From Caulobacteraceae bacterium (lineage in GTDB: Bacteria > Pseudomonadota > Alphaproteobacteria > Caulobacterales > Aquidulcibacteraceae), in assembly GCA_009773335.1 (NCBI GenBank), contig WRPF01000001.1:62001-126000 (forward strand): 64,000 nucleotides of DNA, written 5' to 3'. Within the stretch, counting starts at the first letter, position 1, and every line of letters begins with the position of its first letter. The translations under genes and the position numbers were made by a program. Below are positions 1 to 64,000 of the stretch, piece by piece. The notes under the pieces were generated by a model that made no database searches, was not told the DNA's origin, and saw only the letters and a list, made by a program, of their open reading frames with translations.

Positions 1-7
1 GCGGCGC

Positions 8-1009
8 ATGATTGATCCGCGCTTTTACCTGTTGCGCGGACCCATCGCCGTTGCGAACCTGGCCGGTGGCGGGCGTGTGCAAGGCAACGAAACGCGGGTT
101 GTAAGCGGCGTGGCGTCCTTTGACGCAGCGGGGCCCGACGATCTCGCTTATTTTGATGGCAAGGGGATTGCGCCGAAGTCTACCGCCGGCGCAATCCTGT
201 TGCGTGAGGGCGCTGCCAACAGCAGCCATGACGGTTCGACGCTGATTTTCTGCACGGAACCACGCGCTGCGTTTGCGCGCCTGGCGCATCGTATCGCCGT
301 GCCTCGCGAATTCGCGGCGGGTGCGCCGGCCGTGGATCCGACTGCCATCATCGAAGAGAGCGCCATCCTGTCCCCAGGCGCCGTCGTCGGTCCGGACGCC
401 CGGGTTGGCGCCGGCACGCTTGTCGGCGCCAATGCGGTGATCGGGCCCGGCGTCGCGATTGGCCGGCGGTGCCGCATCGGGCCAGCCGCCGTATTGTCCT
501 GTGCGCTCGTCGGCGACGATGTGACTTTGCTCCCCGGCGCCCTGATCGGGCAAAACGGATTTGGCGTTGCCGCGGACGCTCTGGGGCCCGTCGACATTCC
601 CCACTTCGGGCGTGTGATTGTCCAGGACGGCGCATCCATCGGCGCGGGTGTGACGGTCGACCGAGGACTGTTTGGCGATACGGTGATCGGCGAACTGGCG
701 AAAATCGACAACCTCTGCCAGATCGCTCACAATGTTACAGTCGGGCGCGGAGCGATAATCGCAGCCTTCGGCGGCATATCGGGATCGGTCACGATCGGCG
801 ACGGCGCCATGATGGGCGGGCGCGTCGGGGTGGCCGATCACAGATCCATAGGACGCGGGGCGATCCTTGCGGCAGGCTCTGCGGTCATGCATGACGTTCC
901 CGCGGGCGAGACATGGGCCGGATACCCGGCCAAGCCTCTGCGGCAGTGGCTGCGCGAGGTCGCGTGGCTCGGAAGGGCGATCGGTAAACGGGATGGCGGA
1001 CAAGGCTGA
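8..1009 (+). CDS. lpxD: UDP-3-O-acylglucosamine N-acyltransferase
   Basis: Left-handed beta-helix hexapeptide repeats; followed by fabZ-lpxA-lpxI-lpxB. Confidence 0.95.
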   Translation: MIDPRFYLLRGPIAVANLAGGGRVQGNETRVVSGVASFDAAGPDDLAYFDGKGIAPKSTAGAILLREGAANSSHDGSTLIFCTEPRAAFARLAHRIAVPREFAAGAPAVDPTAIIEESAILSPGAVVGPDARVGAGTLVGANAVIGPGVAIGRRCRIGPAAVLSCALVGDDVTLLPGALIGQNGFGVAADALGPVDIPHFGRVIVQDGASIGAGVTVDRGLFGDTVIGELAKIDNLCQIAHNVTVGRGAIIAAFGGISGSVTIGDGAMMGGRVGVADHRSIGRGAILAAGSAVMHDVPAGETWAGYPAKPLRQWLREVAWLGRAIGKRDGGQG

Positions 1010-1472
1010 AGGCGTGGCGGCAGACAACGCCATCGACATCGCGGAAATCCTGCGCCGGCTCCCGCATCGCTACCCCTTCCTGCTCGTCGATCGGGCGGTC
1101 GAGTATGTTCCGTCCACCTCGATACGCGGTATCAAGTGCGTGACGATCAACGAGCCCTATTTTCCGGGGCATTTTCCTCACGAGCCGGTGATGCCTGGGG
1201 TGTTGCAGATCGAGGCCATGGCTCAGACGGGCGCAGTGCTCATGTCCAAGTCGCTCGATGTGGACGTGACCAGGAACACGATCCTCTTTATGTCAGTCGA
1301 CAATGCCCGGTTCCGTCGCCCTGTTCGACCGGGCGATGTCCTTGAGATGCCGGTCGAGGTGCTTTTCGCACGGCGCAACATCTTCAAGTTCCGCGGGCGC
1401 GCGGAGGTCAACGGTGAACTGGCGTCGGAGGCGGAGTTCGCCGCAATGAAGGTGGAGATCGAAAGCAAGTGA
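993..1472 (+). CDS. fabZ: 3-hydroxyacyl-ACP dehydratase FabZ
   Basis: [38 protein letters not shown] motifs; start moved to ATG at 993. Confidence 0.95.
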
Positions 1473-2260
1473 GCGCTGCTGTCCACCCAACCGCGATCGT
1501 TGACGCGTCCGCTGAATTGGGCGGCGAGGTCGAGATCGGCCCGTATTGCATTGTCGGCCCCAACGTGAAGCTGGGCGCGCGAACCCGACTGGTCGCGCAT
1601 GTATTCATCGAGCGGGAGACGACGCTCGGTGAAGACAATATCGTTCACCCTTTTACGGTTTTGGGGCAGCCGGCGCAGGACACCTCCTACAAGGGCGAAC
1701 CCACAAGGCTCGTCATTGGGTCACGCAACACGATCCGGGAGCACGTATCGATGCATCGGGGCACGGTACGCGGCCGCGGGGTGACGGTGGTCGGCGACAA
1801 CGGCCTGTTCATGGCGCAATCCCATATCGCGCACGATTGCGTTGTCGGAAACAACGTTATCTTCGCGCAAGGCGCCACCATCGGCGGGTATGTGCAGGTT
1901 GGCGACCATGTGATCCTCGGCGGTCTGTGCGCGATGCACCAGAATTGTCGCATCGGCAATCATGCATTCGTGGGGGGGCTTGCGGCGGTTGTCGCCGACG
2001 TCATTCCGTATGGCTCAGTCTTCGGGAATCACGCACAGCTGGCGGGACTCAACATCGTCGGTTTGAAACGGCGCGGTTTTTCGCGCGATGCCATCCATGA
2101 CCTTCGCGCCGCCTACCGACTCCTCTTTGCGGAAGAAGGGACCTTTCAGGAACGCCTTGATGACGTGACCGAACTCTACGCGCACGTGGCGGAGGTGCGC
2201 GAGATCGTCAGCTTCATCCGCGCCGATGCTCAGCGCTCGCTGTGCATGCCGAAAATCTGA
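1469..2260 (+). CDS. lpxA: acyl-ACP--UDP-N-acetylglucosamine O-acyltransferase
   Basis: Hexapeptide repeats, [13 protein letters not shown] start, HRGT/SHIAHDC motifs; GTG start overlapping fabZ stop. Confidence 0.95.
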
Positions 2261-2267
2261 AACGGCA

Positions 2268-3107
2268 ATGGCCGGCTGGAAGAAATTGGGCGTGATCGCT
2301 GGCGGCGGCGAACTGCCGGTCCGCATAGCTGAGCATTGCGCGGCGACAGGCGCGCCATACTACGTAGCAAGGGTCCTCGGGGTGTCGGATCCACTGCTGT
2401 CATCACACCCGGGGGGCGACTTCGGCCTGGGTGAAATGGGCGCGAGGTTTCACGCACTGCGAGATGCAGGATGCGACGCCGTGACCTTTGTCGGGGTCGT
2501 CAAACGCCCGGATTTCAAGTTGCTGAAACTGGATGCACGCGCGGCGATGATGATGCCTCGCGTGCTCGCCGCAGCTCGCAACGGGGATGATGCGCTCCTG
2601 CGCGTGCTCGGAGACGAACACGAGCGGGAAGGATTTCGTCTTGTCGGCGCTGACGAAGTGCTCGCCACATTGCTTGCGCCCTCCGGACCAATGGGCGCTG
2701 TCGCTCCTACGGCTGAGCAAATGCTGGACATCCAGAAGGCCGCCGACGTCGCCGCGACCCTGGGCTCCTGGGACGTGGGGCAGGGCTGCGTCGTCTGCGA
2801 TGGCCTGGTCCTCGCGCTGGAAGCGCAGGAAGGCACCGACGCCATGCTCGCCCGTGTTGCGGAACTTCCACCAGAAATTCGCGGCGTCCCGGGGAGCCCG
2901 CGCGGCGTTCTGCTGAAGCGACCGAAGCCCATCCAGGACCGCCGGATAGACCTGCCCACGGTCGGACCGCAGACCCTGGAAGGGGTCCGGCGTGCAGGTC
3001 TTGCGGGCATTGCAGTCGAAGCTGGCGGCGCTCTCATCATGCAGCGTGAAGCGCTCATCGCACGCGCGGACGCGCTTGGCTTGTTTGTCATCGGGTTCAC
3101 GCCTTGA
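2268..3107 (+). CDS. lpxI: UDP-2,3-diacylglucosamine pyrophosphatase LpxI
   Basis: LGVIAGGGELPVRIAEHC N-terminus; location between lpxA and lpxB. Confidence 0.92.
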   Translation: MAGWKKLGVIAGGGELPVRIAEHCAATGAPYYVARVLGVSDPLLSSHPGGDFGLGEMGARFHALRDAGCDAVTFVGVVKRPDFKLLKLDARAAMMMPRVLAAARNGDDALLRVLGDEHEREGFRLVGADEVLATLLAPSGPMGAVAPTAEQMLDIQKAADVAATLGSWDVGQGCVVCDGLVLALEAQEGTDAMLARVAELPPEIRGVPGSPRGVLLKRPKPIQDRRIDLPTVGPQTLEGVRRAGLAGIAVEAGGALIMQREALIARADALGLFVIGFTP

Positions 3108-4242
3108 CGCGTCGCATATTCATCGTTGCAGCGGAATCGTCGGGCGACGTGCTCGGCGCGGATCTCGTCGGTGCCCTTCGTGCGCGCTCTCCAGACGTTG
3201 CACTCGCGGGCGTGGGCGGGCCGGCACTCGAATCGCGGGGGCTGAAGAGCGCATTCGACATCAAGAGTCTCGCCATTCTAGGTCTGATCGATGGCGTGAA
3301 GGCTTACCCGCGCGTAGTGCGGCTTGCCGACAAGGCGGCGGACGCCGCCGTCGCCTTCGCACCGGACACTGTCGTGCTGATTGATTCGTGGGGGTTCACA
3401 CTCCGTGTCGCGCAGCGCCTGCGCAAACGCCTGCCGGGTCTGAAACTTGTCAAATACATCGGCCCGCAGGTATGGGCCTCGCGACCGGGGCGCGCGAAAA
3501 CGCTGGCGCGAACGGTTGACCATCTCATCTGCATTCACGATTTCGAGCTGCCTTTCTACACGCCTTTCAACCTGCCGTGCACCGTGTGTGGTCATCCCGC
3601 GCTTGGGCGCTACGTACAGGGCGACGGCGGCGCGTTTCGTGCGCGCCATGGTCTCGGCGATGCGCCGCTGCTACTTGTCCTGCCCGGAAGTCGCGGCAGC
3701 GAGTTGCGCCGGACGGCGCCACGCCTCTTCGCTGCCGCAGGTCGGCTTTGTGCAGACATTCCGTCCTTGAAGGTAGTCGTGGTTGCCGCACGTTCGATCG
3801 CGACAGGCGCCCGTGCAATGGCGTCTGCGCAATCCTATCCTGTCCTGGTCGTCGACGAGGCCGGTGAGAAGGAAGACGCGTTCGCGGCAGGGACCGCGGC
3901 GCTCGCAGTCTCCGGGACTGTAACGACGGAAGTCGGCCTGCAGGGAACGCCCGTCGTTGTCGGCTATCGCTTGGGATGGATCACCTGGGCGCTTGCGCGA
4001 TTGTTTCTGTACAAGTCGCCGTTCATGACATTGATGAATGTCGCAGCGGCGCGCGAAATCGCGCCGGAGTTCATTCAGACGCGCTGCACGGCAGAGATTC
4101 TCGCACGCGCAGCAGCTCCGTTGCTGCGGGATCCGGCGGCTCGTTCTGCCCAGGTCGATGCGCAGGACCGCGCACTCAAGGCTATGGGGCGAGGCGGACG
4201 ACCTGCGGCGGACATCGCCGCCGAGGCCGTCCTCGCCATCCG

Positions 4243-4246
<4 letters not shown>
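3104..4246 (+). CDS. lpxB: lipid-A-disaccharide synthase
   Basis: [41 protein letters not shown] motifs; TTG start overlapping lpxI stop. Confidence 0.95.
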
Positions 4247-5547
<1,301 letters not shown>

Positions 5548-5585
5548 GACCCGTTCCTCTCGTGTCCGTTGCGGCGGTAGCCGCA

Positions 5586-6971
5586 TCATATTCCATCCGC
5601 GATCCGGCCTAACGATTCGTGACGGCCGAGCAGCGCCAGTGTCTGGGCGAGATCCGGCGCGGGAGAGCCGCCCGTCAGTACGGCGCGAAGTCCCGGCCCT
5701 ATCTGGCCCATGCCGACGCCTTCGGCGGCGGCGAAGTCCTTGAGCGTCTGCGCCAGCGGCGCCTCCTCCCAGGCGGTCGCAGCTTCCAGACAGGGCGCGA
5801 GTCGGCCAAGCCGTTCCGCAACCCCGTCCTTCATCGTCTTTTGCGCTGCAGCGTCAAGCGCGAAGGGGCGACGGCGGACAAGGAAATAGGTCTGATCGGC
5901 CAGTTCCACCATGGTCTTGGCCCTTTGCTTCAGGATGGGGATTCCAGCCCTGATCCGGGCTTCCTCCACATCCCCCACGACCCAGTCTCGCTGCGCCGCG
6001 ATATGCTCGAGAACGAGGTGCGCGAGCCGGGCGTCGTCGGCGCTCTTCATGTAGTGGGCGTTGACGAAGTCGAGCTTGGCGAAGTCCAGTCGCGCCGGTC
6101 CGCGACCGACATTGGCAAGGTCGAAAACTGCCGCAGCCTCATCCACCGACATGATCTCCTGGTCGCCATGGCTCCAGCCCAGCCGCATCAGATAGTTGCA
6201 CAGCGCCTCCGGCAGATATCCCATGTCGCGATAGGCCTGGACGGCCAGCGCGCCGTGGCGCTTGGAGAGCTTCGCGCCATCGGGGCCGTGGATCAGCGGG
6301 ATGTGCGCGTACTTCGGCGGCGTCCAGCCCATCGCCTGAAAGATCGGGATCTGGCGCGCGGCGTTGGTCAGGTGATCGTCGCCGCGGATGATGTGCGTGA
6401 CGCCCATGTCGTGATCGTCGCAGACGACCGCGTGCATATACGTCGGTACGCCGTCGGCGCGCAGCAGCACGAGGTCGTCTATGTCTCTGGCCTTCACACG
6501 GACGGGGCCCTGCACGAGGTCATCGTTCAGCACGTCGCCATCGTCCGGCGCGCGCAGCCGCACGACAAAGCTGCGATCGGTCGGCGCCGCGCCACCGTCG
6601 CGCCAGGGCGATCGGAACGCCCGACCTTGGGCCTGTGACTTTGTTCGCGCCGCGTCGGCCTCTTCCTGCGTCAGGTAGCAGCGGTAAGCGCCGCCTCGCG
6701 CAATCATTTCCTCGGCGACTTCGCGATGCCTCGGGGCCCTTGCGAACTGGAAGACCGGATCGGCATCCGCCTTCAACCCTAGCCAGTCCAGGCCCTCGAT
6801 GATGGCGTCGATGGCGTCCTGTGTGGAGCGGGCGCGGTCCGTATCCTCGATGCGCAGGAGATATTTTCCGCCATGCCGGCGCGCGAAGAGCCAGTTGAAT
6901 AGCGCCGTGCGCGCCCCTCCGATATGGAGGTAGCCGGTGGGAGACGGGGCGAAGCGCGTGACGACGCTCAT
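5586..6971 (-). CDS. gltX: glutamyl-tRNA synthetase
   Basis: [28 protein letters not shown] and KLSKRHGA motifs; the track ORF is over-extended, start set at MSVVTRF. Confidence 0.95.
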
Positions 6972-9162
6972 CGGCGGGGATGACCTTTCCAGCAGGAAGC
7001 CGGCGCGCCAGCGCCGTGCGCCCCGTAAAGCGCGCCTTGGCGATGCGATCAAGGCGGTGCGTGACGCAGTGGCCGGGACGATCGCCCTCCAGCATGATCG
7101 CTGGGCGCTCTGGCCGCCGGTCGCCATGATCCTCGGCGCAGCGGCCTGGATGAGCACGCCCATCGCGCCGGCCTCGTGGATCGCGCCGCTTGTGCTGACC
7201 ACCTGTGGCGGGCTCGGCATGGCCATCGCGACCGCTCCGCTGTCGGGCGCCGGACGTCTGCGGATGGCTGCGGCTGGGGCGTTTCTGCTCATCGCCGCAT
7301 TTGCGCTGGGTGCTGTTGCTGGCGGCGTGCGAAGCGAGGCCGTCGCGGCGCCGCGCATTACGCAGGAGCTTGGACCTGCCCGCTTGACGGGATGGGTGCT
7401 GGACGCAGAGCCGGGTGCGACCCGACCGCGCATGAAGGTGCTCGTAAGCGCCATCGATGGCGTCAATTCGCCGCCCCGGTATGTGCGCCTGTCGGTGAAT
7501 GCAGTGCTGTCGCCGGGGCGTTCGATCGACTGCCTTGTCCTGCTTCGACCGCCAGAAGGTCCTATGGCGCCGCGAGCGTTCGACTTCGCACGTCGCGCCT
7601 GGTTCCAGAAGATCGGCGCTACAGGCATCGCGCTCGGACGGTGCAGGCCAACTGCGGCGCCGCCGCCGTTGAGCCTCCAAGATCGCGTGATGCTCTTCAC
7701 CACGGCAGTGCGGCGCGATCTGACCGAAAGCATCGTCACCGCCTCCCCGGGAGAAGGCGGCGCCATCGCGGCCGCGCTCGTCACCGGCGACCGGAGCTTC
7801 ATGACCGATGCGACGAATGTCGCGTTTCGCGACTCCGGCCTGGGCCATCTCCTCTCGGTATCAGGGCTACACATGGCGCTCGTCGCGGGAGGCATTTTCG
7901 CGGCGCTGCATTTCCTGCTCGCGCTGCTTGCACCGATCGCACTGCGCTATCCCATCCGAAAATGGGCCGCCGCAGCAGCACTCATTGGCGCTGCGGCGTA
8001 TCTCGTCGTCTCCGGCGCGAGCGTGCCGGCACAGCGCGCATTCGTGATGACGGCCGTGGCGCTGGGCGCCGTCCTGATCGACCGACCAGCATTCAGCCTC
8101 CGCGCCCTCGCGCTTGCGGCGGTCATCGTGGTTCTGATTTCACCGGAGTCCGTCGTCGATCCGGGGTTCCAGATGTCATTTGCGGCGACGGCCGCATTGA
8201 TAGCGGCGTTCGAGCAACCGCTCCGCGCGCCGGGCCCCGTTCTGGCGCCCGGGCTTATCCTCGGCGGGTTGGACGCATCATGGCGGTTGCTGTCCGGCAT
8301 GCTGGTCGCAAGCCTCGTGGCCGGACTCGCGACGGATGTATTCGCGATCTACCATTTTCAACGGGTGGCGGTTTACGGGCTCGCCTCGAACCTCGCATCG
8401 ACACCGCTCATCAGCTTCGTCATTGCGCCGAGCGCGGTGATTGCGGCGGTGCTCGCGCCCTTCGGTCTCGCCGACATTCCTCTGGCGATCATGGCAGGCG
8501 CACTCGATATGGTGGCGGCGATCGGTCGTGTGTTCGCCGAACGTCCGGAGGCTGTGCGACCAATGCCGGTAGCGCCGGCGATGGCGTTCCTGCTCGCGGT
8601 CGGTGCGATCATCTGGACCTGTCTTTGGCGGGGACCATTGCGATGGCTTGGCGCACTGGCGCTGCTGGCGTCAGGCATCGTCTACGTCAGCGCGCCAAAA
8701 TCTGTCCTCTGGGCTGATGGCGACCTTCGGGCCGTAGTCGCGCAAACGCAGGAAGGATGGATCGCCGCCGCCGATGTACGGCGCGGATCATTTGCGAAGG
8801 GCAGGATGGGCGGACTTGCGGGACTCTCCGCCGCCCAGACGGACAAGCTGCCGCCGCCTGACATCTGCAATAGAGACGTCTGCACCTGGCGGACGCCGCG
8901 CGACCGTCAGGTCTTTCGAGTCTATCGTCAGGAGGGGCTCGTGGCAGCCTGCAGAACCGACGCGATCATACTGAGCGACGTTCCGGTCGACGACGCCTAC
9001 AAGGCGCGCTGCGCCCCGGCGGCGGTGATCGACCCTGTGGATCTCGCGCAAAAGGGCGGACTGTCGATGACCGAGACAGCGGCCGGTGTACAGTTCAGAC
9101 GCGCACGCGATGATGCAGGCTACCGGATCTGGTCTGGAAAACTCAGGCGTATCGACGAATGA
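6937..9162 (+). CDS. comEC: ComEC/Rec2-family competence membrane protein
   Basis: Many TM segments, [15 protein letters not shown] motif; located between gltX and lexA; exact start uncertain. Confidence 0.88.
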
Positions 9163-9829
9163 GCGCGACGAGCTTGCCCTGGATCTGCACACGGTCAGGA
9201 CCGAAGATGCGCGTCTCGTAGCGGGGGTTCGCCGCCTCCAGCGCCACGGAGTTTCCTTTCCGCCGCAGACGCTTCAGGGTCGCTTCCTCGCCATCGACGA
9301 GGGCGACGACGATGTCGCCAGTGTTCGCCGTGTCGCATTTCTGCAAAACGACGACATCGCCCTCCAGAATGCCGGCGTTGATCATCGAATCACCCTTAAC
9401 TTCGAGGGCGAAGTGGTCTGCGTTGGCTGCGAGGTCGCCCGGCGCGGTGATGCGGCCGATCTCCGTCTCGATCGCTTCCTTCGGGACGCCGGCGGCGATC
9501 TTGCCGAGGATCGGAATGTCGTAGCCGCCTTCGGTCTCCCGCTGTGCTTCGACAGAGCCGACCAGCGCCGGCTTGAACGCCGACCGACCGCGGGGCGGGG
9601 CGGCCGGGGTCGCGGAGTCAGGCAACTTGAGCACTTCCAGGGCCCGGGCCCGATGGGCGAGGCGGCGCAGGAAGCCGCGCTCCTCCAGAGCCGTGATCAA
9701 ACGGTGGATGCCCGACTTCGAGGCGAGATCCAGCGCGTCCTTCATCTCGTCGAAGGACGGAGAGACGCCGGTCTCCTTGATCTTCTGATGGATGAAGAGG
9801 AGCAGCTCTTTCTGTTTCGCCGTCAGCAT
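9143..9829 (-). CDS. lexA: SOS repressor LexA
   Basis: [29 protein letters not shown] winged HTH; S24 peptidase domain with [20 protein letters not shown]. Confidence 0.97.
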
Positions 9830-9883
9830 GAAACGCCTTCCCGAACGGCCTCCGATGGGAGGAACAAAAGGTCAACAGGTTTT

Positions 9884-9898
9884 GTTCTATGTCCGTTC
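9884..9898. promoter_or_regulatory. Putative LexA/SOS box GTTC-N7-GTTC
   Basis: GTTCTATGTCCGTTC about 55 bp upstream of the lexA start; matches the alphaproteobacterial direct-repeat SOS box. Confidence 0.75.
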
Positions 9899-9940
9899 CC
9901 GGCGCTGGTCAAGAGAGTGTTCGCAAGTGTTCCTATGGCT

Positions 9941-10738
9941 TCAGGCCTGTGCGCCAAGAAGTCGCCGGGTCGCCGCGGAGACGTCGTCCTGGCGCATCAG
10001 CGATTCGCCGACGAGAAATGCGCGTGCGCCGGCTGTGGACAGTCTTTCGAGGTCGGCCGTGACGGCGATGCCGGACTCAGCCACCAGTATGCGGTTGGCG
10101 GGGATCAACGGGGCGAGGCGCTCCGTGGTGTCGAGGCGTGTTTCAAAGGTTCTCAGGTCGCGGTTGTTGACGCCAATGAGGCGTGCGGGGAGGCGCAATG
10201 CGCGCAGGACTTCCTCTTCGTCATGGCACTCGATCAACGCGTCCATGCCGAACGCGTTCGCCTCCTCCGTGAGCTCGAGGGCAAGGCTATCGCCCACTGC
10301 GGCCATGATCACCAGAATTGCATCGGCGCCCAAAGCGCGACTTTCCACGACCTGCCAGGGATCGATCATGAAATCCTTCCGCAAGGTGGGAAGGGCGACG
10401 GCGTCGCGGGCCTCGACGAGATAGCGGTCATCTCCCTGGAAGCTCGGCGCATCGGTCAGTACGGAGAGGCACGTCGCGCCGCCGGCTGCATACGCCCGCG
10501 CAAGCGTTGCAGGTGCGAAGTCCGCCCGGATCAGGCCCTTCGATGGGCTTGCCTTCTTGATCTCGGCGATCAGCGGGTAGCGCCCCGCTGCATGGGCGGC
10601 GGCGAGCGCCGCGGCGAAACCGCGTGGCGCGCCGGCCATCCGCGCCGCCGCTTCCAGATCGGCAAGAGATCGCTTTGCCCGCCGCGCAGCCACTTCATCG
10701 CGCTTGTAGGCGAGTATGCGGGTGAGGGTATCGTTCAT
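9941..10738 (-). CDS. trpC: indole-3-glycerol phosphate synthase
   Basis: [36 protein letters not shown] motifs. Confidence 0.96.
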
Positions 10739-11730
10739 GGCGCCGAGCCCGTGAGCGCGCGCAACTTGTCCAGCGCCTCCAGTGCACGACCTTCGCGCAA
10801 TGCGCCGCGTGCGAGCACAACGCCGTCAGCCAGGCGCGCGCCGCGTCCAGCGACAAGCAGGGCGGCGCCCGCATTCAAAAGGACGAAGTTCTCGTAAGCG
10901 GCGCCTTCCAGTCGGCCTGCCAGGAGATCCGACAACTGCGCGGCGTTGTGAGCAGCGTCGCCGCCCCGCACCGCGGCGTTGTCGAAGGCGCCGATGCCGG
11001 CGTCGGCGGAGAGAATTCCGAACTGGCGGATGACTTCGCCGCACACCGTCTCAGCCGCCATGCACGGTCCTTGGCAGGAGAGTTCATCCAGCCCGCCCGC
11101 GCCGTGCACCACCCATGCGCGCTCTGCATTGAGGAGCGCGAGCGCCTTCGCCATGGGTGTGACTGCTTCCGGACTGAACACGCCTACGAGCTGGCGTTTG
11201 ACGCGCGCCGGATTCGAAAGCGGCCCCAGCAGATTGAAAATCGTGCGATGGCCGAGTTCACGCCGCGCAGCTGCGACATGCCGCATGGCGGGGTGGTGGT
11301 TCTGTGCGAACAGGAAGGCGATGCCCGCCTCGCGCAGACATTGCTCCAGCGTAGGCCCGTCGCCAGTGAGTTTCACGCCGAGCGCCTCAAGCACGTCCGC
11401 AGCGCCGGATTTGGACGACATCGCGCGATTGCCGTGCTTGGCCACCGGCACGCCGCATCCGGCGACGACGAAGGCGACGGCGGTGGATATGTTCAGCGTG
11501 TGCGCGCCGTCGCCGCCGGTGCCGCACACATCGATCGCGCCTTCGGGCGCAGCCATAGCGATCATCCGCGACCGTAACGCGCGGGCGCCGGCCGCCAGCG
11601 CTTCAGGATCGGTCATCTGCTGCACGGTACGCGTCAGGAAAGATCGAATCTCGGCCTCGCTCGCTTGCCCGTCCATGATGACGGCGAAGGCGGTGTCCAG
11701 TTCAGCAACCGAGAGAGGGGCGACGCTCAC
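10735..11730 (-). CDS. trpD: anthranilate phosphoribosyltransferase
   Basis: [39 protein letters not shown] motif. Confidence 0.96.
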
Positions 11731-12305
11731 GCGACCACGCCCGCGGCGACGAGGAAATTGCGGAGCAGTGCGTGGCCGTGCTCGGAGGCGATGGACTCCG
11801 GGTGGAACTGCACGCCGAAGATGGGGCGTGTCTTGTGGCTCAGCCCCATCACTTCGCCGTCGGCGGTTTCGGCGTCGATATTGAGTACGTCGGGGAACGT
11901 ATCGCGGGCTACGGCGAGGCTGTGATAGCGCGTTCCCTCAAATGCGGCGGGAAGTCCCGCAAACAGGCCGCGTCCATGGGAGCGGATAGTCGACAACTTG
12001 CCGTGCATGATCGCGCCGGCGCGCACGACATCGCCGCCAAACGCCTGGCCGATCGCCTGATGACCGAGGCAGACGCCGAGGATCGGCATGTTCTCCGGCG
12101 CAGCGGCGATCAGATCGAGGCAGATGCCGGCCTCGTTCGGCGTACACGGGCCCGGCGACAGGATGATCGCCTGCGGTTTGAGGGCGAGCGCGTCCGCGAC
12201 AGTGATCTTGTCGTTGCGACGCACGACCACGTCTGCGCCGAGTTCCTCGAGGTAATGCACGAGGTTGTAGGTGAAGCTGTCGTAGTTATCGATCATCAGG
12301 ATCAT
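11727..12305 (-). CDS. trpG: anthranilate synthase component II (glutamine amidotransferase)
   Basis: MILMIDNYDSFTYNLVHYLEELG, GVCLGHQAIGQAFGG; start trimmed from ORF. Confidence 0.95.
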   Translation of the reverse strand: MILMIDNYDSFTYNLVHYLEELGADVVVRRNDKITVADALALKPQAIILSPGPCTPNEAGICLDLIAAAPENMPILGVCLGHQAIGQAFGGDVVRAGAIMHGKLSTIRSHGRGLFAGLPAAFEGTRYHSLAVARDTFPDVLNIDAETADGEVMGLSHKTRPIFGVQFHPESIASEHGHALLRNFLVAAGVVA

Positions 12306-12342
12306 GGCGCAGTCTTTCAATGCTGGTGGAGACAAGGGCGGA

Positions 12343-13851
12343 TCAGGTGAATCGCCACGCCTCCGCCGCCGCGCGGAACAGCGCGCGCGCCTTGTGCACC
12401 GTCTCTTCCCATTCCAGTTGCGGGTCGCTGTCGAGAACCACGCCACCGCCAGCCTGCACGTGCAACATGCCATCCTTCACGATGCCGGTGCGCAGGGCGA
12501 TACAGGTGTCGAGATCACCCGCAGCCGAAATGTAGCCGACGCCGCCGCCGTAGACGCCGCGGCGGTGCTTTTCCAGTTCGTCGATGATCTCCATGGCGCG
12601 CACCTTCGGCGCGCCGGAAACCGTGCCCGCCGGGTGCCCGGCGAAGAGCGCATCCAGCGCATCCAGCTCCGGCTTGAGCTTGCCCTCCACGTTGGAGACG
12701 ATGTGCATGACGTGGCTGTAGCGCTCGACATGGAACTGCTGCGTCACGCGCACGCCGCCGTCCTTGTTCGATTGCCGCTTCGTGGTCGCCACGCGGCCGA
12801 CGTCGTTGCGGCCGAGATCGAGCAACATGAGGTGTTCGGAGCGTTCCTTCGGATCGGCGAGCAGCTCCTCTTCGAGAGCGGCGTCCTCGGCCGGCGTCTT
12901 GCCGCGCGGGCGGGTGCCGGCGATGGGACGTATTGTCACTACGCCGTCGCGCACGCGCACCAGGATCTCCGGCGACGAGCCGACGACAGCGAACCCGTTG
13001 AACTGGAGATAGAAGAGAAACGGTGAGGGGTTGATGCGACGCAGCGCACGATAAAGCGCAAGCGGGGATTCGGGCAGCGGCGCAGAAAAGCGCTGGCTCG
13101 GCACGACCTGGAATATGTCGCCGGCGCTGGCGTATGCCCGCGCGCGTTCCACCATGTCGCGATACTCGGCAGGCGTTGTGTTGGATATCGGCTCGGCGCG
13201 CGATGCAGGGGCGGAGCCTACCGGGCGGGTCGCCGGCAGCCGCGATTCCAGCGCATCCACGGCGCGCGTCAGGCGAGCCGTAGCCTCATCGTAGGCGCTC
13301 GTCGCGGAACCGGGCCGGGCGACAGTCACGAATGTGATTTCACTCGCGACGTTGTCGAACACCGCCACGATCGTCGGGCGCACCATCAGCGCTTCTGGCA
13401 ACGCCAAGGGATCGGGCGCCGTATCGGGTAGTTTCTCGACATACCGCACCATGTCGTAGCTGAGGTAGCCAAACAGGCCGGCGGAGGGCGGCGGGAGTGT
13501 CGGCGGTATCTGTGCGGCGCTCTCGGTGACGATGCGCCGGAACGCCTCAAGCGGCGGCTCATCCATCGTGGCGAAATCCGCGTCGTCGAAACCGCCGGCG
13601 CTGCGTTCTGCCCGACCGTCACGAATGCGGAACACGAGATCGGGCGCGAGGCCGATGATCGAGTAGCGCCCCCGCCAATCGCCGCCCTGCACAGACTCAA
13701 GCAGGAACGTCCCCGGCACGTCGGACCCCAGTTTCAACAGCGCTGAAACTGGGGTCTCCAGATCGCTAACGCGCCGCGTCCATATGAGCTGCGCGCGACC
13801 TTCCGCCAGGCCCGCGTCGACGACTTCGCGCGCGGGCTCGATAGCGATCAT
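12343..13851 (-). CDS. trpE: anthranilate synthase component I
   Basis: Chorismate-binding domain: SPEILVRV, IAGTRPRGKTPAED, HLMLLDLGRNDVGRV. Confidence 0.95.
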   Translation of the reverse strand: MIAIEPAREVVDAGLAEGRAQLIWTRRVSDLETPVSALLKLGSDVPGTFLLESVQGGDWRGRYSIIGLAPDLVFRIRDGRAERSAGGFDDADFATMDEPPLEAFRRIVTESAAQIPPTLPPPSAGLFGYLSYDMVRYVEKLPDTAPDPLALPEALMVRPTIVAVFDNVASEITFVTVARPGSATSAYDEATARLTRAVDALESRLPATRPVGSAPASRAEPISNTTPAEYRDMVERARAYASAGDIFQVVPSQRFSAPLPESPLALYRALRRINPSPFLFYLQFNGFAVVGSSPEILVRVRDGVVTIRPIAGTRPRGKTPAEDAALEEELLADPKERSEHLMLLDLGRNDVGRVATTKRQSNKDGGVRVTQQFHVERYSHVMHIVSNVEGKLKPELDALDALFAGHPAGTVSGAPKVRAMEIIDELEKHRRGVYGGGVGYISAAGDLDTCIALRTGIVKDGMLHVQAGGGVVLDSDPQLEWEETVHKARALFRAAAEAWRFT

Positions 13852-15764
13852 TTTTCCGCGCCCTCTTCAGTGGCTTTGCCCACGAGACGGTCGATCAGTG
13901 GCTGGTTGAGCCGTATGCGCGCATCCCGCTTCGCCACGGCCTGAACTGTCGCAAGCGTATCGTCGGCGAGCATCGACCCCAGGGACTGACGCGCCTGTTC
14001 AAGCATCTGAGGATCACTTGCGGGATCCGCGCGTTCGATCGACTCGATCTGTGCGATGAAGAGCACCGCGCCGCCGGGACCACCGGCGCCTGTCACTACG
14101 TCACCCTGGCGTCCACTGAAGACGGCGCCCATAAGTTGCGGGGAGGGGCCGCCCTGGCCAGCCATGCGGCGATCCAGAGTCTGCGATGTCGTCACCATCG
14201 CCACGCGTTGCGCGCGCGCCGCATCGATGAACTTCGCGCCGCCCGCGACTGCGGTCCGGATGTCCTCGGCGATCTTGCGCATGCCTTCGCCGATCTTCTG
14301 CATACGCCAGGCGTATGCGACCCGGTCTCGCACCTGCGCGAGCGGCGGCGGCCCCGAGGGACGCACAATGTCGATGCGGATCAGGTAGGAGCCGCCCTGA
14401 TCGGTCGAGGTCCAGTCGGTGGGGTCGCCTTCTCCGGCGGCAAACGCGGCCTGCACGAGTTCCGGGCGGTCAAGGATGGATGATTCAGGTTGACCGGCAG
14501 CACTCAGGCCGCGTGCGTCGATGAGCGGGATCTTCGAGACCGTGAGTCCCGACTGCGCGGCGGCGTCTTCCAGCGCGGCGCCGCCAGCGCGAATGTCGTC
14601 AAACTTCTCGACGGCGTCGTTCATCAGCGTCTGCGCTTCTTCCTGGGCAAGCTCAGCCCGCAATCCGGCCCGCACATCCTCAAGCGTCGGCGTAGCGCCG
14701 GCCACGATCCCGGTGACGCGTGCGATCGACCAGGTCACACCCTGAACCGGCGCGGTGACCTGTCCGGCGGGCGTGGCGAACACCGCATCGCCGATGCGCG
14801 AGTCAGGCGCTTCGGTCTTGGCCTTCTGGGAGAACTCCAGAACCTGAAGGTTGAGCGCGCCAGCGACGGCTTGTGGCGCTTCACCTGCGCCGAGGCGGCG
14901 TCCCGCTTGTTCCGCGACTGCCCGATCCTTGGCGCCGCTGAGCAAGATGAACGAGCGCTTTTCGGGCGTGACCAGTTGCGCTTTGCGGAACTGGAAGAGC
15001 TCGACGATTTTGTCTTCAGACACTTCCACACGCGCTGCGAAATCCGCCGGTTCTGCTGTGATGACCGTGAACGCGCGGTACTCCGGCAACGCGAATCCCG
15101 CAGACTGGGCCTTGTAGAACGCCTCGATCTCCGCATCCGTCGGCGCTGGCGGCGCGCCAATGCGCTCGGGCGTTACTGCGGCGATGGAGATCGTGCGCTT
15201 CTCGGTTTCAAACGCGATCGCCATGCGGCCGAAACTCGATGGCGGCCGGATGCCCGCCACAAGCGCGTTCGCAAGCTGGCGGCGCGCCATGTCGTTGCGC
15301 AGGTCCGCCTCGTAGAAGGAGCGGGTAATCCGGTTCTGCGCAAGCATGGACGCGTAGGTGGCGGCGTCGAACGCGCCGGTCACCGGGTTACGGAAGGCCT
15401 CCGTTTCCTGGATGTCCTTCGCCACCATCGCATCCGACGCGCTGACGTTCACGCGGCGCGCAAGGCGGTCGAAGACCCGTTGCGTCACCAGCCTGTCGAG
15501 AAGGCGCATGTGCAGGTTCGCTTCGACGGCCTCCTGTCGGGTGACGGCCCTCTTGGCCTGTGTACGGGCGCGCTCGATCTCAGTGTCGAAGGCGGTGTTG
15601 AATTCCTCCTGTGTCACCTCGACGCCGCGCCCTGAGGCGACAGTGTTGGACTGGATCGGCTTGAAGACATCGTTGATGCCCCAGATCGCGAAGGCGAGGG
15701 CGAGCAGGCCGATAACGGCCATCGCGATCCATCCGCGCGTGACTTTCCGCAATTCCGTGAGCAT
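13848..15764 (-). CDS. PpiD/SurA-N-type peptidylprolyl isomerase, membrane anchored
   Basis: MLTELRKVTRGWIAMAVIGLLALAFAIWG N-terminal anchor and SurA_N-like domain; upstream of trpE; start reassigned from ORF. Confidence 0.85.
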   Translation of the reverse strand: MLTELRKVTRGWIAMAVIGLLALAFAIWGINDVFKPIQSNTVASGRGVEVTQEEFNTAFDTEIERARTQAKRAVTRQEAVEANLHMRLLDRLVTQRVFDRLARRVNVSASDAMVAKDIQETEAFRNPVTGAFDAATYASMLAQNRITRSFYEADLRNDMARRQLANALVAGIRPPSSFGRMAIAFETEKRTISIAAVTPERIGAPPAPTDAEIEAFYKAQSAGFALPEYRAFTVITAEPADFAARVEVSEDKIVELFQFRKAQLVTPEKRSFILLSGAKDRAVAEQAGRRLGAGEAPQAVAGALNLQVLEFSQKAKTEAPDSRIGDAVFATPAGQVTAPVQGVTWSIARVTGIVAGATPTLEDVRAGLRAELAQEEAQTLMNDAVEKFDDIRAGGAALEDAAAQSGLTVSKIPLIDARGLSAAGQPESSILDRPELVQAAFAAGEGDPTDWTSTDQGGSYLIRIDIVRPSGPPPLAQVRDRVAYAWRMQKIGEGMRKIAEDIRTAVAGGAKFIDAARAQRVAMVTTSQTLDRRMAGQGGPSPQLMGAVFSGRQGDVVTGAGGPGGAVLFIAQIESIERADPASDPQMLEQARQSLGSMLADDTLATVQAVAKRDARIRLNQPLIDRLVGKATEEGAEK

Positions 15765-15848
15765 GTTCCCGTCCGATTTTCGCAGCGGGCGAACCTTAGT
15801 GAGCGGCCGGCGCGTCGACAACGGCCCGGGCGTTCGGATCGCAGGGAT

Positions 15849-16625
15849 ATGACAGGCAAGGACCAGATGAGCAGACGCCCCTTGATCGCCGGCAACTGGA
15901 AGATGTTCGGCCGCAGAGCCGACCTGTCGGAGATCCGCGCACTGTCGGCCGCCACGACTGACGCACCTTCCGACCTGGAACTGGCGATCTGCCCACCCGT
16001 GACGCTGTTGGCGGCGGCGGTCGAGGCCGCCGCAGGCTCCCGGATCGGAATGGGCGGCCAGGACTGCCGGGCAGGCGGCGACGGGGCGTTCACCGGCGAC
16101 GTCAACGCGGCGATGCTCGTCGACGCGGGCGCCGTCTGGTGCATTGTAGGCCACTCCGAACGCAGACAGGGGCACGGGGAGACGGACGCGGATGTCGCGG
16201 CGAAAGCCAAGGCCGCCATGGCGGCGGGCCTGACTCCGATCATCTGTATTGGCGAGACGCTCGAGGAGCGGCAGGCGGGGCAGGCCGCGGCCGTGGTCCA
16301 GCGCCAGATCGCCGGCTCTGTCCCGGCAGATGCGCCATCCACGGTCGTCGTGGCCTATGAACCGGTATGGGCGATAGGGACCGGTCTGACCCCGACCCTC
16401 GGCGAGATCGCCGATACTCATGCGGCCATCCGCGTGGCGCTCGCCGATGGCCGCCAAGGCGCCGAAGGGATCCGTATCCTCTATGGCGGCTCCGTGAAGC
16501 CGGGGAACGCCGCGGAAATCTTTCGTGTGAATGGCGTCGACGGAGCCCTTGTCGGCGGAGCGAGCCTGAAAGCGGCGGATTTCGCGGCGATCATCGCGGC
16601 CCATCCTGCGGCGGCTCGCCGCTGA
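15849..16625 (+). CDS. tpiA: triosephosphate isomerase
   Basis: LIAGNWKMFG, CIVGHSERR, VAYEPVWAIGTG, YGGSVKPGN. Confidence 0.96.
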   Translation: MTGKDQMSRRPLIAGNWKMFGRRADLSEIRALSAATTDAPSDLELAICPPVTLLAAAVEAAAGSRIGMGGQDCRAGGDGAFTGDVNAAMLVDAGAVWCIVGHSERRQGHGETDADVAAKAKAAMAAGLTPIICIGETLEERQAGQAAAVVQRQIAGSVPADAPSTVVVAYEPVWAIGTGLTPTLGEIADTHAAIRVALADGRQGAEGIRILYGGSVKPGNAAEIFRVNGVDGALVGGASLKAADFAAIIAAHPAAARR

Positions 16626-16726
16626 CCGACTGCGGCGTCGGTCTTTAAGTTAACCTTTCACTCAGGTATTGAGCCCGCTTCCCGCGCGACCCATCTGTGT
16701 CGTCGAGGCCCGGAGTCCCGATTTCC

Positions 16727-17485
16727 ATGCAGAATATGTTTCTCGTCCTCCACCTGCTGATTTGCGTGGTTCTGGTGGGCGCGGTCCTCATGCAGCGGTC
16801 CGAGGGCGGCGCGCTGGGTATGGGCGGCGGTGGCGGCGGCCTGATCTCGGGTCGCGGCGCGGCGGACATGATGGTCAACATAACCAGCTGGGTCGGTGGC
16901 GCGTTCTTTGTCACCAGCATCGTTCTGACGGTCATGGCGGGCGCACGCCCCGTCGATCGCTCGGTGATCACGGACGGTCAGCGCCCGCAGTCGGGGATCC
17001 ACTTCAACCTGCCGTTCTTCAATCAGGGCGCGGCGAAGAAGGAAGCGCCAGCACCGCTCACCGCGGCGCCGTCGCCAGCGCTGCCCGCGCCTCAGGCGGC
17101 GACCGTCCCCATCGGCGCGGCGGTTGCGCCGACGCCGGTCGAGGCGGTGACCCGCGCCGGACCGCTTGATCCGACGGCGTCGTCCGAAGCCGGAGTTCCC
17201 AAGGCGGCGCCGGCGGCGAGTCTGCCGGCAGGTTCGAGCCAGCGTGTCGCAGGACCGGTGGTCGCCGGTCCGATCGGGAGCGCGCAGACAAAGACCGGTG
17301 GTCCGGTTGGCAGTGCGGCGACAAAGTCGGCGCCGCGGCCAGCGGCCAATGCGCAGAAGGTTACGCCGGTTCCGATGATCCCGCTGCCCGTTCAGCCGCT
17401 TCCGGCGACTGCGCCGGCGATCGAATCGCCCCAAGCTGCAATCCCGGCCCCTGCGCCACGGGATCGGACCGGTCCGGACGAGTGA
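16727..17485 (+). CDS. secG: preprotein translocase subunit SecG with long Ala/Pro-rich C-terminal tail
   Basis: MQNMFLVLHLLICVVLVGAVLMQRSEGGALGMGGGGGGLISGRGAADMM; tpiA-secG-pyrG synteny. Confidence 0.92.
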   Translation: MQNMFLVLHLLICVVLVGAVLMQRSEGGALGMGGGGGGLISGRGAADMMVNITSWVGGAFFVTSIVLTVMAGARPVDRSVITDGQRPQSGIHFNLPFFNQGAAKKEAPAPLTAAPSPALPAPQAATVPIGAAVAPTPVEAVTRAGPLDPTASSEAGVPKAAPAASLPAGSSQRVAGPVVAGPIGSAQTKTGGPVGSAATKSAPRPAANAQKVTPVPMIPLPVQPLPATAPAIESPQAAIPAPAPRDRTGPDE

Positions 17486-17511
17486 TCCGGACCGCCTTCG
17501 GCGGTTTCTGA

Positions 17512-19657
<2,146 letters not shown>

Positions 19658-19790
19658 GGCATGTTCCTCCGCACCGGCGGACGAGCGTAACAGCCCATTG
19701 GGCGCCTCGCGAGCGCCGGGCGCATCCAAACCGCTATCCGGCGGCATCCATCTCAAATGCGCCCTTCGCGGGTGGCAGGAGGGTCATATC

Positions 19791-20432
19791 ATGCGCGTTT
19801 CACAAGCCATTGCCGCAGCCACGGGTCTTGTCGCGATGCTGGTCACAGGCCCGGCCGCCGCCGAAGTCCGGCGCGTCGGCAACGTAACAACTATTTCAGA
19901 AATCGACCTCAGTGGCCGGTTCAAGGTCGAGATCGTGCAGGGCGCACAGGCGGGGGCTATCCTGGAGGGCGCGCCGGACGCGCTCGAACGCCTGGGTGTG
20001 CGCTACAGTGAAGGACGGCTGAAGATCTGGGAGAAATGCACGATGTTCTGCGGTCGCCATGAGGTCGACGCCGTCATACGTATCGTTTCGCCCCGGCTCG
20101 ACGTCATCGAAGTCGCCAAAGGCGCAGAGGTCACTGCCGCGGGTGTCTACGGACCATCGCTGTCGCTCGATGTCTCCATGGGCGGATCGCTCGCCATCTC
20201 GGGCCAGTGCGAAGGCCTTGAGGCCGATGTCGCCATGGGTGGGGTGCTGTCCGCTGAAAACCTGTCGTGCCGCGCTGTCGAGGTTGATGCGTCAATGGGC
20301 GGCGCGGCGGGCGTGCGCGCCAGCGAACTGGTGGATGCAGTGGCCAGCATGGGCGGCGCGATCGCCATCCACGGCAAGCCGCGCCTCGACTCACGCGCCT
20401 CCATGGGCGGCGTCGTTTCAATGGAGGATTAG
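19791..20432 (+). CDS. DUF2807/GIN-type secreted beta-helical protein
   Basis: Signal peptide; periodic SMGG repeats (18-20 aa); LSGRFKVEIVQG start of GIN domain. Confidence 0.75.
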   Translation: MRVSQAIAAATGLVAMLVTGPAAAEVRRVGNVTTISEIDLSGRFKVEIVQGAQAGAILEGAPDALERLGVRYSEGRLKIWEKCTMFCGRHEVDAVIRIVSPRLDVIEVAKGAEVTAAGVYGPSLSLDVSMGGSLAISGQCEGLEADVAMGGVLSAENLSCRAVEVDASMGGAAGVRASELVDAVASMGGAIAIHGKPRLDSRASMGGVVSMED

Positions 20433-21091
20433 ACGAATCCGTCGCGTCTGGGGGCCGCATAGGCGCGCACGAGACGCACCATCGCGCGCCGTGCGTGCCC
20501 TGCCACCGCCTCATCGCCGGGATGCGGCGTCACGCCGATCATCACGTCGTGGTACAGGTTTCCGCGCAGGAGGCCGATGAAATTGTCATTGAACTCTGCG
20601 ATGTCGTCGATGTCGACGAGCCCCTCCCTCGCCAGCGCGACTCCAATACGCGTCGTGATCGGACGTCCGGCCTTGCACGTGAATTCGTCGAATACACGGG
20701 CCAGTTCCGGCATGCGCTCGGCCTCCGCCATCGCGATGCGGTAGGCCGCGATCGACTCGGGTTTCATCATCTTGACGAGGCACTCGACGGCATAGTCGTC
20801 GAGTGCCTGCCGGGGGTTCCCAAGGCGCTCGTCGCTGAATTTGTCGTCGTGAATGCCCGACTTGATCGCGCCCCAGGCGAGAAGCGCATAGAACAGCCCT
20901 TCCTTGGAGTCGAAGCGGGCGTAGAGCGTTTCCTTCGAGACCTTAGCGCGTGTGGCGATCTCCAGCATGGTCGCGCCGTGAATGCCTTTTTCGGCGAAGA
21001 CGTCGAAGGCTGCAGACAGGATTGTTTCGTTGCGTGGGTCAGACAGCGGAGCGAGCCAGTCGGGACGCGGCATGTCGGAAAGCGGGGGCAT
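20429..21091 (-). CDS. TetR/AcrR family transcriptional regulator
   Basis: ILSAAFDVFAEKGIHGATMLEIATRAKVSKETLYARFDSKEGLFYALL HTH. Confidence 0.92.
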   Translation of the reverse strand: MPPLSDMPRPDWLAPLSDPRNETILSAAFDVFAEKGIHGATMLEIATRAKVSKETLYARFDSKEGLFYALLAWGAIKSGIHDDKFSDERLGNPRQALDDYAVECLVKMMKPESIAAYRIAMAEAERMPELARVFDEFTCKAGRPITTRIGVALAREGLVDIDDIAEFNDNFIGLLRGNLYHDVMIGVTPHPGDEAVAGHARRAMVRLVRAYAAPRRDGFV

Positions 21092-21111
21092 GGGAGTTTC
21101 AGCCTGTGCGT

Positions 21112-21148
21112 GTACTATCCAGTACGCGTATGTACCGCTCGGTACGCC
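21112..21148. promoter_or_regulatory. Tandem palindromic operator candidate (four GTAC half-sites, 10-bp spacing)
   Basis: GTAC at 21112, 21122, 21132 and 21142; two copies of TGTAC-N6-GTACGC with 20-bp period between tetR and the divergent DUF2855 gene. Confidence 0.65.
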
Positions 21149-21207
21149 CTAGCGTCAAGGCTACCGCTGCATCCGTCAGTCTGGTTCAGTCCGAACAAAG
21201 GGAGGCC

Positions 21208-22278
21208 ATGATGACGGAAGTGAAAGATTTTCTGGTCGACAAGAGCGCGCTGCGGCTCAACCGTTTTGCATCTGCGGACGCGATCCCGGGAGAGGGGCAG
21301 GCGCTCCTGCGGCTCGACCGTTTTGCGCTGACCTCCAACAACGTCACCTACGCCGCCATCGGCGAGCAGTTCGGCTACTGGAAATTTTTTCCCGCGCCGG
21401 CGCCGAACGGGCGCGTGCCTGTCTGGGGCTTCGCCGACGTCGTGGAGTCAAAATGCGCTGATGTCGCTGTCGGGGAACGGATCTGGGGTTACTATCCAAT
21501 AGCGACGCATCTCGTCGTCACGCCGATGCGGGTGAATACGCGCGGATTTGTCGACGGCGCCGCGCACCGCGTCAGCCTGCCGCCGGTCTACAACCAGTAT
21601 GAGCGCGTTGCGGCGGACCCTGCGTACAGGCGCGAGCATGAAGGCCACATCGCGCTCTTCCGTCCGCTCTTCGTCACGGGCTTCCTGATTGACGATTTCC
21701 TCGATGAAAGCGGGTTTTTCGGCGCGCGCCGGGTGATGCTGTCGAGCGCATCGTCGAAGACGGCGCTCGGTCTGGCGAAATGCCTCAAGGATCGCGCCGG
21801 CGTGGAAGTCATCGGCCTGACGTCAGCGCGCAACGCGGAGTTCGTGCGCAAGATTGGCTATTACGACCGCGTCGTCAGCTACGAGCGCCTGGGCGAACTA
21901 CCGAATGATCAACCCGCGCTGCTCGTCGACATGGCTGGCGATGCGCCGTTGATCGACGCGCTGGCGCACCGCTTGGGCGATGCGTTCGTCTACAACTGCA
22001 TGGTCGGCGGCACGCACTGGGAGACAGGCGCGCGCGCGACCGAGGGGCCGCCGCGCACACTTTTCTTCGCGCCCGACCGCATCATGAAGCGCAACAAGGA
22101 CTGGGGGGCGGACGGCTTCGCCGCCCGGTATGCAACCGCCTGGTCAGGCTTCCTCGATTCCACCGCCGGTTGGCTGAAGATCATCGAGAAGAGCGGGGAG
22201 GAGGCGGTAAGCGACGCTTGGCGGGCGCTTCTGGACGGGCAGGCCCGCCCTGAGGAAGGGTACGTCCTGCGGGTCTGA
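21208..22278 (+). CDS. DUF2855 family protein (MDR/quinone-oxidoreductase-like)
   Basis: Divergent from tetR; FRPLFVTGFLIDDFL, MLSSASSKTALGLAKCL motifs; start trimmed. Confidence 0.75.
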   Translation: MMTEVKDFLVDKSALRLNRFASADAIPGEGQALLRLDRFALTSNNVTYAAIGEQFGYWKFFPAPAPNGRVPVWGFADVVESKCADVAVGERIWGYYPIATHLVVTPMRVNTRGFVDGAAHRVSLPPVYNQYERVAADPAYRREHEGHIALFRPLFVTGFLIDDFLDESGFFGARRVMLSSASSKTALGLAKCLKDRAGVEVIGLTSARNAEFVRKIGYYDRVVSYERLGELPNDQPALLVDMAGDAPLIDALAHRLGDAFVYNCMVGGTHWETGARATEGPPRTLFFAPDRIMKRNKDWGADGFAARYATAWSGFLDSTAGWLKIIEKSGEEAVSDAWRALLDGQARPEEGYVLRV

Positions 22279-22375
22279 CACGATATTCGCGGGTTGCCTT
22301 TCGGGGGCGCTTGTCCCATAAGCCCCGCTTTCCCGCGCGGACCACTCGTCCGACGCGCACTGGAGCTTTCCGGCC

Positions 22376-22558
22376 ATGGCCGTTCCGAAACGAAAAACCT
22401 CGCCGTCCCGCCGCGGCATGCGTCGCTCCCACCACGCGCTCGGCAAGAACGCGTATGTGGAAGACGACAAGGGCGAACTGCACCGTCCGCACCACATCAA
22501 CCTGAAGACCGGGACCTATCGGGGCAAGCAGGTCCTGAAGGCCAAGGACGAGGACTAA
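22376..22558 (+). CDS. rpmF: 50S ribosomal protein L32
   Basis: [22 protein letters not shown]. Confidence 0.96.
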
Positions 22559-22581
22559 AGTCCTGTACATGTGGAAGGACG

Positions 22582-22612
22582 GGCCTCGCCAGGCGACCGG
22601 CGAGGCCTTTTT
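22582..22612 (+). terminator. Rho-independent terminator after rpmF
   Basis: Perfect 9-bp stem ggcctcgcc/ggcgaggcc, 8-nt loop, followed by TTTTT. Confidence 0.85.
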
Positions 22613-22649
22613 GCGTTCCGGTTTCGCCGGTTGCGAGACGCCGCATTGA

Positions 22650-23996
<1,347 letters not shown>

Positions 23997-24015
23997 CGAC
24001 ACGGGAGGACGAAGC

Positions 24016-24957
24016 ATGATCCGGTTCCTGGGGCTGCTCCTGCTGAGCGCGGGTCTCGCCCACGCGGACCCGGTGGTCGTCGCCAGGACGCGCGCGGAGC
24101 CGATCCTCGTGGAAGCGGTGGCCTACGATCATCGCGACAGACTGCTCGTCAGCAGCGTGCATGCGACCGGCATCTATCGTGTGCGCCCGGACGGCGGGCT
24201 GCGCCGCTGGTCCGCCAGAGCGTCAACCCAGGGTGTCTTCGGGATTGCGGTCGACATCGCGCGCAATGATCTCTGGGCCGCCTCCACGGGCAGCGTTCAC
24301 GGTGGCGATCCGTCCGCGTCGCCGGCGCTGCTGCGTTTTAATCTCCGAAACGGCGACCTCAGACAGACGATCGCGGCGCCGGACGGGGCGAAATCCTTCG
24401 GCGATGTCGCACTCGGTCCCGATGGGAGCGTCTATGTCAGCGACTCCGGCACGGGCGATGTGTTGAGACTTCGACCCGGCGCAACGGCGCTCGAAAAGCT
24501 TGTGTCCCTCGGCGCGCTCGCATCACCGCAAGGCCTCGCGGTTTCCCCGGACGGGCGCGTGCTGGTGTTTGCAGGGTACGGCTCCGGATTGCACCGGATC
24601 GATCTCGCGACGGGCGCGCATGTGCGCATCGAGACGCCGACCGGCATGGAGCTCCGCGGGGTCGACGGTGTCGCGCGCATTGATGGCGATTTGCTGCTTG
24701 TGCAGAACGGCGTCGCGCCGCCCCGGGTATTGCGGCTGGCGCTCAACGATGATTGGTCATCGATCGAGCGTCTTGACGTGCTGGTGCGCGACGGCGGCAT
24801 GCAGGAGCCGACCGTCGGTGTCGTCCATGGTAGCGACTTTGTCTTCGTCTCACGAAGTCAGTGGACGGACTTCGAAGCCGATGGAACGCTGAAGACGCCG
24901 ACGCCTGCGCCGGCCGTGATTTCTAGGGCTCCGCTGACCCTTCCGCCATCCCCCTGA
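24016..24957 (+). CDS. Secreted SMP-30/NHL-type beta-propeller protein
   Basis: Signal peptide MIRFLGLLLLSAGLAHA; repeated ..GPDGSVYVSDSGTGDVLRL.. blades. Confidence 0.7.
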   Translation: MIRFLGLLLLSAGLAHADPVVVARTRAEPILVEAVAYDHRDRLLVSSVHATGIYRVRPDGGLRRWSARASTQGVFGIAVDIARNDLWAASTGSVHGGDPSASPALLRFNLRNGDLRQTIAAPDGAKSFGDVALGPDGSVYVSDSGTGDVLRLRPGATALEKLVSLGALASPQGLAVSPDGRVLVFAGYGSGLHRIDLATGAHVRIETPTGMELRGVDGVARIDGDLLLVQNGVAPPRVLRLALNDDWSSIERLDVLVRDGGMQEPTVGVVHGSDFVFVSRSQWTDFEADGTLKTPTPAPAVISRAPLTLPPSP

Positions 24958-25064
24958 TCTTGTGCTAAATTTGGCATCAGAACACCGAATCTAGCGGCGC
25001 CGACTCTGTTCACGAAATATTAAATAACTCGATTCACGGTGCCGCCGAATCGGAAAATTCGGCG

Positions 25065-25364
25065 ATGACCTTGACTCGGGCCGCAGTCGTAAGACTCGGG
25101 CTTTCAGCACTGATTCTCTACCTCGCCGCGCATGGCCTCACCGGCCGGCAGGGGCTGATCAGCTATATGGGCCTGCAGGAGCGGGAACAGGCGCTTGAGG
25201 CCGAACAGGCGCAACTTGAGGCCAAGATCAATGAGCTTGCAGACCGCGCTGAGCGCCTGCGCACGGGCAGCGCCGCGTTTGACCGCGACTATCTTGAGGA
25301 GAGGGCGCGCACCATCCTCGACGCCGCCCATGCCGACGAAGTGCTGATTGACCTGCCCGGCTGA
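25065..25364 (+). CDS. ftsB: FtsB/DivIC-type septum formation initiator
   Basis: Short TM plus coiled coil (LQEREQALEAEQAQLEAKINELADRAERL); eno-ftsB-pdhA synteny. Confidence 0.85.
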   Translation: MTLTRAAVVRLGLSALILYLAAHGLTGRQGLISYMGLQEREQALEAEQAQLEAKINELADRAERLRTGSAAFDRDYLEERARTILDAAHADEVLIDLPG

Positions 25365-25472
25365 CGTTTTCCGGGTCATCAAAAACGCAACCCTGCCCAG
25401 CGGGTCCGCTTGTGTGGACGCCGCCTGACCTGCGACCTACTCTCTCTCCAGATCAGGGAGGTCGCGAAGGTC

Positions 25473-26483
25473 ATGGCGGAAACGATGCGAGCTGATGCCG
25501 GCCGTAGCAGGGGTCCGAAGGCCTCGAAGGACGAGCTGCTCGGCTACTACCGCCAGATGCTTCTCATCCGCCGCTTCGAGGAGCGCGCGGGCCAGCTTTA
25601 CGGCATGGGTCTGATCGGCGGCTTCTGCCACCTCTACATCGGCCAGGAAGCGGTCGTGATCGGCATGCAGGCCGCGATGGCGGAAGGCGATCAGGTCATC
25701 ACCGGCTATCGCGACCACGGCCACATGCTGGCGTGCGGCATGGAAGCCAACGGCGTGATGGCTGAACTCACGGGGCGCTCCGGCGGCTACAGCCGGGGCA
25801 AGGGCGGCTCCATGCACATGTTCAGCCGGGAGAAGAACTTCTTCGGCGGGCACGGCATTGTCGGCGCGCAGGTCTCGCTCGGCACCGGCATCGCCTTCGC
25901 CAACAAGTACCGCAAGAACGACGCGGTGTGTGTCGCGTACTTCGGCGACGGCGCCGCAAACCAGGGCCAGGTCTACGAGAGCTTCAACATGGCGAGCCTG
26001 TGGAAGCTGCCGGTCGTCTACATCGTGGAGAACAACCAGTACGCCATGGGCACGGCCGTGCAGCGGTCTTCGTCAGAGACCCATCTCTACAAACGGGGTG
26101 TCAGCTTCAATATTCCCGGCGAGGAAGTGGACGGCATGGACGTCGTCGCGGTGCGCGAGGCCGGCAGGAAGGCGCTGGCGCGGGCGCGCAAGGGCGATGG
26201 CCCGACGCTGCTCGAGATGAAAACCTACCGCTATCGCGGCCATTCCATGTCCGATCCCGCGAAGTACCGCACGCGCGAGGAAGTCGACGAAGTGAAGGCG
26301 CATCGCGATCCGATCGACCACGTGAAGGCGCTGCTGATCGAGCTTGGGCACGCGGACGAAGAGGCGCTCAAGGAAATCGATCGCGATATCCGCGCCATCG
26401 TGACGGCGTCTGCTGAATTTGCGCAACAGAGCCCCGAGCCCGACGCCGGCGAGCTGATGACAGACATCCTGGTGGGCGCATAG
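25473..26483 (+). CDS. pdhA: pyruvate dehydrogenase E1 alpha
   Basis: RRFEERAGQLYGMGLIGGFCHLYIGQEA; ThDP-binding GDGAANQGQVYESFNMA. Confidence 0.95.
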   Translation: MAETMRADAGRSRGPKASKDELLGYYRQMLLIRRFEERAGQLYGMGLIGGFCHLYIGQEAVVIGMQAAMAEGDQVITGYRDHGHMLACGMEANGVMAELTGRSGGYSRGKGGSMHMFSREKNFFGGHGIVGAQVSLGTGIAFANKYRKNDAVCVAYFGDGAANQGQVYESFNMASLWKLPVVYIVENNQYAMGTAVQRSSSETHLYKRGVSFNIPGEEVDGMDVVAVREAGRKALARARKGDGPTLLEMKTYRYRGHSMSDPAKYRTREEVDEVKAHRDPIDHVKALLIELGHADEEALKEIDRDIRAIVTASAEFAQQSPEPDAGELMTDILVGA

Positions 26484-26485
26484 GG

Positions 26486-26782
26486 ATGCTGGACCTCAAC
26501 GCCGCGCCGTTCATCCTGCAGATCGCCTTCTTCGGCGCTGCGGGCGCGTCGTTCGTGTTCGCACATCTGAAAAACCTCGCGGCGCAAAGGCAATCCGGCG
26601 AGAGTGGCAACCCCGCCCGACGCTGGCGCTTCTGGCGCCACCCACATCTTGCGGCGCCCGAAAGTGCAGCGGTCACACAATTGAGGCAGGCCTCGCTCAT
26701 GCAGAGCATCTGGGGCTTTGTTTTCCTCGTCGCCGGTTTCCTCACCCCCCTTATCTTCCGCTTCTTCCACATCGGACCCTGA
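26486..26782 (+). CDS. Small membrane protein inside pdh operon
   Basis: 98 aa, two hydrophobic segments, located between pdhA and pdhB with 2-bp gaps. Confidence 0.6.
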
Positions 26783-26783
26783 C

Positions 26784-28202
26784 ATGAGCCTGCAAATCCT
26801 GATGCCCGCGCTCTCGCCGACGATGGAGGAGGGCAATCTCGCGAAGTGGCTGGTGAAGGAGGGCGACGCGATCGCGCCCGGCCAGATCATCGCCGAGATC
26901 GAGACCGACAAGGCGACGATGGAAGTCGAGGCCGTCGACGAAGGCGTGATCGAGGCGCTTCTCGTGCCGGAAGGCGCGCAGGGCGTGAAGGTCAACACGC
27001 CGATTGCGGAGTTGCGGAATGACGACACTGCTTCACCCTCCCCCTTGCGGGGAGGGTCGGCGGCGGAGCCGCCGGGGAGGGGGGCGGACGTCACAAGCGC
27101 TGACAGCCCGCCCGTCGCCAAGACGGACCCCTCTCCTGCACGCCCCCCACCCCCCACCCCCTCCCCGCAAGGGGGAGGGGGCTTGAGCGCCGACCCAGAA
27201 ATTCCCGCCGGTACGCAGATGGTGAAGATCACCGTGCGCGATGCGTTGCGCGATGCGATGGCGGAGGAAATGCGCCGCGATCGCGACGTGTTCGTGATCG
27301 GCGAGGAAGTCGCGCAGTATCAGGGCGCCTACAAGGTCACACGCGGGCTGCTTGAGGAATTCGGCTCGGATCGCGTTGTGGACACGCCGATCACCGAGCA
27401 TGGCTTTGCGGGGCTTGGCGCGGGCGCTGCCATGGCGGGGCTGAAGCCGGTCGTCGAGTTCATGACGTTCAACTTCGCGATGCAGGCCATCGACCACATC
27501 ATCAATTCATCGGCCAAGACGCTCTACATGTCCGGCGGGCAGATCACGAACCCGATCGTGTTCCGCGGGCCGAACGGCGCGGCCAGTCGCGTCGCCGCCC
27601 AGCACAGTCAGGACTATTCGAGCTGGTACGCGCATGTGCCGGGACTCATCGTGATCGCACCCTACGACGCGGCGGACGCGAAAGGATTGCTGAAAGCGGC
27701 GATCCGCAATCCGAACCCCGTCGTCTTCCTCGAACATGAAATGCTCTACGGCACGGAGTTCGAGATTCCGGACGTGCCCGACTGGATCGTGCCGATCGGC
27801 AAGGCGAAGGTGCGTCGCGTCGGCCGCGACGTGACGATCACTGCGCATGCCCGCATGGTGGGTTTTGCCTTGAAAGCCGCCGAACTGCTCGCCGCCGACG
27901 GCATCGACGCCGAAGTCATCGACCTGCGCACATTGCGTCCGCTGGACACCGCCACCGTCATCGAGAGCGTGAAGAAAACGAGCCGCCTCGTGACGGCGGA
28001 GGAGGGGTGGGGCCGCATGGGCGTCGGCGCCGAGATCTGCGCGGCCGTCGTTGCCGAAGCCTTCGACTACCTCGATGCGCCGCCGACCCGCGTGCATCAG
28101 ATCGACTCCCCGCTCGCCTACGCAGCCAATCTCGAAAAGCTCGCCATGCCGAACGAGACGAACATCGTCGAGGCCGTTAAGGCAGTCTGCTACCGGAGAT
28201 GA
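26784..28202 (+). CDS. pdhB: pyruvate dehydrogenase E1 beta with N-terminal lipoyl domain
   Basis: Lipoyl domain [16 protein letters not shown], then transketolase beta domain [37 protein letters not shown]. Confidence 0.95.
27036..27179. repeat. Palindromic interspersed-type element inside pdhB linker
   Basis: 21-bp perfect inverted repeats ccctcccccttgcggggaggg (27036-27056) / ccctccccgcaagggggaggg (27159-27179), plus nested 13-bp arms with one mismatch (27074-27086 / 27141-27153); length 144 bp = 48 codons. Confidence 0.8.
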
Positions 28203-28204
28203 AT

Positions 28205-28591
28205 GCCATGTCCCATCGCGTCATCCATTTCGAAGTTCATGCTGAAAACCCGGCTGCCGCCGCCAAGTGGTATGGGGAGCTGTTTGGCTGGAAAACGCAG
28301 GAGCTCTATGGCGGCGAGTATTTCCTCGTCATGACGGGCGATGGCCCCGGAATCGACGGCGGCATCCTGCGGCGTCGCGGACCGGCCGCTGCGGCCGGCG
28401 GGCCGGTGAATGCGTTCGTCTGCACCATCGGGGTCGACGACATCGATGCGCACTGGGCGAAAGCGCTCGCTGCCGGTGCTGGAGAAGCGCTGCCCAAGAT
28501 GGCGGTGCCGGGCGTCGGCTGGAGCGCCTATGTCCACGACCCGTTCGGCAATATCGTCGGCATGCATCAGGCAGACCCGGGCGCCAAGTAA
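28205..28591 (+). CDS. VOC (glyoxalase/dioxygenase) superfamily protein
   Basis: VIHFEVHAENPAAAAKWYGELFGWK; C-terminal DPFGNIVGM; start could be 28199 or a later ATG. Confidence 0.85.
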   Translation, partial: AMSHRVIHFEVHAENPAAAAKWYGELFGWKTQELYGGEYFLVMTGDGPGIDGGILRRRGPAAAAGGPVNAFVCTIGVDDIDAHWAKALAAGAGEALPKMAVPGVGWSAYVHDPFGNIVGMHQADPGAK

Positions 28592-28604
28592 GGGAAGCGA
28601 AGCC

Positions 28605-29060
28605 ATGACCGAGGGAGAAGTCGTCGAAGTCCTCGTCACGCAGACGAGCATATTGCTGGCCGCGGTCGGCGTGTTCTTTTCCGTGGTGTCGGTCTATCTC
28701 GCGGGGCTCAATTATTTCCTCGCCGAGGAGACCGCGGTCACCCGATTCATCGCGCTTTTCTTCGTCACCATCGCGCTCGTGATGGTCGTGGTGATCATGT
28801 ACGGAGCGCAGGTGCAGCACACGGGTCTTGTCGCGCGGCTTGTCGAACTCAACGCCTCTGACGCGCTGACGGCCGCCGGCAAGGCCGCGCTCGGCAACAA
28901 TACTGCGGGTCTGCACTACATGCGCGGTCGCGTGCTCACCGTCGACGAAGCCGTCGTCTATGTGACATGGGCATCCGCCGCGCTCACCTATTTGAGCCTC
29001 GTCTTCCTCACCTTCTTCTACAAATGGCGCGGCCGCGCCAATCTCAGAGACATGCCATGA
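28605..29060 (+). CDS. Small multi-TM membrane protein inside pdh operon
   Basis: About four hydrophobic segments; lies between the VOC gene and pdhC, overlapping the pdhC start by 4 bp. Confidence 0.65.
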
Positions 29061-30328
29061 CCGACATCCTCATGCCCGCCCTCTCGCCCACGATGGAGGA
29101 GGGCGGTCTCGCGAAATGGCTGGTCAAACCCGGCGATACGGTGACGGCCGGCCAGGTCATCGCCGAGATCGAAACCGACAAGGCGACTATGGAAGTCGAG
29201 GCCGTGGACGAAGGCGTCGTCGAGGCGCTGCTCGTGGAGGCCGGCGCGCAGGGCGTGAAGGTGAACACGCCGATCGCAAGACTGAAGGCGGAAGGCGGCG
29301 CGCCTGCGCCGAAGAACGCGCCGCCGTTACGTGACTCTGCGCCAAAAGCCGAAACGCCAAAGGCCGTGGCGGAACCTGCGCGCGCGCCGTCGCCAGTATC
29401 GACGGGCGGTGATCGCATCGTCGCTTCACCGCTGGCGAAGCGCATCGCGCAACAGGCGGGCATTGATCTCTCTGGTCTTGCAGGCAGCGGTCCTGGCGGA
29501 CGTATCGTAAAAGCGGACGTCGAAGCCGCGATGCGCCGCGCGCCGCAAGCGCCTCCGCAACCCAACGGCTCACGCGCGCTCACCGTGCCGCAGCAGGCGC
29601 CGGTTCCCAAGACGCTCGAACAGCTCGGTATCGCGCCGGGCAGCTACGACCTCGTACCGCTCGACATGATGCGCAAGACTATCGCGCGTCGCCTCACAGA
29701 CAGCTTCCGCGACATCCCGCATTTCCCGCTCACCATCGATCTCGAGATCGACCGGTTGCTCAAGGCGCGTGGCGAGATCAATGCGCGTTTCGCCGACCAC
29801 GGCGTGAAGATCTCCGTCAACGACATCATCATCAAGGCCTGCGCGCTGGCGCTCACGCGCGTACCGGACTCGAACGCGAGCTACACGCCGGAAGGCATCG
29901 CGCTGCATCATCACGCGGACGTCGCGGTGGCCGTCGCCATCGACGGCGGGCTCATCACGCCAATTATCCGACAGGCCGAAACCAAGGGGCTCGCTGCGAT
30001 CAGCGCGGAAATGGCCGACCTCGCGGCGCGCGCGCGCGACCGCAAGCTGAAGCCGCACGAGTATCAGGGCGGCACGTTCTCGCTCTCCAATCTCGGCATG
30101 ATGGGCATCAAGAGCTTCTCGTCGATCCTGAACGAGCCGCAGGGCATGATCATGAGCGTCGGCGCCGGCGAAAAACGCCCGATCGTGAAGAACGACGCGC
30201 TGGCCATCGCCACAGTGATGACCGTGACGCTGACCTGCGATCACCGCGTGGTGGACGGCGCCATCGGCAGCGCTTTCCTGAAGGCGTTCAAGGGCTTCAT
30301 CGAAGACCCTATGGCGATGCTGTTGTAG
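29057..30328 (+). CDS. pdhC: dihydrolipoamide acetyltransferase (E2 of PDH)
   Basis: Lipoyl domain, E3-binding domain ([37 protein letters not shown]), catalytic DHRVVDGA. Confidence 0.95.
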
Positions 30329-30371
30329 GCGAGACTAGGCTCCAACAGGGGCGCTTGGATGGGAGGACGAA

Positions 30372-30590
30372 ATGGCGACGAAAGTAATGATGTCCACGGA
30401 GGGCGTGGAAGTGTCACGTGTTGAGAGTGCACCAGTCTTCGAGGTCAAGGATGACAAACGCGGCGTCATCGGCGATCTGACCGTGAGCACCGGCGGCGTT
30501 CGCTGGCGTTCGAAGTTCGGGCGCGAGCCTGTGATGCTTCCCTGGGACGAGTTCGACGAGCTCATGAAGGCGCAAGCTGCAAAGAAGTAG
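30372..30590 (+). CDS. Hypothetical protein, 72 aa
   Basis: Plausible start, codon use and position; no family recognised. Confidence 0.5.
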   Translation: MATKVMMSTEGVEVSRVESAPVFEVKDDKRGVIGDLTVSTGGVRWRSKFGREPVMLPWDEFDELMKAQAAKK

Positions 30591-30850
30591 CGAAGACCGC
30601 TCAAGCCACGCCCCTCTTCACAAGGGCCGTAGCTGGGGGCTCGGAAGCGAGCCGGAGAGATTCGCATTCGCTCACTTCTCCGGCCCGATCGTCTTCAGCG
30701 CCATCGTGAGAAACATGCAGTGACCGACCAGCCACTTTGTCCGGTAACGCCGCCCGCCGCCGTTTCATGCGCGCTGACGCCTGTTCGCGCCGGCAAAATC
30801 TGAAACCCCAAACACGCGACGACTCGCGCCGGAACCGCTAAACCAGCCCC

Positions 30851-31495
30851 ATGCTCGATCTCTTCCTCGCCGCCTTCGTCACCTTTTTCGTGGTGATCGA
30901 CCCGCCGGGCGTGGCGCCTATGTTCGCCTCGCTGACGCAGGACATGACCCGGGACTGGCGCCGGGCGATGGCGTTCAAGAGCGTGTTCATCGCCACGCTG
31001 ATCCTCGGCGGCTTCGCCTTCGGCGGCCAATGGCTGCTGCAGAAGCTCCACGTATCGCTCGACGCCTTCCGCATCGCCGGCGGCATGCTGCTTTTTCTGA
31101 TCGCCGTCGACATGCTGTTCGAGAAACAGACCGAGCGCCGCGAGGAGCGCAACCAGAAGGTCATCGAGGACCGAAAGGCGCACCCAGGCGAGCATGACGA
31201 CATCTCGGTGTTCCCGCTCGCCATTCCGCTGATCGCAGGCCCCGGCGCCATCGCGACGATGATTCTCTACTTCACCCAGAATACCGGCGCGATGGAACGC
31301 GCTGCCATCCTTGCCGGCGCCGGTGCAAATCTCGCGCTGACGCTGATCACGTTCCTCGTCGCGGGGCCGTTGACGCGCCTGATGGGCGCGACGGTCGCCT
31401 CGATGATCACGCGCATCTTCGGCATTATCCTGGCGGCGCTCGCCGCGCAGTTCGTCGTCGACGGCATCGTCGGCGCCTTCGGTCTGAAATCCTGA
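30851..31495 (+). CDS. MarC/NAAT family integral membrane protein
   Basis: FFVVIDPPGVAPMFASLT, IPLIAGPGAIATMI motifs. Confidence 0.9.
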   Translation: MLDLFLAAFVTFFVVIDPPGVAPMFASLTQDMTRDWRRAMAFKSVFIATLILGGFAFGGQWLLQKLHVSLDAFRIAGGMLLFLIAVDMLFEKQTERREERNQKVIEDRKAHPGEHDDISVFPLAIPLIAGPGAIATMILYFTQNTGAMERAAILAGAGANLALTLITFLVAGPLTRLMGATVASMITRIFGIILAALAAQFVVDGIVGAFGLKS

Positions 31496-31511
31496 ACCTC
31501 GGGCGGAACAC

Positions 31512-32918
31512 ATGAGCCAGTTCGATCTCATCGTCATCGGCGCCGGCCCCGGCGGATACGTCGCCGCCATCCGGGCGGCCCAGCTCGGCATGAAAGTCGC
31601 GATCGTCGAGCGTGATCAGCTCGGCGGCGTGTGCCTCAACTGGGGCTGCATACCGACGAAGGCGCTGCTGCGAACGGCGGAAGTCTATCGCAACATGCAG
31701 CACGCAAAGGACTTCGGACTGTCGGCGGACAACATCCGCTTCGATCCAAAGGCTGTCGTCGATCGTTCGCGCAAAGTCGCGGGGCGACTGTCGGGCGGCG
31801 TGGCCTTCCTGATGAAGAAAAACAAGATTCAGGTGATCGCGGGAACCGCGCGGCTCGAGAAGGGAGGCGCCGCGCCGAAGTGCGTCGTGAAGGACAAGGA
31901 CGGCAAGGAGGCGACCTACGACGCAAAGCACGTAGTCCTCGCCACCGGCGCACGCGCGCGAACGATCCCGCAGGCGGGTCTCGCGCCCGACGGCAAGCGC
32001 ATCTGGAGCTATCGCGAAGCGATGACGCCGCCGGAGTGGCCGCAGTCGCTGCTCGTGTTCGGCTCGGGCGCCATCGGCATTGAGTTCGCGAGCTTCTACG
32101 CGGCGCTCGGCGTGAAGGTGACAGTTGTCGAAATGCTCGATCGCATCCTGCCGGTGGAAGACGAGGAGATTTCCGCTTTCGCGAGGAAGCGCTTCGAGAA
32201 AGAAGGCATCACCATCCGCACGTCCTGCGCCGCGAGCAGTCTCAAGGCCACCGCCAGCGGCGTCGAGGCGGTCGTCGAGAGCGGCGGCAAGAAGGAAACG
32301 CTGACGGCCTCGCACGCCATCGTCGCCGTGGGCATTTCAGCTAACACGGAAAATCTCGGCCTCGAAGCGCTCGGCGTGAAGCTGGAAAAAGGGAATGTCG
32401 TCACCGACGGCGCATGCCGGACGAACGTCGGCGGTCTCTACGCCATCGGCGACGTCGCCGGCGCGCCATGGCTGGCGCACAAGGCGAGCCACGAAGGCGT
32501 CATCTGCGTCGAGGCCATCTCGGGCAAACATCCCCACGCCATGGTCAAGGAGCGCATCCCCGGCTGCACCTATTCGCATCCGCAGGTCGCCAGCGTCGGC
32601 CTCACCGAAGCTAAGGCGAAGGCCACGGGCAGGGAGGTCCGCGTTGGACGCTTTCCGTTCGCCGGCAACGGCAAGGCCATCGCGCTCGGCGAAGACCAGG
32701 GGATGGTGAAGACGGTGTTCGACGCCAGGACCGGCGAACTGCTGGGCGCGCACATGGTGGGCGCCGAAGTCACCGAACTCATCCAGGGTTATGCGATCGC
32801 CATGCAGGCTGAGGCGACGGAAGAGACGCTCGCCTCAACGATCTTCCCGCACCCGACGCTCAGCGAGATGATGCATGAGGCCGTGCTGGACGCATACGGA
32901 CGCGCGCTACACACCTGA
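31512..32918 (+). CDS. lpdA: dihydrolipoyl dehydrogenase
   Basis: DLIVIGAGPGGYVAAIRAAQLG, GGVCLNWGCIPTKALL, C-terminal HPHPTLSEMMHEA-like motif. Confidence 0.95.
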   Translation: MSQFDLIVIGAGPGGYVAAIRAAQLGMKVAIVERDQLGGVCLNWGCIPTKALLRTAEVYRNMQHAKDFGLSADNIRFDPKAVVDRSRKVAGRLSGGVAFLMKKNKIQVIAGTARLEKGGAAPKCVVKDKDGKEATYDAKHVVLATGARARTIPQAGLAPDGKRIWSYREAMTPPEWPQSLLVFGSGAIGIEFASFYAALGVKVTVVEMLDRILPVEDEEISAFARKRFEKEGITIRTSCAASSLKATASGVEAVVESGGKKETLTASHAIVAVGISANTENLGLEALGVKLEKGNVVTDGACRTNVGGLYAIGDVAGAPWLAHKASHEGVICVEAISGKHPHAMVKERIPGCTYSHPQVASVGLTEAKAKATGREVRVGRFPFAGNGKAIALGEDQGMVKTVFDARTGELLGAHMVGAEVTELIQGYAIAMQAEATEETLASTIFPHPTLSEMMHEAVLDAYGRALHT

Positions 32919-32924
32919 GCCGGG

Positions 32925-34556
32925 TCAGGCAGCGTCCTGCAGGCGGATCGCATCCTCGGCCATCTTCTGCACGGTGACGTAGTCCGTCTTGCCGGTGCCG
33001 AGCACTGGAATCTCGGCGACCTTCAGCACCTTCTTCGGCACCGCGATTTCAGGCGCGCCGTTGCGTTGCGCCCATTCGAGGATCTTGCCGTAGTCGGCGT
33101 CCGGCGCATCGGAGAGCAGCACCACGCGCTCGCCCTTGCGAGCGTCCGGCAAAGAGACTGCGGCGTGTCGGTGCTCCGGCCAGACGGCGGATGCAAAGCC
33201 TTCGACCTGGTTGAGCGAGACCATCTCGCCGCCAATCTTCGCAAACCGCTTCACGCGGCCGATAATGCTGACAAAGCCTTCGTCGTCGATAGAGACCACG
33301 TCGCCCGTATCGTGCCAGCCGTCGGCGATCTCCTCCATGCCGCCATCGGCCAGGAGATAGCCGCGCATGACGTTCGGACCGCGCACCACGAGCTTCTTGC
33401 CATCCGAAATGCCGGGCACGTCGTCGAGCCGAATTTCCATGCCGGGCAGGAGCCGTCCGACCGACCCGTGGACGTTCGCGCCGCCGGGCTGTCCGCGCGG
33501 CTGGTTCACCGCAATCACCGGCGAGGCTTCGGTGGCGCCGTAGCCCTCCAGCAATTCGACGCCGAAACGACGCTGGTAGAGTTCGCGCGTTTCCGGCTTC
33601 ACCTTCTCCGCGCCGAGCACGCAGAATTTCAGGCACTTCAGGCCATCGCCCTTGGCGCTGCGCGCGTACTGGTGGGCGAACGTGTCGGTGGCGAAGAGAA
33701 TGTTGGCGCCGCACTCCGCGATGAGTTGCGGGATTTCCTTGAAGTGGAGCGGCGACGGATAGAGAAACACCTTCCGGCCGATCAGCAGCGGCAGCAGCGT
33801 GCCGCCGGTCAGGCCGTAGCAATGGAACATCGGCAGCGGGTTGAAGAAGACCCAGTCCGGCGCGAAATCGACGTGGGCGGCGACCTGCTCGACGTTCGCG
33901 ACGATATTCGCGTGGCTGAGCACCGCGCCCTTGGGCGTGCCAAAACTGCCCGACGTGAAAAGGATGACGCCCGGATCGTCCGGGCTGCCGTTGGCGCTGA
34001 AGGCCTTCGGGAAGAAGCCCTTCACCAGCGCGCCGAGCTTGTCGCCAAGTCCGATCTTCTCGCGCACATCTTCAAGATAGGTGAGCGCGATGTCGCGACC
34101 GATCTCCCGCGTCAGCGGTTGAAGATTTCCGGCATCGACGAATTTGTGGGCGGTCAGCACGCGTCTCACACCGGCGGCCTTGCAGGCGCCCTTGATGTTC
34201 GCCGATCCGGCGGTGAAGTTCAGCATCACCGGCGTGCGGCCGATGGCGTGCAGCGCAAAGAACACCACGGTCGCACCGACGCCCGACGGCAGCAGGACAC
34301 CCACGTGCTCGCGTGGCGAGGTCAGCGCCTTGAGCTTGCCGCCAAGCGCGAACGCCGCCCGGACGAGGTCGTCGTAGGTCAGGACCTTGCGGTCGTGGTC
34401 CTCGAGAATCCCGGTCTTGCCGCCGGCCTCGGCGCGCGCCCTCAGAAGGGCGTCGAAGAGCGTGATGCGGGTGCGCGCCACATCGAACCGTCTCTGCCCC
34501 ATGCGTCTCTTGCTCCCAGACCATGCGTCATTTTTGCCGCGTGAAATTTGTTTCAC
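32925..34556 (-). CDS. AMP-dependent synthetase/ligase (acyl-CoA/acyl-ACP synthetase-like)
   Basis: ILFTSGSFGTPKGAVLSHANI, EGYGATEASPVIAVN, WHDTGDVVSIDDEGFVSIIGRVKRF. Confidence 0.88.
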   Translation of the reverse strand: MKQISRGKNDAWSGSKRRMGQRRFDVARTRITLFDALLRARAEAGGKTGILEDHDRKVLTYDDLVRAAFALGGKLKALTSPREHVGVLLPSGVGATVVFFALHAIGRTPVMLNFTAGSANIKGACKAAGVRRVLTAHKFVDAGNLQPLTREIGRDIALTYLEDVREKIGLGDKLGALVKGFFPKAFSANGSPDDPGVILFTSGSFGTPKGAVLSHANIVANVEQVAAHVDFAPDWVFFNPLPMFHCYGLTGGTLLPLLIGRKVFLYPSPLHFKEIPQLIAECGANILFATDTFAHQYARSAKGDGLKCLKFCVLGAEKVKPETRELYQRRFGVELLEGYGATEASPVIAVNQPRGQPGGANVHGSVGRLLPGMEIRLDDVPGISDGKKLVVRGPNVMRGYLLADGGMEEIADGWHDTGDVVSIDDEGFVSIIGRVKRFAKIGGEMVSLNQVEGFASAVWPEHRHAAVSLPDARKGERVVLLSDAPDADYGKILEWAQRNGAPEIAVPKKVLKVAEIPVLGTGKTDYVTVQKMAEDAIRLQDAA

Positions 34557-34606
34557 GCCTGTAACAACGCTAACCGATGTCTTCCGTTTGGCAAGGCTGA
34601 CGCGCG

Positions 34607-35641
34607 TTGAAACGCATTGATCCGCTCCCCGGAACCGCCCATGTTCCGTTCGTGGCGACCCTCATAGATACCGTTTCCGGCGAAAATCCACCCCAATCCG
34701 GGTCGGAGCCGGTCGTGCACCGACATCCCGAGAAGCGGGAGCGGCCGGATACGGCTGTGCTGCGCAAGCCCGACTGGATCCGGGTCAAGGCGCCCACCGG
34801 GGCGGAGTACCAGAAGACCCGCGACATCGTGCGGGAGAACAGACTGGTCACGGTCTGCGAGGAGGCGGCCTGCCCGAACATGGGCGAATGCTGGCAGCAA
34901 CGCCACGCGACCTTCATGATCCTCGGCGAGACCTGCACCCGCGCCTGCAGCTTCTGCAACGTCGCGACAGGATTGCCCGGCCCGCTGGACCCAGAAGAGC
35001 CGGCAAGCGTGGCCCGGGCCGTCGCCCAGATGGAGCTGGCGCATGTGGTCGTGACGTCAGTCGACCGTGACGATCTGGAAGATGGCGGTGCGCAGCATTT
35101 CGTCGAGACGATCGCGGCCATCCGCGGGGCTTCGCCGGCGACAACCATCGAGATCCTGACGCCGGATTTCCTGCGCAAGCCCGGCGCGGCGGAGCGCGTG
35201 ATCGACGCGGCGCCTGACGTGTTCAACCACAATCTGGAAACCGTGCCGCGCCTCTATCTGCAGATCCGCCCCGGCGCGCGCTACTACCACTCGCTGCGCC
35301 TGCTGGAGCGCGTGAAGGAGCGCAATCCAAAGCTGTTCACGAAGTCCGGTCTCATGGTCGGTCTGGGCGAGAGTCGCGCGGAAATCATCCAGGTCATGGA
35401 CGATATGCGTACCGCCGGCGTCGACTTCCTCACGATCGGCCAGTACCTGCAGCCGACCCGCAAGCACGCTGCGATCGACCGTTACTGGACGCCGGAAGAA
35501 TTCAAAGGGCTCGAAACCATAGCCCTGGCCAAGGGCTTCCTGATGGTGTCCGCCAGCCCGCTGACCCGATCAAGCCACCATGCCGGCGAGGATTTTCTCA
35601 AACTACGCGCCGCGCGCGCGAGCTTCGACGCCGCTCAATGA
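34607..35641 (+). CDS. lipA: lipoyl synthase
   Basis: [13 protein letters not shown] and CTRACSFC radical-SAM motif; start uncertain (TTG at 34607 or a later codon). Confidence 0.95.
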
Positions 35642-36108
35642 CGGCAAAAACGCTCGAAGCGCAGCGCCGCCTGCCGTACGCGCCGGAGGCGCTCTGCGCG
35701 ATGGTCGGCGACGTCCGCGCCTACCCTGACTTCATTCCATGGATCGAGGACCTGAAGGTTACCGGCGAGAAAGAGCACGGCGGCGTGCGGGAAGCAGTGG
35801 CGCACGTGCGCATCGGCTGGAAGCACATACAGGAGCGCTTCTCCACCAAGGTGCGTTGCGCGCCGGCGGCGGGGGAGGTGGACGTCTCGCTGGTGAGCGG
35901 CCCGTTCCGCACCTTGCGCAACGAATGGCGTTTCTCTCCGGATGGAGCCGGCGGGTCCAATGTGCGCTTCCGGATCGCGTACGACTTCAAGAACCCGATC
36001 CTCAACGCTCTCGTGAAAGCCAACCGGGAAAAGGTCGTTGCGCGCATAATGGCGGCGTTTGAGGCTGAAGCCGCACGCCGCTGCGGCGTCGCACAGCCGA
36101 CTGTCTAG
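35638..36108 (+). CDS. RatA/COQ10-family START-domain protein
   Basis: [30 protein letters not shown]; directly after lipA. Confidence 0.88.
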
Positions 36109-36596
36109 CCGATCATCTGCCGAATTAGGCCAAGCGCCGTCTCGACTGCGGCAAGCCTGATTCCGCTACGGCCGATGTCGCCATATCGGCAGGCGACATG
36201 CACCAGGGCGCGGTTTTCGCGCGCCGCCGCGAGGTGGACGAGCCCCACAGGTTTCATGGGCGTTCCGCCGCCTGGCCCCGCCACGCCGGTGATCGCGACT
36301 GAAATATGCGCATGCGCCTCCCGCAGCGCGCCTTCGGCCATCGCGCGGGCGACCGGCTCGCTGACGGCGCCACAGTCGGCGATGAGATCGCCCGGCACGC
36401 CCAGCATCTCCTGCTTGGCCCGGTTCGAGTAAGTGACGAATCCCCGCTCGTAGACGGAGGATGACCCGGGGATCTCGGTCAGAAGTGCGGCCACCAGCCC
36501 GCCGGTGCAGCTTTCGGCTGTGGTGATCCGCAGTCGGCGCTCCTCGGCATCGGCGAGGAGAAGACGGGCGGTCATGATGAGTTCGTCGGAAAACAT
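36105..36596 (-). CDS. CinA C-terminal domain (PncC-like amidohydrolase)
   Basis: ITTAESCTGGLVAALLTEIPGSSSVYERGFVTYSN, AITGVAGPGGGTPMKPVGLV. Confidence 0.92.
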   Translation of the reverse strand: MFSDELIMTARLLLADAEERRLRITTAESCTGGLVAALLTEIPGSSSVYERGFVTYSNRAKQEMLGVPGDLIADCGAVSEPVARAMAEGALREAHAHISVAITGVAGPGGGTPMKPVGLVHLAAARENRALVHVACRYGDIGRSGIRLAAVETALGLIRQMIG

Positions 36597-36745
36597 GCTG
36601 GCTGGGCTCCGGTCCCATTAAGCCCGGGGAGCCCGGGGCGCGCCAGCGCTCGAATCATCGGATGACGATTTCCGTTCCCATGCCCGGCGGACGCTGGCAC
36701 TAGGCTTCGCCGGGAACTCACGGAAATGGACGAGGGGTAGTAGCG

Positions 36746-39316
36746 ATGGATTCGCAAACGCAGGGCAACGAGGCGCGACGCGCGGCTGGCGCGGTGTTCG
36801 CCGCTGTCATGTTCGCGAGCGCGGCGCTGATCTTCCTGCTGCAGCCGATGTTCTCCCGCATGGTGACGCCGTTGCTCGGCGGATCGCCGGCGGTCTGGAA
36901 CACCTCGATGGTGTTCTTCCAGGGCGCGCTTCTGGTCGGCTACGTCTACGCGCACCGGGTTGCACGGCTGAAATCCCTGCAGACCCAGCTCCTGGTCCAC
37001 GCCTGCGTACTTGCAGCCGCCTGCCTGACGCTCATTCTCGTCGGCGGTGGATTGAAGATCGTCGTGAGCGACGCGCTCGGCTTGCCCAATACGGCGCACC
37101 CGATCACGTGGCTTCTGGGCGTGCTGAGCTTGTCTGTCGGCCTTCCGTATGCGGCGATCTCGGCGACCGCGCCCTTGCTGCAGGCCTGGTATGCCCGCAC
37201 GGGCCGTAGCGACGCACACGATCCCTATCACCTCTATGCCGCCAGCAACCTGGGCAGCCTGCTCGGTCTTGCGGCCTACCCGGTGCTCGTGGAGCCGCTT
37301 CTCGGCGTTTCCGCCCAGAGCTTTTCGTGGGCCGCCGGCTTTCTCATCGTCGGCGTGGCGATCATCGGGGCGGGGTATGTCGCGATGCGCAGCAACGGCG
37401 ACACAAACGCGACCGCTGACGAGGCCGCGCCGGTGTCAACCTGGGGCGACCGGTTGTTCTGGATGGCGGCGGCGGCGGCGCCGTCAAGCCTCATGCTCGG
37501 CGTAACCAGCCACATCTCGACGGACGTCGCTTCGGCGCCATTCCTGTGGGTCATTCCACTGGCGCTGTACCTGCTCACGTTCGTGTTCGCGTTCGGCAAG
37601 AACGCCGACAGCTGGCGCGATCCAGTGGCCCTGCTGCAGCCGATTTCGCTGGCGGCGCTCATCGTCGCCTACACGCAGAACGAGTTCCTGTTCACGCTGG
37701 GCGCAAACCTCGCCTGCTTTTTCCTCTCGGCGTTGGTATGCCATCTGGCGCTCTCGGCGCGGCGGCCTCCTGTGGGCAGGCTGACTGAATTCTACATGTG
37801 GGTGTCGATCGGCGGCGTGCTCGGCGGCGCAGCAACCGCGCTGCTTGCGCCGGTTATCTTCAACGACGTCTACGAGTATCCGCTCGCGTTGGCGGCGGTG
37901 GCCTTGTTCCTGCCGCGACGTGACAGGCCGTTGCCGCAGTACGCAGCGCTGGCGATCGGCATTTCCGCGATAGGCGTCGCGGTCGTCCGTCTGCTCTGGC
38001 AGGACGGCGCGCTGGTGCATTTCTGGGAACCCGGCGCTTTGGGTCTGTCGGACTGGGCCCAGTCCGCCGGGATTGTGGTCGTTGGTTTGCTCGTGATGTC
38101 GGCTGGAAGCGAGCCCGAGTATTCCCGACCGGCCTCCATCGGCGTTGCGGCGATTTTGGTCGCGGCCGCAGCGGTGGCGCTCCTGTCGGACAAGGACGGA
38201 ATACATATACCCGAAATCCTGGTGTCTGTGGGCATAGCCGGATTTGGCCTGCTCATACTGATGTCCCACCGCCGTCAGATCGTGCGGGAAATACTGGCGA
38301 TAATTTCGTTCCTGTTGGCAGGAACAGTGGTGATCTGGTTCCTGAAGACGCGACAAGGACTGGATCAATCGCTCCTGTTCCTGATACTCGGCGTGATCGC
38401 TGTCGCCATTCTCACGAACCGTTCAAGACCCATGCTGGCCGCCGGCCTCGTGCTTGCGGCCTTTACGGCGGTTCACATGAACACTGCTGACAGCAACATC
38501 GCCTTCCAGGGACGCAGTTTCTTCGGCGTGACGCGCGTCGTCGAATATCCAAACATGCCGGATGGAAATCTCCGGGTGATGATGCACGGCACGACGATCC
38601 ACGGAGCGCAGTACGTGACCGGCGCCCGGACGCGCGATCCGCTGACCTATTATCATCCCGACACGGCGCTCGGACATGCCACGCAAGCGGCGCTTTCGCG
38701 CTATCCGCAGGGGCGTCTGGGGCTCATCGGCCTGGGTTCAGGATCGACTTCGTGCCTGAAACGCCCGCAGGACACGCTAACGATCTTCGAGATCGATCCC
38801 ATGGTCGTGAATTTTTCAACGAAGTCCGGCGTCTTCACATTCGTGCCGCAGTGTGCACCGGACGCGAACATCGTGCTCGGCGACGCGCGCCTCGGGGTCC
38901 AGGGCTTCCCTGACAACTCCTTCGACGTCCTGGTCGTTGACGCCTTCTCTTCTGACGCAGTCCCGGCGCACCTCCTGACCAAGGAAGCGATCGGCCTGTA
39001 TCTTCGCAAGCTGTCGCCGAACGGCGTGGTGATCCTCCATCTGTCCAATCGCAATCTTGACCTCGTCGGAGAAGCATCGCGCGTCGTCCGGGAAGGGGGC
39101 TTCGGCGGCCTCTGGGCGTCGTCGGATTCACCGCCTTCAGCAGACTATTACACCTCGTTTGCAACCAGCGTCATGATCATCACGCGCGATCAGGCGACTG
39201 CAAACAGCCTGCTGCTCGGCCCCGACTGGTCGCCAGCGGAGGACCTGAAAGGGCGCGCCTGGAGCGATGAGTACATCAATCTCGTGCGGCCGTTGCTGGC
39301 TAATATGGGCGGTTAG
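36746..39316 (+). CDS. Fused multi-TM (MFS-like) / spermidine-synthase-like methyltransferase-fold protein
   Basis: Long hydrophobic N-terminal region; C-terminal Rossmann fold GLIGLGSGS, IFEIDPMVV, GDARLG, VVDAFSSDAVP, preceded by MHGTTIHGAQYV. Confidence 0.82.
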   Translation: MDSQTQGNEARRAAGAVFAAVMFASAALIFLLQPMFSRMVTPLLGGSPAVWNTSMVFFQGALLVGYVYAHRVARLKSLQTQLLVHACVLAAACLTLILVGGGLKIVVSDALGLPNTAHPITWLLGVLSLSVGLPYAAISATAPLLQAWYARTGRSDAHDPYHLYAASNLGSLLGLAAYPVLVEPLLGVSAQSFSWAAGFLIVGVAIIGAGYVAMRSNGDTNATADEAAPVSTWGDRLFWMAAAAAPSSLMLGVTSHISTDVASAPFLWVIPLALYLLTFVFAFGKNADSWRDPVALLQPISLAALIVAYTQNEFLFTLGANLACFFLSALVCHLALSARRPPVGRLTEFYMWVSIGGVLGGAATALLAPVIFNDVYEYPLALAAVALFLPRRDRPLPQYAALAIGISAIGVAVVRLLWQDGALVHFWEPGALGLSDWAQSAGIVVVGLLVMSAGSEPEYSRPASIGVAAILVAAAAVALLSDKDGIHIPEILVSVGIAGFGLLILMSHRRQIVREILAIISFLLAGTVVIWFLKTRQGLDQSLLFLILGVIAVAILTNRSRPMLAAGLVLAAFTAVHMNTADSNIAFQGRSFFGVTRVVEYPNMPDGNLRVMMHGTTIHGAQYVTGARTRDPLTYYHPDTALGHATQAALSRYPQGRLGLIGLGSGSTSCLKRPQDTLTIFEIDPMVVNFSTKSGVFTFVPQCAPDANIVLGDARLGVQGFPDNSFDVLVVDAFSSDAVPAHLLTKEAIGLYLRKLSPNGVVILHLSNRNLDLVGEASRVVREGGFGGLWASSDSPPSADYYTSFATSVMIITRDQATANSLLLGPDWSPAEDLKGRAWSDEYINLVRPLLANMGG

Positions 39317-40473
39317 CCAGGAAGCAGAACGGTCGCCGCCGCCTGTGCCGCGAGGCCTTCCTCGCGGCCGAGGAAACCGAGCCGTTCGGTGGTCGTGGCC
39401 TTCACGCTCACGCGGTTCAGCGGCAGACCGATGACCTGAGCGGTTCGCACGCGCATCGCCTCGCGGTGCGGCTTCACACGGGGGTGCTCGCAGATCAGTG
39501 TCACATCCACGTGGGCTATTCGCCCACCGCCGCGGGTGACGAGATCAACTGCGTGACGCAGAAACACCTCGGAATCCGCGCCGCGCCACTGCGGATCCGT
39601 CGGCGGAAAATGATCGCCAATGTCACCCTCGCCGAGCGCGCCAAGAATGGCGTCTGTAAGGGCGTGCCACGCCGCGTCGGCGTCGGAGTGTCCAACGAGG
39701 CTCCTGTGGTGCGCGATGCGGACGCCGCACAGCGTCACATGATCGCCCGGACCAAAGCGATGAGCGTCAAAGCCGGTCCCCACGCACGGGACAAACGACC
39801 CCGCTGTCAGCATGCGTTCCACTTGCACGAAATCCTCCGGGGCAGTCACCTTCATCAGCGCCGGGCTGCCCTCGATCAGACGCGCGGTCATGCCCGCCCC
39901 GCGTGCGATAGCCAGATCGTCATCGAACGTCGCGGTCGATGGCAAGGCGCGGTAAGCGGCGTGCAACGGAGTGAAGCGGAACGCCTGGGGCGTCTGCACC
40001 CGCCACAGCCCTGTTCTGGGCACGTCCTCGAGCACCGCGCCGTCGTCGCCGGCGCGCTTGAGGGCGTCGGCGATCATCAGTGCCGGCGCGGTGGCTGCGA
40101 CTGACTCCAGGGCAGCGCAGAGACGCGCGACCATCGCTGGCGTGAGGCCGGGGCGCGCAGCGTCATGGATGAGCACCGCCGCGGGAGGTTCGCCTCGGGC
40201 GAGCGCCTCAAGGCCGCGCGAGACAGAAGCCGTCCTGGTGTCGCCGCCGGTCGTCCATTCCAGTTCGTCGAGGCCGTCGGTCGCCGCCCGGAACGACTGC
40301 TCGTCCCCCGGCCCGATGACGATCACGATCCGGTCGATTTCCGGGCTCGCCCGCATCGCCTCAACCGACCACCGGAGCACCGGCTTGCAGCCGAGCATCC
40401 GGTACTGCTTGGGGACGCCCCCCCCGGCGCGTTCTCCTCGGCCGGCGGCGACGATGAGAGCGGCGGCGCGCAT
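39313..40473 (-). CDS. ispDF: Bifunctional IspD/IspF (MEP cytidylyltransferase / MEcPP synthase)
   Basis: MRAAALIVAAGRGERAGGGVPKQY (IspD); GTGFDAHRFGPGDHVTLCGVRIAHHRSLVGHSDADAAWHAL (IspF). Confidence 0.95.
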   Translation of the reverse strand: MRAAALIVAAGRGERAGGGVPKQYRMLGCKPVLRWSVEAMRASPEIDRIVIVIGPGDEQSFRAATDGLDELEWTTGGDTRTASVSRGLEALARGEPPAAVLIHDAARPGLTPAMVARLCAALESVAATAPALMIADALKRAGDDGAVLEDVPRTGLWRVQTPQAFRFTPLHAAYRALPSTATFDDDLAIARGAGMTARLIEGSPALMKVTAPEDFVQVERMLTAGSFVPCVGTGFDAHRFGPGDHVTLCGVRIAHHRSLVGHSDADAAWHALTDAILGALGEGDIGDHFPPTDPQWRGADSEVFLRHAVDLVTRGGGRIAHVDVTLICEHPRVKPHREAMRVRTAQVIGLPLNRVSVKATTTERLGFLGREEGLAAQAAATVLLPG

Positions 40474-40566
40474 TTGGGACTCCAGAAAGGGGAGCCATAG
40501 ACGTTTCTCGCAGACCGAGGCAATGCGCCACTTGGCGCCCACGATTTAGGCGCCCTAGATTGAGGC

Positions 40567-41577
40567 ATGCTCTTGCCCATCAGCCTCGGCGCCATGAAGA
40601 TAGCCGATCCAGTGCTTCTCGCGCCCATGGCCGGGACGACCGACTATCCGTTCCGACGTCAAGCCCAAGCATTCGGAGCGCCGTATGTGGTCTCGGAGAT
40701 GGTCGCTGGTGAGCAGCTTGTGCGTTCCCGAAGAGATATGGTGCGCCGCACAGCTGGGGGCGGCGTGATCACGCCGCTCGTGATCCAGATTGCCGGACGC
40801 GAGGCGCGCTGGATGTCTCTCGGCGCCAAGCTTGCCGAGGATGCCGGAGCCGACGTCATCGACATCAACATGGGCTGCCCATCGAAGACCGTTACCAGCG
40901 GTCTTTCGGGGGCCGCGCTCATGCGTGATCCCGATCACGCGCTTCGTTTGATCGAAGCGGCCGTTCAGGCGACGTCGCGACCCGTCACCCTCAAGATGCG
41001 CCTTGGCTGGGACCAACAGTCGATGAATGCGCCGGAAATAGCCTCACGGGCGGAGTCTGCCGGCGTTCAGATGATTGTCGTACACGGGCGCACGCGGTGT
41101 CAGTTCTTTCGCGACAAGGCGGACTGGGCGGCGATCAGGGCGACGACGGAGGCAGTACGAGTGCCGGTCATCGCCAACGGGGATATCGAAACAGCCGAGG
41201 ATGCGCGCCGGGCGCTCGCTCTCTCCGGCGCTGCGGGGATCATGATCGGTCGCGCCGCTCAGGGGCGTCCCTGGCTGCCTGGTGCGCTGATCAGGGCGCT
41301 TCGCACCAACAGCGATCTCACACCCCCGGCTCCAGCGTCGATCTACGGGATGCTCACCGCGATCTGCGAGGACTCGGCCGTGCTGTACGGCGCACAGCAT
41401 GGCCTTCGGATCGCTCGCAAGCAAATCTCATGGGCTATCGAATCCGAAGCGACATGGCTGGACGCGCCGCGCCGGCGGAGTGTCCGCGCGAAGATTTGCA
41501 GCATGGAAAAACCCGGAGATGTTCAAGCGGCGCTCGCCCGCGTGTTTCTCGACCGCGATCTGCGGGAAGCGGCATGA
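40567..41577 (+). CDS. dusB: tRNA-dihydrouridine synthase DusB
   Basis: LLAPMAGTTDYPFRRQAQAFGA, DINMGCPSKTVTSGLSGAALM. Confidence 0.94.
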   Translation: MLLPISLGAMKIADPVLLAPMAGTTDYPFRRQAQAFGAPYVVSEMVAGEQLVRSRRDMVRRTAGGGVITPLVIQIAGREARWMSLGAKLAEDAGADVIDINMGCPSKTVTSGLSGAALMRDPDHALRLIEAAVQATSRPVTLKMRLGWDQQSMNAPEIASRAESAGVQMIVVHGRTRCQFFRDKADWAAIRATTEAVRVPVIANGDIETAEDARRALALSGAAGIMIGRAAQGRPWLPGALIRALRTNSDLTPPAPASIYGMLTAICEDSAVLYGAQHGLRIARKQISWAIESEATWLDAPRRRSVRAKICSMEKPGDVQAALARVFLDRDLREAA

Positions 41578-42656
41578 TGACGGCGAACACCATGGCCAGG
41601 TCGGCGCGTTCAGCCATTGACGCCCTTTCTTTGCTCGACGCGTTGCCCGTGCTGGTGATTGGCGTGGATGTCGCGGGGCGTATCGGATTGGTGAACATGG
41701 CGGCCGCCGAAACATTGACCGCGGCGGCAGGCGGGCTTGTCGGGCGACGGTTGAGCGACGTCTTTGGATCGGAAAGCGTCATTGTTGCGATCGCGCGACG
41801 TGCAGCAACTAAGTCAATCAGGCTCTCTCAGTCTGACATTCCGTTGGAGGGGCCCACGTTTTCTCTGGGACGCGCCGATCTGATTGCAACCCCGCTTGAT
41901 GATCCCGCTGGAGCGGTGCTCACCTTCATCCTCAAGGCGAGCGCTCGTTCCGACACCGCCGCGCGCCCGGCGTCCCCCATGGCTCGGACATTGGCGCACG
42001 AGGTGCGCAATCCACTCGCCGGCATCCGCGCCGCGGCGCAGCTCATTGGCAAGGATGCGGGCGCCGACACGCGTGTGCTGACGGACATGATCTGCGCCGA
42101 AGCCGACCGCATCCGAAGGCTCACGGACCGCCTTGACGCGCTGGACGATCTCGGCCCTCCCGTGCTGTCGCGCGTGAATATCCACGAAGCACTTGGTCGG
42201 ACCCGTGCAGTCGTCGCCGCCACGTTTCAGGACGTTGATGTGGAGGAGAACTACGACCCCTCCTTGCCGGACATCGATGGCGACATCGATCAGCTGATCC
42301 AAGTTTTTCTCAACATAGCGAAGAACGCTGCAGAAGCCGTTCGTGATCGCGTCGGCGGGATCGTGTCGCTGTCGACGCGGTATCGTCCCGGCGTCCGTAT
42401 CAGGAACTCGGGAACGCGCGCCGCGCACCCGCAGCTTGAAGTCGCCATTTCGGACAATGGACCGGGGCTTTCGTCCGCTATCGCCGGACGTGTTTTTGAA
42501 CCGTTCGCTACGACCAAGCCGACGGGCGTCGGGCTCGGTCTTGCTGTCGCAGCGGAGATCGTGGCGCGCCATCAAGGTCACATAGAAGTTGAATCCAGAC
42601 CGGGGCGCACGACTTTTCGCGTGCTCTTGCCGATTACTGAAACGGGGGCCGCATGA
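41574..42656 (+). CDS. ntrB: Nitrogen regulation sensor kinase NtrB
   Basis: PAS domain then ARTLAHEVRNPLAGIRAAAQLI H-box; HATPase SDNGPGLSSAIAGRVFEPFATTKPTGVGLGLAV; upstream of ntrC; ORF over-extended, start trimmed. Confidence 0.92.
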   Translation: MMTANTMARSARSAIDALSLLDALPVLVIGVDVAGRIGLVNMAAAETLTAAAGGLVGRRLSDVFGSESVIVAIARRAATKSIRLSQSDIPLEGPTFSLGRADLIATPLDDPAGAVLTFILKASARSDTAARPASPMARTLAHEVRNPLAGIRAAAQLIGKDAGADTRVLTDMICAEADRIRRLTDRLDALDDLGPPVLSRVNIHEALGRTRAVVAATFQDVDVEENYDPSLPDIDGDIDQLIQVFLNIAKNAAEAVRDRVGGIVSLSTRYRPGVRIRNSGTRAAHPQLEVAISDNGPGLSSAIAGRVFEPFATTKPTGVGLGLAVAAEIVARHQGHIEVESRPGRTTFRVLLPITETGAA

Positions 42657-44026
42657 GCGCGCGCATACTGCTTGCTGACGACGATTCCAGCCTTCGCCTT
42701 GTGCTGTCCCAGGCGCTGGCGCGCGAAGGCTATGCGGTACGTGCGACCGCCAGTCTCTCGACCCTCGCCAAGATGGTGCGGGATGGAGAAGGTGATCTTG
42801 TCATCAGCGATGTCTACATGGGAGACGATTGCCTCTTCGACGTGTTGCCGGGGCTTCGAGCGCAGCGGCCCGAATTGCCGGTTATCGTGATGAGCGGACA
42901 GAGCACCGTGCTGACGGCGATATCTGCTGCCGGCGCCGGCGCCTACGACTACGTGCCAAAGCCCTTCGATCTCGACGATCTCCTTGAGGCCGTGCGACGC
43001 GCGTTGACACGCGGCCCGGAGGCGAAGACGCGCGCGCTGGCAGCCGCTGCGGAGCGCGAAGAACGCCTTCCGCTCATAGGCAGGTCGGCGGCGATGCAGG
43101 ATGTCTACCGGATCATGGCGCGATCGGCCGGAACCGATATGTCAGTGCTAATCGAGGGCGAGACCGGGACCGGCAAGGAGGCCGCGGCGCGCGCCATCCA
43201 TCAGTTCAGCAAACGAAAGGCCGGTCCGTTTGTGCGCCTGAGTCTGGCCGGCGCCGCCGGCGCCGCCGCCACGGAAGCGCTGTTCGATGCGAAGGGCGAC
43301 GCTGTCCAGGCCGTCAACGGAACGCTGTTCATCGACGACGTGGACGCACTGACGCCCGATGGCCAGACAGCTTTGGAGCGATTTCTCGATCGCCGCAGTG
43401 AAGATCATGCGGGGGACGCCCGCATCCTCTGTGCCTCTTCCCAACCTTTGGGCGCTCTCGCGCTGGAGGGGGCGTTCCGCCCGGACCTCTACTACAGGCT
43501 CGCGATCGTCACGATCCGTATTCCACCGCTGCGTGAGCGGCTGGAGGATGTCGGCGATCTAGCCAGGGCGTTCCTGGTGCGCGCCAAGCGAGAAGGGTTG
43601 CCCGAGAAGTGCATCGACGGCTCAGCCATCGAACTCCTCAAGACGCACTCGTGGCCCGGCAATGTTCGCGAACTGGAGAACCTGCTGCGGCGCGTGGCTG
43701 CGCTTCGGCCTGAGGCGCTGATAACTGCGCGCGAAATTGTTGGCGAATTGAGCGCCGCACGTGTGGACGCTCACCCCGTCGGCGGGTCTCAAGAGACAAT
43801 AGAGGATCTGCTGAAACCCCGGCTCGCAGCGTTGCTCGCCAACGCCGGCCCGGAGGCGAACGTCTACGATCAGGCCGTCGCAGCGGTCGAGCGCCCGCTG
43901 ATCGAACTCGCCCTGCAGGCGACCCGCGGCAACCAGATCAAGGCCGCGGGAATTCTCGGGATCAATCGGAACACCCTGCGCAAGAAGCTGCAGGCGCTTG
44001 GCATCCGCGCTGGGGCTGGCGATTGA
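42653..44026 (+). CDS. ntrC: NtrC-type response regulator lacking GAFTGA
   Basis: Receiver domain, AAA+ (GETGTGKE Walker A), Fis-type HTH (GNQIKAAGILGINRNTLRKKLQALGI); GAFTGA loop absent. Confidence 0.9.
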   Translation: MSARILLADDDSSLRLVLSQALAREGYAVRATASLSTLAKMVRDGEGDLVISDVYMGDDCLFDVLPGLRAQRPELPVIVMSGQSTVLTAISAAGAGAYDYVPKPFDLDDLLEAVRRALTRGPEAKTRALAAAAEREERLPLIGRSAAMQDVYRIMARSAGTDMSVLIEGETGTGKEAAARAIHQFSKRKAGPFVRLSLAGAAGAAATEALFDAKGDAVQAVNGTLFIDDVDALTPDGQTALERFLDRRSEDHAGDARILCASSQPLGALALEGAFRPDLYYRLAIVTIRIPPLRERLEDVGDLARAFLVRAKREGLPEKCIDGSAIELLKTHSWPGNVRELENLLRRVAALRPEALITAREIVGELSAARVDAHPVGGSQETIEDLLKPRLAALLANAGPEANVYDQAVAAVERPLIELALQATRGNQIKAAGILGINRNTLRKKLQALGIRAGAGD

Positions 44027-44082
44027 CGAGCCCGCTCAAGTAGGCGCATTTGTGGCTTTCTCGCCACGCCAGTGTGACCTGA

Positions 44083-46290
44083 ATGACAACGACGCCCGTG
44101 CCGGCTCGCTCCGATCTCACGTCCTGGTCCTCAAGGCTGGGTGCAGTGGGATTCGCAGGCGGATTCGTGGTTGCGGCGGCCCTAACCGTAACCGCCACCC
44201 TCTTTGCGGTGTCCGGGGCAGGTTCGGTTGGCCCTGCCAGCCCGACGATGCTGGCGCTGCTTGGAGCGAGCCTGCTCATCAGCGCCGGGCTGGCCGGCTT
44301 GCTCATTCTCCGTATCGTTCGCATTGCAGGCGCCCGGTCGACGCCAGAGACCGGCGCACGTCTGCATCTGCGGTTCGTTTCGCTGTTCAGCGCGGCTGCC
44401 GTCGCCCCTGCCGTGCTGGTCGCTCTCTTTCTCGGCACGACCATGAGCCGGGGAGTGGAGGAGTGGTTCAGCGACCGCGTGGAAACGGTAGTCGAAAACG
44501 GCGCGAAAGTCGGTCGCAACTACATTGAAGCGGCGCAGGAAAACCTTCGCGGCGAAGTGATTGCGATGGCCACCGATCTCAATGGCGCGGCGTCTGGCCT
44601 ACGCGATCAATCGGGCGCCTATGCCGCCTATCTGGACGCCCAGACCCGTCAGCGCTTCTTCGCCTCCGCTTACGTCATCAACCACGACGGCAAGGTGCTG
44701 GCTGCAGCGCAAACGGATCAGACACCGACCTTCTCCGCCCCGGGTCCCGCCGACTTCAATGAGGCGGCCAAGGGCCAGCTTACGATGCGCCTCTTCGAAG
44801 ACGCAGGGCTGATACGGGCGTTGTATAGGCTGGATGCCTATGATGACGCGTATCTGTATGTCACGCGGTTCGTCGATCCGGAAATTCTCGTCAGCCTGAG
44901 ATCCTTCGAGGGCGCCGTGGTGAGTTATCGCGAAGCCGAGGACAGCCGCGCCCGGCTCCAGATCTTCTTTGCACTGGCGTACCTCGCCACCGCCGTTCTC
45001 GTTCTGCTCGCGGCGGTATGGCTGGGACTTTCCAACGCGTCCCGTGTCGCCGAGCCGATCGGGCGGCTCGCCGAAGCCGCAGGGAGGGTCGCCTCCGGCG
45101 ATCTGGCGGCGCGCGTCGCCGTGGGACGCGAGCGCGACGAGGTGGATGCGCTGGCGCGGGCGTTCAACCGCATGACGGCCCAGATCGAAGCACAGCGCAA
45201 CGAACTGGTGAGCGCACGTCGGGATGCAGAAGACAGAAGCAGCTTTACGCAAGCCGTCCTCTCCAACGTGAGCGCGGGCGTCATCGGACTCGATCGCGCA
45301 GGGCGCATCACTGCGGCCAACAGCTCCGCTGCGGAGCTGCTGGGCGTCGGCCCGGGTGAACTCGACGGCCGCCGCCTCGTCGATATTGCACCGGAGTTCG
45401 GCGAGATCGCGGTTCAGGAAGCCGGCGTCGCGGCGCCCAGCCGCATCGACCTGTCCAGGTCCGGCGAAACCGTTCATCTCAGCGTGCGCGTGAGCGGCGG
45501 CGGCGCTTCGGGCGTCGTGCTCACCTTCGACGACATGACCAAGCTCATCGCTGCGCAGCGACAGGAAGCCTGGAAAGATGTGGCGCGACGCATCGCCCAT
45601 GAGATCAAGAATCCGCTGACGCCGATCCAGCTGTCGGCCGAACGCCTGCAACGAAAGTACGGCGGGGAAATCCGGTCCGATCCCGAGACCTTTCAACGCT
45701 GCACGAGCACGATCCTCAGGCAGGTGGCCGACATCGGACGCATGGTGGACGAGTTCTCCGGATTTGCGCGGATGCCTACTCCGCGCTTCCAGCCCGCCGA
45801 TCTTTCCGAGATCGCCCGGGAAGCCGTATTCGCCCAGCGTCTGTCGTTCGCCGACGTGCGTTTCGAGATCGAAGGCGCCGACTTGCCGTCGCCAGTAACG
45901 TGCGACGGTCGCCTCATTGGCCAGGCGCTGACGAATGTTCTGAAGAACGCTGGCGAGGCCATCCAGGGCAAGCGCCTGAAGGACGGCGAGCCCAAAGAGG
46001 GGCGCGTTGTGCTGAATCTCGAACGCCAGGGAGATTCCATCGTCGTCTCAATCCACGACAACGGCCCCGGCTTTCCGGCTCAGGACCGGGACCGTCTGGT
46101 GGAGCCATACGTAACGACCCGCACCAAGGGAACGGGCCTCGGGCTCGCAATCGTCCAGCGTGTGGTCGAAGACCACGGTGGCTCGCTGGCACTCGGCGAC
46201 GCGCCGCCCCCCGGGCCGGGCGCACTTGTCCGGATCGCCCTTCCCATGCGGCGCGACGCAGCATCGCCCGATCAGACAGCGCAAAGCTGA
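44083..46290 (+). CDS. ntrY: Membrane sensor kinase NtrY
   Basis: N-terminal TM region, HAMP, PAS, DVARRIAHEIKNPLTPIQLSAERLQRKYGG H-box. Confidence 0.93.
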   Translation: MTTTPVPARSDLTSWSSRLGAVGFAGGFVVAAALTVTATLFAVSGAGSVGPASPTMLALLGASLLISAGLAGLLILRIVRIAGARSTPETGARLHLRFVSLFSAAAVAPAVLVALFLGTTMSRGVEEWFSDRVETVVENGAKVGRNYIEAAQENLRGEVIAMATDLNGAASGLRDQSGAYAAYLDAQTRQRFFASAYVINHDGKVLAAAQTDQTPTFSAPGPADFNEAAKGQLTMRLFEDAGLIRALYRLDAYDDAYLYVTRFVDPEILVSLRSFEGAVVSYREAEDSRARLQIFFALAYLATAVLVLLAAVWLGLSNASRVAEPIGRLAEAAGRVASGDLAARVAVGRERDEVDALARAFNRMTAQIEAQRNELVSARRDAEDRSSFTQAVLSNVSAGVIGLDRAGRITAANSSAAELLGVGPGELDGRRLVDIAPEFGEIAVQEAGVAAPSRIDLSRSGETVHLSVRVSGGGASGVVLTFDDMTKLIAAQRQEAWKDVARRIAHEIKNPLTPIQLSAERLQRKYGGEIRSDPETFQRCTSTILRQVADIGRMVDEFSGFARMPTPRFQPADLSEIAREAVFAQRLSFADVRFEIEGADLPSPVTCDGRLIGQALTNVLKNAGEAIQGKRLKDGEPKEGRVVLNLERQGDSIVVSIHDNGPGFPAQDRDRLVEPYVTTRTKGTGLGLAIVQRVVEDHGGSLALGDAPPPGPGALVRIALPMRRDAASPDQTAQS

Positions 46291-46301
46291 GGAGCAGACC
46301 C

Positions 46302-47696
46302 ATGTCTTCCGACATTCTGGTGATCGACGACGAGGCCGACATCCGGGATCTTGTGTCAGGCATCCTTGAAGATGCCGGCCACCAGGTGCGCGCGGCGCGT
46401 GACAGCGATGAGGCCATTGACGCCGTACGGCGGCGGCGTCCCACGCTCGCGATCCTCGACGTCTGGCTGCAGGGAAGCCAGATCGATGGTCTCGATCTCC
46501 TCGCGATGTTGCGCGAGACCGACCCCGACATGCCGGTCATAGTCATCAGCGGGCACGGCACCATCGAGACCGCAGTGGCCGCGATCCGGAAGGGCGCCTA
46601 CGATTTCCTCGAAAAGCCCTTCAATGCGGACCGCCTTCTCATTGTTGTGACGCGCGCCATCGAAACGGCGCGCCTGAAGCGTGAAAACGCTTCTCTCAGA
46701 GTGCGCGCTGCTGCGAGCGCCGATCTCATCGGCTCTTCGCCGGTGATGGCGCAACTGCGCAGCGCCGTGGACAGGATCGCGCAGTCGAATTCGCGCGTCA
46801 TGATCTCCGGACCGTCGGGATCGGGCAAGGAACTGGTTGCAAGGCTCCTGCATGATCGTTCGCCGCGCGGACCGGGTCCGTTTGTGGCGATCAACGCAGC
46901 GTCCATTGCGCCCGAACGAATGGAGAGCGAACTCTTCGGCGAAGAAGGGCCGGACGGTCGGCCACGGAAGATCGGCGTCTTTGAACAGGCGCACCAGGGG
47001 ACCCTGCTTCTCGATGAAGTCGGTGACATGCCGATCGAGACACAGAGCAAGATCCTTCGCGTTCTCGTCGATCAGCGATTTCGTCGCCTGGGCGGATCGG
47101 CGGACGTGCAGGTGAATGTCCGCGTTGTTTCATCGACATCGCGCGACCTGCGCATCGACATCGAGCGCGCGCGGTTTCGCGAAGACCTGTTCCATCGTCT
47201 GAATGTCGTTCCACTGCGCGTGCCTACGCTCTCGGAACGGCGTGACGATATCCCCGAGCTTGCCGACTACTTCGTCCAGCGGATCACAGAGGGGACCGGC
47301 CTTCCCGCGCGCGTCCTCGCGCCAGACGCCCTGGCTGCGCTTCAGGCGGCGGAGTGGCCCGGCAACGTCCGCCAGCTCCGCAATATCATCGAACGGATAC
47401 TGATCCTCGCCGGCGGCGAACCGAGCATACCTGTCACGCTCGACTCCCTGCCGCCCGAGGCGTGGCCGGCAGCCTCGTTTTCGCAGCAACAGGGCATGCA
47501 GGAAGTGATCGGCATGTCGCTTCGCGATGCGCGCGAGCGGTTCGAGCGCGAGTATCTGCACGTGCAGATCACCCGCTTCGGCGGCAACATTTCCCGCACG
47601 GCCGCGTTCATCGGCATGGAGCGGTCCGCGCTCCATCGAAAATTGAAGTCGCTTGGCGTCGATGCGCCGGGCCGCGGGCTTGGCGACGGCGAATGA
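46302..47696 (+). CDS. ntrX: Response regulator NtrX
   Basis: MSSDILVIDDEADIRDLVSGILEDAGH receiver; AAA+ GPSGSGKE; C-terminal HTH; downstream of ntrY. Confidence 0.93.
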   Translation: MSSDILVIDDEADIRDLVSGILEDAGHQVRAARDSDEAIDAVRRRRPTLAILDVWLQGSQIDGLDLLAMLRETDPDMPVIVISGHGTIETAVAAIRKGAYDFLEKPFNADRLLIVVTRAIETARLKRENASLRVRAAASADLIGSSPVMAQLRSAVDRIAQSNSRVMISGPSGSGKELVARLLHDRSPRGPGPFVAINAASIAPERMESELFGEEGPDGRPRKIGVFEQAHQGTLLLDEVGDMPIETQSKILRVLVDQRFRRLGGSADVQVNVRVVSSTSRDLRIDIERARFREDLFHRLNVVPLRVPTLSERRDDIPELADYFVQRITEGTGLPARVLAPDALAALQAAEWPGNVRQLRNIIERILILAGGEPSIPVTLDSLPPEAWPAASFSQQQGMQEVIGMSLRDARERFEREYLHVQITRFGGNISRTAAFIGMERSALHRKLKSLGVDAPGRGLGDGE

Positions 47697-48547
47697 GCCG
47701 GATCGCCTACGTCAACGGTGCATACGTTCGCCAGAGCGTCGCGACCGTTCATATCGAAGACCGCGGCTTCCAGTTCGCCGACGGCGTCTACGAGGTGTGG
47801 AGTGTCCACGACGGACGCCTTCTGGACTCCGATGGACACTTCGCCCGCCTCGACCGCTCGCTCGGAGAACTCCAGATGCAGGCGCCCATGGCCCGACCTG
47901 CGCTGGAAGCGGTTCTTGCGGAGACGCTCAGACGCAATCGCGTGCGCTTCGGAATCCTCTATCTCCAGATCACGCGGGGGACGGCGCCGCGCGACCACGC
48001 CTTCCCGCCTCCAGAGATACGACCCAGCATCGTCGTTACGGCGCGCCCGATAGATCGGCGCGCACTTGAGGCCCGTGTCCATGCCGGCGTGGCGGTTCTC
48101 ACGATGCCGGACATCCGCTGGGGGCGATGCGATATCAAATCGGTCTCGCTTCTGCCGAACGTGCTGGCCAAACAAGCGGCGCGCGAGGCTCACGCGTTCG
48201 AGGCGTGGCTCGTGGACGAGGGCGGTCTCATCACGGAGGGCGCCTCGACCACGGCCTGGATCGTGGATGCCAACGGGCGCCTGAGAACGCGGAAGCTGGG
48301 CTTCGACATACTGCCGGGCGTGACCCGCGCGACCTTGTTGCGTGTGGCGCAGGAGCGTCAGATGCCGGTCTTTGAAGAAGCCTTCTCGGTTGAAGAGGCC
48401 AAGCGCGCGCTGGAGGCGTTCATGTCTTCGGCTTCGGGGGTTGTCGTCCCGGTCGTTTCCATCGACGGCGTCCAGATCGGGGACGGCGCCCCGGGGCCGA
48501 CTACGCTGGCGTTGCGGGCGGCCTATTTCGAGGGCGTCGTGCACTGA
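47693..48547 (+). CDS. dat: D-amino-acid/branched-chain aminotransferase (fold type IV)
   Basis: AYVNGAYVRQSVATVHIEDRGFQFADGVYEVW; DIKSVSLLPNVLAKQAA; EGASTTAWIV. Confidence 0.88.
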   Translation: MSRIAYVNGAYVRQSVATVHIEDRGFQFADGVYEVWSVHDGRLLDSDGHFARLDRSLGELQMQAPMARPALEAVLAETLRRNRVRFGILYLQITRGTAPRDHAFPPPEIRPSIVVTARPIDRRALEARVHAGVAVLTMPDIRWGRCDIKSVSLLPNVLAKQAAREAHAFEAWLVDEGGLITEGASTTAWIVDANGRLRTRKLGFDILPGVTRATLLRVAQERQMPVFEEAFSVEEAKRALEAFMSSASGVVVPVVSIDGVQIGDGAPGPTTLALRAAYFEGVVH

Positions 48548-48654
48548 TCCGGCCCCCCTTCCGGGTCCCATGTTGCAGTGCAACCGGGGAGGGCGGTATG
48601 TACGGGAGCGCCCTTTGATTTTTGGCGCGACGACCCGAGGCGAGGGCCCAAGAA

Positions 48655-48906
48655 ATGGAAAAGAAGCAAAACCTGCAGGACACGTTTCTCAATGCGGTCC
48701 GCAAGAACAAGACCCCTCTGACGATCTTCCTCGTCAATGGCGTGAAGCTCCAGGGCGTGGTGACCTGGTTCGACAATTTCTGCGTGCTTCTGCGCCGCGA
48801 CGGCCAGATCCAGCTCGTCTACAAGCATGCGATCTCGACGGTGATGCCTGGCGCGCCAGTGCAGCTGTTTGAAGGAGAAAAGGGTCCCGAGCACGGTGAC
48901 GACTAG
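48655..48906 (+). CDS. hfq: RNA chaperone Hfq
   Basis: [59 protein letters not shown]. Confidence 0.98.
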
Positions 48907-50236
48907 GGCCACGTCCACCCACGCCGCCCGCCAGCGGGCGCTGGTTCTCCTGCCGCTCGTCGGCGCCCGCCGTGTGGCTGGCGGTTCAATCCGGAGTCCC
49001 GACCTTCGCTTGCAGGAAGCGGCAGGGCTAGCCGAAGCGCTTGACCTTGAGGTCGTGGCGGCCGAGGCGTTCCCGTTACGCCGTTTTGATCCGGGCGCCT
49101 TCATCGGACGCGGCCGTTTGGAAGACCTCAAGGCCCGGGTCGAGGCCGACGCTATCGACGTGCTCATCGTCGATGCGGCGCTGACGCCGGTGCAGCAGCG
49201 CAATCTGGAGCAGGGGACGCTCGCCAAGGTTGTCGATCGCACGGGTCTGATCCTTGAGATTTTCGGTCGTAGGGCGCGCACCAAAGAAGGGCGCTTGCAG
49301 GTCGAACTCGCGCGGCTTGGCTATGAGCGGTCCCGCCTGGTCCGCACCTGGACCCACCTCGAACGTCAGCGCGGCGGGCTTGGCAAGACAGGTGGGCCGG
49401 GTGAGACACAGATCGAACTCGATCGCCGCTTGATCGCGCAGCGGATCGAAAAGCTGAAGGTCGAGCTGGAGGAGGTGCGGCGGACGCGTGGTCTGCAGCG
49501 GCGCGCCCGGCGCCGCGCCGGCTATCCGGCCGTGGTGCTGGTCGGCTACACGAACGCGGGCAAATCAAGCCTGTTCAACAGACTGACCGAGGCCGGCGTT
49601 CTGGCGAAGGACATGCCCTTCGCCACGCTCGATCCCACTGCGCGCCTCGTGCGGCTGCCGTCCGGTCGATCGGTCATGATGTCGGACACCGTCGGTTTCA
49701 TCACCGACCTTCCAACCGAACTGGTGGCTTCCTTCCGTGCAACGCTCGAGGAAGTTACAGCGGCGGACCTTCTCGTGCACGTTCGTGATATCGCGCACCC
49801 GGAGACCGACGCCCAACGCGATGACGTCATCGAGGTTCTGGCCCAGTTGGCCGATGGAGCGGACGTCTCGCCGCCGCCAATCATCGAAGCGTGGAACAAG
49901 ATTGACCTGCTGGGGGCGGAGCAACTTGCCGCCCGCATGACGCGTGCGCCGACGGAGACCGCCGCGATCAACATTTCAGCAGAGACCGGCGAAGGGATCG
50001 CCCAGCTCCTGGACGCCATCGACCGGCTTGTGTTCGGCGCGATGCGTCTGGTGACGCTGCGCTTCGATCCCTCAGACGGAGCCGCGATCGCGGAGTTGTC
50101 GACGCGCGGACGGGTCGTCGAAAAGCGGATGGCGGACGACGGGATGCTGGACATCACCGTCGAGTTGCCCGCCGCCGTCGCGGCGACCTACCTGGACCGC
50201 GAGGAGATCAACCGGGCGCCTCTCGCGGCCGAATAG
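48896..50236 (+). CDS. hflX: GTPase HflX
   Basis: [59 protein letters not shown] start at 48896 (ATG at 48869 also possible). Confidence 0.93.
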
Positions 50237-51046
50237 TCACGCCCGTTCCGCTCGTTTGGCCGCATTCCACAGCGCTTCGAGAGCCTCAAGAGTGCGCTCG
50301 CCGCCGCCCTCTGCAGCCATCGTCGCCTCCATGTGCTTGAAGCGGCGTTCAAACTTGGCGTTGGCCTGGCGCAACGCCTCCTCGGGATCGACTCCGAGCT
50401 TGCGCGCGAGGTTGGCCATCACGAAGAGGATATCGCCCATTTCCTCGGCGATATTGGCCTCGTCCTGCGCCTCGCGACCTGCGGCCAGCTCAGCCAGTTC
50501 CTCATCCAGCTTCCTGAGCACATCATCGGGCGTCGGCCAGTCGAACCCGATACGCGCCGCCCTTTTGGTGAGTTTTTCAGCGCGCATGAGGGCGGGAAGG
50601 GCAAGCGCCACGTCGTCGAGCAGACTTGTGGCGCCGAGCGCCTTGCGCTTCTCGGCCTTCATTGTTTCCCACGCTGTCGTCTGCGCAGCGGCCGACCGCA
50701 TTTCAGCATTCGCGAAGACATGCGGATGTCGCTCGATCATCTTGGCGTTGAGGCCTTCGATGACATCGGCCAGTGCGAACGCGCCATCTTCCTCGGCCAT
50801 GCGCGAATGAAACAGGACCTGAAACAGGAGATCCCCGAGTTCCTCCTTCAACGCCGGCATGGATCCGCGCTGGATGGCGTCGGCGACCTCGTAGGCCTCT
50901 TCGATTGTGTAGGGTGCAATGGTCTCAAAGGTCTGTTCGATGTCCCACGGGCATCCTGTCTCGGGCGTCCTCAACGCGACCATCACGGCCTGCAGTCGCT
51001 CTACGGCACTGAAAAGGCGCGTGTTTTCAGAGATCGGATCATGCAT
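50237..51046 (-). CDS. mazG: Nucleoside triphosphate pyrophosphohydrolase MazG
   Basis: LRTPETGCPWDIEQTFETIAPYTIEEAYEVADAI, LKEELGDLLFQVLFHSRMAEE. Confidence 0.95.
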   Translation of the reverse strand: MHDPISENTRLFSAVERLQAVMVALRTPETGCPWDIEQTFETIAPYTIEEAYEVADAIQRGSMPALKEELGDLLFQVLFHSRMAEEDGAFALADVIEGLNAKMIERHPHVFANAEMRSAAAQTTAWETMKAEKRKALGATSLLDDVALALPALMRAEKLTKRAARIGFDWPTPDDVLRKLDEELAELAAGREAQDEANIAEEMGDILFVMANLARKLGVDPEEALRQANAKFERRFKHMEATMAAEGGGERTLEALEALWNAAKRAERA

Positions 51047-51077
51047 CTTTGGCTCGCATAAGATATATTATGTAAAA

Positions 51078-51893
51078 TCATATGATGATGAAGTCGGACC
51101 GCCAACCGTCATGCGCCGGCTCGACGCCCGTGGGCAGTTCGGCTCTGAGCGTGGCGTAGTCCATGTCGATGTGCATGTTTGTCAGCACGGTGCGTCCCGG
51201 GCGCAAGGTTTCGATCCAGCCCAGCGTGCGCTCCAGATGCGCGTGCGACGGATGCGGCGTCCGGCGGAGCGCATCGACGATCCACAACTCCAGTCCCTCC
51301 AGCGCGGCAAAGGTCTCAGGCGGCAACCCGGCGGTGTCATTGCTGTAGGCGACGCCGCCGATGCGAAAGCCGAGCGAGCGGATGTGCCCGTGATCCTGGT
51401 CCAGCGGCAGGAGTTCGATGGCGCCGCCCGGTCCGTCCACGGTGATCGCCATACCCGGCGACATGGGCGCCTGAGGCTCAAGGATCGGCGGGTAGCCGCC
51501 CTCGCCGTGAAAGATGTAGCGGAACCTCGTTTCCAGCGAGTGTTGCGTGGCGGGGTCCATGAACGTGGGAATGCGCCGCCGCATCGTATAGGCGATCGCC
51601 CGCACGTCATCGATACCATGGGCCTGGTCCGCGTGATCGTGGCTGTAGACGATGGCGTCGATCCTGCGCACGCGGGCGTTGAGCAGCTGCTGGCGCAGAT
51701 CGGGCGAGGTATCGATCAGCACTGTCGTCGGCTCACCGGCTCCGGGGTCGGTGCGCCACTGTTCGATCAGCAGGCTGCAGCGCGTCCGGCGATTGCGCGG
51801 TTCGTCCGGGTCACACGCGCCCCAGTCGCCGTCCACGCGCGGGACCCCGCCCGACGACCCACAGCCCAGTATCGTGACGCGCCTGATGCTCAT
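51078..51893 (-). CDS. MBL-fold (PhnP-like) metallohydrolase
   Basis: TILGCGSSGGVPRVDGDWGACDP, SHDHADQAHGIDDVR. Confidence 0.88.
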   Translation of the reverse strand: MSIRRVTILGCGSSGGVPRVDGDWGACDPDEPRNRRTRCSLLIEQWRTDPGAGEPTTVLIDTSPDLRQQLLNARVRRIDAIVYSHDHADQAHGIDDVRAIAYTMRRRIPTFMDPATQHSLETRFRYIFHGEGGYPPILEPQAPMSPGMAITVDGPGGAIELLPLDQDHGHIRSLGFRIGGVAYSNDTAGLPPETFAALEGLELWIVDALRRTPHPSHAHLERTLGWIETLRPGRTVLTNMHIDMDYATLRAELPTGVEPAHDGWRSDFIII

Positions 51894-52675
51894 TGCGGCG
51901 GTCGCGCGCGGCTGAAGAGCCGGAAGAAGTTAGCCGCGATCAGGCGGGCCCCCTCTTCCTCGTCGAGGCCCTTCCATGTGCAGAAATAGCGGTGCACGTC
52001 GGCGAGAAACGCCGGTTCGTTCCTGCGCCCCCGATGCGGCGCCGGCGCCAGATACGGACAGTCAGTCTCGAGAATGATGCGATCGAGCGGCAGCACCGAC
52101 GCCACTGCACGCACGTCATTGGCAGACTTGAACGTCAGGATGCCGGAAAGTGAAAAATAGGCCCCGAGGTCGAGGGCCCTTTTTGCGAGCCCTTCCCCGC
52201 TCGTGTAGCAGTGCATGAGAATGCGGAAGGGCCCCCGCTTGAATTCCTCCTCCAGGATCACGGCCGTCGCCTCGTCCGCATCCCGCGTGTGCACGATCAG
52301 GGGAAGGTCGAGTTCACGAGCCGCCGCAATATGCGCGCGCAGGACCGTGGTCTGGTCCTCCAGCGAACTGTGGCGGTAGTACTGATCGAGACCGGTTTCG
52401 CCGATTCCAATCACCTTCGGGTTGCCCGCCATGGCGACCAACGCGGCGGGCGTGAGACCGAGATGATCTTTTGCGTAGTGCGGATGCGCGCCGACGCTGG
52501 CCCAGATGTCCGGAAATGTCTCTGCAACGCCGATGACGCGCGAAAAGTTCTCGATACGGTCGCAGATCGTAAGCATGGGGCCGACGCCCGCCTCGCGTGC
52601 GCGCGCAACAACTGCGGCGCGATCAGCGTCGAACGCCTCCGCGTGAAGGTTCACGTGGCTGTCAATCAACATCAC
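51890..52675 (-). CDS. tatD: TatD family deoxyribonuclease
   Basis: LIDSHVNLHAEAFD, GIGETGLDQYYRHS, ILETDCPYLAPAPHRGRRNEP. Confidence 0.93.
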   Translation of the reverse strand: MMLIDSHVNLHAEAFDADRAAVVARAREAGVGPMLTICDRIENFSRVIGVAETFPDIWASVGAHPHYAKDHLGLTPAALVAMAGNPKVIGIGETGLDQYYRHSSLEDQTTVLRAHIAAARELDLPLIVHTRDADEATAVILEEEFKRGPFRILMHCYTSGEGLAKRALDLGAYFSLSGILTFKSANDVRAVASVLPLDRIILETDCPYLAPAPHRGRRNEPAFLADVHRYFCTWKGLDEEEGARLIAANFFRLFSRARPPQ

Positions 52676-53727
52676 GCAACTGCCCGTTCAAGCACGCGCG
52701 CGACGCGTGCGAATGCATGGGTCGGATCCATGTCCAGCCCCTCAGCCTCGCGCTCGATGTCGAGAAGCGCTTCGAAGGCTTCCGCGAGGCGTTGCGCGCG
52801 TGCAGGCGGTGCAAGCAGGTCAAAGAGCGCGGCGTCCCTGGGATCGGCAGACTCTGCTCCAGCGCTCGCAACTGCTGCACGGCGCACCCAGTCACGCGCA
52901 AGACTGAGAAAGATCGTCAGGCGTTGTCCGCGATCTCCTGCTTTCGCATAGACGCCCTTCAGGAAAGCGCGCGCGCCCTCTTTGGACACCTCCTTGAGCG
53001 CGTCGGTCAGCGCCTCATAGAGTCCACCCACATCGGCCGCTGCGAGCGCGATTGCACGGCCGGGACGTCCGCCCGCAAAGCGCACGGCGGCTTCGTCCAC
53101 CTTCCCGGAACCCAGCGCCGCGACCGAACTGCGGACATCCGTGTCCGTCAACGGGCGAAGATCGAGCCGTCTGCAGCGTGAGCGGATTGTCGCAAGCGTG
53201 GAGCCCGGCGAGTTGCACACGAGAAGAAGCACTGTTTTCGGCGGCGGCTCCTCCAGGGTCTTGAGGATCGCATTCGCAGCATTGCGGTTGAGTTCGTCGA
53301 CCGCGTCGATGATCGCTACCCGCCAGCCTCCCTCGGACGGCTTGAGGCTGAAGAAGCTGACCAGTCCTCGCGCCTCCTCCACGGTGATCTCGCCACGAGG
53401 TTTGCCGCGATCATTCAGGCCGCGTCGCAATACGAAGATGTCCCCATGCGATCGTGACGCGATCCGGCGGGCGACCGGATCTTCAGGAGAGACATCAAGC
53501 GGGCGAGGTCCGGTGGGTAGAGCTCCGAGGACGCGCCGTGCGAAGCGGTAGGCCAGCGTAGCCTTGCCCACCCCCTTGGGTCCGGCGAGCATCCAGGCGT
53601 GGTGCATGCGTGCGCCAACGAACGCGTCGGCGAGCGCAGCTTCTGCGGCTTCGTGCCCGGTCAGCACGAACGTCTCACGCGGGTGAGCGACTCCCGGTTC
53701 CTGGTCGGTCTCGAATTCCTTGCTCAT
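52672..53727 (-). CDS. holB: DNA polymerase III delta' subunit
   Basis: HHAWMLAGPKGVGKATLAYRFAR; EEPPPKTVLLLVCNSPGSTLATIRSRCRRLDLR; adjacent to tmk. Confidence 0.9.
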   Translation of the reverse strand: MSKEFETDQEPGVAHPRETFVLTGHEAAEAALADAFVGARMHHAWMLAGPKGVGKATLAYRFARRVLGALPTGPRPLDVSPEDPVARRIASRSHGDIFVLRRGLNDRGKPRGEITVEEARGLVSFFSLKPSEGGWRVAIIDAVDELNRNAANAILKTLEEPPPKTVLLLVCNSPGSTLATIRSRCRRLDLRPLTDTDVRSSVAALGSGKVDEAAVRFAGGRPGRAIALAAADVGGLYEALTDALKEVSKEGARAFLKGVYAKAGDRGQRLTIFLSLARDWVRRAAVASAGAESADPRDAALFDLLAPPARAQRLAEAFEALLDIEREAEGLDMDPTHAFARVARVLERAVA

Positions 53728-54356
53728 AGCGTCAGGCCCAGACGCGCGGAGACAAGCGCGCACGCCTGTCGAAGCACAAGTTCCGGCGGCTGGCCCGCAT
53801 CGATGACGGCGCAGCGTTCGGGCTCCCGTGCGGCCACATCCCGGAATGCTTGCCGGACGTTGTTGTGGAAAGCCTCATCGAGGGTTTCAAAGCGCGCCTC
53901 GCCACCTCGGCGGTTAAGCGCGCGCGCAAGCCCGGTCTTCACATCAAGGTCGAGGATGAGCGTCAGATCCGGCGTCGGCGCCGCCACCACCTTGTTCAAC
54001 GCGACAAATGTTTCGTACGGCAATCCGCGTGCGACAACCTGATAGGCGAAGGTAGAGTCAATGAAGCGGTCGCAGATCACCCAGTCGCCACGTTCGATCG
54101 CAGGCCTGATCGTGCGCTCAAGGTGATCGCTGCGCGCCGCCGTGAGCAGCAGTGTTTCGGTGACGCCGCTCCAACGATCCCCGGCCCCGGTCACGATGAG
54201 TTTCCGGATCTCGTCCGCCCCCACGGAACCGCCCGGCTCACGCGTCCGGACCACAGTTTGTCCGATGCGATTGATCGCCTCTTCCAGGCCGGCGGCAAGC
54301 GTCGATTTTCCGACGCCTTCTCCGCCCTCCAGCGTGATGAAGCGCGGGCGTGACAC
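53724..54356 (-). CDS. tmk: thymidylate kinase
   Basis: FITLEGGEGVGKSTLAAGLEEAI, VRTREPGGSVGADEIRKL. Confidence 0.95.
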   Translation of the reverse strand: MSRPRFITLEGGEGVGKSTLAAGLEEAINRIGQTVVRTREPGGSVGADEIRKLIVTGAGDRWSGVTETLLLTAARSDHLERTIRPAIERGDWVICDRFIDSTFAYQVVARGLPYETFVALNKVVAAPTPDLTLILDLDVKTGLARALNRRGGEARFETLDEAFHNNVRQAFRDVAAREPERCAVIDAGQPPELVLRQACALVSARLGLTL

Positions 54357-54358
54357 GC

Positions 54359-55519
54359 TCAGCCGCCGCCAAGGATTTGCTGTAGCCCAAACACGGCGCG
54401 TGCAAACGGATTTGCGCGGCCGACCTTGACGCCCGCCGCCAGCGGAAACTCCTCATGCACGCCCGGTCCTTCGATCACGAGCCTGGCGATCACGGCGCCT
54501 TTCTTGATGGGGGCTTGCAGTGGGCCTTCGTACACAATGTGAGCGGTCATTCCGGCGTACGCAGACCTGTGCGCCGCAACGGATACGTCATGCGTCGCCA
54601 CCAGCGGCACCTGGGAACGCGAGCCAAGCCAGACGTCGGCCTGCCCCACAACCGCATCCTTCGCGAAAAGAGAAGTGACCGTAAAATCAAACAACGCCGC
54701 ACGCATCAGACGTTGCGCCTCCGCCGAGCGGGCGGCCATCGACGGAAGGCCGTTGAAGACAATGATGCGCCGTTGGTCGTTGACTTGCGCGGAACCGATC
54801 AGGCCGTAGCCAGAGACAGACGTATGACCTGTCTTTACGCCATCGGCGCCTTCCACCCGGCCCAGCAGCGGATTTCGGTTTTCCTGTGTCTTTCCATTGT
54901 AGGTGAAGGAGCGTTCCGCGTAGTGGCGATACAGCTCCGGGTAGTCGCGGATCAGGAGACTGGTCACGCGCGCAAGATCGCGCGAGCTGATGATGTGATC
55001 TGGATCCGGCAGGCCCGTCACGTTGCGGAACTGGGCGCTGGAGAGGCCAATTTCTCGCGCACGCTGGTTCATCAGCGCCACAAATGCCGTTTCCGAGCCG
55101 GCGATCCCCTCGGCAAGAACAATGCACGCGTCATTTGCTGACACGATGACAACGCCCTTGATCAGGTCTTCCACCCGCACGCGGGAATTGATGTCCAGGA
55201 ACATGTGCGAGCCGTCGGACTGCGCGCCATGACGCCAGGCATTCTCGCTGACCGGCAACTGTGTATCGAGGGTGATTTTCTTCGCGCGCAACTGATCGGC
55301 GACGATGAGCATGGTCATCAGCTTGCTCATGGATGCCGGCGGCATCGCTACGTCACAATCGCGGCAGTAGAGCATCTGCCCCGTACCGTGGTCGAGGATG
55401 GCGATGTGCTGGGCCGCGCTGACGACCGGATCGGGCGCCTGCGCGCGCACGGCCGGCGCGGCGGCGAGCAGGAGGCAAAGACCAAGTGCCGCCAGTGAAG
55501 GGAGGCGGGTGACGCCCAT
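54359..55519 (-). CDS. D-alanyl-D-alanine carboxypeptidase (penicillin-binding, DacC/DacA-like)
   Basis: MPPASMSKLMTMLIVADQL (SxxK), SANDA (SxN), VKTGHT (KTG); C-terminal PBP5-like domain. Confidence 0.92.
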   Translation of the reverse strand: MGVTRLPSLAALGLCLLLAAAPAVRAQAPDPVVSAAQHIAILDHGTGQMLYCRDCDVAMPPASMSKLMTMLIVADQLRAKKITLDTQLPVSENAWRHGAQSDGSHMFLDINSRVRVEDLIKGVVIVSANDACIVLAEGIAGSETAFVALMNQRAREIGLSSAQFRNVTGLPDPDHIISSRDLARVTSLLIRDYPELYRHYAERSFTYNGKTQENRNPLLGRVEGADGVKTGHTSVSGYGLIGSAQVNDQRRIIVFNGLPSMAARSAEAQRLMRAALFDFTVTSLFAKDAVVGQADVWLGSRSQVPLVATHDVSVAAHRSAYAGMTAHIVYEGPLQAPIKKGAVIARLVIEGPGVHEEFPLAAGVKVGRANPFARAVFGLQQILGGG

Positions 55520-55611
55520 CCGGTTTCTCCGAAGTGATTCGCGCCGGCGGCGCGCACGGGGGGATAGAAACCTTGGGCGCCCCGGGCGTCAACGAGACGC
55601 CTGCGACGGAG

Positions 55612-56265
55612 TCACCGGCTTTCGGAGACCACAGCGCCGGCAAACCCGCGTTCCACGATCATGTCGCACGCGAGTTCCGCCGCCGCACGGGTGGGCCACT
55701 GACCCAGCCGGACACGATGCAGGGTGACGGAGGCGCCGGGCCGCTGGTCGATTGTAACGGACCCGACGTCCTGCAGCGCCGCCCGGGCGCGCTCGGCATT
55801 GGCGGGGTTGGCGAAGGCGCCGACCTGGACGAAGTAGCCGCCACCCGCCGGGGGCGTCTCCACGTCCGCGGGCGATGGCGCTTCTTCCGGCCGGTCTGGT
55901 TCGGCGCCGGATGTCACAGGGGGGGCCACGGTCGGGGCGATCTCGTCAAACGCATCGTCCGCCAGGGACGCCGGGTCCGCCGGCCCGCGCAGCGTTCCGC
56001 GGAGGTCGAGCGGCGCTCGCCCGGATCGCTGGAAGGCATGTCCGTAGCCGTACAGGATGTCCGGCTGGTCCATGGCCGCCGCCGCCGGTCGACGCGCCGG
56101 AGAAGCCGTTGCGACAGCGACCTGTGGGCGCGCCGGCTCGAGAGCCTCGGGTCGGGCGGAGCGCGTGGCGTATTCGATCGGCGCCCGGTCCCGCGCGCTG
56201 GCCGCCTCCGGCGCCGTCGCCGCCGCGAGGAGGAGCAGCGCGAGCGACTTCACAACAGACGGCAT
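55612..56265 (-). CDS. SPOR-domain secreted protein
   Basis: Signal peptide; C-terminal GGYFVQVGAFANPANAERARAALQDVGSVTI SPOR motif. Confidence 0.82.
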   Translation of the reverse strand: MPSVVKSLALLLLAAATAPEAASARDRAPIEYATRSARPEALEPARPQVAVATASPARRPAAAAMDQPDILYGYGHAFQRSGRAPLDLRGTLRGPADPASLADDAFDEIAPTVAPPVTSGAEPDRPEEAPSPADVETPPAGGGYFVQVGAFANPANAERARAALQDVGSVTIDQRPGASVTLHRVRLGQWPTRAAAELACDMIVERGFAGAVVSESR

Positions 56266-56366
56266 TCCGGTCTCCACATGGGCGGTTGATCCCACATCTA
56301 CCGGACGCCGATTGAGGTCACGTAAGTTTTTGCGGTTTATTCATTTTCACCACGTCCGGACAAACC

Positions 56367-56398
56367 GCGTCCATGGCGGCCGCCGCCGCCATGGACGC
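56367..56398. terminator. Strong stem-loop at the 3' end of the four-gene cassette
   Basis: Perfect 14-bp inverted repeat gcgtccatggcggc/gccgccatggacgc with 4-nt loop, 8 bp beyond the SNase-fusion stop; only a weak T-tract follows on the minus strand. Confidence 0.5.
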
Positions 56399-56406
56399 AA
56401 CCCGCG

Positions 56407-57435
56407 CTAGTCGGGAGCTCTGACCACCGGCGTCGAGCCCTGTTTCGGCCGGCGCGTGACGACGCGCGGCGGAGCACACGTTCCCATCATCGGCGTGCCG
56501 ACGGGGTAGTCGCCCTTGTCGCGGAAAGCCGCCTTCTTCGCCTGTGTGAATTGCGCCCACGCATCCGGCCGCACGGCGCACCACGCCGACAGCCCGCGCG
56601 CGCGCGCGGTCGCTTCTGCAGCTTCGGCTGCAAACGCGCCGTCGATGCCGACGGCATACCCCTCTTCGACCAGTCGCCGCGCGACATTGAACTCCTCGCC
56701 GCCACTCTTGACGGCGGTGCAGGTTGCGATCCGCTCACGACGCGCAGTGTCGGCGGCGTCCTTCGGGCGATCGAGGGCGCACATCACGTATGCGCCGTCC
56801 AGAATTCGGCGCAGCGCGCGTTGGGACTCCTCGCTGCAATCCAGCACGCGCGTCCCGAGGCGGCATATCTGGCCGGGCTCAGGCGCATCAATGCCACGCA
56901 GGCGCAAGAGGTCGCCGTTCAGGAGCAGGGTCTCTGCGGTATGCACCGTCTCGAGGCTGGCGGCGCCGGCGTAGGCCTGACGTTCCTCCCGCTGGCCGAA
57001 TCCTGTGCCGACCATGGCCAGCGCAAATACGCCGCCGAGAATTGCGCCGATCATGCCCATCATCACAGGCCGGATGGCGTTTTCGAGCTCCTCGCCGGGA
57101 CGGAAGGCCACAAGCGCGAGTACGCCAACCAGAACCGCAAAGAACAGGAAAATGTCGAACAGGGACAAGATCATTCGAGCAACGGTCGCCCCGTTGCTCT
57201 CCAGCATGCGCAACAGCATGCTTTCGCCCGGCCTGTTCCACTTCGCCGCGAGGTCGCCCAGCGCCGTTGCGAGTTCGGGATCGCGTTCGCTGCTGCCGAG
57301 CAACAGCCACGCGACCACCAGAAGAAGCAGGCCGCCGGCCCAGACCGCCCCCCTCATCCAGATCGCCCACTGGCGTGTGCTGACAATGAACAGCACCAGA
57401 GCGCTAATGAGCAGAATAAACGCCAACATAGCCAT
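56407..57435 (-). CDS. Multi-TM protein fused to thermonuclease (SNase)-like domain
   Basis: Several hydrophobic N-terminal segments, then LLRLRGIDAPE ... CSEESQRALRRILDG ... RRERIATC ... ARRLVEEGYAVG typical of SNase-like domains. Confidence 0.75.
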   Translation of the reverse strand: MAMLAFILLISALVLFIVSTRQWAIWMRGAVWAGGLLLLVVAWLLLGSSERDPELATALGDLAAKWNRPGESMLLRMLESNGATVARMILSLFDIFLFFAVLVGVLALVAFRPGEELENAIRPVMMGMIGAILGGVFALAMVGTGFGQREERQAYAGAASLETVHTAETLLLNGDLLRLRGIDAPEPGQICRLGTRVLDCSEESQRALRRILDGAYVMCALDRPKDAADTARRERIATCTAVKSGGEEFNVARRLVEEGYAVGIDGAFAAEAAEATARARGLSAWCAVRPDAWAQFTQAKKAAFRDKGDYPVGTPMMGTCAPPRVVTRRPKQGSTPVVRAPD

Positions 57436-57521
57436 AACCGATCCCTCTCCAACCGAGGCAAGCGCGAGACTTGCCGTATTCGCTTCCCGTTCCGTGCCGA
57501 CGCCCCCGCGTCAGGCGTCAA

Positions 57522-57962
57522 TCAGTTAGGCGCATTCACAACAGGCATGGTGCGTGGGGGCGCAGATCCGCTCCCGCCTTGCGTCACGCCCTGATTGCGC
57601 CGGCGTGCGATGTCGATCTCCTCCAGCAAGCGCGGCCGAGCCGGGGGCTGCGGCACCGCATCCGCCGTCCGGACACGCCTGTAGGCCTCTATCTGTCGCG
57701 CCAACTCCCGCCTGTAGGCGACGACGGCATAGGCGTCGGGGCCGGGTTCCTGACGCATTGCCTCCAGGCGCGCCTCCGCCTGGAACATCTGATTGAGTGC
57801 GACGCCGCTCCCCATCGCGGCGCCGATGAGCAGGCCAACCACCCAGAGCCGCGACACGATGCGGCCGAGCTGGCCAATCCACTGGACCAGGTTACGCGGC
57901 TCCGGATCGGGCGGAACCACATGCATTTCAGCGACAGGAGGCGGTTCTTCGGTGCTGGTCAT
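57522..57962 (-). CDS. Hypothetical single-TM protein
   Basis: 146 aa; Pro/Glu-rich N-terminus, one TM (LWVVGLLIGAAMGSGVAL), coiled-coil-like C-terminal part. Confidence 0.6.
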   Translation of the reverse strand: MTSTEEPPPVAEMHVVPPDPEPRNLVQWIGQLGRIVSRLWVVGLLIGAAMGSGVALNQMFQAEARLEAMRQEPGPDAYAVVAYRRELARQIEAYRRVRTADAVPQPPARPRLLEEIDIARRRNQGVTQGGSGSAPPRTMPVVNAPN

Positions 57963-57967
57963 CGCCC

Positions 57968-58711
57968 CTAGGTCGCCTTGTCGACAAAATCGCCTGGCCG
58001 CACCTTATCCGGATTGCACCACGCTTCGCCATTTTTTTCCGAGCATACCGTTGCTTGTGCGCTTGGCGTGCAACGCAACGCTGGATCGCTGTCGGTCTTC
58101 TTGCGGGACGCTTCGTCGCTGCGCTGACGCAGGAGACCCTGCACTTCGCCATCCAGCCGCGCCGCCTCGGCCGGATCCGGCGTCAGCGCCCGTCGGCGTC
58201 GCAATTCCGCGAGGCGCGCTTCTATCTGTCCAATTCGGCGCTCGTAGATGCCTTCCCTGATGCTCAGGCACATGTCGTCCCACTCCCGGCGCAACTGGTC
58301 GATCCCGCCGGGATCGTTCAGGAGTGGATGTGTCGACCGGGTCCTGCGCTGATCGAGATTGTCCGAGCGCACACGATCGAGAAACGCCACGAGACCCTCG
58401 GCGCGCGCGTTGATCTGGGCCCGCTCCTCGATCTGCTTTGCGAGTCCAAGCGGGCGCCCCTCCGGGTAGATCACCGAAGCTTGTTCACGGTCGTGTGCAG
58501 GATTCAGAACCCGCCAATAGCAGAATCCGACGACGCCAAGACACAGGCTAAGTAGCGCGAGCCACGACAGAAGTCCGAGCGAATTGCCTGCTACGGCATC
58601 CTGCTGGTTCGGCGGATAGCCCTGGTAGATGATGATCGGACGATCGCTCTCGCGAATGATGTCCGGAAGCCCGCCGGGTCTTTTGACAGGTCCAACCATG
58701 GGCAGACTCAC
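57968..58711 (-). CDS. Hypothetical single-TM coiled-coil protein with Cys-rich tail
   Basis: 247 aa; TM LGLLSWLALLSLCLGVVGFCYW; charged helical region; CTPSAQATVCSEKNGEAWCNPDKVRPGDFV tail. Confidence 0.65.
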   Translation of the reverse strand: MSLPMVGPVKRPGGLPDIIRESDRPIIIYQGYPPNQQDAVAGNSLGLLSWLALLSLCLGVVGFCYWRVLNPAHDREQASVIYPEGRPLGLAKQIEERAQINARAEGLVAFLDRVRSDNLDQRRTRSTHPLLNDPGGIDQLRREWDDMCLSIREGIYERRIGQIEARLAELRRRRALTPDPAEAARLDGEVQGLLRQRSDEASRKKTDSDPALRCTPSAQATVCSEKNGEAWCNPDKVRPGDFVDKAT

Positions 58712-58721
58712 TCAACGCCGA

Positions 58722-61010
58722 TTAGCTCGGACGCCCCCCGCACTGCAGCGGAATGCCGGACAGACGATAGTATTCCTTCACCTCCGGCGCGGTTTGCTCG
58801 CCGTCGTTGTAGTTGATGCCCCTGCAGGCAAGCACGTAGCGTTGCCCGTAGGACAGCAGGCCCCCGAGATCGATCGTGGGCGGCAGGCCGGAATGACCGG
58901 ACTCCACGACCTGTCCCAGCATCTTTGCCGACACCCCTCGGTTGAACGCCTGGATGGAGCGTGACCAGCTTCTCAGCCGTTCGTCCGTGCGCGCCTCGCG
59001 CTGACCGCGACGCAACCAGTACATGCCCTCGTACAGAAGGGTTTCCGCACGTTCCTCGCCCTGTCCTGCGGCTGCGCAGAACCCTTGCTCGGCGGTCTGT
59101 CCGAACAGGATCTGCGCCTGGCAGGCCTGACGGCGGAACTGCGGTCGTTGCGCCAGGCTAAAGGCCTGCGCGGCCTGGTTCACGGCCAGTTCGCCGTCGC
59201 GCAGGAAGCTCCGATCGGTGGTGGAGCGCGCGCGGTCCGGCGTGACGGCGAGGGCGTGCTGCTGAGCCAGGGTAAGACGGCGGCTCGCGAGATACAGGCC
59301 CTCGGCGTTGCCTTCGACGCTGCCACTGTGGCGCCGTGCGAAGTACTGCAGCACCTGCTCCGCCTTCGGATAGGGCGGGCGGTCGATCAGCGGTCCGAGG
59401 GAAGGCTCGGAGCCCAGCCGCAGGTAGATGTGTCCGAGCGTGAGGCGCGCTTCCACGTTCTCATAGTTGAGAAAGATAGCGCACCTCAGGTCCGCTTCCG
59501 ATTCACGCAGGCTCGCCGGACGGGCCGCCGCGACCTCTGAGATCGTGCGGTAGTACAGATCGCCGCCGCCGGCGCCCACCAGCGGGTCGTTCTCGCGCGG
59601 AACGCCGGTGTTGGCGTATCGCGTGCGCGCAACCTCGACATAGATGCGCGACGCAAGCGCATCGCGATTTGCTGGCGGAAACTCCACATCGCCGCTCGGG
59701 CAGCGGGTGGTTGCTCCCGACAGGTCGAGCGCCTGCTTGAAGTTGGCGCGCGCGCTGTCGAGTTGGCCCTGCATCACGTGCGCGCGCGCGAGCGTGAGCA
59801 TGGTCAGCGGGCGGCGCGGCGCCAGTTTCAGCTGTTCGATCGCCTGCGCGATCTGACGTTGCCGTTCGCCCGGTTCGGATACGTTCGGGAGGTTGGCGAG
59901 GATCGTGCAGCCCAGTCCCCACCTTGCGTCTGCCGAGGACCCCGCCGACGCGGACGAGCGGCGTGTGTAGGCGTCGAAAGCGTAGCGCGCATACTGGAAG
60001 TGTTGCGCGGCGTCGGGCGCGAGCTGGCTGCCGACGCAATCAAGTGCGCCGACGCCGCTGATGCCCTGTGCTCCGGCGAGGGCCGAAAATCCGGGACTTT
60101 CCTGCAGGCCGGCGGCCTTCAGGTGTGCGATGCCGATCTGGAAGAACACATCCAGCAACTGTTCGCGGGTGGGGGCGGGCCGGCCCTCGAGCGCGCCGAT
60201 CGGATCGGTCGCGCCGATGCCCGTAGCGCAATCGATCGGCGCCGGATCCGGGCAGGCGGCGTCGATCGCTGCGGCGGCCGGTCCGAGGAAATCGATCGCC
60301 CGTTGCGCGTCGCTGCGCCGTTGTTCCCCATCCCTGCCCTGCGCGCGCAGCGCGTTCTGGCCGAGCGACTGGCCGAGTCGGAAGAGCCAGGACCGCCCGC
60401 GCGAAATCTCAGCGGGGGTCATGAGGCTCAGCACGCCGGGTCCGCCGCCGAGGCGAGCGCCGTCCTGGGCGAAGACGATCTTGAGGGCGCCGAACGCGCT
60501 CTCCTCGCCTGCGGGTCCGAGTTCGGCCAGACTCAACAGCGCGCGCTGGTACGCAACGCCGGGGTCGCTAGGACTCAGGGACGGGCTGGCCAGAAGGACG
60601 CGCGCCGCCTCGACCCGGCCCTTGGTCAGATAGGCCTGCACGAGTTCCAGCTGACCGGCGCGCAGCTCAGCCCGGAAAACCGGCTCAAAATCCTGCCCGG
60701 TGTTGACCGCCGCCTCGAGTTGGCGAATGGCGTCGTCGGGCCGTCCAGCGCGGGAAAAGGCGCGCCCGGAGTAAAAGCGCGCGCGTGCCGCCTCGACTCC
60801 GCGAGCGGTCGCGCTGACCCTGCGGCAAGTCTCCGCAACCTGCAATTGCAGCGAGGCGTCTGACGGATTCAGCGTCTCCAGCGAACTCTTTCCCAATTCC
60901 CTGATGCAGGCGTCAGTCCGCAGACGCTCCTGCGTCCAGGCATCCCCGGAGAATAACGATACCGTGATAGCCAACCCGGCTCCCACGATCGCAGACAAGG
61001 CCTTGCGCAT
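58722..61010 (-). CDS. Large secreted TPR-like Cys-rich protein
   Basis: 762 aa; signal peptide; ARARFYSGRAFSRAGRPDDAIRQLEAAV and other helical-repeat segments; about 12 Cys. Confidence 0.7.
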   Translation of the reverse strand: MRKALSAIVGAGLAITVSLFSGDAWTQERLRTDACIRELGKSSLETLNPSDASLQLQVAETCRRVSATARGVEAARARFYSGRAFSRAGRPDDAIRQLEAAVNTGQDFEPVFRAELRAGQLELVQAYLTKGRVEAARVLLASPSLSPSDPGVAYQRALLSLAELGPAGEESAFGALKIVFAQDGARLGGGPGVLSLMTPAEISRGRSWLFRLGQSLGQNALRAQGRDGEQRRSDAQRAIDFLGPAAAAIDAACPDPAPIDCATGIGATDPIGALEGRPAPTREQLLDVFFQIGIAHLKAAGLQESPGFSALAGAQGISGVGALDCVGSQLAPDAAQHFQYARYAFDAYTRRSSASAGSSADARWGLGCTILANLPNVSEPGERQRQIAQAIEQLKLAPRRPLTMLTLARAHVMQGQLDSARANFKQALDLSGATTRCPSGDVEFPPANRDALASRIYVEVARTRYANTGVPRENDPLVGAGGGDLYYRTISEVAAARPASLRESEADLRCAIFLNYENVEARLTLGHIYLRLGSEPSLGPLIDRPPYPKAEQVLQYFARRHSGSVEGNAEGLYLASRRLTLAQQHALAVTPDRARSTTDRSFLRDGELAVNQAAQAFSLAQRPQFRRQACQAQILFGQTAEQGFCAAAGQGEERAETLLYEGMYWLRRGQREARTDERLRSWSRSIQAFNRGVSAKMLGQVVESGHSGLPPTIDLGGLLSYGQRYVLACRGINYNDGEQTAPEVKEYYRLSGIPLQCGGRPS

Positions 61011-61223
61011 GCCATCCCCTCAATGCTGACGCGTAAGCACGCCCCTAGCCCCTCAATTTGTTAATGTTTATTACTTTCCGGGCGTCGGGTAAAGGCGGCG
61101 TGAGCGGGGCGGGCGCCAGACTCGTCAGATCGTCCGTCATCGCGGCTGGGGTTCTGCGCGGAGATGTCCACAGAGGGGTTGGCGACGTTTCCTGCGGTGA
61201 ATGACCCCGTGTTTCATGCCGCG

Positions 61224-61313
61224 TGGCGGATGGGGTGGGATTCGAACCCACGGTAAGCTTGCGCCTACGCCAGTTTTCAAGACTGGAGCCTTCAACCGCT
61301 CGGCCACCCATCC
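61224..61313 (-). tRNA. tRNA-Ser (anticodon UGA), CCA encoded
   Basis: Reverse complement GGATGGGTGGCCGAGCGGTTGAAGGC..CTTGAAAA..GGGTTCGAATCCCACCCCATCCGCCA; long variable arm; anticodon TGA. Confidence 0.95.
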
Positions 61314-61324
61314 TTGCGCGCGGC

Positions 61325-61966
61325 TCAGGCGGCGCGGACTTCCGCTTCCGTCTTCGCGCGGATTTCGTCAAGCGTCACGCCCGGCGCCATTTCGAGAAGG
61401 GTGATCCCCCCTGTACCCTTCTTGTCGACATCGAACACGCCGAGGTCCGAGATCACGCGGTCGACGACGCGCACGCCTGTCAGCGGCAACCGGCAGGATT
61501 TGAGCAACTTCGGCGCGCCGTCCTTCGACGCGTGCTCCATCACCACGACAACGCGCTTGACGCCCGCGACAAGATCCATCGCGCCGCCCATGCCCTTGAC
61601 CATCTTGCCGGGCACCATCCAGTTCGCGAGGTCGCCCGTTTCAGACACCTCCATGGCGCCCAGGATCGAGAGGTCGATGTGGCCGCCGCGGATCATCGCG
61701 AAACTGTCGGACGATGAAAAATAGGACGTCTTCTCCAGTTCAGTGATCGTCTGCTTGCCCGCATTGATGAGGTCGGCGTCGACTTCGTCATCGTAAGGAA
61801 AGGGGCCCATGCCAAGCATTCCGTTCTCGGACTGGAGGGTCACCTCCATACCCGCAGGAATGAAGTTCGCGACCAGCGTGGGGATGCCGATCCCGAGATT
61901 CACATAGAACCCGTCGCGGAGTTCTTTCGCCGCGCGGGCGGCGAGTTCGTCGCGTGTCCAGGCCAT
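61325..61966 (-). CDS. scoB: 3-oxoacid CoA-transferase subunit B
   Basis: [38 protein letters not shown]. Confidence 0.93.
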
Positions 61967-62673
61967 TATGCAGCCTCCCGCTTGCGCACGGTGCGCTGTT
62001 CGATCCGCTTCTCGAACGTCGCCTGCACGATGCGGTCGACGTAAATGCCCGGCGTATGGATCTGGTCGGGATCGAAGGATCCCACCGGAACGATCTCCTC
62101 GACCTCGGCGACGCAAACCTTTCCGGCCGTCGCCATCATCGGGTTGAAGTTTCGCGCGGTCTTGCGGAAGACGAGATTGCCCTCGGCGTCGCCCTTCCAG
62201 GCCTTCACGATCGAGAGGTCCGCTTTCAGGCCGGTTTCGAGCACGTAGGTCTCGCCGTCGAAGTCCCGGATATCCTTGCCTTCCGCCACCAGCGTGCCGA
62301 CACCGGTCTTGGTGTAGAAGCCTGCGATGCCGGCGCCTCCCGCACGAATGCGCTCAGCCAGGGTGCCTTGCGGATTGAATTCGAGCTGCAGTTCGCCGGA
62401 CAGGTATTGGCGCTCGAACTCCTTGTTTTCGCCGACGTAAGACGACACCATTTTCGCGATCTGCCGGGTCTTCAACAGCAGGCCGAGACCGAAGTCATCG
62501 ACGCCGGCGTTGTTGGAGATCACCGTCAGGTTCTTCGCCCCCGAATCCCTGAGCGCGACGATCAGGTTTTCCGGGATGCCGCAGAGGCCGAAGCCGCCGG
62601 ACATGACGGTCATGCCGTCGAATGTCAGGCCCTTCAGGGCCGTCGCCGCGTCGGGCAGGACTTTGTTCGCCAT
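61966..62673 (-). CDS. scoA: 3-oxoacid CoA-transferase subunit A
   Basis: [61 protein letters not shown]. Confidence 0.93.
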
Positions 62674-62767
62674 TGCACACTCTCGATGGGACCGGGGTGT
62701 GTAGGGCCGTGCGGGCCATGACGCAACGGCGGCGCAACATGATGACGAACCGGGCCTGAAACGAGGC

Positions 62768-62800
62768 GCGCCGGCCGCTGAGCCGGCGGCCGGCGCTTTT
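62768..62800 (+). terminator. GC-rich stem-loop followed by TTTT
   Basis: 11-bp perfect stem gcgccggccgc/gcggccggcgc, 7-nt loop, TTTT. Confidence 0.55.
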
Positions 62801-62894
62801 CTGGTTACCCAGGACGGTCACGCGAGCGAGGGACGAGAAGAGCGCGCCGTCAGGTGGAACTGTGCCTCGCTCAGCTTGAACCGCGCATGAACGC

Positions 62895-63614
62895 TCAGTC
62901 AGCAGCGAATATGGCCTCAAGGCTCGTACGGGACATGCCGTGCTTCAGCCAATTGTAGGGCGTCATGTTCACGGCCTTGACAATGATCCGCGTGATGTTC
63001 CCGCCGCCTGGCGCGACATCGAAGTCGATCACGTTCACGCAGCAGGTATCCTGCTCGAAGGCGGACGCCGCCTGGAGCCCCGCGCCACAGGCCCAGCTCA
63101 GGATCAACCGGTTCACGCCCTCATGGGCCACAACGAGCGTCGCCCCGCGATCCGCCGAGGGGGCATCTACCAGGACCAGCCGCCTGATCGATTCGATCGA
63201 TCGCGCCTGGGCCTCCGCGAAACTCTCCCCATCGAACATCCGGGCGCCGGGTTCGTGCGCCCGCCCGAACTCGGCCGCCATGGCCATTGCTGCTTCGGCG
63301 CGGCCATTGAAGGCGATGGTGCCTCCGCGGATCTCCTCCAGATCCGGTTCGTCTTCGAGCTGCGGCGGCCTTGCGCGCTGGGCGAGCACAATTTCGGCGG
63401 TTTCGCGCGTGCGCGCGAGTCCGGATGATACCGCACGCGTGATCACAGGCTCTGCGAGCGCGACCCCCGCCGTCTCAGCCTGCGCACGTCCTTCTTCGGT
63501 CAGCCGCGCCACCCGATGGTCACGTGCGCGCAGCACTTCGTCACTGAAATAGTCCACCCGTCCGTGGCGCATGAGATAGAGCCGGCGGCGAACGGGACGC
63601 AGCGAAGCCGTCAT
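62895..63614 (-). CDS. Histidine phosphatase family protein (phosphoglycerate mutase-like)
   Basis: LYLMRHGRVDYFSDE (RHG), TRAVSSGLARTRETAEIVL, VVAHEGVNRLIL. Confidence 0.87.
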   Translation of the reverse strand: MTASLRPVRRRLYLMRHGRVDYFSDEVLRARDHRVARLTEEGRAQAETAGVALAEPVITRAVSSGLARTRETAEIVLAQRARPPQLEDEPDLEEIRGGTIAFNGRAEAAMAMAAEFGRAHEPGARMFDGESFAEAQARSIESIRRLVLVDAPSADRGATLVVAHEGVNRLILSWACGAGLQAASAFEQDTCCVNVIDFDVAPGGGNITRIIVKAVNMTPYNWLKHGMSRTSLEAIFAAD

Positions 63615-64000
63615 GCGCCCGCCTTGAACTGCTCCACGATGGCGGGATCGACGCCCCAGTCGCGCAGCGCCTCCTCGGTGTGTGCGCCTACCTCGGGCGG
63701 CGGCCCTTGCACCTTCGACGCCGTGCGTGAAAACCGCGGCGCAACGTTCGGCTGTACGACGCCTTCCACGGTCACGAAGGTTTCACGGGCCTTGTTGTGC
63801 GCATGATCGGGCGCCTCGCCGAGCGACAGCACCGGCGCGAAGCACACGTCCGTGCCTTCCATCAGCACACACCACTCGTCGCGCGTCTTCGTGGCGATCA
63901 CCGCCGCGAGCTTCTCGGACAGCGATGGCCACGAAGCCCGGTCCATCTGCGCCTGGAATGCAGCGTCCCTGGCGAGCCCGGTCTTTTCAAGCAGCAATGC
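63611..64000 (-). CDS. CaiB/BaiF family CoA-transferase, partial (continues past window)
   Basis: C-terminal portion: WCVLMEGTDVCFAPVLSLGEAPDHAHNKARETFV, PPEVGAHTEEALRDWGVD. Confidence 0.82.
   Translation of the reverse strand, partial: ALLLEKTGLARDAAFQAQMDRASWPSLSEKLAAVIATKTRDEWCVLMEGTDVCFAPVLSLGEAPDHAHNKARETFVTVEGVVQPNVAPRFSRTASKVQGPPPEVGAHTEEALRDWGVDPAIVEQFKAGA

Follow-up and report, generated by a model that had tools for sequence, protein, structure and literature searches.

The SNase fold is known from staphylococcal nuclease/thermonuclease (PF00565), whose catalytic set includes D19, D21 and D40, and from Tudor-SN (SND1), a eukaryotic, cytoplasmic protein without transmembrane (TM) segments, in which SN-like domains with a degenerate catalytic site are fused to Tudor. 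Roles in SNase catalysis have been described for R35, E43 and R87 (PMC8436206). A periplasmic TPR solenoid is found in the flagellar-motor scaffold of Campylobacter jejuni (PDB 9hmf), and exported TPR and coiled-coil envelope proteins are found in the Tol-Pal system (CpoB/YbgF). The four-gene cassette reported here lies in a 64,000-nucleotide stretch of a Caulobacteraceae contig (hereafter the window, whose numbering is used throughout) and resembles each of these in part. Gene 4 shares the SNase fold and a GIDAPE motif with staphylococcal nuclease, but it carries four N-terminal TM segments and six conserved Cys, its DGDT metal-site motif is changed in the window and its score lies under the family cut-off; the fold with a degenerate catalytic site is what it shares with SND1. 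Gene 1 is like the C. jejuni scaffold only as a generic solenoid (TM-score ~0.2). Its match to CpoB/YbgF is weak (NCBIfam TIGR02795, 18.8 bits against a cut-off of 90.1), and the four genes include neither TolA/Q/R/B nor Pal. The preliminary description of this DNA had not recognised the combination, and the set likewise matched no system in the family libraries searched (Pfam, NCBIfam and PADLOC); nor did the literature, searched for an envelope system combining TPR with SNase or TerB with TPR, yield anything relevant. The four genes are a real envelope gene set that matches no described system.

The cassette consists of four consecutive minus-strand ORFs of 762, 247, 146 and 342 aa, separated by 10, 5 and 86 bp in transcription order, which confirms the coordinates, strand and short gaps given previously. 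All four products were predicted to be exported or membrane-anchored and the hydropathy profiles agree, with a signal-like N-terminal segment in gene 1, one TM segment each in genes 2 and 3, and four in gene 4. The Cys richness proposed for the exported portions was overstated and holds only in part: genes 1 to 4 contain 12/762, 6/247, 0/146 and 6/342 Cys (the yardstick being local ORFs, median 1.19%, 95th percentile 2.18%). A tRNA-Ser(TGA) gene (61224..61313, minus strand) lies just upstream of the cassette. At the other end, 3' of gene 4, the hairpin taken as its boundary (56367..56398; 14-bp stem, 4-nt loop) is real, with a fold z of -4.2, but it received no terminator call and, lacking a T run, is not a canonical intrinsic terminator.

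Gene 1 (58722..61010, minus strand) encodes a secreted TPR-solenoid protein of 762 aa with 12 Cys and a conserved C-terminal region. The TPR-like fold suggested earlier is borne out by TPR repeats (Pfam TPR_19, E 1.1e-8) and by an almost all-alpha AF2 model (mean pLDDT 76.5), whose Foldseek matches were TPR solenoids. Identity to its counterpart in G001, a genome of the same genus, is 78%, and a lipobox is present in some distant members of the family. Gene 2 (57968..58699, minus strand) encodes a bitopic protein with the N-terminal motif RPIIIYQGxPP, one TM segment, a charged helical region and a Cys tail. Its likeliest start is ATG 58699 (243 aa) and not GTG 58711, because Met5 of the longer product is the invariant first residue in its homologues. 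Gene 3 (57522..57962, minus strand) encodes a bitopic protein of 146 aa with one TM segment and the conserved tail PPxRPxLLEEIDxARxRN, which could be aligned over 6 members. No Pfam or NCBIfam family matched gene 2; gene 3 had no Pfam family above cut-off and no NCBIfam match.

Gene 4 (56407..57435, minus strand) encodes four TM segments followed by an SNase-fold domain (residues ~153-320), which is predicted to face the periplasm because the TM segments are joined by short, Arg-bearing loops. The window protein scored 12.9 bits against PF00565, under the gathering threshold of 21 bits; among its orthologues, those of G071 (22.6) and G067 (23.8) passed and that of G072 (20.2) failed. A PDB sequence search with the gene 4 profile found nothing. 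The SNase-like fold noted before was nevertheless upheld by structure prediction: AF2 confidence was mostly ~90 pLDDT over the domain and low over the TM region, and the sole confident Foldseek matches of the domain were to the SNase fold of SND1 (probability 1.00, E 5.8e-4 to 4e-3). Six Cys are kept across nearly all gene 4 relatives. Active-site positions were read from alignment to motif-intact relatives and are given in SNase numbering. The window protein (HTAET...GIDAPE) has D19T and D21E, giving TAET in place of DGDT, and keeps R35, D40 and E43; R87 is ambiguous (RERIATC). The motif reads HTAEQ in G001 and YSGDT in G071, G082 combines HDGDT with NAPQ (D40N/E43Q), and G072 has GIDAPH (E43H). 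Catalytic residues are thus changed in 4/4 members with an intact cassette, though not in the same way, and the losses are erratic. The SNase domain nonetheless evolves under purifying selection between the window and G001 (dN/dS 0.16). A second 4TM-SNase gene of the window's own genome (L039:12228-13199, minus strand) has intact DGDT, DAPE and FGR motifs; it converges on a VOC-family-like gene on one side and diverges from leuD on the other. The window's genome also has an ORF with a reverse transcriptase domain (L039:7523-8872, plus strand).

We examined co-occurrence in 60 genomes of the window's family with profiles of genes 1, 2 and 4. The gene 1, gene 2 and gene-4-clade profiles matched the identical 8/60 genomes (hypergeometric 2.5e-6, kinship ignored), and the gene 2 profile (A5) gave one extra weak match in an intermediate locus of G074. 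The homologues do co-occur, and the cassette thus withstood the refuting test set in the preliminary description, but they do not co-occur across Alphaproteobacteria: the quartet was found in one family only, and 386 genomes across the class yielded, besides the window, a single distant TPR match, inside the order. The cassette order is intact in four genomes (the window, G001, G071 and G082). The SNase gene of G067 stands in first place and is still adjacent; that of G072, on a short contig where gene 3 was not identified, is adjacent to and divergent from the TPR gene. Genomes G081 and G083 have the TPR and bitopic genes without a neighbouring SNase and one SNase elsewhere, the G081 contig ending beside the TPR/bitopic genes. 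Another 7 genomes of the family have full-length gene 4 relatives without this TPR type. The SNases of the 8 cassette genomes form one clade (support 95/98), and the cassette-free relatives placed on the tree, as well as the leuD-side copy of the window genome, fall outside it. The groupings ((G000,G001),(G071,G082)) and (G081,G083) appear in both the SNase and the TPR tree, a broad congruence that includes genomes with an unlinked SNase, while the deeper branching order of the SNase tree lacks resolution. Genes 1, 2 and 4 (pairs G000-G001 and G071-G082) and gene 3 (G071-G082 and G000-G071 only) are under purifying selection (NG86 dN/dS 0.14-0.27), with synonymous sites near saturation. Carriers with a name came from scanning genomes for just two peptide patterns; every one is a metagenome-assembled genome, under the label Hyphomonadaceae, Caulobacteraceae, Alphaproteobacteria or Proteobacteria. 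The claim of a discrete co-inherited envelope unit thus stands, with the set in 8 genomes, congruent trees and no library match as a system.

The TPR family extends to a second kind of locus, whose TPR protein is a diverged relative (hhalign probability 100, E 1.4e-49). In G002, G015, G003, G025 and G074 its gene is grouped with those of a bitopic and a TerB-like (PF05099) protein, and a further family within the order shows the same grouping (G183 and G037); G022 and G034 have the TPR gene and one TM gene only. By hhalign, gene 3 resembles the bitopic proteins encoded at TerB-type loci. The bitopic proteins of both locus types have a common Pro-hydrophobic N-terminal motif, as read by eye, and profile similarity between the two kinds is short or weak. 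Beside one TerB/TM/TPR locus, an Hsp70-like protein of 455 aa (L067:2031-3398, plus strand) strongly matched the PADLOC candidate model PDC-M61B (3.3e-56).

These data bear on whether the cassette is an active periplasmic nuclease system, in which gene 4 would degrade or process extracellular nucleic acid and the TPR and coiled-coil proteins would serve as its scaffold. The window retains GIDAPE and R35, G067 retains D19, D21, D40 and E43 (DGDT, DAPE), the unlinked clade members of G081 and G083 have DGDT, DAPE and FGR intact, and ordinary secreted SNases are related by motif; with the motifs kept in these three genomes, the group may retain some activity. We consider such a system unlikely for the cassette, given the substitutions in the window, G082 and G072, which differ even between sister genomes, and the wider TPR + bitopic loci, which have no SNase nearby. 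The earlier proposal that the complex delivers or regulates a nuclease-like domain outside the cytoplasm is therefore unsupported as worded: the domain is predicted to lie in the periplasm, but every intact cassette has changes among the domain's catalytic residues. For these cassettes the sequences are most simply read as pointing to a non-catalytic role, which is not a proof.

The gene neighbourhood raises the alternative of a lineage-specific version of a complex that serves the cell wall or cell division, comparable in kind to Tol-Pal/CpoB or the PBP activators. In the window and G071 the cassette adjoins dacA and RlpA/SPOR genes, G074 has MltA and M23 neighbours, and in G081/G083 the unlinked SNase has an LppC/LpoA-like gene immediately upstream (L118:6664-7905, minus strand; L119:3826-5070, plus strand). 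However, neighbours vary among carriers, the dac-rlpA site exists without the cassette and Pfam found no peptidoglycan-binding domain in the four proteins, and we regard this alternative as improbable. The SPOR-only protein of the window (55612-56295, minus strand) stands where G071 has a full RlpA (DPBB + SPOR) and may be a shortened RlpA.

In 5/~13 loci (window, G071, G082, G083 and G002; Ser-TGA twice, Arg, Pro and Ser-GCT, that of G082 being truncated and read by eye) the TPR gene is found on the 3' side of a tRNA of the same strand, at a distance of ~100-215 bp; a chance estimate for this proximity assumes a rate of 0.7%. The cassette occupies the tRNA-Ser(TGA) site in the window and G071, the tRNA lies directly beside rlpA in the cassette-free G077 and G012, and the site holds two other genes in G001. 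A 409-aa ORF near the G001 cassette was rejected as an integrase, with no Pfam match. Membership of a defence system was also rejected, since PADLOC gave no convincing match for the four proteins (only PDC-M71B, E 0.037, over TPR residues). Cargo of a tRNA-targeting mobile element, such as an accessory or defence island, would bring the genes together by transfer and not by a shared envelope function, and could account for the tRNA positions, the cassette-free sites of relatives and a tyrosine integrase adjoining the same tRNA-Ser(TGA) in G017 (L164:8415-9719, minus strand), but we give it little credence, as no att repeats were found around the window cassette, no integrase was found among its adjoining ORFs, a convincing defence match is lacking and the congruence of the gene trees suggests descent that was mainly vertical.

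Upstream of gene 1, the AT-rich segment previously taken for a likely promoter (~61056-61081) gave no sigma-70 promoter call but does contain a conserved TTAAC-type element (61060..61064, minus strand), similar to a CtrA half-site and located at a distance of 54 nt from the start of gene 1; a TTTACC lies further upstream (61088-61093). TTAAC is present at -32 to -54 in 8/13 TPR loci, four of them with TTAACCAT, against 4/~172 other genes with free upstream sequence in the examined loci (Fisher 2e-8, kinship ignored). In C. crescentus, TTAACCAT serves as the CtrA half-site (PMC3692519), and a full TTAA-N7-TTAAC site is readable upstream of the G183 TPR gene. The element is absent at SNase genes with an upstream region of their own (G067, G072, G081 and G083), so shared control is not general. 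CtrA-linked cell-cycle control of the cassette is possible from these motifs.

Our best explanation, which we hold to be about evenly balanced between right and wrong, is a single co-inherited inner-membrane/periplasm complex whose SNase-fold domain is most likely non-catalytic or nearly so, and whose expression may be tied to CtrA, the Caulobacterales cell-cycle regulator. The TPR protein would form a solenoid scaffold in the periplasm, and genes 2 and 3 would be bitopic coiled-coil adaptors tying it to the membrane, with gene 2 presenting a short cytoplasmic motif. Gene 4 would be a polytopic membrane protein whose SNase-fold domain, probably stabilised by disulfide bonds and lying in the periplasm, acts as a binding or sensing module. 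The short, divergent nature of the gene 2 and gene 3 families counts against this explanation. More tentatively, and less likely than not, the cassette may represent an undescribed cell-cycle-controlled envelope complex of Caulobacterales, in which a TPR scaffold and bitopic adaptors take interchangeable partners: a cytoplasmic TerB-like protein in some lineages, and in others a polytopic protein with a periplasmic SNase-fold pseudo-nuclease as receptor domain.

The co-inherited set brings two protein families (genes 2 and 3) that match no curated family, and a membrane-anchored, predicted periplasmic SNase-fold family, some members of which have lost active-site residues. If the proposed complex is real, it would provide a bacterial example in which a nuclease fold has come to serve binding or sensing, within the order to which the cell-cycle model Caulobacter belongs and with a testable link to CtrA.
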